From positions 1 to 31,739 of IMG/VR virus record IMGVR_UViG_3300030117_000216: a DNA stretch of 31,739 nucleotides; one strand, written 5' to 3'. A model generated the notes under the pieces. That model searched no databases, was not told the origin of the DNA, and was given only the letters and a program-made list of their open reading frames with translations. Source of the stretch: a virus. Position numbers and translations under genes: made by a program. Shown in pieces: positions 1-31,739 of this stretch. Positions within the stretch are counted from its first letter, which is position 1. Each line of letters starts with the position of its first letter.

Positions 1-51
1 GAGATGGAAGACTTATGGATGAATTATGATTTTATTGAAATGGAAAACTAA
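1..51 (+). CDS. C-terminal fragment of an unidentified rightward gene (partial)
   Basis: Frame 1 is open from the first base and ends at TAA (49-51), giving 16 residues rich in Met, Glu, Asp and aromatic residues. The 5' part lies outside the window. It points the same way as the downstream regulator, and a hairpin follows its stop directly, which fits the end of a transcription unit. Too little is visible to name a function, and a chance open frame cannot be excluded. Confidence 0.4.
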   Translation, partial: EMEDLWMNYDFIEMEN

Positions 52-53
52 AA

Positions 54-89
54 GAGAAACCGCCAAAGCATTGCGCTATGGCGGCTCTC
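54..89. terminator. Hairpin after the left-edge gene, possible terminator
   Basis: CCGCCA (60-65) pairs with TGGCGG (79-84), and GAGA (54-57) can pair with TCTC (86-89) across small bulges. It directly follows the stop at 49-51. No T-run follows on the + strand. On the - strand the hairpin is followed by a T-rich stretch, so it might work in either direction or only shape the 5' end of the next transcript. Confidence 0.4.
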
Positions 90-166
90 ACTTTCACACT
101 AGCAAAACATGAAAGGTGCGGAGAGATAATTGCTAATAAAATCTTAACGCAGAAGGGAGTATAACG

Positions 167-403
167 ATGGATGCAAAAACTTTCAAGTTAGAAAGACTAC
201 AACTTGGCCTTAGTCAGACTGACATGGCTACCAGGCTAGGCGTTTGTCTTAGAACTATAGGCTATTACGAGGCTGGCGAAAAACCAATACCAGACTCAAT
301 CAGACTTTTACACAACTGCTTGAAGAGAAAGGTCATTTTAGAAAAAGATATTGAGCTAGCAAAATGGAAGATTAAGGAAGACAGAGAGGTAGTTGAGCAA
401 TGA
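167..403 (+). CDS. XRE-family helix-turn-helix regulator
   Basis: This 78-residue protein has an XRE-type DNA-binding fold in its first half: LGLSQTDMATRLGV around residues 13-26, then LRTIGYYEAGEKPIPDS, the usual recognition helix and turn. The second half is a charged helix (about 50-78), possibly for dimerisation. AGGGAG lies at good spacing before the ATG. The stop overlaps the next ATG (ATGA at 400-403), so the two genes are coupled. It probably controls early phage transcription, but its target is unknown. A second, different HTH repressor lies at 1526-1735 on the opposite strand, so the phage has at least two regulators. Confidence 0.85.
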   Translation: MDAKTFKLERLQLGLSQTDMATRLGVCLRTIGYYEAGEKPIPDSIRLLHNCLKRKVILEKDIELAKWKIKEDREVVEQ

Positions 404-615
404 AAGTAACAAGATTGAAGAAGGGTTATCGCATCAACCTATCTGATGCTGAATGGTATGTCTTAGAGAGGACAGTGCAAGAGGGTATGGGTGCGTCAGA
501 TTGGACTGATGGTGGTTGGCAACGAGGTCACATACCGCCAGATGAAAAGCGCATTATGACAGAAGCATCAATGGGCAAGCGTCCTTGGATGGTGGTCACT
601 GAGAATAGGAGATAA
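400..615 (+). CDS. Small conserved-looking phage protein of unknown function
   Basis: This 71-residue protein starts at the ATG that overlaps the stop of the preceding regulator. It opens with a basic stretch (MKVTRLKKGYRINLSDAEW), has a Gly/Trp-rich centre and ends MVVTENRR. I see no membrane segment, cysteine pair or nuclease motif. It is the last gene before a strong intrinsic terminator, so it and the XRE regulator form a two-gene unit, perhaps with a regulator-associated role. Function is not recognised. Confidence 0.7.
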   Translation: MKVTRLKKGYRINLSDAEWYVLERTVQEGMGASDWTDGGWQRGHIPPDEKRIMTEASMGKRPWMVVTENRR

Positions 616-619
616 CAAA

Positions 620-728
620 CTAGTTGTACAACAAAAACTAGCCTAGTCTATAAGCTGGGCTAGTTTTCTTTTTTTATATATCTATTGCTTGCTAGTTTTG
701 AGTTGAGTCTAGTTAAAGACTAGACTAG
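620..728. repeat. CTAG/AGTCTA-rich palindromic spacer between convergent genes
   Basis: Eight CTAG tetramers fall in 109 bases, at 620, 638, 643, 660, 692, 709, 720 and 725. AGTCTA occurs at 645-650 and 706-711, and its reverse complement TAGACT at 721-726. GTTGTACAAC (623-632) is a perfect palindrome. GTCTAGT (707-713) and ACTAGAC (719-725) form a 7-bp stem with a 5-base loop. The 634-675 terminator accounts for only part of this. It could be a protein-binding array, an attachment or replication site, or terminator structure for both flanking genes. Confidence 0.6.
634..675 (+). terminator. Strong Rho-independent terminator
   Basis: A perfect 10-bp stem (634-643 AAAACTAGCC with 658-667 GGCTAGTTTT) encloses a 14-base loop and is followed by C and seven T residues (669-675). 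It begins 19 bases after the stop of the 400-615 gene and should end the rightward regulator transcript. Confidence 0.9.
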
Positions 729-757
729 TGTTAACGAGCAAGCTCGATTTTATCCAG

Positions 758-1162
758 TCAAGTTTTCTTGTCAACCCCATAACTTTCCCTGACCACTTGA
801 ACCCAAGTTGATAGTGACATTTCTGCAACAAGCTTTGGATCATAAGAGAAAGAACGACACGCCGCCATAAGCTGTATCAAGCAACGGATTGGCCTGTTGT
901 TAAATTTGTATATCAGCACTGGGAACCTATCGCCTGATGCCTCACAAGCCTGTTCCCACCATGATTGCTTGTAAGTTGCGCCAGAGGCATAAGCCTTACA
1001 TTCAATAGACCATCCAGGGATTACAATATCAGCCTCACCTTTGATTTGATATTGAGAGAGGTTGCGCTTTGGTAACTCAGGCAATGACTCGCCAAGGTGG
1101 TCTTTGATATAATTTACAATCTGGCGTTCAAAAGCTGCGCCTTTCTGCCTGCTATCTGTCAT
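758..1162 (-). CDS. PD-(D/E)XK nuclease, Holliday-junction-resolvase-like
   Basis: This 134-residue protein has the small archaeal-Hjc-type nuclease layout: an N-terminal helix with Glu12 (KGAAFERQIVNYI), then Asp45 in GEADIVIPG and the Glu54-x-Lys56 pair in WSIECKAYA. In this superfamily these residues bind metal and cut DNA. A Trp/Gln-rich helix (KQSWWEQACE) and a strand (FPVLIYKFNNRP) follow, as usual for the fold. It would resolve branched recombination or replication intermediates before packaging. It is last in the leftward early group and its start overlaps the preceding gene by 11 bases. The nuclease fold is well supported; junction specificity is inferred. Confidence 0.75.
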   Translation of the reverse strand: MTDSRQKGAAFERQIVNYIKDHLGESLPELPKRNLSQYQIKGEADIVIPGWSIECKAYASGATYKQSWWEQACEASGDRFPVLIYKFNNRPIRCLIQLMAACRSFSYDPKLVAEMSLSTWVQVVRESYGVDKKT

Positions 1163-1310
1163 TTTGTTTCTGCTTTAAAACGCTTTTGGCTGTATTCTTT
1201 TTGCGTATGACTCGCCCAAGATTATCAAACTTAATATCTATCTCTGGAACCTTCAAAGCCTCTTTGATTTCTTCAATCGTAGGCACTTTACAATTATCTT
1301 TTCCGTCCAT
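1152..1310 (-). CDS. Small unknown protein (52 residues)
   Basis: This frame runs from ATG at 1310 to TAG at 1152, with GGAG upstream of the start. It overlaps the preceding zinc-finger gene by 17 bases and the following nuclease gene by 11 bases, filling what would otherwise be a gap in a tightly packed leftward operon. The product begins MDGKDNCKVPTIEEIKEAL and ends in a Lys/Arg/Gln-rich tail. No family is recognised. The fit between its neighbours and the ribosome site are the main support. Confidence 0.65.
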   Translation of the reverse strand: MDGKDNCKVPTIEEIKEALKVPEIDIKFDNLGRVIRKKNTAKSVLKQKQNDR

Positions 1311-1566
1311 GATTATCTCCGTAAACTAAGTGACAAACCTTACATTCCAAAGCACCATCCAAAAAGGTATCGCACCTCACGCAATTGCCATTTGCTAACC
1401 GCCTCGCAAACAAACCATCACCCACTTGAATGTCAGTAGAAACCTCGCCAGTTCCATCGCATTCCTCGCAGTCCTCTGGCACGACCTCACTCGGGTCAAA
1501 GTAATCTCTGACATACCGAAAGCCTTTACCTTTGCACTTTCGACATGGTTTCGTTAAAAAAGTCAT
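1294..1566 (-). CDS. DnaJ-type zinc-finger protein
   Basis: This 90-residue protein has two CxxCxGxG-like repeats typical of the DnaJ central zinc finger: C8-C11 (CRKCKGKGF) and C33-C36 (CEECDGTGE). A second cysteine set, C62-C65 and C75-C78, suggests another zinc site. There is no J domain, so it is not a full chaperone; in phages such proteins are usually small zinc-binding accessory factors. It overlaps the end of the upstream Cro-like repressor gene by 41 bases and lies in the same leftward unit. Function in infection is unknown; binding to DNA or RNA or a host partner is possible. Confidence 0.75.
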   Translation of the reverse strand: MTFLTKPCRKCKGKGFRYVRDYFDPSEVVPEDCEECDGTGEVSTDIQVGDGLFARRLANGNCVRCDTFLDGALECKVCHLVYGDNHGRKR

Positions 1567-1735
1567 TGGGCTTTACCTCACCGTTGCTGGCTAAAATAAT
1601 CCTACGTAAAACTTCTGGGCTTGGATAGCGTCTGTTTGCTACAAAGTGTGATACTGCCGAGCGAGTAATCCCACAGCGTCTAGCAAACTTGCTTTGCGTT
1701 ATCTTGTTGATTTTAAGATATTCTTTTAAGGTCAT
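1526..1735 (-). CDS. Cro/CI-type repressor
   Basis: I chose the ATG at 1735 (MTLKEYLKINKITQSKFA), giving 69 residues. The frame is open to a TTG at 1747, but that adds only four residues without better ribosome signals. TQSKFARRCGITRSAVSHFV is a classic helix-turn-helix and RRYPSPEVLRRII follows as the next helix. It is the first gene leftward from a short divergent control region containing operator-like repeats (1752-1781), so it probably represses its own promoter and that of the rightward nuclease operon. Whether it supports lysogeny is unknown, as no integrase is visible. Confidence 0.85.
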   Translation of the reverse strand: MTLKEYLKINKITQSKFARRCGITRSAVSHFVANRRYPSPEVLRRIILASNGEVKPNDFFNETMSKVQR

Positions 1736-1751
1736 AACATAAACCAAACTT

Positions 1752-1781
1752 TACTGTTGACAGTTTGTAACATACTGTTAC
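1752..1781. promoter_or_regulatory. Divergent control region with operator-like repeats
   Basis: Between the leftward repressor and the rightward nuclease operon lie ACTGT-TG-ACAGT (1753-1764) and the perfect inverted repeat GTAACA-TAC-TGTTAC (1767-1781). TACTGTT occurs at 1752 and 1773, exactly 21 bases (two helical turns) apart. A consensus -35 hexamer TTGACA (1757-1762) for rightward transcription is embedded in the first site, but no convincing -10 box is visible. The layout fits adjacent Cro/CI operators covering a promoter. Confidence 0.65.
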
Positions 1782-1817
1782 TCTATCAACCATAGCAAAA
1801 CAGTCAAGGTAAATAAT

Positions 1818-2711
1818 ATGCAAAATATACCAGCTAGGTTCAAAGAGATGGGGCTGACCCATCTTTCAGCATCGTCAGGGACAGAAGAGAAATACCTTTT
1901 GATGCTAAAATATTGGTTGCGTCACAATCACAATATGCAGTTCCCAGGGTCAGCAAGAATGATAACAGGCTCTATTATTCAAGAGGGCGGTGACTGCATA
2001 CTGGGAACTCACAACTTTGATCCAGAGAAGGGCCAGCAAGAGGGCATGGACGTTGCCGCTGCAACGAGACACATAATGTCTCTTTATGATGAATACACCC
2101 CTCGCAACTTTGATGATGGCAAGGATCAAGAAGACTATGAAGCATTTAGAGATTACTTGTCAGATATGCTTGGCAACGCTGTTGCTGCTGTAAAAGAGTG
2201 GAGCAACAGAAACGGCATCAATCAGTTGAACGGTGAACATCAGTCTTGGCATCACGATCCGCGAGTCGAGGTTCCGATTATGCTTTACCGTGATTATTAC
2301 GGTGGTAACTTTCAAGCAGACTTAAAATGCAAACTACCACAAAGAAACCCCCTCAAAAAAGATGGCACAAGAACATGGCGTGTTCCTAAACCAGACGTTC
2401 AACCCACATGGCAGAACATCTGGCAACAGTCTGTCTATTACAAAGCCACAGGCGAAAAGCCATCACTGCTTCATGTCACTGCATCAGGTTTCCATATCTG
2501 GGATGAAACAAACCTTGAAGCTCTGACAGAGGATAGTCTTGCAGAAACTTATGAGGATGTTGTTCGCAGTTGGGTTATCACAGAAAACCTATTCAAAGCA
2601 GCGAATGGAAATTGGAACACTTTATTTGGTTTGGTTCAGCCAGATTTCATGGAGATAGAAAGAAGACATGGGCCAGAAATTTTAGCACTAGCAAGAGGAG
2701 CATGGAAATGA
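1818..2711 (+). CDS. RecB/Cas4-like PD-(D/E)XK exonuclease
   Basis: This 297-residue protein carries the RecB/Cas4-type nuclease signature: Glu151 (RVEVPIMLYRD), the Asp168-x-Lys170 pair in FQADLKCKLP, and a following QSVYYK helix (about 204-209). The N-terminal GSARMITGSIIQEGG probably supplies the first motif of the fold. Phage members of this group degrade or resect DNA ends beside a single-strand annealing protein, and a candidate annealer lies at 3360-4061. It opens the rightward operon, directly after the operator-like control region, with a weak AGG ribosome site. Family assignment is good; whether it acts as a 5'-3' exonuclease is inferred. Confidence 0.8.
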   Translation: MQNIPARFKEMGLTHLSASSGTEEKYLLMLKYWLRHNHNMQFPGSARMITGSIIQEGGDCILGTHNFDPEKGQQEGMDVAAATRHIMSLYDEYTPRNFDDGKDQEDYEAFRDYLSDMLGNAVAAVKEWSNRNGINQLNGEHQSWHHDPRVEVPIMLYRDYYGGNFQADLKCKLPQRNPLKKDGTRTWRVPKPDVQPTWQNIWQQSVYYKATGEKPSLLHVTASGFHIWDETNLEALTEDSLAETYEDVVRSWVITENLFKAANGNWNTLFGLVQPDFMEIERRHGPEILALARGAWK

Positions 2712-3058
2712 TTACGATACAAGATTCAGATGATATGTTTGATTTATTCTATACACCGCCACACAAGCTGGTTAGGCGAGACGATCCAGCGACAAGCCAT
2801 GAGGCTGCTGAGAGCGTTGACACAAGCCATATGGAGCAAGTTGTTCTTGAGGCCATACAAGACTTTGGTTCAGACGGTTGTATATCCGATCAGGTTTTAG
2901 CAAAGCTATCGCATCACGGTTACAGCAGTGTAACCGCTAGATACAAGCAGCTAAAAGAGAAAGGTCTAGTGAAGGTTGATGACCGCAAACGCAAGGGCAA
3001 GTCAGGCCGTGGTCAGTTGGTGATGTGGGCAACAGAATTTTATAAGGCAGAACAATGA
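2708..3058 (+). CDS. Winged-helix DNA-binding protein
   Basis: I start this 116-residue protein at ATG 2708, which overlaps the nuclease stop (ATGA) and lies about eight bases after AGAGGAG; an ATG at 2702 is too close to that site. Residues 25-35 read DDPATSHEAAE, a motif often seen in small phage regulators. A helical segment and then SSVTARYKQLKEKGLVKV resemble the recognition helix and wing of a winged helix, and the C-terminus is basic (RKRKGKSGRG). It may be a replication or transcription accessory factor. The fold is inferred by eye, not by search. Confidence 0.65.
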   Translation: MITIQDSDDMFDLFYTPPHKLVRRDDPATSHEAAESVDTSHMEQVVLEAIQDFGSDGCISDQVLAKLSHHGYSSVTARYKQLKEKGLVKVDDRKRKGKSGRGQLVMWATEFYKAEQ

Positions 3059-3228
3059 AGATAGCTAAGTTTGAGTGCAGAGAGTGCGGTTATGAATGGA
3101 CAACAAGTTTTGCAAATTCATGGCCTCTTGAGGAGATGACGGATTGCTGCTTCAAATGTCAAGAGCAATCAGAAATTATATCAAACAAAGCTAAATTTGT
3201 TTTGATTGATGGAGGTAAAAGTGACTGA
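3055..3228 (+). CDS. Small zinc-ribbon protein
   Basis: This 57-residue protein starts at an ATG overlapping the previous stop (ATGA). C8-x-x-C11 (ECRECGYEW) and C31-C32-x-x-C35 (DCCFKCQ) form a likely zinc ribbon. Such tiny ribbons are common in phage early operons and may bind nucleic acid or host proteins; the actual role is unknown. GGAGG near its 3' end serves the next gene. Confidence 0.75.
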   Translation: MKIAKFECRECGYEWTTSFANSWPLEEMTDCCFKCQEQSEIISNKAKFVLIDGGKSD

Positions 3229-3367
3229 GGAACAAGAAACACAACAGCGCATTGATATGATGCAAATGAAAATTGAGGAACTAGAGGCAAAGGTTTTAGA
3301 GCAAATGGTTGCTTTTACTACGGCTATGAAGCTAATCGCAGACTTGATGGAGAAAAAAGATGGCTAG
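3221..3367 (+). CDS. Small coiled-coil protein with GTG start
   Basis: This 48-residue protein starts at GTG 3221, five bases after GGAGG; an in-frame ATG at 3209 has no ribosome site. It overlaps the zinc-ribbon gene by 8 bases and the annealing-protein gene by 8 bases. The sequence (RIDMMQMKIEELEAKVLEQM) has regular hydrophobic spacing typical of a coiled coil. It is acidic at the start and Lys-rich at the end. It might oligomerise or act as an adaptor for its neighbours. No family is recognised. Confidence 0.65.
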   Translation: MTEEQETQQRIDMMQMKIEELEAKVLEQMVAFTTAMKLIADLMEKKDG

Positions 3368-4061
3368 AGGAACCTTGCCGCCAAATCTTATCAAAGCCTT
3401 AGAAGACGTAGGCATGAGTCCAGAGATGGATAAAGGGGCTGTATGGAACTGTCGAGGTACGCCAGTTGTTTTGCACAAAGCCTTAGAGCGTATTGCTCAT
3501 AAACAAAATATGAGGTTTGATCCACCAATGATTATTGAAACAGACGCAGAAAAAAACATTGCGGTGGTCTGTGTCACTGGTTACCTGGGTGATTTCTCTG
3601 AATGGTCTATAGGTGAAAGCACACCGCGCAATACCACTAATAATTATCCTTTTGCTATGGCTGAAAAACGTGCCAAGGACAGAGTTATATTAAAATTGCT
3701 TGGTGTTGCTGGCTTTGTTTATTCTGAACAAGAGGCAGATAATTTTGAAAGAAGTAATCCAGAACTTGTGCCAACTAAAGAAGAGAAAGCAGCCCAAGCC
3801 AACCAAGAAACAGAGAGCCAAGAGGAAGAAAGCAAGCCTGATGACAATGGGTTCGATCCTCTTGAACAGGAAGCAAGGAATTTTTGGCGTGAGGTTGCCA
3901 TGAAGACCGACAGGAAAAACATGAAAACCCAAAAAGAATACCTTGACTACACAAGGGGTGGTTACTTTGGTGAACAGATACAAAAGTTTATAGAAACTGA
4001 AACTTACAAAACTCAAATAGCACCTTGCCTTCAAGCTGCACAGAAAAGATTAGGAGTGTAA
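3360..4061 (+). CDS. Probable single-strand annealing protein, Rad52-like core
   Basis: This 233-residue protein has a beta-rich region (about 57-86, IVETD-type strands and VTGYLGDFSEWSIGES) followed by a strongly patterned helix, NYPFAMAEKRAKDRVILKL (95-113), then GVAGFVYSEQEAD. A strand-then-helix layout with 'A..A..A.K..LG' spacing resembles the Rad52/Sak core that binds single-stranded DNA. The C-terminal 100 residues are acidic and Gln/Glu-rich, a likely flexible tail. Its place after a RecB-like nuclease matches the classic exonuclease-annealase pair of phage recombination. The match is by eye; other DNA-binding folds remain possible. Confidence 0.55.
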   Translation: MARGTLPPNLIKALEDVGMSPEMDKGAVWNCRGTPVVLHKALERIAHKQNMRFDPPMIIETDAEKNIAVVCVTGYLGDFSEWSIGESTPRNTTNNYPFAMAEKRAKDRVILKLLGVAGFVYSEQEADNFERSNPELVPTKEEKAAQANQETESQEEESKPDDNGFDPLEQEARNFWREVAMKTDRKNMKTQKEYLDYTRGGYFGEQIQKFIETETYKTQIAPCLQAAQKRLGV

Positions 4062-4062
4062 A

Positions 4063-4473
4063 ATGCCGAGAGAACCGTGGAAACATAATGGTCAACTGCA
4101 AAGTCCAGATAAAGATTTTGAGTTGGTTCCAGTTTTATCAATTAAACTTTGGGAAAACGATAAGAACAAGGATGGTCAGCCTGATTACAGCAATGGCAAC
4201 ATGAGGCTGTACAACCCAAAACTAAAAGAGCGAGTTGATCTTGTGTCTCTTTCTTCAGACAACACTTACTCTGGTTCTGTATTTATAAACGATGACGGAA
4301 CTTGTAGCTTTACCGTTCGACAAAGAGTACCCAAAAACTATTCTGACTCTATTACAGATGGCGTCAAACAAGAGGGCTTGAAGCCACTAGCCCAAGCGGT
4401 AGAGAACAAACACTACCCAGAAGGCCATCAGGAAGCCCCACAACAGGCTCAAGAGAAGATGCCTTGGGAGTAA
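4063..4473 (+). CDS. Unknown protein of the recombination operon
   Basis: This 136-residue protein starts one base after the annealing-protein stop, with AGGAG upstream. It is largely beta-like (FELVPVLSIKLW, GSVFINDDGTCSFTVRQ) and ends in a Pro/Gln/Glu-rich tail, KMPWE. The fold pattern and acidic tail recall small single-stranded-DNA-binding proteins, but I do not see a diagnostic motif, so that is only a suggestion from context. Confidence 0.7.
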   Translation: MPREPWKHNGQLQSPDKDFELVPVLSIKLWENDKNKDGQPDYSNGNMRLYNPKLKERVDLVSLSSDNTYSGSVFINDDGTCSFTVRQRVPKNYSDSITDGVKQEGLKPLAQAVENKHYPEGHQEAPQQAQEKMPWE

Positions 4474-4697
4474 GGCGTAAAAAGTCCAGACCCCACTCTA
4501 CGGCCTTTGTAGAGCGATTTAGCGTTTATTGCGAAATGTGCAACAAAGAAATGTCTTTAGAGAGTGGGTACTGGATAATAAATGGATTAGGGGAGTTGTT
4601 GTGTCATGGCACAAACGGTTGTTCAGTTAAAAAACAAAGTTCTGATAGAGGAAGCGAGGGTAGTAGCGAGGGATTACTACGCAGCCCTGATACTTGA
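4464..4697 (+). CDS. Possible small zinc-binding protein
   Basis: The frame starts at TTG 4464, inside the end of the previous gene. The useful part is VYCEMCNKEM (about residues 21-30) plus CHGTNGC (47-53), which together could bind one zinc. The next in-frame ATG (4536) would lose the first cysteine, so TTG is preferred. Its last 92 bases overlap the 4606-4863 gene in another frame and encode a Ser/Gly/Glu-rich tail that looks like a by-product of that gene. It may be a genuine short protein with a dispensable tail. Confidence 0.5.
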   Translation: MGVRRKKSRPHSTAFVERFSVYCEMCNKEMSLESGYWIINGLGELLCHGTNGCSVKKQSSDRGSEGSSEGLLRSPDT

Positions 4698-4863
4698 AGG
4701 CTGGGGCTTGTACCGAATACTTAAAGAGCATGGTTACGAGCCGCACAGGGCAAAGTATATTATACCCCTAAATGGAGAAGAGAAAGGATGGTATACAAGT
4801 GAGCCACACGTTATAGAATGTTTGGCTCACTATATATCAAACGGTGGAGAGCCTTTGTACTAA
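4606..4863 (+). CDS. Small unknown protein at the end of the early operon
   Basis: This 85-residue protein starts at ATG 4606, with GGGGAG some eleven bases upstream. It is mainly helical, with EEARVVARDYYAALILEGW and LYRILKEHGYEPHRAKYI suggesting two or three helices, possibly DNA-binding. Its stop overlaps by four bases the stop of the convergent leftward gene (4860-4976), so early and late operons meet here with no spacer. The real start may lie further downstream, because the first 20 residues overlap the 4464-4697 frame. Function unknown. Confidence 0.65.
   Translation: MAQTVVQLKNKVLIEEARVVARDYYAALILEGWGLYRILKEHGYEPHRAKYIIPLNGEEKGWYTSEPHVIECLAHYISNGGEPLY
4798..4831. terminator. Perfect inverted repeat at the early/late convergence
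   Basis: AGTGAGCCA (4798-4806) and TGGCTCACT (4823-4831) form a perfect 9-bp stem with a 16-base loop, inside the last early gene. It lies about 30 bases beyond the end of the last late gene. Neither side has a clear T-run, so it may act as a pause, a bidirectional terminator aid, or a barrier against exonuclease on the late mRNA. Confidence 0.4.
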
Positions 4864-4976
4864 CGCTTCTTCTTAGGCTTCTTCCCAGCTTTTTTCATAG
4901 ATATAGCTGTTGCTGCTTGCTTCTTCATCTTGGCAGACTTCATGCCGCCTTTTTTACCACCATAATGTCCCGGCAT
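4860..4976 (-). CDS. Tiny lysine-rich protein of the MPGH type
   Basis: This 38-residue frame runs from ATG 4976 to TAG at 4860. It starts MPGHYGGKKGGMKSAKM and ends KKPKKKR; about a third of the residues are Lys or Arg. It shares its first four residues and 13 coding bases with the neighbouring gene at 4977-5108, suggesting duplication. It is the last gene of the late operon. Such basic peptides could bind DNA or RNA, but no function is known. Confidence 0.7.
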   Translation of the reverse strand: MPGHYGGKKGGMKSAKMKKQAATAISMKKAGKKPKKKR

Positions 4977-5108
4977 TTATTTCTTCCTCTTCTTCTTTGA
5001 CGCAATAATTTTCTTTTGCAGTGCTGCTGGCAGAGTTTTCTGCTTGGCTGTAAGCATACCACCGTTACCGTTTTTCATCATCTTTTTTTTCTTTGAATGT
5101 CCCGGCAT
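4977..5108 (-). CDS. Tiny lysine-rich protein of the MPGH type
   Basis: This 43-residue frame runs from ATG 5108 to TAA at 4977. It begins MPGHSKKKKMMKNGNGG and ends SKKKRKK. Its start overlaps the stop of the 5108-5419 gene by one base (TGATG), and the next small gene begins one base after its stop. Its start region is the same as that of 4860-4976. Translational coupling and the shared N-terminus make a real gene likely; role unknown. Confidence 0.7.
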   Translation of the reverse strand: MPGHSKKKKMMKNGNGGMLTAKQKTLPAALQKKIIASKKKRKK

Positions 5109-5419
5109 CACTTCTTTCCTTTCTTTTTGGCTTTGTTACGCTTGGATATTGCTGCTGCCTTCTTCTTTGCATCAGCCTTACTGCTTGCACCCCATGCCCG
5201 GAGTGATAATAACAACCGTGTCGGCTTGCCATTTTTGTACTCTGGCCCCCTCATGTTACCCATACGAGCTAGGAAGCTAGCCCTTCTAGGGTTGTCACCC
5301 TTCTTGACAGGTGCTTTTAGATTCATGCCCTGCCGCCTAGCAGACGCACGACCCCTAGCGTTCAAGCCACCCTTCTTGTTCTTTCCAGCTTTTCGTTGCC
5401 ATGCTGGTGTCTTAGCCAT
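5108..5419 (-). CDS. Basic DUF6321-like phage protein
   Basis: This 103-residue protein opens MAKTPAWQRKAGKNKKGGLN, with further conserved-looking blocks GRASARRQG, RRASFLARMGNMRGP and KNGKPTRLLLSLRAW. This pattern matches my memory of DUF6321, a family of small basic proteins common in marine phages. Here an extra C-terminal tail of about 25 residues (KKKAAAISKRNKAKKKGKK) is almost entirely Ala/Lys. The start overlaps the lysozyme stop by 8 bases. It may be a capsid-associated or DNA-binding protein; function is unproven. Family name from memory. Confidence 0.75.
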   Translation of the reverse strand: MAKTPAWQRKAGKNKKGGLNARGRASARRQGMNLKAPVKKGDNPRRASFLARMGNMRGPEYKNGKPTRLLLSLRAWGASSKADAKKKAAAISKRNKAKKKGKK

Positions 5420-5861
5420 CTGCCAATGCTCTCATACGATCTACCAAACGTCTAGCCCTGTTGGGAACCTGTGTGTACCACCGCGAGTCTACCATTTCAT
5501 CAGCCGCTTTGTTCCAGTCCCTTGCGTCAACGCCAGCCTTCATTCCCTTGAACTTAGACAGCCTGGGCCGACCCATGTTGAACATCATGTTAGCTATGAT
5601 ATGCTGACACTCCTCTGGCAAATCGTCAAAGTCATCATACAGCACCCGGCACTCATCAAGAGTTACAGCCATGTCAAGAGAAAACAACTGTTTGACACGC
5701 TCTTGCTCAACGACAGTGCCAACAGCCTTGCCATGTTCTTCATCAGATTCAGTTATGAGATGACCGATACCGCACGTTGGCAAGCCAAGGTGATCTAAAT
5801 ACACCTCGTACTTGCAGCCTTCGTCTTCGGCTATCTCTTCTCTGAGTCTATCTTTGTTCAT
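5412..5861 (-). CDS. Endolysin, T4-type lysozyme (GH24)
   Basis: This 149-residue protein is a muramidase that cleaves the peptidoglycan glycan chain for lysis. The T4 lysozyme triad is visible: Glu14 (EDEGCKYEVY), Asp23 (YLDHLG) and Thr29 (PTCGIGHL), at spacing equal to Glu11/Asp20/Thr26 of T4. The downstream helical part includes IANMMFNMGRPRLSKFKGM and ends with a region of Trp/Arg (SRWYTQVPNRARRLVDRM), typical of the family. There is no signal peptide, so it should need the holin at 6413-6790. It sits in the middle of tiny basic genes, overlapping both neighbours. Confidence 0.92.
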   Translation of the reverse strand: MNKDRLREEIAEDEGCKYEVYLDHLGLPTCGIGHLITESDEEHGKAVGTVVEQERVKQLFSLDMAVTLDECRVLYDDFDDLPEECQHIIANMMFNMGRPRLSKFKGMKAGVDARDWNKAADEMVDSRWYTQVPNRARRLVDRMRALADG

Positions 5862-6103
5862 TTCTTTTTCTTCGCTGCTGGTTTTTTCTTTTTCTTGCCA
5901 CCTCGTAGCAAGTCTGAGTCAGCCTTTCTTGCACCTCCCTTGCCAGATACAAAAGACTTTACCCTACCCATAGCCCACTGATGCGCTGATACCTTTGGCC
6001 TAGACCCTGATGAATAGTAAGCACCCAGTCCACGTTTGTAGACTTTGTTGAGAGTAGACTTAGAGTAACGTGATGCACCTGAGATGCTTGCAAACCTAGA
6101 CAT
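5858..6103 (-). CDS. Basic DUF5824-like phage protein
   Basis: This 81-residue protein contains KVYKRGLGAYYSSGSRPKV, then AHQWAMGRVKSFVSGKGGA and ARKADSDLL, the block order I recall for DUF5824 proteins of marine and cyanobacterial phages. The final 14 residues are nearly all Lys (GGKKKKKPAAKKKK). It overlaps the lysozyme start (ATGA) and begins at TAATG with the preceding gene. Its role is unknown. Because similar proteins recur next to structural or lysis genes, a virion or DNA-associated role is possible. Family name from memory. Confidence 0.7.
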   Translation of the reverse strand: MSRFASISGASRYSKSTLNKVYKRGLGAYYSSGSRPKVSAHQWAMGRVKSFVSGKGGARKADSDLLRGGKKKKKPAAKKKK

Positions 6104-6285
6104 TATCCGCGACTCCTCTGCTTGCTAATTCTATCCATCATAGCTGGTGTGAGCTTGCCTTGTCGATACAGCTTGGCAGTGCGCTTTATCTCTGCCTCTC
6201 GCCTTCTTGGGTTCTTTGCGCCGCGCACATACTTCTTTGGTACACCACCTTTTGTTTTAGGAACCTTTGCAAACTTACGTTTCAT
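6103..6285 (-). CDS. Small basic protein with VPKKYV motif
   Basis: This 60-residue protein reads MKRKFAKVPKTKGGVPKKYV, then RGAKNPRRREAEIKRTAKLY and a helical tail. It has no cysteines or membrane segment. Similar VPKKYV/A-G small proteins accompany other tiny basic genes in marine phages. It is coupled on both sides: a TAATG one-base overlap downstream and ATGA overlap upstream. Function not recognised. Confidence 0.7.
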   Translation of the reverse strand: MKRKFAKVPKTKGGVPKKYVRGAKNPRRREAEIKRTAKLYRQGKLTPAMMDRISKQRSRG

Positions 6286-6416
6286 CTCTTCTTCCTCTTA
6301 GCTTGCTTGAAGTTCTTTTTAGTTGGCGCACCTTTCTGTCCAACCTTACGCATCTTTTCACCGCTGCCAGCCTTTATTCGTTTGCGTTTTGCGTGAATGT
6401 TTCTATACAAACTCAT
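6282..6416 (-). CDS. Tiny basic protein, MSLYRNIHAKRK type
   Basis: This 44-residue frame runs from ATG 6416 to TGA at 6282. It begins MSLYRNIHAKRKRIKAGSGE, followed by KMRKVGQKGAPTKKNFKQA, a block I recall from small marine-phage proteins. ATGA overlaps on both sides (6413-6416 and 6282-6285) tie it to the holin and to the next basic gene. It is strongly basic; role unknown. Confidence 0.75.
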   Translation of the reverse strand: MSLYRNIHAKRKRIKAGSGEKMRKVGQKGAPTKKNFKQAKRKKR

Positions 6417-6790
6417 TTTTTCGTATCCGTTTTTTTTGCTTTGTCAAAACTCCTCATGCCCCCAATGCCAAGCATACCAAACATTAATGGCATCATTACA
6501 GACATATCAGCTTGTGGGATTGTTATGCCAAAGCCAGCACAAATTGGTGCGACCATGTAATTTATTCCAAGGGATAGGCCAGAAATCCAGCCAATCAACG
6601 GACGCCAAGACGACTGAAACCAGTTGCCTTGTGCGTCTGCCTTCAATACTTCTATTTGGGCTAACGCTAATTCCTGTGCGTGCCGTTCTGACATAGTGGC
6701 AATCTCATGTGCCAACTTTGCCTTTTGATCTTTGTCTTCAACAAATTTATCTAGCAGCCCTGTCACTGGGCCTATGAGAGCTTGTATCAA
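6413..6790 (-). CDS. Holin of the three-transmembrane family
   Basis: This 125-residue protein has a charged helical N-terminal half (KFVEDKDQKAKLAHEIATM), then SSWRPLIGWISGLSLGINYM, the hallmark motif of the Holin_3TMs family, and further hydrophobic segments at about 62-90 and 97-112. It ends in a Lys/Asp tail. It should form the membrane lesion that releases the lysozyme encoded downstream. The start is TTG 6790 (overlapping the previous stop as TTGA), six bases after GGGAG; no suitable ATG exists. Classic T7 gp17.5 is different, so this is a replacement lysis gene. Confidence 0.85.
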   Translation of the reverse strand: MIQALIGPVTGLLDKFVEDKDQKAKLAHEIATMSERHAQELALAQIEVLKADAQGNWFQSSWRPLIGWISGLSLGINYMVAPICAGFGITIPQADMSVMMPLMFGMLGIGGMRSFDKAKKTDTKK

Positions 6791-6987
6791 GATAGACTCC
6801 CTTTTTTCAATTCTTTGCAGATGAACTGCATTGGCTTATACAGCGGCATATAAATATGCACTTTAGAGGCTAAATTAATAGCTTCAGATTGACAAGCACG
6901 TTCTGTTGAGTGCCAACTTTGCGCTTCAATATAAATACACTCTCCAGGATTGCTTAACAAACAAGCTACAATTACAGCTTGATACAT
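6787..6987 (-). CDS. Small cysteine-containing protein of the lysis region
   Basis: This 66-residue protein has a short hydrophobic N-terminus (MYQAVIVACLLS) followed by four cysteines spread over the chain (about residues 9, 17, 32 and 57) and a basic end. It could be membrane-linked or exported with disulfides. It starts at the one-base overlap TAATG with the gene before it and is coupled to the holin. A spanin subunit is one option; no lipobox is clear. Function not recognised. Confidence 0.65.
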   Translation of the reverse strand: MYQAVIVACLLSNPGECIYIEAQSWHSTERACQSEAINLASKVHIYMPLYKPMQFICKELKKGSLS

Positions 6988-7196
6988 TACTTATCACCAC
7001 CAGACTTACCTAAATAAATACCATAAACACCTGTCATAACACCCATAATCACAGACACAAAAGCAGATTGCTGTGTCGTGGGGGCTTCTAAATTCATAAA
7101 CCATTCAGCACAACGCCAACTCATTGCAACACTAGCAACCATTGTTAGCTTTGCCGTTACATTAAATTGTAAATATTTTTTAAACCAATCATTCAT
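6987..7196 (-). CDS. Small membrane protein, two predicted segments
   Basis: This 69-residue protein has hydrophobic segments at about 16-34 (KLTMVASVAMSWRCAEWF) and 44-62 (AFVSVIMGVMTGVYGIYLG), with a short charged end (KSGGDK). The two-segment hairpin layout resembles class II holins or small phage membrane proteins. It lies between a larger membrane-anchored protein and the Cys protein, one gene before the 3TM holin, so it may be a second holin or antiholin. That role is inferred from context. Confidence 0.65.
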   Translation of the reverse strand: MNDWFKKYLQFNVTAKLTMVASVAMSWRCAEWFMNLEAPTTQQSAFVSVIMGVMTGVYGIYLGKSGGDK

Positions 7197-7705
7197 AATG
7201 AAATAACTTCAACACTTCTAGCAATCGTCATAAACATTACAACAAAAAAGAAAATAGCTACCATGAGTACACCGATGATAATAAACGCCGTTTTAATTGC
7301 CTCTGATATTTCGTGTTGCCGTCTAGCCGCTTCAATTTGCGCTTTCTTAATCGCTTCTTTTTGTTCCCTAAGTTTCTGATTATGATGATTAAGAATCTCC
7401 TGCCATGTACTAGGTTGATCGGCTGGTTTAGGCCAGCGCAGATTAATCATTGTAGCAATTTCTTGCATTTGTTCATTAAGTTTTTTAGCCTCAAGAACTG
7501 CATCAATCGAACTACGAATGTTGATGTCACCAACACCAGCCTGTTTATTACGCTCTTCGTTGAGTTTCTTTTGCGCTGAGAATAACGTGCTGATTTGGTC
7601 TGAAATATCTGCAACAGATTGTACGTCATTGATACGAGCCTTGATAAACCCTATAGCATTTGAGGCCGCAGTGACCGCAGCAATAGCTGTGGTTATCGGT
7701 TCCAT
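7193..7705 (-). CDS. C-terminally anchored coiled-coil membrane protein
   Basis: This 170-residue protein has a small-residue N-terminus, a long charged helical region (about 35-130, with KKLNEERNKQ and HHNQKLREQKEAIKKAQIE) and a strong hydrophobic segment near the end (TAFIIIGVLMVAIFFFVVMF). This is a tail-anchored or spanin-like architecture. The start overlaps the upstream stop by one base (TAATG) and its stop overlaps the next gene (ATGA). It lies in the lysis region and may span the periplasm or anchor a complex. No known family is recognised. Confidence 0.65.
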   Translation of the reverse strand: MEPITTAIAAVTAASNAIGFIKARINDVQSVADISDQISTLFSAQKKLNEERNKQAGVGDINIRSSIDAVLEAKKLNEQMQEIATMINLRWPKPADQPSTWQEILNHHNQKLREQKEAIKKAQIEAARRQHEISEAIKTAFIIIGVLMVAIFFFVVMFMTIARSVEVISL

Positions 7706-8265
7706 TAGAGTGCGTCAGGCCAATCATTGATTGGGGCATTGCCAGTTGGATTGCCATCACTATCAACAGGCACATCATATAATGCCATGAATTTGGCGTG
7801 AGTTTTTACTGCCTTTATTGCTGTCTCGATGTTGGCACAAGCAGTCCTCACTGCATCTCGGTAGGTGGTAATGTTACTTGGAATTGCTGTAGACTTTTCA
7901 GCGTTCCTAATAACATACCAATCATAGGGTGCAAGCTGACTAGCTGCTTGAGATTTTGCTGTCTCGATTGCCAAAGTCTTTAGTCCTTTGGTCACAAGCT
8001 GATTGCCATCAGTATCAAGGATTGGTTTGTCATCCTCGTCAACTGCATTTACATCTGTCAGTGATCGAGGGATTAGCTCACCATCAGCGTCTCTGCCCCA
8101 GTAAAACCTGTTGTCGTAGGAAGCAACATCATCTTCCCAAGTAAGACCAATCGCAGCTTTTTCATCTGCGCTGTAATTGCTCCACACGGCAGGGTACTGT
8201 GTTCCGTTATTATCGACCCACGCCTTGCCAACTCTGATTATCCTTCCGCTATATTTCCACGGCAT
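7705..8265 (-). CDS. Possible tail-fibre assembly protein
   Basis: This 186-residue protein opens with MPWKYSGRIIRVGKAWVDNN and GTQYPAVWSNYSADEKAAIG, a pattern seen in fibre-assembly and chaperone-like proteins that follow tail-fibre genes. The C-terminal half (YDWYVIRNAEKSTAIPSNI, then a helix with YRDAVRTACANIETAI) resembles the Trp/Arg-rich ends of phage tail assembly chaperones. AGGAGAATATAAA precedes the ATG. It lies just after the giant fibre gene, which supports a fibre-linked job. Assignment is moderate and based on pattern and position. Confidence 0.6.
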   Translation of the reverse strand: MPWKYSGRIIRVGKAWVDNNGTQYPAVWSNYSADEKAAIGLTWEDDVASYDNRFYWGRDADGELIPRSLTDVNAVDEDDKPILDTDGNQLVTKGLKTLAIETAKSQAASQLAPYDWYVIRNAEKSTAIPSNITTYRDAVRTACANIETAIKAVKTHAKFMALYDVPVDSDGNPTGNAPINDWPDAL

Positions 8266-8276
8266 TTTATATTCTC

Positions 8277-11200
8277 CTATCGGGCATTACTGAATTTAAA
8301 AGGTTGGTCAGCAAAGGCGAGGTAAATGTAGGTGTCGCCAGAGGCATTTAAACCAGTGCCAGTTTTTCTAGGTTTGAATCCATTTGATAAAATATCAAGG
8401 CCACCGTCTGTGTATTCAGCATTGGTTTCGTTTGCGAGAAGATACCTAGTAACCTCGTTTGATGTATTTCTGGTGCTATCCCATATATGCCAATGACCAG
8501 TGTTGTTGCTCTTTTTTTGCATAATCCAAGCTGGCCTGAACCCTGTGTGAACAAACGGCCCATCTGTGCTTCCGTTTCCAACGTAACTGCCGACCTTTGA
8601 GTAACCCTCAACTGAGTGAAAACAGTAGGCTATGTAAGTGCCACCACTTGCATTTATATTATCACCGTTTGAGGAACCATCTTCTAATGAAAAAGTTGCA
8701 GACGCTAAATTGTCAATCCCACCACCTGAAAAGCTTGAATATGAGCTTTCAGCAAGATTTGAACTAAGCAAAAGAACTTTCCCAGACGATAGGTTTTTAT
8801 CGAGATATTGCCAATGCGCGGCGCTATCTCTGCGTTTTACAAAAAGTGCCTCAATTGTTTGAGATAGTCCGTGAGCAACAGTTGCGCCATCAGTGCCATT
8901 TCCTGTGTAACTTATAATACTAAATCCAGCCGTTGTGTTTATCTGACCCTCACTGTCAATCGTGCCAACACTTGTCGCACTTGCATCGTTGCTGAAGGCT
9001 GTGCCAGCAAGCCAGTTCCAAGCGACAAACGTTTCGCCATTACCATTGATGCCCCCAGAAGAACCGATAGTAAAACCATCAGAATCAAACGAGGTAAAAT
9101 AAGTTGAGTCTGTAGCTTCCGCATCAGTGCTATCGCTCTTTAAATACTTTGTGGAGCCGACAACAGAGTTTGCTAAAAAATGCGGATAGGTGGTAGAGCG
9201 AACCTTTGCCCACACAAAATCAGGGCTGAAACCAACCCCAGTTATTGCTCTTGAACCTGTCGCATTGCCAGTGTACAGCACCGTGTTGAAATGCTCAGTG
9301 CCATCAATGATAGCTGCGTCGGGCAAATTTTGAGAACACAAAGCGAGGAACCCGCTTGGTGGTGCGTACTGAAATGAACCGTGACCTTCTCCATCTGCGT
9401 TACTGTTAGCTGTAGATTTTGCACCAGAAAAAGAACTATCCTGTCCAAAATTAATTCTTACATCCCCTGATGTGCCAGTATACACCCCAATAAAAGGGAC
9501 TACCCCACCGCCAGTTTGAGTAACCCAATCTGCATCAAATGTTGCTTGTGGATTTGAACCAGCGGCAGGATCACCACTGTTAATATAAGTGCCATTGACT
9601 GAAATAAATGCTTTTCCATTGTCAGCATCAATAGCAAACCCAAGAATAGTTTCTGATGTCTGGGCTGATACCCCAGTCGCATCAGTCGATGTCCAAGCTG
9701 GTGTTCTAAAACTTGTGGCGTTAGTGATGTACAAAAATTTATCACTGGAACCTGTTGCACCAGAGTTGGCAAAACTATCTTTTACTCGTGCTAACCCTGC
9801 TTCGGGATTAGTGCCAGCAGTATAGTATACTTCATAATACCATTTCCCAGATGACATCGCCATATTCCCAATAGCGGCTCTGTCATTAGATGTCTGTGTA
9901 AATTTAGTATTTCCCTCTGACAGTACGGCGGCTGCGGGTAAATTTAGTGCGTTAAAAGTAGCAAAATTATTCGTTGGAACATCAGGCACACTATCCCGAT
10001 AGTCTAGGTTTACAGGTGTCCAATGATTGCCGTTGGTGGTTACATCTTTAAAAAAAGCTGCTTCCCTTGTGTCGGCAAATGCGTGGTAAATGTAAGTTTC
10101 GTTATTTGTATTTGATGTACCATAAGTATTTTTAATTTGAAATCCTGTGGATGTAAAATCTGTGCTATTACCACTATCTTCTGCTGCAGAAGTATTTGCA
10201 TACAATGCTCTACCGCCTGGATTTACTACATTTCTAGTATTATCAAGAATTTGCCAATCACCAGTGTTGTCAACGTTTTTTATCATAATCCATGCAGGAG
10301 CAAATCCTAACGTCACGCTGGGGCCTGTTGACGAACCATTCCCTTCATAACTACCAAAAGCACTATATGAAGAAATTTCTGACCAGCAATACGCTACAAG
10401 ATTTGTTCCATTTGAACCAAATGCAGAACCAAAAGTAAACACAGTGCTAGTAGGATCTGCCCCAAAAACAGTGCCGCTGCCATTAGTTCTTTTTGCACTA
10501 TTGTCAAATTGAAAATAATCATTTGCCCAATTAAAGCCAGTATGCGTATGCCCAATCACCCAAGCTCCGCTACCCCGACTCTTAACTATAATCCACTTTG
10601 GTGCTGCGCCTAATCCATGTGCAACTGTTTGACTATCGCTACCATTGCTCGTAAACGTAACTATACTAAAACCTTTTGTGGTGTTTGCCGATAGCCTAGT
10701 CGCAGCTATTGACCCAGCCAATGCAGAACCAAGATTACTGCCATCTATCTTAACTGACCCTGCTGTTGGAGTTGCCCCTGCCCCAGCAGAGTTGTCGGCT
10801 GTTGGTGCGCCGCCAGCTTCCCAGCACCATGCAACCATTTTATTACCGTCAGTGGTAACATTCCCTGATGTGCCTAATGAAAATCCATCTGCATCAAACG
10901 AAATCATTTCATCGCTGACTGTATATTCAGCGTTAGTTAAATTAGAATATATTTTTTTGTTAGAACCACGAACAACATCAAACCAAAGATGAGCGTCAGC
11001 ATCTGTCCGCTCTTTCAGCCAAACCAACGCTGGTGAAAAACCTAAGCCAGATATAGATTGTGCTGCACCAGTTCCAGTAAAGGTAACAGTATTGAACCCC
11101 TCAGAAACAACATCATCTTTAAATGTCAGATGAAAACCATTGGTTCCAAAAGTTAAGCCGCTAGTATCTTTTGGTATCCAGATACCGTTTTTAGTCTCGC

Positions 11201-11774
11201 CAAAGGAATCGGCAGTTAATTGAGTTCCATCTATAAAGTTTACCTCAGCTATATAACCATCAAATGGGCCTGATCCATTACCATAAGCACCAACAGCTTG
11301 TGCAGAATTATTATTTATTCCTGACTCGCCATTTAAAGTGGTTGCATTAACTTGAGTTAAAGTTTGACGCACACCATTTACATAAATAATTGAGCGTTCT
11401 GATTCAGTTGAATTTGTAGAATCAAATGCCCAGACAATGTGATAAAACGCACTGACATCTCTAAATTTTGTAACTGTTGTATATTGACTGACATAACCAC
11501 CATTATAAAGGTAAGCCCTAATAATGTCAGTATTGTCAAATCGCAAACCATCTTCAATACTGGAACCAGTAGCTCCCATTAAACCTAAATATGCGCTTAT
11601 ATTGCCTCGCTTAACCCAGCCACTCCAAGTCCAAGTCCTGCGATTGCCAGCAGAAGCAGGGGTTCTAGTTAAATACTGAGAATCGTCATCATTAAACTTT
11701 AACGATTGGTCAAGCAGATGGTTGTAAAAGCCTGTGCTTACCTCACCCACGCCTTGTGCTTTAATTAAAGACAT
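8277..11774 (-). CDS. Giant modular receptor-binding tail fibre (LamG, SPRY, repeats)
   Basis: This 1165-residue protein is probably the adhesin that recognises the host surface. Residues about 20-215 (DDSQYLTRTPASAG, TWTWSGWVKRGN, WAFDSTNS) form a LamG/concanavalin-type domain. Six related beta modules follow: a about 225, b about 368, c about 490, d about 828, e about 949, f about 1061. A SPRY-like domain (SSGKWYYEVYYTAGT, FAIDADNGKAFISVNG) lies between c and d. Modules a/d share FNTV and GFSP, b/e share GFSI and TVAHGL, c/f share GNGS, PAWIM and DTRN-type blocks, so a three-module block seems duplicated. The chain ends FKFSNAR. It follows the gp17-like gene, so it may attach to that fibre. 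Confidence 0.85.
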   Translation of the reverse strand: MSLIKAQGVGEVSTGFYNHLLDQSLKFNDDDSQYLTRTPASAGNRRTWTWSGWVKRGNISAYLGLMGATGSSIEDGLRFDNTDIIRAYLYNGGYVSQYTTVTKFRDVSAFYHIVWAFDSTNSTESERSIIYVNGVRQTLTQVNATTLNGESGINNNSAQAVGAYGNGSGPFDGYIAEVNFIDGTQLTADSFGETKNGIWIPKDTSGLTFGTNGFHLTFKDDVVSEGFNTVTFTGTGAAQSISGLGFSPALVWLKERTDADAHLWFDVVRGSNKKIYSNLTNAEYTVSDEMISFDADGFSLGTSGNVTTDGNKMVAWCWEAGGAPTADNSAGAGATPTAGSVKIDGSNLGSALAGSIAATRLSANTTKGFSIVTFTSNGSDSQTVAHGLGAAPKWIIVKSRGSGAWVIGHTHTGFNWANDYFQFDNSAKRTNGSGTVFGADPTSTVFTFGSAFGSNGTNLVAYCWSEISSYSAFGSYEGNGSSTGPSVTLGFAPAWIMIKNVDNTGDWQILDNTRNVVNPGGRALYANTSAAEDSGNSTDFTSTGFQIKNTYGTSNTNNETYIYHAFADTREAAFFKDVTTNGNHWTPVNLDYRDSVPDVPTNNFATFNALNLPAAAVLSEGNTKFTQTSNDRAAIGNMAMSSGKWYYEVYYTAGTNPEAGLARVKDSFANSGATGSSDKFLYITNATSFRTPAWTSTDATGVSAQTSETILGFAIDADNGKAFISVNGTYINSGDPAAGSNPQATFDADWVTQTGGGVVPFIGVYTGTSGDVRINFGQDSSFSGAKSTANSNADGEGHGSFQYAPPSGFLALCSQNLPDAAIIDGTEHFNTVLYTGNATGSRAITGVGFSPDFVWAKVRSTTYPHFLANSVVGSTKYLKSDSTDAEATDSTYFTSFDSDGFTIGSSGGINGNGETFVAWNWLAGTAFSNDASATSVGTIDSEGQINTTAGFSIISYTGNGTDGATVAHGLSQTIEALFVKRRDSAAHWQYLDKNLSSGKVLLLSSNLAESSYSSFSGGGIDNLASATFSLEDGSSNGDNINASGGTYIAYCFHSVEGYSKVGSYVGNGSTDGPFVHTGFRPAWIMQKKSNNTGHWHIWDSTRNTSNEVTRYLLANETNAEYTDGGLDILSNGFKPRKTGTGLNASGDTYIYLAFADQPFKFSNAR
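8280..11103 (-). repeat. Duplicated three-module coding block in the giant fibre
   Basis: Block 1 (about 10075-11103, modules a-b-c) and block 2 (about 8280-9300, modules d-e-f) encode the same three domain types in the same order, separated by the SPRY-like region. The similarity is clear at protein level; the DNA has diverged, so the duplication is old or was acquired separately. Confidence 0.65.
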
Positions 11775-11783
11775 CTGTAATCC

Positions 11784-13610
11784 TTATGTCAAAGCAGCCG
11801 ATGCAGACACTAAGATACTGTTGCTACCACTTGCTGCACTGCAATAATAAGCTAAATGGTATGTGCCTGTGGCTGAAATAGCCGTTAGTGAATCTGCGCT
11901 TATGGCTACGTCAGCGTGGGCTGCAATCGTGTGATTGCCGCCATTCACAAACATTATGTTGCCAGACTGCCCAGCGGCTGCATTTGTAAACGTCAGCGTC
12001 AAACCACCAGCCGTTGTGCATTTAAAATCATTGCCAACAGCCAAGTCAAAGCTGCCATCATTGTCCGTGGTTACATGACCCACTGATCTGCCGCTAACAC
12101 CTACGTCATCATTCATGGTAAATATAGTTGTACCAGTTGCAATTGACGCAACCGTGGCATCCGCATCGTTTTTGATTGTGACGTCAGTGCTAGAGCCTTG
12201 CCCTGTCAAGATAAGCCCCTCTGCACTGGTATAACCGATTGCAGCGTTGTCACCGCTAGATGTGTCGGCACTTGGCTCAAAAGTCGTAGCAGCAACCACA
12301 CCAGTAAAGGTTGCGCCAGCCGTACCAACCAAACTTTGATCGCCCCCTGTCGGCAAGGTAAGCACGTTTGTTACGCCAGCACTGTGATCGTTAGCCTTTA
12401 TTGTTTGACCATGTGAATTATTTTCACAATTAAGAACAATTGTGCCAGGGTTATCATTGCCTTTAACAACTACCTTGCCTGTCCCATGCGGCGCGAGATC
12501 AATATCTCGGTTTGAACTAGAAACAATATCTCTGGCTAAAACATCTAAGTCACCACCCAACTCGGGACTAGTATCAGACACAACATCCGTAAGTGAACCA
12601 GCACCATCATTGCCCGAATATGAAAAGTCAACTCTAATACCATCAAGGTTGCTAAACGTACCGTTAGAAGCTAAGTGTGTAACAGGAACCTTGGAATATC
12701 CTGACGCTGCTGTAACTGCACCGCTTACCTTATATATTGCAAAGGTAGCTGCTGTGCCTTCTTTTTCAATATGTATAATGCCTCTTGCTGTGACGTTGCT
12801 AACATCATCAAATGTAGCAATAAAAGAAGATATTGCAGTACCATTATCGTCTGCATCATCAATATATATTTCTGAAACTGAGCCAAGTGTGCCGTTGTTC
12901 AAAGCAACCTTACCACCGCCAGGGTCAGCATCCGAAGTGCTATTGTTAAATGTCATCTGAAGGCCAGCAGAGTTGCCTGTTGCGCCAGTGTTACCTGTCA
13001 CAAGCCCAAAGGCCAAAGCAAGCGCACCAGAACTGGCTGTATAGGTTGCAGAAGCCGTAGGAGAACCACCAGCAGACACAGCCGACACAGATGCCGTGAC
13101 GGTATCTACCTTGCCCTCAGTGACCGTAAGATCACCACTCCCATCAAAACTAAGAAGCTTGTTTGCTCTGTCAGTAGCAGACGTAGTAAACTCAGATGTC
13201 GCAATTATGTTGGTCTTTGAGACTTTTAAAGATCGCCCTATTTCTTCTTCAAGCTCTTGTACGATAAATGTTAGTTTATCAAGGGCATTTTCATGCGTCT
13301 CTGCTGGGAATGGGTCATTTGCAACATAGTCTGTTAGCTGCGTTCTTGCTGTTGTTCGTAACAACACAACTGTCTCACCGCTTGCTGGTATGTTGCCTGA
13401 TGTAAAAACAACATTACCACCACTTGAGTTCCCTACATTTGTTACAGTGTAATGAGTTGTTTTTGTTTTGACAGTCTCCGCACCAGTAGAATCTGTACGA
13501 ATAATGACTGTGATATCATCATCGTCAAATATCTTAAAACCATAGGCAAACGTGTCGTTACTGGCGTTGCCACTGTAACTGTTTCTGGTGGTTGCGCTAC
13601 TAACTGTCAT
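11784..13610 (-). CDS. T7 gp17-like tail fibre, N-terminal attachment domain
   Basis: This 608-residue protein begins with the T7 gp17-type attachment domain: NSYSGNASNDTFAYGFKIFD, ITVIIRTDSTG, NVVFTSGNIPASGETVVLLR, then NDPFPAETHENALDKL and a helix (IVQELEEEIGRSLKV). This domain (about 1-135) joins the fibre to the tail. The remainder is beta-rich with Ala, Thr, Gly and Asp, including repeated VTGNTGATGNSAG-like and ADVAISADSLTAISA stretches. The C-terminus is beta-type (HLAYYCSAASGS). It is compatible with a trimeric fibre that presents the following giant adhesin. No enzymatic motif is seen. Confidence 0.85.
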   Translation of the reverse strand: MTVSSATTRNSYSGNASNDTFAYGFKIFDDDDITVIIRTDSTGAETVKTKTTHYTVTNVGNSSGGNVVFTSGNIPASGETVVLLRTTARTQLTDYVANDPFPAETHENALDKLTFIVQELEEEIGRSLKVSKTNIIATSEFTTSATDRANKLLSFDGSGDLTVTEGKVDTVTASVSAVSAGGSPTASATYTASSGALALAFGLVTGNTGATGNSAGLQMTFNNSTSDADPGGGKVALNNGTLGSVSEIYIDDADDNGTAISSFIATFDDVSNVTARGIIHIEKEGTAATFAIYKVSGAVTAASGYSKVPVTHLASNGTFSNLDGIRVDFSYSGNDGAGSLTDVVSDTSPELGGDLDVLARDIVSSSNRDIDLAPHGTGKVVVKGNDNPGTIVLNCENNSHGQTIKANDHSAGVTNVLTLPTGGDQSLVGTAGATFTGVVAATTFEPSADTSSGDNAAIGYTSAEGLILTGQGSSTDVTIKNDADATVASIATGTTIFTMNDDVGVSGRSVGHVTTDNDGSFDLAVGNDFKCTTAGGLTLTFTNAAAGQSGNIMFVNGGNHTIAAHADVAISADSLTAISATGTYHLAYYCSAASGSNSILVSASAALT

Positions 13611-13644
13611 TTTTCAATCTCCAACAGTTCCATAATGTAACAGA

Positions 13645-16302
13645 TTAAAACGTGTTTGCATATCTGCTAGGTGGAAAATAAAATTCTTGATCCATGTCTC
13701 TCTGCATACGTCTTTCCATTCTACGCAAGTAACCTGGGTTTGAATGTTCCATTAATCCGTATATAAACAAGTAGTCCAAAGCTGTTTTTGTGTAAAAAAG
13801 ATTATATCCAGGTGTATTACTAATAGCAAAACGTGTAGCATTTTTTGTTATTGCATCAGTATCACCAGATAAAACATTGCTATAGATTCTGTGAATATCA
13901 TCTATTGACCCAAACGTAGGGCCAAGCAAGCCTTGCGACAATGATTGACCGTATTTGTTGTATTCACCAAACAAAAAGTCTCCATATATACCCATGCCAC
14001 CGCCTTGCAACATCGCTTTAGTCAATAGCTCCTTGTTCAAAGCTGTCTCATCACTAAATACCTCTAACGGCTCTTTGCCTTTTACAATTTCTTTTAACTG
14101 CACTGAAAGATAGCCCATCATGGTTGCGCCAACCATCATCTGCGCCAGACCCACCATGCCGCTAGATGAAAATTGTTTTTCATTCGGAGCCATACCAGAT
14201 AATTGTTTTTTTGAATAATACTGACCAGCCATACCTTTTGAAACAATAGTAATCGGAAAGCCTTTAAGTTGCATGATTGCCCTTACAGCCTCACCCATGA
14301 TTGTGCCTCTTGCTAGCCCCTGATTCATTATGGCACGTTCCTTTGCCCCTGGAGTAGGGATTGCTGTATCTGCCGCATCAGTCAGGTATGTGGCAATCTT
14401 TGTTGACAAATCGTCACGATACTTGTCAATCATTGCTTGCGTAGGTTGTTTCATTTTGCGTTTGCGTGTTTGGTTTGCCTTGTCCAAAGCTGCTTTTGCA
14501 ATAAGAGAGTCAGACAGAGAATTTACACCAGACGGAGCCATGTAGTTATTGCCATCAACAGCAGTTTGTTGCATTTGACGCATCAAGTTCCATTCTGTTT
14601 CGTCTATACCATATCTTTGCAAATCAAATCGTGTGGCACTTGGTATATCGCCAAATCCTTTGTCAGCGTATGTCGCAAGATCAGCCGCAAGCATTTTAGC
14701 AACACCAACTTTTTGTGCGTTGTTCCAATAGTTCATGCCATTGAGTCTAAAATATATATTGTGTGCCTTTGCCATCATCCCCGGCCCACTATCATTTGCA
14801 CCGAATCTAGCAAACACATCTCCGTTGTACCCGTCTACCCCAACGCCCAAAAGAAAAGCCAAACGCTTTTGATCTCTTGAACTGTAGTTTCTAAATACAT
14901 CACTAAACGCTCTGGCATATGATGTAAAAATGCCACGGTCAGAACGTGTGTTTATAAAAGATGCCTTGCTTGCTATGTCAGAAAATGATGTAATTACCGC
15001 TTGCCCTAGCTTTGACATATTTTGCAACATACGCCAACCAGCAGCTATCCCAGCAAAATCTGCCCCAAACAACACTGGCCTTGCTGCCCCTCTAGCCCTT
15101 GTTGTTCCGTCCAGTTCACTAAATTGATGATTGATATTGTTAAGAAATGAACTTTCTCTTTTGACGATTTTGTCAATTCGATTCGCATTGTTTTTGTTTG
15201 CGTCTTTTAAATCTGTTTTTATTCTTTCAAACATGGATTTTGGATTTGTGCCAAACTTTTCCATAAGGCCAATGGCTTGAGCATCATGTGTAATCCCATT
15301 TAAAACAGCGTCAGACAAGCTCATTCTGCTATATTTTTTCATGTAGGCATGAGCCTCTTTGCCGCTTGCGAAATGTATTACACGGCTTTGACTAAGTTTT
15401 TTGGCAAGGTTTGCTGGGCCAGTGAATGATGCAAAACTGTCAATTTGACCATCATCACCTCTTAATGCATCAACTTTATTGTGCTGACCAGATACTAAGT
15501 TATCCCAAATATCCCCCAAAAACTGTTCGTTAGTGTATGGCTCACCGTTTCTTGTAGGCGGCTTGTTTTCAAATGTTTTCGGGTCAAGCACATCTGGTCT
15601 TAACATATATTCAACCCAAGAGTTTCTTGCGGCATCTAATTCTGCATCTGTTTTAGCCCCAGCCCTTAACAATATTGGGTCATGTGATTGTCTTACAACG
15701 TAGTTTTTTAACTCAGTTATCATAGCTCCTTGTTGATTTTTTCGTTTTAACAAACGCTTCTGAGTAATCTGTATTATCTCTGCTATACGTTTAGCTTCTT
15801 TAGCACCAGCCGCATTTAGATCAAGTTTGTCTGGGTCAAACATTGCTTGGAATATTAAAGGCTCTAGCTCTTTGCTAACAAACAATTTGTCTAATCTTTC
15901 ATTAGTAAGAGCCGCTAACATCTCTCCTGCGTGTTGACTCATTATTGCTTGCTGTCGAGCGTCCACACTGTTCAAACCGCTTTCTGCGTACCTATAACTG
16001 CCAACCATAATAGCTGACAAAGCCTCTGCTGGGTCTTCAGACTCAGAAACAAACCGCATTATGTCAGAGTATGCTTTAGCGTTTAACAATCTATTTCGCT
16101 TTTGCATTACAGCATTTATTCTAGCTTGCTTTGCTATTTCCCTTGCAAGGGATAGAACCTCTAGCTCTTCCCCTTTACCAGCGTTCTCTACTCGTTTTTG
16201 CAAACGCTCAGTTAGAATATCAAAAACGTCTTGAGCTTCTTGTTTATCAAGAACAATGCCAGCTTTTTTGCCAGCTTCAAGTATCTCTTCAACACAACTC
16301 AT
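13645..16302 (-). CDS. Internal virion core protein, gp16-like second part
   Basis: This 885-residue protein is mostly helical, with long charged segments at the start (DVFDILTERLQKRVENAGKG) and a hydrophobic region around 680-740 (MVGLAQMMVGATMMGYLSVQ). It ends with an Arg/Met/Phe-rich tail (RRMQRDMDQEFYFPPSRYAN). Position between the preceding core protein and the fibre, length and helix content fit the C-terminal part of a T7 gp16-type protein that is ejected into the cell to form the DNA channel. It starts one base after the stop of its partner, with GAGGCG upstream. I see no lytic transglycosylase motif. Confidence 0.65.
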   Translation of the reverse strand: MSCVEEILEAGKKAGIVLDKQEAQDVFDILTERLQKRVENAGKGEELEVLSLAREIAKQARINAVMQKRNRLLNAKAYSDIMRFVSESEDPAEALSAIMVGSYRYAESGLNSVDARQQAIMSQHAGEMLAALTNERLDKLFVSKELEPLIFQAMFDPDKLDLNAAGAKEAKRIAEIIQITQKRLLKRKNQQGAMITELKNYVVRQSHDPILLRAGAKTDAELDAARNSWVEYMLRPDVLDPKTFENKPPTRNGEPYTNEQFLGDIWDNLVSGQHNKVDALRGDDGQIDSFASFTGPANLAKKLSQSRVIHFASGKEAHAYMKKYSRMSLSDAVLNGITHDAQAIGLMEKFGTNPKSMFERIKTDLKDANKNNANRIDKIVKRESSFLNNINHQFSELDGTTRARGAARPVLFGADFAGIAAGWRMLQNMSKLGQAVITSFSDIASKASFINTRSDRGIFTSYARAFSDVFRNYSSRDQKRLAFLLGVGVDGYNGDVFARFGANDSGPGMMAKAHNIYFRLNGMNYWNNAQKVGVAKMLAADLATYADKGFGDIPSATRFDLQRYGIDETEWNLMRQMQQTAVDGNNYMAPSGVNSLSDSLIAKAALDKANQTRKRKMKQPTQAMIDKYRDDLSTKIATYLTDAADTAIPTPGAKERAIMNQGLARGTIMGEAVRAIMQLKGFPITIVSKGMAGQYYSKKQLSGMAPNEKQFSSSGMVGLAQMMVGATMMGYLSVQLKEIVKGKEPLEVFSDETALNKELLTKAMLQGGGMGIYGDFLFGEYNKYGQSLSQGLLGPTFGSIDDIHRIYSNVLSGDTDAITKNATRFAISNTPGYNLFYTKTALDYLFIYGLMEHSNPGYLRRMERRMQRDMDQEFYFPPSRYANTF

Positions 16303-16303
16303 C

Positions 16304-18019
16304 TTATCGCCTCAGAATACAAGCTGCACCAGCCCGACTTATTTCTTCAAACTTGCTTGCTTTTTCATCTATAACTGCTGTTTCATCTATAGATTGTTTT
16401 ATGTCTGGCGGCAGAACAGCTTGTACCTCTTCATTCTGCAAATCTTCTTGCAGTCTAGCATTTTCAGCTTCAAACTCATTTAGATCAATTTCTTCGACAG
16501 ATGGGTTATCAGCAGCCATCTCTTCGACAGCTTCTTTGTGTTCTGAAAGTCTGCCAAGATTGTCTGGCTGTAACTGCTGGCTTTCTATAAGGTCTTGTTT
16601 TTGTTGCTCAGTTAAAACACCTTGTTCTGTTTCAACTAAATCAGACGCTTCCTGCAACTGAGTTTGTCTAGTTGCAATTTTTTCTTGTAATTCTTTTAGT
16701 TTTGCCTGTTCTTTAGCCGTAATGTTTTTATTCTTGCGCTTTTCTGCTTTTGCCCTAATTGAATCTATTTCTTTTTGAAACGATGCAATGTCATCTGCTA
16801 ACTCTTTTTTTAAATCTGGGTTTGCTGGGCGTTCTATAGTTTTTCCAGCCCTTCTATCCATTTCTACTTCAATAGCTTTCCTGTCAGTAGTCAGTTTTTC
16901 TAATAAAACTGCATCATTAGACTCTCTGGCTGTTTGTAAGTTTGCTTCTAAATTGGCTATTTGTGTCTTTAGTTCCGCTTCTGTCATAGACGAAACAGCG
17001 GCATCATCTACTTCATAATCTTCATCAAAAGGAGACTTTGCTCTGAGATCACTTGCATCAAGTATTTTTTCTGTGCCATCTACGTCACGCACAGTTATCG
17101 TACCATCCTTACTAATGTCAACAACATCCACCGCTACAGTTGTTCCGTCAGACCTATAGACAATCTTTTTGCCAGCACGTTCTTCTACTGTGGCTATGTT
17201 TGTTTTTTCAACATTATCAGTAATTAAGTCTAATTTTACCTCTTGATCTTGAGCTACTTGAGCAACAGATGTTCTGTGTAAGGTATCTTTAGTTTCTTGT
17301 GGCAGTTTGTTTATTCTGTCTGATATTTTACCAAACCCTGCGTGGAGACTACCGCCTAACCCAGCCCCTAATGCTATGTTCAAGAAGCTATCCATCAAGG
17401 TATAATCATCGTCTTGCTCTAATGCTGCCGCGCCAAAAACAAGAGGCTCTACGACAGCCGCGCCTATCGCGCCATCCATAGTTCCTGTGGCAAATCTGCT
17501 GCCTGTGGTTCTGCCAGCTAGTGATGTTCTTGCCACTTGCACAGGTGATGTAATTTTTGATGCAAGCGTAGCCCCCCTAGCAGCCGCTACAGAGGGAATA
17601 AAAGCTGAAGCTATATTTAGTGGGTCTAATAAACTTCCAGCTAATGCAACGCCAAACTGTGCTGCCCCAAGCCCAAATCCACCCCTTGATCTGCTTAGTG
17701 TTGTCTTAAAGGCCTCTCTTTCGTCATGCCTGTCGGCAAGCAACTGAGCCATTCCCTCTGAGATACCGTCGTCATTTACAGAAAAACCCTCTCTATAGTA
17801 TTCACTGTCCACGTATTCTTCTTTTGTAAGTGTACGTCCTTGTCTGCCCTTTCCTAAATATTGCTCTCCAATACGGCCTAGAGCGTTGACAGGATTATAG
17901 TATAAAGTTTCCTCAAAGGTTGCGCCAAGAACATCTAGTGTACCAGCCTTTGCGTTATCAAAATATTGATCGTGAACATTCTGATCGAAACTTTGCTCTG
18001 GAATATACACGTTTACCAT
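16304..18019 (-). CDS. Internal virion core protein, gp16-like first part
   Basis: This 571-residue protein has a helical start (YFDNAKAGTLDVLGATFEET), a hydrophobic Gly/Ala region around 115-155 (GLGAAQFGVALAGSLLDPL), another at about 210-230 (FLNIALGAGLGGSLHAGFG), and a long coiled-coil (about 345-540). It ends in AACILRR. It resembles the N-terminal section of large T7-like internal core proteins, which enter the host envelope with the DNA. T7 gp16 itself carries a transglycosylase here; I see no such motif. It overlaps the gp15-like stop by one base and is followed by its partner after one base. Confidence 0.65.
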   Translation of the reverse strand: MVNVYIPEQSFDQNVHDQYFDNAKAGTLDVLGATFEETLYYNPVNALGRIGEQYLGKGRQGRTLTKEEYVDSEYYREGFSVNDDGISEGMAQLLADRHDEREAFKTTLSRSRGGFGLGAAQFGVALAGSLLDPLNIASAFIPSVAAARGATLASKITSPVQVARTSLAGRTTGSRFATGTMDGAIGAAVVEPLVFGAAALEQDDDYTLMDSFLNIALGAGLGGSLHAGFGKISDRINKLPQETKDTLHRTSVAQVAQDQEVKLDLITDNVEKTNIATVEERAGKKIVYRSDGTTVAVDVVDISKDGTITVRDVDGTEKILDASDLRAKSPFDEDYEVDDAAVSSMTEAELKTQIANLEANLQTARESNDAVLLEKLTTDRKAIEVEMDRRAGKTIERPANPDLKKELADDIASFQKEIDSIRAKAEKRKNKNITAKEQAKLKELQEKIATRQTQLQEASDLVETEQGVLTEQQKQDLIESQQLQPDNLGRLSEHKEAVEEMAADNPSVEEIDLNEFEAENARLQEDLQNEEVQAVLPPDIKQSIDETAVIDEKASKFEEISRAGAACILRR

Positions 18020-20646
18020 TAAAACAACTTTTTCGTTTCAAAAACTTTATTGAGCCTGTCTTGAATAGTTCGCCCTTGTACGGGCATTTCTGAAAATTCT
18101 CCAGCAAATGACACAACTTTATCAAGGTCAACGGCAACGAACCCACCAAACCCTTCAACGCCATCTTGCGGCACAAAATCTAATGATGCTTTCATCGGAA
18201 CTAAGTTGCCGAGGTGGTCAACTAAAAAAACACCTGTGTTGTCCACGGTTGTTCTCCATGAACCCCCTCTAACCAAATCTCTTAAATACTCGTTTTGGTA
18301 ATCTTTTTCATTTTTCCCCTCTGGAGTTTTTGGAAAAATAATTTTATCCCTCAAATAATTCTGATCTTGAAACGCACTATGTTTTAAAACAGATACCATA
18401 TCTTTAGAAACGCCAGAGAGTTCTTTTGGCAGTCTCATTTGTGATTTATTTATTTCTTCAAACACAAAATGTTTTCCAATAACAGACTCATAAATTAATT
18501 TTACTGCCCCTTCTGGATCGTCTAAATATTGAGGCTGAAATGTCATAAGATGCTTTGCGGCATTTCCTACGGTGTCTTGCATTTGCGAAAGATGAGATTT
18601 TCTTCCTTCGGTTGCTCCAACTCCTACAACACCATCTGCCACACCGCCAACAATGCTAGAACTGTAGTCTCCCAGTATTCGGGTTACGGCTAAGTCTACG
18701 TCTGTTCTAAGAGTTTTTGGTAATCTCTTCTTAAAGTTTTCAATTTCAGGTGCGCTATTGCCATCAACTATAGTCCCCATATTTACATCGTTCGGGTATA
18801 CCGCGCTTAAATGCTCTGCAAAAGTAATTCTGTTTGTAGATATTAAATGCTTCATCACTCTGTTTTCATGTTCAAGACCCTTAGACTGAATAAACTGAAT
18901 TAGTCTTTGGGATTTCTCAGGGCGACTTAAACCCTCTTCATTATAGTTAGCTGTAAAATTAGAAAGTTCTGCATCTGATGTAACTCTTACATCACCTGTT
19001 CTAATGCCCATTCTTAGCTGTATATCTATAAGCTCAGATGGTGATGGCATAGGTTTGGGATTGTTTTCGCTATCAACATTTCTCCTTTGAAAATATCCAA
19101 CAAAATCTTCTTGTATGTTTTTATCTCGTTTTTTTATTGCTTTTCTATAAATCTCTAATGTTCTCGCACCTGTTGCCGTTCCTTTGCCCTCAATTAAAGT
19201 ATTAAGAACAGCGTTCTGTTGACCTAGACTTTCAAATTCTACACTTTTGAATGCTGTTGCAGCATTGGATTGAGCCTCTACTTCTAAAGTTAATGCTTCA
19301 GCTAAGTCTATTCTATCTGCGCTTTTGTAGTCTTGAGCAAGGGCCGCAACCATATTTGCCGTATCTTCACTTACTTCACCATTGTCGCTTTGTATTGCAG
19401 CAGATATTTCTTTTTCTTTTCTAACGGATTGTTGTAAAACTTTCTGCTGCCTCTCTCTTATTTCAACATTTATTTTAGACTCTAACGAGTTTCTTCCAGC
19501 AATACCTTTGACGTTTGGAAATGAAAGAAATTCTCCATCTTCTCGTTTTCCAAAAATCTTGTCTCTCATTAGTTTTAACGCTTCAAGGCTCATTCCATTG
19601 ATTAAATTTGAAGCATTTATAAGAGCGTCACTGTCTGCCTTTGTTTTATCTGACGCTGCCGTTGCTCTCAATTTAGTAATCAAAAAATCCCTGTTAGATT
19701 GTTTCATTGTGCTAAAATCAATGATTATCTCATCACCTTGGTTGGTGGTAATCTCAATTTTATCACCACCCCTAATTTGCTTAACAGCGTCTTCAATTTT
19801 TTCGGGAGTGTCTAAAACACCCTCTTTGTTGTTAATAATTTGCTCGAATACAGCGTCTCTTTCAATTAAATCAACTCTATCTTCAGCTTGGTTGATAACC
19901 CCAAAACGCCTTTGATACTCAGCAGCAGTCAAATTTGATCTATCTTTTTCTAATCCTGTTTTTAATTTATCAATATCGTTTGGTGTGCTTGCCGCCTGTG
20001 AGTCATTTGCAAACGCACTAGCAGATAACTCTTTTTGTGCTGATGATTTTGTGTACTTGGACTTTAAGCCTTGCGCCACAGCATCGTCTATTGAGTTGTT
20101 TAATTGTGTCTGCAAATATGAAAACAGACCGCTTTCTGGATCGGCAGACCGCATCTGTGCAATTGTGTCATCTTGATACTGTTGAAGAACTTGTGACCTT
20201 GTGGCCTGTTGTTTTGTAAATGCGACCTGTGTACCAGTAGCTATTTTAGCGGCTAAATCTGTATCAAACTTTGATTCTATATCTCGTTTTTGATTTCTTG
20301 TAAGGCCAGCAAGATTATTTTTTGATAAATATTTTTTTCTTAATTCTTCACCTTTTACTTTTGCTTGAGCTTGATAGTCTTCAACTTTATTTGCCTCATT
20401 AGCATTGGTAAAATCATTCATTTCTTGGTTAAGATCAGTGGTTATTTGCCGCGAAACTCTAGTAGTTTCTGCGTTCTTTTCCTGCATACCAAATTGAAAA
20501 GCAAGTTGACTTGATGCCTCTGCCAGCCTCATAGTTGCCTGACCTGGCGCAGTGAACGTGCCTATATTTGCCCTTGCCCCAACCCTTGTTGGCGTTACCT
20601 TTTGTGATGGGCCAAGTCCTTGATTATATAGCGGTATCTTCACCAT
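18019..20646 (-). CDS. Internal virion core protein, gp15-like
   Basis: I start at ATG 20646 (MVKIPLYNQGLGPSQKVTPT), because GAGGAAAA lies just upstream and the open frame before it (to 20688) overlaps the previous gene. The 875-residue product is dominated by helices and charged residues (QITTDLNQEMNDFTNANEAN), with no membrane span, as for T7 gp15, which is 747 residues. It would sit in the core above the portal and join the ejected tube. The order gp14-gp15-gp16-like supports this, though overall identity to T7 is too low to see by eye. Confidence 0.75.
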   Translation of the reverse strand: MVKIPLYNQGLGPSQKVTPTRVGARANIGTFTAPGQATMRLAEASSQLAFQFGMQEKNAETTRVSRQITTDLNQEMNDFTNANEANKVEDYQAQAKVKGEELRKKYLSKNNLAGLTRNQKRDIESKFDTDLAAKIATGTQVAFTKQQATRSQVLQQYQDDTIAQMRSADPESGLFSYLQTQLNNSIDDAVAQGLKSKYTKSSAQKELSASAFANDSQAASTPNDIDKLKTGLEKDRSNLTAAEYQRRFGVINQAEDRVDLIERDAVFEQIINNKEGVLDTPEKIEDAVKQIRGGDKIEITTNQGDEIIIDFSTMKQSNRDFLITKLRATAASDKTKADSDALINASNLINGMSLEALKLMRDKIFGKREDGEFLSFPNVKGIAGRNSLESKINVEIRERQQKVLQQSVRKEKEISAAIQSDNGEVSEDTANMVAALAQDYKSADRIDLAEALTLEVEAQSNAATAFKSVEFESLGQQNAVLNTLIEGKGTATGARTLEIYRKAIKKRDKNIQEDFVGYFQRRNVDSENNPKPMPSPSELIDIQLRMGIRTGDVRVTSDAELSNFTANYNEEGLSRPEKSQRLIQFIQSKGLEHENRVMKHLISTNRITFAEHLSAVYPNDVNMGTIVDGNSAPEIENFKKRLPKTLRTDVDLAVTRILGDYSSSIVGGVADGVVGVGATEGRKSHLSQMQDTVGNAAKHLMTFQPQYLDDPEGAVKLIYESVIGKHFVFEEINKSQMRLPKELSGVSKDMVSVLKHSAFQDQNYLRDKIIFPKTPEGKNEKDYQNEYLRDLVRGGSWRTTVDNTGVFLVDHLGNLVPMKASLDFVPQDGVEGFGGFVAVDLDKVVSFAGEFSEMPVQGRTIQDRLNKVFETKKLF

Positions 20647-20656
20647 ACTATTTTCC

Positions 20657-21115
20657 TCACGCCAACAACTGAGCGGTCTTTGATCCACTACTCAATAAAG
20701 TTTGATAAGCTTGTGTTTGCAAGGCTTGTTTCCTTGCATTACCGCCAGCCCTAGCAAGAGCCGCCTCTGAAATTTTTGCCTGTTGCTGCACGTCTCCTGC
20801 AAACATAACTTGCAAAGAGTCAAATTCAGTACTCATATAGCTATCAAACAATGCTTGCAAAGGAGAGCCAGCTATTTGTATTCCAGACGCAGACGTTGCT
20901 TGTCTTTGTGAAGCTACCAATCGTTCTGATTGTTTTCTAAGATTGGCCTCATTCTGCGCAGTTTGAATTTTTAATAATTCTCTTTCTCGTTCTGCAAGTT
21001 GAGCATTATATTCGCCAATTGCTGCTGCTGACTTTGCTGCCCCTTTGCCACCTGTGAAACCCATGACTCCCGAGGCTGCTGTCGCTGCTGCTGCTATCGT
21101 TAACGGATCAACCAT
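20657..21115 (-). CDS. Internal virion protein, gp14-like
   Basis: This 152-residue protein has a hydrophobic Ala/Gly N-terminus (MVDPLTIAAAATAASGVMGF) and long helices with Gln, Glu and Arg (YNAQLAERERELLKIQTAQN, EANLRKQSERLVASQRQATS). SASGIQIAGSPLQALFDSYM is the conserved-looking centre. T7 gp14 is 196 residues, with a similar hydrophobic segment, and forms part of the ejected channel in the outer membrane. Order between the gp13-like and gp15-like genes supports the assignment. One-base overlap with the gene before it (TAATG). Confidence 0.8.
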   Translation of the reverse strand: MVDPLTIAAAATAASGVMGFTGGKGAAKSAAAIGEYNAQLAERERELLKIQTAQNEANLRKQSERLVASQRQATSASGIQIAGSPLQALFDSYMSTEFDSLQVMFAGDVQQQAKISEAALARAGGNARKQALQTQAYQTLLSSGSKTAQLLA

Positions 21116-21537
21116 TACACCAACCTCGCGTATCTTATATAGTCTGCTTTATTAGGGCCATATCGCTCCATAACACCTTCTTCCTTAAAGCCAAGCCATT
21201 TTACAAATCTGTTTGCAATCTTGTCTTGCCCCCTAACGCTTGCTTGCAATCTGTGTAAATGAAAATCCTCTTGTATGTGATCTAACATTATTCCTGCATA
21301 TTTGGCTATCATGTAAGGTCTTAATAAACCTTCTTGACTTACCATGTACCAGGCCTCGCCAACGCCATCCCACATAACGCTTGCGCCACCTACAGCCACC
21401 ACCTCATCATTTACAACACCAGCATAAGATGGGGAGTTAGTATCATTGATAAAAACATCTTTGTATGACTGCCCAATCTCAAATGGCGTTTTGATTTTAT
21501 CTATATGAAACCGAGTCATTTTCTCAATACTAAGCAT
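21115..21537 (-). CDS. GNAT-fold protein in the gp13 position
   Basis: This 140-residue protein has a GNAT-type layout: an N-terminal segment with Arg/His, then YAGVVNDEVVAVGGASVMWD (a strand pair), GEAWYMVSQ, RPYMIAKYAGIMLDHIQ as the helix after the pyrophosphate-binding region, and the late strand-helix HRLQASVRGQDKIANRFVKW with LGFKEEGVMERYG. LGF-x-E-x-x-x is typical of acetyltransferases. T7-like phages carry such a protein (internal virion protein A, gp13) next to the tail tube genes, usually seen as structural or an assembly factor. Catalysis is not established here. Overlaps gp12-like stop by 8 bases. Confidence 0.75.
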   Translation of the reverse strand: MLSIEKMTRFHIDKIKTPFEIGQSYKDVFINDTNSPSYAGVVNDEVVAVGGASVMWDGVGEAWYMVSQEGLLRPYMIAKYAGIMLDHIQEDFHLHRLQASVRGQDKIANRFVKWLGFKEEGVMERYGPNKADYIRYARLV

Positions 21538-24265
21538 CGAATGTATTTGACCTTCTCATTATAGCCAATATTGTCATAGGCAATGGCTGAGACTGTTGTA
21601 TCACAATTTGTGCGTCATTGTCATATCCTGATGGAAACGATACTTCTTTATCGCCTGTGAACAAAGGCACAGCCTCATCCATAGCCATACTACTGTCTCT
21701 AAATGGTAACCTGTCTAGGTTACTTGTATCTGGCCCTATCTCTGCGCCAACCGTATTTAAGAACCTAGCGGTTACACCATGTATCCTTTTTATTTTGCCC
21801 TGAGATACGCCGTCCTCTGCGCCGCCCTCAAGCCTTAATGTTTCAACAAATGACTTGTACCCAAATCCTATGTGTGCCTTTGTTGTGTCTCTTTCTAATG
21901 TGACCTTGCCATTAGAAACTGTTTTATCTGGGTGGGTTGAGCCATCTGCCAATATTGATACAATTTCACCTTCAAGGTGATTAAGACCAGATATTGTTGT
22001 TGTTGATGCACCACTATACGTCAGACCATTGTCTACGAAAAATGCGTCTGTCACCTCATCGTTAAAAAATATTGTGTTGATGAAAGCAATGTGTCTTACA
22101 GTGCTTCCGTTGATTTCACGCCTTACAGACAAATAGACCTGATCTTCTGCGCCGCTTGGAATAGCTGTAATGCTTTCAACAATAGCTCTTGCCTGATTTG
22201 TTGTGGTTAGTCTTGTTGTGTCGGAGCTTTTGATTGACAACAATCCACTAGGGGTAGGCGCAGATTCTTTTATTGTGACTACACTTGCCGCTGGGTTTTC
22301 AACTGTAAAATCTGCGTGAGCATTGATGGCAGTAAAAATATTATCTGCTGTTGTGTCATTGTTTGTATTTGGCCTAAATCCAAGTGTTGACGATGGTGCA
22401 GAACTGCCAGCAGCCTCTGATGTAAATGTAACAGTAGTGCCATCGCTTTTCGTTAATACTAATGTTGTTCCTACAGCTATGTTTGCATAATCACTCACGG
22501 TTATCGTGGCGTGTGCGCTTGTGCCGCCAATGGGGTGTTCATGCCACCCAACTGCGCCATTCGCTCTGTCGTATGTAAGGCCAATCAATCTACCATCATC
22601 GTGAACAAACCAGACAATAAGCTCTGGCTCTTGCTGCCATACCATGTCTGTTAAGCCGCCTCTAGGCAAGTGATCTGCTAAAATACTCAAATCAATACCA
22701 AGCAAGCCATCTGTGTCTAAATCAAACGTTATTTCTTTTACTTTCTCCTGCCCTTTTTGAAGCAAGATAGTGCTGTTTCCAGCCCTCAACGGTCTTATAT
22801 CTGAAGTGCCAAACGTAGTTTCACGCAACACGTTTACGTTTGTTGGCGATACTGGCGTTGATCCTGTGCCACCGGATAGCGTGAACTCTGCACTTGTGGT
22901 TAGAACTTGTAAAAACCTTGCTGGCAAAAGGTGTTTAATGACGTTTACCTGATCAGATGCTATTGTAAAATTAACTGCACTGTCATCCAATGTTCCAGGA
23001 GTTTGATTTTCAAAATCAGCCGACACTGAGCCAAATATGGTCTGTGGCTGGTCTGTAGTGCCAGCAAAGTACAAACGCTCCTCGTAGAAGCCTAAAGCCC
23101 TTGGAAAGCCTGTTGTCGAGCTAAAACTGCCCAATGACCACAATGTTGTCGGTGTACCGCTCCCAACCACACTTGCTGGCAAAACTCCTGCCGCATTTTT
23201 AAAAGTTGCGGTTACTACTGTGGCACTCGTAAAGCCAGTTATTTTAACATGACCAAATCCATTGTGCTGAAACTCCCACGTTATGTCTCCGTAGGTTTTT
23301 GACCCTGTGGTGTGAACAGGCGGCGTTGATCCACTGGTGTCTGTTCCAGAGTCTGTTTTTTTATAGACGTTGTTGCCGTGACGAACCAAAACATTTTGTG
23401 CATAGCTTGTACTAGCCGCCCAAGCGTCATGCTCTGCTTCGATAACCTCTCGGAAACGTATCAGTCTTCCAACGTCTGTGCTTGCAAACAAACTAGCTGA
23501 CGCAGTTATTGTTACTGACCCTGTGTTTGCAGATGAGAATAATGTTGTAGTGGTAATATTTTCATCAAGATATGGGCCATCGACAAAATCAATATCTGAT
23601 AATGTCCAGCCAGTATGAGCAACAGTTCTAACTAATTTTGCTGGCTCATGGCTTTTATGAGCTAGAAACAATGTATCCGCTGATTGAGCAAAGTTAAGCT
23701 CAAATATTTCAGTTGCAGAATAAGTTGTTGTTATCTCTACAATAGTTGCCGCTGTGCCACCACTTGAATAGGAGTCATAGCTTGTGCTATTTACACCCGA
23801 TAACTGAAATGTGTTTGTTGTTTGCCCAGCAACCGTAAACTCCAAGTTATTTACTTGCGTCATGCCGACAACGCCTGTGATAAAAACCCTGTCACCATTA
23901 CTAAAACCATGTGAGTTTGAAGTAACAACAGCAGGGTTTGCCGCTGTGATCCCTGTTATGGTTTTTGTGGCATTTGTTACAATACCGCCATCTTTATAAA
24001 CTCTGATGTAGTTTACACCAAACTCAAGAACATAAGCCTGTTCATCAGAAAACTCAAAATTGATAAGCCTCACTTTGCCACCGTCTTTTGACGAACCAGC
24101 AAATGTAGTTCCAGGTCTTCTTGTTATACCACCTTGAGGGAACACAATCATGTTCTGCAATGTTTTTGCAGCTTGGTTGTATTTTTCTAAATCAATACGC
24201 CCTTCAAGGCGAGGCGAGATAGCACCAGCCCTAAAGTTTGTAATGATGCTGGAAATTCTTGCCAT
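21530..24265 (-). CDS. Tail tubular protein B, gp12-like, with an extra domain
   Basis: This 911-residue protein starts MARISSIITNFRAGAISPRL, then RTPGTTFAGSS-like and FEFSDEQAYVLEFG blocks that mark the T7 gp12 family, the tail nozzle (T7 gp12 is 794 residues). SPRALGFYEERLYFAGTTDQ-type and FTIASDQVNVIKHLLPARFL blocks are also typical. Between GAVGWHEHPIGG and VESITAIPSG (about residues 580-695) lies a beta-rich insert (ATITVSDYANIAVGTTLVLT) absent from the standard family. The chain ends QPLPMTILAIMRRS. It forms the tube through which DNA passes, together with tail tube A just upstream. Confidence 0.87.
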   Translation of the reverse strand: MARISSIITNFRAGAISPRLEGRIDLEKYNQAAKTLQNMIVFPQGGITRRPGTTFAGSSKDGGKVRLINFEFSDEQAYVLEFGVNYIRVYKDGGIVTNATKTITGITAANPAVVTSNSHGFSNGDRVFITGVVGMTQVNNLEFTVAGQTTNTFQLSGVNSTSYDSYSSGGTAATIVEITTTYSATEIFELNFAQSADTLFLAHKSHEPAKLVRTVAHTGWTLSDIDFVDGPYLDENITTTTLFSSANTGSVTITASASLFASTDVGRLIRFREVIEAEHDAWAASTSYAQNVLVRHGNNVYKKTDSGTDTSGSTPPVHTTGSKTYGDITWEFQHNGFGHVKITGFTSATVVTATFKNAAGVLPASVVGSGTPTTLWSLGSFSSTTGFPRALGFYEERLYFAGTTDQPQTIFGSVSADFENQTPGTLDDSAVNFTIASDQVNVIKHLLPARFLQVLTTSAEFTLSGGTGSTPVSPTNVNVLRETTFGTSDIRPLRAGNSTILLQKGQEKVKEITFDLDTDGLLGIDLSILADHLPRGGLTDMVWQQEPELIVWFVHDDGRLIGLTYDRANGAVGWHEHPIGGTSAHATITVSDYANIAVGTTLVLTKSDGTTVTFTSEAAGSSAPSSTLGFRPNTNNDTTADNIFTAINAHADFTVENPAASVVTIKESAPTPSGLLSIKSSDTTRLTTTNQARAIVESITAIPSGAEDQVYLSVRREINGSTVRHIAFINTIFFNDEVTDAFFVDNGLTYSGASTTTISGLNHLEGEIVSILADGSTHPDKTVSNGKVTLERDTTKAHIGFGYKSFVETLRLEGGAEDGVSQGKIKRIHGVTARFLNTVGAEIGPDTSNLDRLPFRDSSMAMDEAVPLFTGDKEVSFPSGYDNDAQIVIQQSQPLPMTILAIMRRSNTFDA

Positions 24266-24267
24266 GC

Positions 24268-24867
24268 TTACAACCTAATGTTTGTGAAATCGTCTGCCTG
24301 TGGTTGCTCTGGGAAGCCTTCCATGCTGTCAACTCCCTTGGCTTCTTTCAACCTTTGCTCATAAAGGCTAAACATTTGTTGCGCCACAGAGTTACTACCA
24401 GTAATAGCGTATCCAATATCTGATGCCAGACGATGCGCTATCGTGCTGGAAAGCAAAGCGTCATACTGTTCTGTGTCTTCTTCTCTGCCAATGTAAACAA
24501 TGTTGCAAGTGTCTTCGTTGCTTAGAACCTTTCTGCCTTCTACTTTAAACATAACATTACTGTCGTAAGCGGCGAGATCATTATTTACGTTACTATTCCA
24601 AAACGATATGACACGCAGACAAAAAGGGTCTGTGGGTAATGTGAATTGTGAGGAAAAGCCAAAAGCAGGGGCGGCTGAGTCTTTCGCCAACTCTTGTCTG
24701 AATATTGCTATGTTCCAAGGGTGTGCGCGGAGAACCGAATCCCTAACAGGCCCAAAGTTTCTGTTACACAGTCTGGCTTCTTTTGAGTTTTGCGTTAGGT
24801 CTGTGATAGTCGCAGCCCCCAACAAATCCATAGCCTGATTACATATATCAACAACTGAGGGCATCAA
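24268..24867 (-). CDS. Tail tubular protein A, gp11-like
   Basis: This 199-residue protein starts MMPSVVDICNQAMDLLGAAT and continues NSKEARLCNRNFGPVRDSVL, RAHPWNIAIFRQELA and QFTLPTDPFCLRVIS, all typical of T7 gp11 (196 residues), the ring between the portal and the nozzle. The helix YDALLSSTIAHRLASDIGYA and a C-terminal acidic tail follow. AAGGAG precedes the start. It is directly upstream of tail tube B, as in T7. Confidence 0.88.
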   Translation of the reverse strand: MMPSVVDICNQAMDLLGAATITDLTQNSKEARLCNRNFGPVRDSVLRAHPWNIAIFRQELAKDSAAPAFGFSSQFTLPTDPFCLRVISFWNSNVNNDLAAYDSNVMFKVEGRKVLSNEDTCNIVYIGREEDTEQYDALLSSTIAHRLASDIGYAITGSNSVAQQMFSLYEQRLKEAKGVDSMEGFPEQPQADDFTNIRL

Positions 24868-24885
24868 ACACTCCTTGGAGAAGAA

Positions 24886-24901
24886 GGGGCGATAACGCCC
24901 C
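24886..24901 (-). terminator. GC-rich hairpin after the head genes, like T7 T-phi position
   Basis: GGGGCG (24886-24891) and CGCCCC (24896-24901) form a perfect 6-bp GC stem with a 4-base loop, about ten bases after the stop of the 24910 gene. On the - strand a pyrimidine-rich TTCTTCTCC follows rather than a clean T-run. It is in the same place as the T7 terminator between capsid and tail genes and could reduce tail-gene expression relative to capsid. Confidence 0.6.
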
Positions 24902-24909
24902 CTCTAATT

Positions 24910-25392
24910 TTAGTTTACAACGTAGTGAATAATAAACGACATATCACCGCCAGTGCCACCAGTGGCATTGAATGTTGCGGCTATGTAGTAATACCCACCT
25001 GGATCAGTTGACGCTCCTGCATTTGTGTACAGTTTCGCACCAATCGTGTTGATATCTGCTGCCTCAGTTCTCAAGTCGGCAACGGCTGTAGTTCCATCTG
25101 CAACCGAGGTCGCAAAAAAGTCTTCGTCTACAACAGTTCCGTCTGTCTGATAGATGCCAACATTGAATGTGCAGCTACCGCCAAGTGCATCTGCCGCAAC
25201 CTGAATGGCTGTAACAGAGGCATTACTTGGAATTGGAGCCAGCATGACAATATCATTGTCAGTGCTATCACCAGCCGCTAACGCAATCGTACCTTGAGCA
25301 ACACGCAAAACACCGTGTAACTCTTGGCTATCGTTGGCAACTTGAGGAGAGGCTTCAAAATTAGCTACAAGGTCTGAATTTTTCGTAGTCAT
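24910..25392 (-). CDS. Possible head decoration or minor head protein
   Basis: This 160-residue protein directly follows the major capsid gene, separated by 13 bases that include AAGGAGTGG. It is beta-like, Ala/Thr/Gly-rich and acidic (QGTIALAAGDSTDNDIVML, NASVTAIQVAADALGGSCTF), ending GGDMSFIIHYVVN. No catalytic motif or membrane segment. Its place, composition and strong ribosome site suggest an abundant virion protein, for example capsid decoration or a head fibre. It is not recognised as a known family. Confidence 0.65.
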   Translation of the reverse strand: MTTKNSDLVANFEASPQVANDSQELHGVLRVAQGTIALAAGDSTDNDIVMLAPIPSNASVTAIQVAADALGGSCTFNVGIYQTDGTVVDEDFFATSVADGTTAVADLRTEAADINTIGAKLYTNAGASTDPGGYYYIAATFNATGGTGGDMSFIIHYVVN

Positions 25393-25405
25393 AATTTACC
25401 ACTCC

Positions 25406-26269
25406 TTATGCTGATTCGTCACAGTCAATCTGGACAACTTTTTCTTCTTCCATACGAGTGGAACCGATGCTCATGCAATAGTAGACTTGCGTTGCGTAAC
25501 CTTTGTCGGAACGCTCATCTATTCTTGCCATTACATCTTTACCAATCGCTAGAGCAAGACCATCCTCTGCCCATGCAAAACATGAACGGATGTTGCCAGC
25601 TTTTGACAGACGGTTTGAAGTTATGAAGTTAAATCCCATAAACTGATTTACTTCACCTTGCACAAGAGCCTTTACCGTATTGAAATCACTTGATGTTACG
25701 TTTGTATCACCTAGCAATGCTTCAATCTGATCTGGCCCTACAGCAATATAGCGTGGGATTGACGGATCAACTGACGCAAGGTCTAAGGTCTTTTTAGCAG
25801 TCCTTAGTTTTGCAACAGTCAAATCAGTGCCACCATTAGCAATTTGCTGACCAGCAGGAAGCGCTGTTGATGTGCTGCCTGTCTCACCAGTAAATGCTGT
25901 GCCTAATGCTGCTGAGATAATCTCATCGTCCATCGCACGGCCCAATGCAAAAGCGGCTGCTTGAGCATAGGCAGAGGTTGGGTCGATAAGCATTCTCACT
26001 TTATCTTGCTCATCAATAAGATCAGCATACTCATAGTCCACAAGAGTTACCCGACGCCTTGCATGGGGTGTATCTATTTGTGGTGTGTCAGCGTGTCGGG
26101 TTGTACGCTTTTGCGCAGTAGCCTTCCCCACTTGGTCAAAAAAGGCATTTTTGCCAGTCATGCTTTCTGTACGCACAGCATCACGCAAAAGAGAACCCTT
26201 CTGCTGTGATAACATCTGCACGTTTGCAGAATATTGCTGGACAAATGCCGTGGTTACTTCAATAGACAT
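25406..26269 (-). CDS. Major capsid protein
   Basis: This 287-residue protein should build the icosahedral head, with an HK97-type fold typical of phages. It starts MSIEVTTAFVQQYSANVQML, includes RRVTLVDYEYADLIDEQDKV (probable E-loop/spine region), YAQAAAFALGRAMDDEIIS, PRYIAVGPDQIEALLGDTN and MGFNFITSNRLS, all characteristic of a phage capsid-protein family. It follows the scaffold gene and has a strong AAAGGAGA site. It is shorter than T7 gp10A (345), and I see no 10B-like extension. Confidence 0.9.
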   Translation of the reverse strand: MSIEVTTAFVQQYSANVQMLSQQKGSLLRDAVRTESMTGKNAFFDQVGKATAQKRTTRHADTPQIDTPHARRRVTLVDYEYADLIDEQDKVRMLIDPTSAYAQAAAFALGRAMDDEIISAALGTAFTGETGSTSTALPAGQQIANGGTDLTVAKLRTAKKTLDLASVDPSIPRYIAVGPDQIEALLGDTNVTSSDFNTVKALVQGEVNQFMGFNFITSNRLSKAGNIRSCFAWAEDGLALAIGKDVMARIDERSDKGYATQVYYCMSIGSTRMEEEKVVQIDCDESA

Positions 26270-26341
26270 CTCTGTCTCCTTTTACCAAAATGACATTTGA
26301 CTTGCAGACTGCTACCCGACAACACGGACACTCCTAGAATT

Positions 26342-26530
26342 TTAAGCCCTCTTGCGGCTACCGTCTTTCCGATTGTCTTGAGGACGGCTAACACCGCTAC
26401 CCTCTGTAACCCAATCGTGATATTTATCTGCCAGCTTAACTGGATCAAGAACATCACGCTGGGTTCCAAACTCAACCGCCATTCTAAGGCATTCTAATCG
26501 AATTGCCAATGGGGATAATTCATCATCCAT
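26342..26530 (-). CDS. Small conserved protein between scaffold and capsid
   Basis: This 62-residue protein starts MDDELSPLAIRLECLRMAVE, then GTQRDVLDPVKLADKYHDWV. It is mostly helical with a basic C-terminus (DNRKDGSRKRA). I recall very similar small proteins at the same place in related marine phages. Its ATG lies inside the end of the scaffold gene (8-base overlap) with GGAGATGGTTC upstream. A role in head assembly is likely from position; no biochemical function is known. Confidence 0.75.
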   Translation of the reverse strand: MDDELSPLAIRLECLRMAVEFGTQRDVLDPVKLADKYHDWVTEGSGVSRPQDNRKDGSRKRA

Positions 26531-27362
26531 GAACCATCTCCATTAACTCGGTCATTCTTTGCACTAACCTTTGACGTTTTTGTGGGTTTTTACGATCTTG
26601 ATAATCAGGATTTGACAAAATCGAGTCAATCTCAGCTTGTGCATCTTTTGGCGTCATAACATTTCTTGATGTATTTTCTGACACAGTATCTTCACTTGTA
26701 GCCTTTTTCTGAAACTCAGCTATTGCATCAAACGCTTTTATGAACTCTGGGTGATTGCCAAGCTTTGTACCGTCAGACAAAGGCAAATCAAACACCTCTG
26801 TGCCAGCAAATTGTTTTGCTACGTTTGAAGCTCTGTCAACTTTTTCATCGTAGGCCAACCCCCACTCCTGACGTAACACAGCTTCTCCCTGTTGCTTTTC
26901 TTGTTCAAATGTTTGTGAGTTTTCATTGATTGCAGCGTCAGTCGTTGTTCTATAATAATCCAAAACACCAGCAACTTGCTTTGGTGTCATGCGCAGTTGG
27001 TGTGCTATATCTGAAAACTCTGTAGCTACCTTTTCTGTTACGATGTTTCCATCAACCGCTATCTCATACCCTTGCGGTGTTTCTGGACGCCCTAGACGGT
27101 CTGCTATCCTGTCTAAGTCCTCATCACTAGGGTTTTCTGGCAATGGTACTTTGTCGGCCCCTATAAGCCTTTGTGCGTTGACGTATGAACGTGCCAAATT
27201 TGGAACGTCTTTGATTGGTGATAAACTTGGATGCTCCCTTAAATCTTCTGGTATCATTTCCAAGAAACCGTCACCAGACCCACCAGAAGCAATCTCAGCA
27301 GGAGTTTGAATCTCTGCTGCTGTTTCTGGCTGGGCTACCTGTTCGGCAACCTGTTCTGACAT
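26523..27362 (-). CDS. Capsid scaffolding protein
   Basis: This 279-residue acidic protein starts MSEQVAEQVAQPETAAEIQT and continues with GSGDGFLEMIPEDLREHPSL, PNLARSYVNAQRLIG, VPLPENPSDEDLDRIADRLG and RPETPQGYEI, conserved scaffold features. The middle and C-terminus are helical (EQEKQQGEAVLRQEWGLAYD), ending RKNPQKRQRLVQRMTELMEM, a basic helix that may bind the capsid. It has the role of T7 gp9 (about 310 residues), guiding procapsid assembly and then leaving. AGAGGAG precedes the ATG. Confidence 0.85.
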   Translation of the reverse strand: MSEQVAEQVAQPETAAEIQTPAEIASGGSGDGFLEMIPEDLREHPSLSPIKDVPNLARSYVNAQRLIGADKVPLPENPSDEDLDRIADRLGRPETPQGYEIAVDGNIVTEKVATEFSDIAHQLRMTPKQVAGVLDYYRTTTDAAINENSQTFEQEKQQGEAVLRQEWGLAYDEKVDRASNVAKQFAGTEVFDLPLSDGTKLGNHPEFIKAFDAIAEFQKKATSEDTVSENTSRNVMTPKDAQAEIDSILSNPDYQDRKNPQKRQRLVQRMTELMEMVHG

Positions 27363-27365
27363 ATT

Positions 27366-27575
27366 TTACTCCTCTTTCATCATGTTATAAATATGCAGTA
27401 TTACTGCCCTCTTCCCTTCTTCAAAAGCTGTAGCATTGGCATCGCCAGCTACATAACTCAAGGTACGCCAATTACAACGTGCCTCAAGATCGTCTAGCAC
27501 TTGCTTTCCAGCATGATCGCTAAACAAATCTTTATACATAACTTTCAGTTTTTTTAATTCATTTGGGCCTGTCAA
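27366..27575 (-). CDS. Bbp19-like small protein, TTG start
   Basis: This 69-residue protein reads KKLKVMYKDLFSDHAGKQVL, then DDLEARCNWRTLSYVAGDAN and AFEEGKRAVILHIYNMM. The motif 'F...G..VL.DL...' followed by 'EGKRAVIL.I' is typical of the Bbp19-like phage domain found next to portal genes. The start is TTG at 27575 overlapping the portal stop (TTGA); the next in-frame ATG (27539) would remove the N-terminal helix. It is probably a head-assembly accessory protein; function is unproven. Confidence 0.75.
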   Translation of the reverse strand: MTGPNELKKLKVMYKDLFSDHAGKQVLDDLEARCNWRTLSYVAGDANATAFEEGKRAVILHIYNMMKEE

Positions 27576-29158
27576 TTTCCAAGCATCCTAACTGCCTGTG
27601 CGCCTTGGGCTGCTGTCATAACATCTTCCTGTTCTTGCTGACGCTCCATTTGCTCTTGTTGCGCTATGGCTTTCTGTTCTCTTTCTGCATCAACCTGATC
27701 TTGTGGCTTGACCACTTTCTTTGGAACACCAAGGCTTTCCATTATATGATTGACCAGACCATCTGGGTTTAAATGATCGGCTACTGGTATTGCTTGTGCC
27801 AATGGCAATAATATCTCCAAAGCTTTCATTGTGCCATTAAGACTGCTAGATTTCTGTGCGCGAGCCAGTGGTGATACATATTCAATATCAATCTCTTTGC
27901 CTTGCAATATCTCTGGGGCAGACTCAAGTAATTCTTTTCTAAGCATCAAAGCAAACACTCTATCAATCAATGGACGTAGCATTTCATTTTGCAGCCTAGA
28001 TAACACTGGCCCAATAACTCTGAACCGCTCCTCTGACCTTTGCATTACCTCTGTTGCTGTCATGTTTGGCGCACCACCAGAAAGCAACTGATCTACAAAA
28101 AACGCTGACCTTATAGCCGTTCTGCGCTGTTCTTCCATGTTCAGACCGATTGGGATGTTTGCGCCTGTGTTAAGTGGCGTAATTGTATCTCTTGTTCCAC
28201 TCCTAAAAAAATTGAGGCCACCAGGCTGGGTACGGACAGGGAGGAGAAATCCGTCATCAGGAACAAGTAGAGGTGGGTCTATTTGTTTCTGTGCAGCTTG
28301 TATAATGGTTTTTGACATAAGATTTAACATCTTAACATCAGGCAACGCCACCATAGCTGGTGACCGCCCCATGATTTCCCCTGTTGCCTTGAGAAACCGA
28401 GGCACAACGTATGGGAACTCTTCAAAGCCACTTTCTGTCATGGTCTGCTTTGTTTCCATATCTATGTATAAAGATGCAAACGGCATATTCTTATTGTCAA
28501 TTTTTGTTACATCACGCTCTTCTCTTGGAACAACAACGTGCAGTATTTCAACTTCCTCATCTGGTCTTTTCTCAAATTTTTTCGCAATAAAGTCACCAAC
28601 GCTTTCTATGCCAAACCTTTGCACAGCTTGCCTTGCTGGTATTTTATATTTACGGAATACCGTATCGACTAAACCAAACTGATCTTCAGCTATGTAAAAC
28701 TCTGATATATGCCTTGTGCTAAAGCGCAAACTTTCTTCGTCCATCTCCACAAACATACAACCTGTGCCAAACACAACGAGATCAACATACATCTCATGTA
28801 TTTCAGTTTCAAAGTTTGATACGTTAAAAGCCCTCATCATGCGCTGACTTGTATCCTCTAGCCAACGCTGCACCTCTTCATCACGCCCAAGCTCTTCATC
28901 CTTTAGCGTTAGGTGAAACCAGGCTGATGCACCGCTTGTGAGCATACCGTGTAAAGAAGATGCAAGTAAATCAACAGCTTGCAGTGCTGTGCCATCAAAA
29001 ATCAACTCCATCCGCTTTTCGCCTTTGGAGCGTTGCCTTACAATGTCTGCCTTTCTTGGCAGCATATAATCAGCAAGGTCTTGATAATGGGTATCCCAGT
29101 AATACCGTTGTCCTTCATAATGCTTGAAACGGTCTATCAAATCTTTTGATGAATACAT
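27572..29158 (-). CDS. Portal (head-tail connector) protein, gp8-like
   Basis: This 528-residue protein (T7 gp8: 536) forms the ring through which DNA is packaged and ejected. It begins MYSSKDLIDRFKHYEGQRYY and continues DTHYQDLADYMLPRKADIVR, LIFDGTALQAVDLLASSLHG, ASAWFHLTLKDEEL and VVFGTGCMFVEMDEES, the standard block order of the family. Later RSPAMVALPDVKMLNLMSKT and FFVDQLLSGGAPNMTATEVM are also characteristic. The C-terminal helical part is Gln/Glu-rich (EREQKAIAQQEQMERQQEQE), the usual portal crown. It overlaps the Bbp19-like gene. Confidence 0.92.
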   Translation of the reverse strand: MYSSKDLIDRFKHYEGQRYYWDTHYQDLADYMLPRKADIVRQRSKGEKRMELIFDGTALQAVDLLASSLHGMLTSGASAWFHLTLKDEELGRDEEVQRWLEDTSQRMMRAFNVSNFETEIHEMYVDLVVFGTGCMFVEMDEESLRFSTRHISEFYIAEDQFGLVDTVFRKYKIPARQAVQRFGIESVGDFIAKKFEKRPDEEVEILHVVVPREERDVTKIDNKNMPFASLYIDMETKQTMTESGFEEFPYVVPRFLKATGEIMGRSPAMVALPDVKMLNLMSKTIIQAAQKQIDPPLLVPDDGFLLPVRTQPGGLNFFRSGTRDTITPLNTGANIPIGLNMEEQRRTAIRSAFFVDQLLSGGAPNMTATEVMQRSEERFRVIGPVLSRLQNEMLRPLIDRVFALMLRKELLESAPEILQGKEIDIEYVSPLARAQKSSSLNGTMKALEILLPLAQAIPVADHLNPDGLVNHIMESLGVPKKVVKPQDQVDAEREQKAIAQQEQMERQQEQEDVMTAAQGAQAVRMLGN

Positions 29159-29161
29159 GAT

Positions 29162-29380
29162 TTACCCCAATAAAGTTGGTTTGCCACCTGATTCTTGCAT
29201 CTGACCGCCAAGCGCACCAGTTCCAGCAACGACAGTTGATTTTCTGCCTCGCCTTTGCTTTCTTTCTTCTGTCATGGCTTCCTGCGCCAAAGCAGACGCG
29301 CGTTGTTGATCTATTTTTGTTACCTCTGGCAGTGGCGGTGGTGGCGGCGGTACAATAACTTTTGGCTTTAGAAATCCCAT
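29162..29380 (-). CDS. Small proline-rich head-region protein
   Basis: This 72-residue protein starts MGFLKPKVIVPPPPPPLPEV, then a charged helix (KIDQQRASALAQEAMTEERK) and a basic GRKSTVVAGTGALGG region, ending GKPTLLG. Short proteins with this Pro-run, R-rich and LLG-ending layout are common just before portal genes in podoviruses. It lies three bases before the portal ATG. Function unknown, perhaps in portal or terminase docking. Confidence 0.75.
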   Translation of the reverse strand: MGFLKPKVIVPPPPPPLPEVTKIDQQRASALAQEAMTEERKQRRGRKSTVVAGTGALGGQMQESGGKPTLLG

Positions 29381-29381
29381 G

Positions 29382-29729
29382 TCACGCCCTTTCTACTGCT
29401 TTTTTCTTAGGGGAAATACTTAAAGCTCCATAATCTTCCATAATAGTTCCTGCCGCACCTGTGCGCTTTGTTCGCCTTGTGCCTCTGCCTCTTGATGCAA
29501 TCAAAGTCTCATCATCTGGCACTACCTCTGGTGTTACCTCTGGCGTTACTTCTGGCATCTCACCGTACAAGATTGCTCTTCGTTCTTGCTTGTTCACGCC
29601 AGCTACGGTGTCAAATGTTTCGGTAGCAACTTTCTTAACAGGTTTTTCTACAACCTCTTCAAAAACCTCTCCAGCAGCTTTACCTACTCCTCGTAATACT
29701 TTTTTACCAAATCTAATCACACTGCCCAT
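29382..29729 (-). CDS. Small basic protein with PEVT repeats
   Basis: I start at ATG 29729 (MGSVIRFGKKVLRGVGKAAG), where GGGGTG lies upstream; a GTG at 29738 would add three residues. The 115-residue product has a basic amphipathic N-terminus, then Val/Glu/Thr-rich PEVTPEVTPEVVPDDE, then RGRGTRRTKRTGAAG and a short C-terminus. The amphipathic start suggests membrane or nucleic-acid contact. It overlaps nothing but starts just before the acyltransferase stop. No family recognised. Confidence 0.65.
   Translation of the reverse strand: MGSVIRFGKKVLRGVGKAAGEVFEEVVEKPVKKVATETFDTVAGVNKQERRAILYGEMPEVTPEVTPEVVPDDETLIASRGRGTRRTKRTGAAGTIMEDYGALSISPKKKAVERA
29522..29558 (-). repeat. Three imperfect 12-base repeats encoding PEVT
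   Basis: The 29382-29729 gene contains tandem imperfect 12-base units that encode PEVT-PEVT-PEVV. The number of units could vary between relatives by slippage, changing linker length only. Confidence 0.55.
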
Positions 29730-29730
29730 T

Positions 29731-30144
29731 TTAATCACCCCACTGATGAAAGCCTAGCTTTTGTGTTTCGGCCCTCAGCCAAAACGCCTGATTGTATCCT
29801 TTTGTTGATAACACATTTTTTACTTTACGAAAACCCAGTGCAATATTTCGTTTACCGCCTTCTGCTATAAAGTCAATCAACCAAGGAATATCGCCCCCAC
29901 CTTCGTAACCCTCTGGCATAAACTCCAACTCTTTTACATACCTACCAATTTGGTTGTGGCTTGGAAACGCCCAAGATGCAAAAACAAACGGAAGACGGCC
30001 CTCATCTCTTAGCACAATAAATTGGTTTGCCTTCAAAGGTGGCATTACATATTTGTCAAATTCTTCTTCACCATACCAATTATGAAAATCACTTCTACCC
30101 ATTAAATATAAAACATCACTTATATCTTCGTTTGAGTGACTCAT
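29731..30144 (-). CDS. HlyC-like (RTX toxin-activating) lysine acyltransferase
   Basis: This 137-residue protein resembles the HlyC/ApxC family, GNAT-fold enzymes that move fatty acyl groups from acyl carrier protein to lysines of toxins. Visible marks are VLYLMGRSDFHNWYGEEEF with His21 (HlyC His23), MPPLKANQFIVLRDEGR, FVFASWAFPSHN, and the most diagnostic block, PWLIDFIAEGG with Asp91 (HlyC Asp92). Length is slightly short for HlyC (about 170). It overlaps the terminase stop by four bases (ATGA), so it is cotranslated with packaging genes. No RTX toxin is present, so a virion or host protein must be the substrate if it is active. Family match is strong; target unknown. Confidence 0.8.
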   Translation of the reverse strand: MSHSNEDISDVLYLMGRSDFHNWYGEEEFDKYVMPPLKANQFIVLRDEGRLPFVFASWAFPSHNQIGRYVKELEFMPEGYEGGGDIPWLIDFIAEGGKRNIALGFRKVKNVLSTKGYNQAFWLRAETQKLGFHQWGD

Positions 30145-31430
30145 AACGTAAACGGATTATACTCATTAACTGCGACCTTTTGAGGGGGTCTAGTATAACT
30201 TTGTCTATTCTCCAACCCAACAGCCAGATACCTAAACGCATCCGCAGCATGAGACGTGAAGTCATGCCTTGGATGATCTCTGAACATTTTTCTACGATCA
30301 TCCCATTCCTGTCTGTATTGTTTGAGCATTTCTATGCCTTCAGCGCACTTATCCTTATCAAAATGGCATTTAGGCATTAGCACTCTGGCAGCATTGATGC
30401 CATCAGCCACTTTCATTTTCGGGATGACTTTGAACCTGATGCCGAGCGTGAACGCCGTTTCGAGGCGGCTTTTGCCCGACCCGAGTTCCCTGACTTCGAT
30501 GTCGTGGGGGGCGAGGTGATCTCCCCAGTGATAATCCTTTTGACGTAGGACTTCAGCGTAGTGATCCAACCCAACACCGCTGCTTTCATAGTAGTCAATG
30601 ACATTTACCGCTCCACTCCTAAATATCTGCGCAAACCAAATTGCTGTTGAGTCGTTTATACCCAAATCCCATGCGGTATGCACAGGATAAGCGGGGTCAT
30701 AAGGAACTCTAGTAATCCTTCCGTCATCATCAGCATCAGATAACAACTTTCCATAATAAGCCCCTATTATTGCCGCTGTAAAGGAACACTCATATTCTTG
30801 TTCATACTGTTCTGGGGTCATTTGCGTTCTAGCAGCTTCAAGCTCCTCATCTTTCACAAGACCGCTTTCAGATGCCTTTACAACCTTCCAGTACCACTGA
30901 TCTGACCCATTCTCTGTCTCAACCTTGGCATTGTCCAGTAAATCATAAAAATGATTATGTCCTGCTGGTGTACCTAGAAACACAGCCGCACCCTCTCTGT
31001 CGGATAGGGCGGGTCTTACAACCTCCCCCCATACCCTTGGGTTCTGCATCCCAAACTCATCAAACACACACAGATCAAGATAAATACCACGTAAGCTATC
31101 AGGGTTTTCAGCAGACAGTAGCATCAATCTACCGCCATTAGGAAAATCAACTCTTAGCTCAGTTTCATTAAAGTTCACACCTGGGATAACAGATGCATAA
31201 TACTTCACATAATCCCACGCAATACGCTTGGCTTGTGTAAACGTAGGAGCCACAAACGCCACTCTTGGCCTTGGCAGTTCACAAACTAGACAATGTTTGA
31301 TTAAATGATTTACAGCCCAGACCGTCTTACCAAAGCGTCTGTGCATCACAAGCACATTCCAACGCTTAACGTTCAAGTGCATTTCTGCTTGCAAGTCTCT
31401 TGGCTTATAAGGAATGCGTACCTGTTTCAC
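30141..31430 (-). CDS. Terminase large subunit (packaging ATPase-nuclease)
   Basis: This 429-residue protein pumps DNA into the head. The Walker A-like HRRFGKT (30-36) binds ATP, and Walker B is LCVFDEFG with Asp124-Glu125. The C-terminal nuclease has Asp255 (HTAWDLGINDSTAIW), and a late Asp in SHAADAFRYLAVG. QQYEQEYECSF-type residues (about 208-217) link the two domains. The start is GTG 31430: the conserved-looking IPYKPRDLQAEMH would be lost with later starts. T7 gp19 is longer (586), but this size is common in marine podovirus-type genomes. It overlaps the acyltransferase by four bases. Confidence 0.92.
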   Translation of the reverse strand: MKQVRIPYKPRDLQAEMHLNVKRWNVLVMHRRFGKTVWAVNHLIKHCLVCELPRPRVAFVAPTFTQAKRIAWDYVKYYASVIPGVNFNETELRVDFPNGGRLMLLSAENPDSLRGIYLDLCVFDEFGMQNPRVWGEVVRPALSDREGAAVFLGTPAGHNHFYDLLDNAKVETENGSDQWYWKVVKASESGLVKDEELEAARTQMTPEQYEQEYECSFTAAIIGAYYGKLLSDADDDGRITRVPYDPAYPVHTAWDLGINDSTAIWFAQIFRSGAVNVIDYYESSGVGLDHYAEVLRQKDYHWGDHLAPHDIEVRELGSGKSRLETAFTLGIRFKVIPKMKVADGINAARVLMPKCHFDKDKCAEGIEMLKQYRQEWDDRRKMFRDHPRHDFTSHAADAFRYLAVGLENRQSYTRPPQKVAVNEYNPFTL

Positions 31431-31436
31431 AGATTA

Positions 31437-31739
31437 TCAACTTTCCCACAGTATCTTTACTGCACCGTCAGTAACCTCAACACCAGCCCTGGCCTTTTGC
31501 TCACCAAACCGCTCTGGCAGTATCTTACTTACCTTCCACCTAACATGAGTACCATAATCCCTCAATACATTCGGGTCATAGTCCTTACGCTTATGAAGAG
31601 CATCACTATATAACTGATCCAACTCCTCTAACGCCTTTTCAGCACTCTGACGCTGAGCCTCTCTAATAGAACTCTCAAAAGCCTCATCCTGCTTCATAAC
31701 CTTATAAACAGCACTACGGCTAATACCAACCTCTCTACA
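31437..31739 (-). CDS. Terminase small subunit (5' end outside window)
   Basis: The frame is open to the right edge, adding EVGISRSAVYKV before the internal ATG at 31697, so that ATG is not the start. That added segment plus MKQDEAFE is the recognition helix of a small-subunit helix-turn-helix, which binds the packaging site on phage DNA. Next is a helical middle (EAQRQSAEKALEELDQLYSD), KVSKILPERFGEQ and GVEVTDGAVKILWES, typical of the family's C-terminus. It ends six bases before the large-subunit GTG. Only the N-terminal part is missing. Confidence 0.85.
   Translation of the reverse strand, partial: CREVGISRSAVYKVMKQDEAFESSIREAQRQSAEKALEELDQLYSDALHKRKDYDPNVLRDYGTHVRWKVSKILPERFGEQKARAGVEVTDGAVKILWES

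Follow-up and report, generated by a model that had tools for sequence, protein, structure and literature searches.

The window, by which we mean the whole virus record of 31,739 bases, carries on its minus strand a set of structural genes that match head-tail adaptor, tail tubular, internal virion and tail fibre proteins. The only row for a tape-measure protein was weak (E 0.00046, 7193-7705), which together with the structural gene matches suggests a short-tailed phage. Window bases 1-25000 found no nucleotide match in phage records. Elsewhere in the window, a gene for 889 aa that lies amid those for virion proteins (18019-20688, minus strand) had no PHROG match at E 0.1 and weak Pfam rows only, and a putative PDDEXK endonuclease (758-1162, minus strand) exceeded the Pfam cut-off for PDDEXK_15. 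The features considered here are three neighbouring genes, those of an anchor fibre, a large adhesin and a small partner protein.

Table 1. Features of the adhesin locus (positions in the window).
Feature	Position	Strand	Remarks
Anchor fibre, 608 aa	11784..13610	-	N-terminal ~130 residues match PHROG N-termini (tail, tail fibre, tail spike)
C-terminal tip domain of anchor, ~125 aa	11787..12164	-	proposed socket
Adhesin gene	8277..11774	-	single ORF, 1165 aa, LamG-abc-SPRY-abc
N-terminal peptide, residues 1-16	11727..11774	-	proposed plug for anchor tip; covariation
LamG / concanavalin-like domain	11112..11714	-	over Pfam cut-off; laminin LG structures match full model
Module a1 (block 1)	10812..11108	-	97% identity with L004, L014
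Conserved linker a1/b1	10689..10811	-	80-95% aa identity in nine close relatives
Module b1 (block 1)	10371..10688	-	94% identity with L005 only
Module c1 (block 1)	10062..10370	-	
Conserved linker before SPRY	9996..10061	-	86-91% aa identity in nine close relatives
SPRY domain	9309..9995	-	fold match to SPRY domains
Module a2 (block 2)	9003..9302	-	
Module b2 (block 2)	8607..8942	-	
Module c2 (block 2)	8295..8606	-	
Partner gene, 186 aa	7705..8265	-	putative assembly chaperone

Profiles built in this analysis gave the order LamG, block 1, SPRY, block 2 for the adhesin. Pfam DUF7483 (PF24299) covers both blocks in three stretches, with 615.5 bits against a cut-off of 27, and each block corresponds to one DUF7483 domain. 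Laminin_G_3 was found at residues 31-183 with 33.9 bits (cut-off 27.6), and laminin LG domains in the PDB were also matched by the full-length AF2 model of the adhesin (pLDDT 82.1, pTM 0.78). The LamG-type domain that the first-pass annotation had put at the start of the fibre is therefore present, although it lies outside the stretch to which that annotation had assigned it. The SPRY-like domain proposed between the blocks is borne out by the same model, which matches the SPRY domains of DDX1 (TMt 0.77, rmsd 2.9), SPRY7 (TMt 0.81) and TRIM67 (TMt 0.70). For the SPRY region of relatives in the same profile alignment, L040 exceeded the Pfam cut-off (35.7 bits versus 26.3) and L051 fell under it (23.7 bits). 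Since a Pfam search of the window adhesin returned no SPRY row at E 1, we call this part a SPRY-fold domain and not a member of Pfam SPRY.

The two blocks had been described as alike in order and in detail, and a comparison of the protein with itself had been posed beforehand as the check. BLASTP aligned block 1 (residues 224-568) with block 2 (826-1156, converted from half-protein numbering) at 138 of 354 identical positions (39%) with 32 gaps and E 3e-52, and the motifs named earlier fall in register. The view of a, b and c as three kinds of module has to be given up. When the alignment of 56 blocks was cut into a, b and c and the module profiles were compared by hhalign, the scores were 103 for a-b, 94 for a-c and 77 for b-c; 50 column shuffles per pair reached at most 16.3, 18.2 and 15.0, respectively, and LamG, SPRY and reversed profiles 10-15. 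The modules are thus mutually homologous and the adhesin has six copies of one module of ~100 residues, DUF7483 being 330 positions long in Pfam. In the AF2 model of block 2, calculated from 90 sequences with a mean pLDDT of 93.6, the series of strands is similar across the three modules.

Searched against the PDB, the block model gave no match with an E value of 0.001 or lower. A Parkia seed lectin and PCSK9 chains headed the list, but their TM-scores were 0.24 or less and they were discarded; we take both to be three-fold repeat proteins, a likeness that proves nothing. The best VIA-align result for the block (Z 5.2 over 87 residues) was within the range of unrelated beta proteins and was likewise set aside. 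Matches in BFVD were mainly proteins of the same family, the first 17 at 18-46% identity. With the single adhesin protein as query, no solved relative was found by sequence at E 1, and three Mpp10 sequences returned by a profile search of solved structures (E 0.76-0.94) were taken as chance. The earlier description of the modules as lectin-like suits LamG and SPRY, by their folds; for the six DUF7483 modules it is a putative label.

The agreement of the blocks in order and detail could reflect a duplication that took place locally and recently in the lineage of this phage and did no more than lengthen the fibre, a reading against which the identity of just 39% already speaks. In a tree of the 56 blocks, those preceding SPRY and the terminal ones lie on opposite sides of a branch with support 83/99. 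Besides 15 pre-SPRY blocks, the pre-SPRY side includes three blocks arranged in tandem in two cyanophages and the block of one single-block gene; one row labelled pre-SPRY, from L053, in which SPRY was not found, groups with the terminal blocks. Pre-SPRY blocks from different phages are closer to each other than to the terminal block of their own protein, and forcing the two blocks of the window to be sisters costs 152 log units and is rejected (p-AU 1e-73). A recent duplication is therefore rejected by the tree and by the AU comparison, unless it is masked by exchange, and we regard it as scarcely credible. Rather, the duplication is old and the two blocks of the window are old paralogues. 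Nearly all modules keep their slots. Likeness across slots is rare, b1 and b2 being 81-82% identical in two pairs, and the other such rows, at 88-99%, come from ORFs without SPRY in frame (truncated or split).

Comparison with relatives, which the first-pass annotation had asked for, showed that both the number and the position of the blocks vary. The loci were chosen for their similarity to one of four queries (the window, alignment A1, L005 and L006), and two of these searches gave the best 80 of 599 and the best 80 of 190; of 71 matching phage records, 24 were taken. Because loci fetched by likeness make a biased survey, the following frequencies are not those of nature. Among 150 complete, distinct module-bearing ORFs, 67 read LamG-SPRY-abc (LSabc), 36 abc alone and 27 LamG-abc-SPRY-abc (LabcSabc). 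Left out as repeats of the window or of other contigs were L059-L062, L140, L141, L144, L147-L150, L157, L191 and L211, while near-duplicates (L002/L010, L007/L008/L012, L073/L074) remain in some counts. Nine-module forms exist, and the single cases include LamG-SPRY-abc-abc-abc and LamG-a-abc-bc-SPRY-abc, the latter as if a whole block had been set in after module a and before module b. The protein is divided over two or three genes in L025, L026, L038, L043, L044 and L049.

Some of these loci have features of their own. In pelagiphage HTVC202P (L043, 2935-5476) LamG, SPRY and abc are encoded by three separate genes. In L029 (6929-7070) module a and modules b-c are in two overlapping frames where the close relative L028 reads through, owing either to a frameshift or to a sequencing error. 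L021 and L070 have two LamG-SPRY-abc genes per locus, a possible source of intragenomic exchange. Inserts occur at 11 of 239 a-b junctions, at 16 of 94 LamG-SPRY junctions and at none of 241 b-c junctions. Seven of the 11 a-b inserts (L011, L028, L031, L034, L101, L143, L202) contain a mobile domain of ~100 aa, HPLRFS...YYYC..HSGM, which is a separate ORF in L001, L014, L106, L145, L155 and L212. Its only Pfam match was a weak one to Kre9_KNH; its C-x2-H-x2-M spacing is, we presume, reminiscent of type 1 copper proteins.

Adhesins that are otherwise very different can have a single part in common at 85-99% identity. The SPRY domain of the window is 92-98% identical in L001, L002, L003, L009 and L010 and 34-48% in L004-L007. 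For module a1, L004 and L014 are at 97% and the remaining relatives compared at 43-61%, and b1 is 94% identical in L005 and 35-56% in the others. The nucleotide match with L005 spans residues 372-471 (open-frame numbering), a range that nearly coincides with the b1 module at 366-471. Defining a mosaic pair as one having a part at at least 85% identity and another at 65% or less, we counted 87 mosaic pairs and 10 uniformly close ones in 204 ORFs, the pairs not being independent of each other. Most loci are metagenome contigs, so that the mosaic might have arisen in assembly, by the joining of contigs from different phages. This we consider very improbable: the shared parts of the window are 92-98% and not nearly identical, in contigs of different IMG/VR samples, and the same mosaic pattern occurs in cultured Synechococcus phages, RN05-S and RB11-B having 95-97% nucleotide identity before and after a stretch over modules a-b that has been replaced. 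The shuffling of modules that had been proposed earlier is thus strongly supported by sequence comparison at the protein and nucleotide levels. The duplication on which that proposal had been based is not evidence for it, the blocks being old paralogues.

The ends of the shared segments fell inside module cores in 47 of 192 cases, as against 61% expected at random, as would fit an exchange of parts by homologous recombination within conserved linkers. Since the linkers are conserved anyway, segment ends would lie near them to some degree under any mechanism.

The adhesin is accompanied by its neighbours in many of these phages. The tip domain is directly upstream of the adhesin in 17 of 20 LabcSabc loci and, in a larger set that includes the window, in 21 of 28 LabcSabc and 37 of 70 LSabc loci; in the remaining 7 and 33, respectively, it is not directly upstream. 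In all 74 loci where it is upstream of the adhesin, it forms the C-terminus of the anchor. The partner gene directly follows the adhesin in 21 of 21 LabcSabc loci with room for it and in 18 of 27 LSabc loci (window included). Beyond the tip the anchors differ: L002 and L003 are 92% identical to the window over anchor residues 446-609 (open-frame numbering) and 55-56% over a middle stretch, and their N-terminal parts have no match. None of nine structural markers of the window was found in L001-L004, L006 and L007, and L005 had the anchor N-terminus only, all counts referring to partial contigs. All three parts are also present in CRP-406, where the tip matches the end of a 222-aa protein at 50% identity and the partner has a counterpart at 55% identity; CRP-406 is a siphovirus by electron microscopy in passages of PMC12629253. 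The adhesin, the partner and the anchor tip thus recur as a cassette in phages whose other genes are unrelated. In the 62-kb contig L002 a ferredoxin-like PHROG match (1301-1984) lies upstream of the cassette.

The partner had a weak match to tail fibre assembly proteins (phrog_4912, E 0.0039), and two of six relatives had Phage_tail_APC matches under the cut-off (E 0.045 and 0.095). It is a putative assembly chaperone, which may help the adhesin to fold or assemble. The counterpart in CRP-406 (L035, 11424-11966) and the gene after the adhesin in CRP-811 are annotated as N-acetylmuramidase/lysin, a label that the weak assembly-chaperone matches in relatives render doubtful.

The sequence of the tip varies together with the first residues of the adhesin. 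Across 73 loci, the identity of the tip correlates with that of the adhesin N-terminus with r 0.645, or 0.62 with LamG held (0 of 2000 permutations), while the correlation of the tip with LamG is 0.005 with the N-terminal peptide held. By position in the adhesin, it is 0.75 for residues 3-7, 0.74 for 8-12 and 0.37 for 13-17, then 0.23 and 0.15. Over most of LamG it lies at about 0-0.16, except for values of 0.28 and 0.27 at residues 188-207. L007 and L008 are 99.83% identical over 4801 nt beginning 33 nt into the adhesin gene (codon 12) and differ in the first adhesin residues and in their tips (31% identical). Both pairs with tips at 50% or less and LamG at 85% or more have unlike peptides (20%). 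Where the tips are at least 80% and LamG 65% or less identical, the peptides are at least 70% identical in 50 of 67 pairs and below that in 17, so the rule that like tips go with like peptides has exceptions.

That residues 3-12 track the tip and most of LamG (r about 0.05) does not suggests a docking site of the peptide-in-socket kind, and docking of the peptide on the anchor tip is the simplest reading of the covariation. The alternative is that the covariation is physical linkage alone, with crossover just before LamG and no docking at all. The anchor and adhesin genes do adjoin, being 9 nt apart in the window, and the stretch just past the peptide is common to many relatives and could serve as a crossover site. 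However, the correlation drops within about ten residues, with no gradual fade, and at the similarly close junction of adhesin and partner the last two ten-residue windows gave r of only 0.26 and 0.20 (first 110 of 115 fibres). We therefore think linkage without docking rather unlikely.

Taken together, this apparently short-tailed marine phage probably has a tail apparatus of two parts, with the adhesin as its exchangeable arm for receptor binding. The anchor would sit with its N-terminus on the virion and end in the tip, on which the first dozen residues of the adhesin would dock. After this peptide would come LamG, the first three modules, SPRY and the second three, beta-rich domains that probably contact host surface molecules, the partner aiding folding or assembly. 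The role in receptor binding and host range suggested by the first-pass annotation would fit this pattern. One of the PHROG families matched by the adhesin, 'virion structural protein', is filed under head and packaging, as would suit an enzyme or a decoration of the capsid instead of a receptor-binding arm. Another is 'tail fiber protein', the gene lies between a fibre gene and a putative assembly gene, the LamG and SPRY folds are present and Pfam enzyme families gave no match; an enzyme or capsid role is thus unlikely.

Both the shuffling of receptor-binding proteins and second binding proteins docked by a peptide are already known kinds. Passages of Latka 2019 (PMC6872550) describe anchor-branched receptor-binding systems in G7C, K1-5, KP32-like and KP34-like phages, and in K1-5 and its relatives a second binding protein attached by a conserved N-terminal peptide of 7 or 11 residues. 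The present system would resemble those described there in having an anchor and a second binding protein attached by a short N-terminal peptide, a role proposed here from covariation. It differs from them in that the putative socket is the tip at the C-terminus of the anchor, that the arm consists of LamG, SPRY and DUF7483 modules and not of a depolymerase, and that the same tip and arm are found in an apparently short-tailed phage and in a siphovirus. Recent domain exchange between receptor-binding proteins across distant phages is described in Smug 2023 (PMC10684548), in whose main text the words laminin, concanavalin and marine are absent. We likewise see recent domain exchange between putative receptor-binding proteins; unlike the exchange described there, the unit can be a single repeat module of ~100 residues, with conserved linkers between the parts. 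Earlier work had already pointed out LamG and SPRY domains in tail proteins of phages; passages of PMC7824862 give the S-B43 protein QDH50631.1 (L058) as a SPRY example in jumbo phages. DUF7483 proteins of pelagiphages, cyanophages and roseophages have the same domain, often with LamG and SPRY. Searches of the open-licence literature found no paper on DUF7483 and, judged by the listings, none describing this adhesin system.

The receptors and host range of phages of the dominant marine bacteria are poorly known. What Pfam treats as one domain of unknown function, DUF7483, is here three homologous modules exchanged one at a time, and a confident structural model is now available for this large family. 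On a wider view, to which we lean neither for nor against, marine phages of different tail types would share one plug-and-socket adhesin system, in which a short peptide fits each adhesin to the anchor tip of its own phage, modules, LamG and SPRY are swapped singly at conserved linkers, and receptor specificity is drawn from a common pool of module alleles. If specificity resides in alleles of single modules, these could be compared with the host ranges of isolates, and the rule relating peptide to tip, if true, would predict which adhesin fits which phage.
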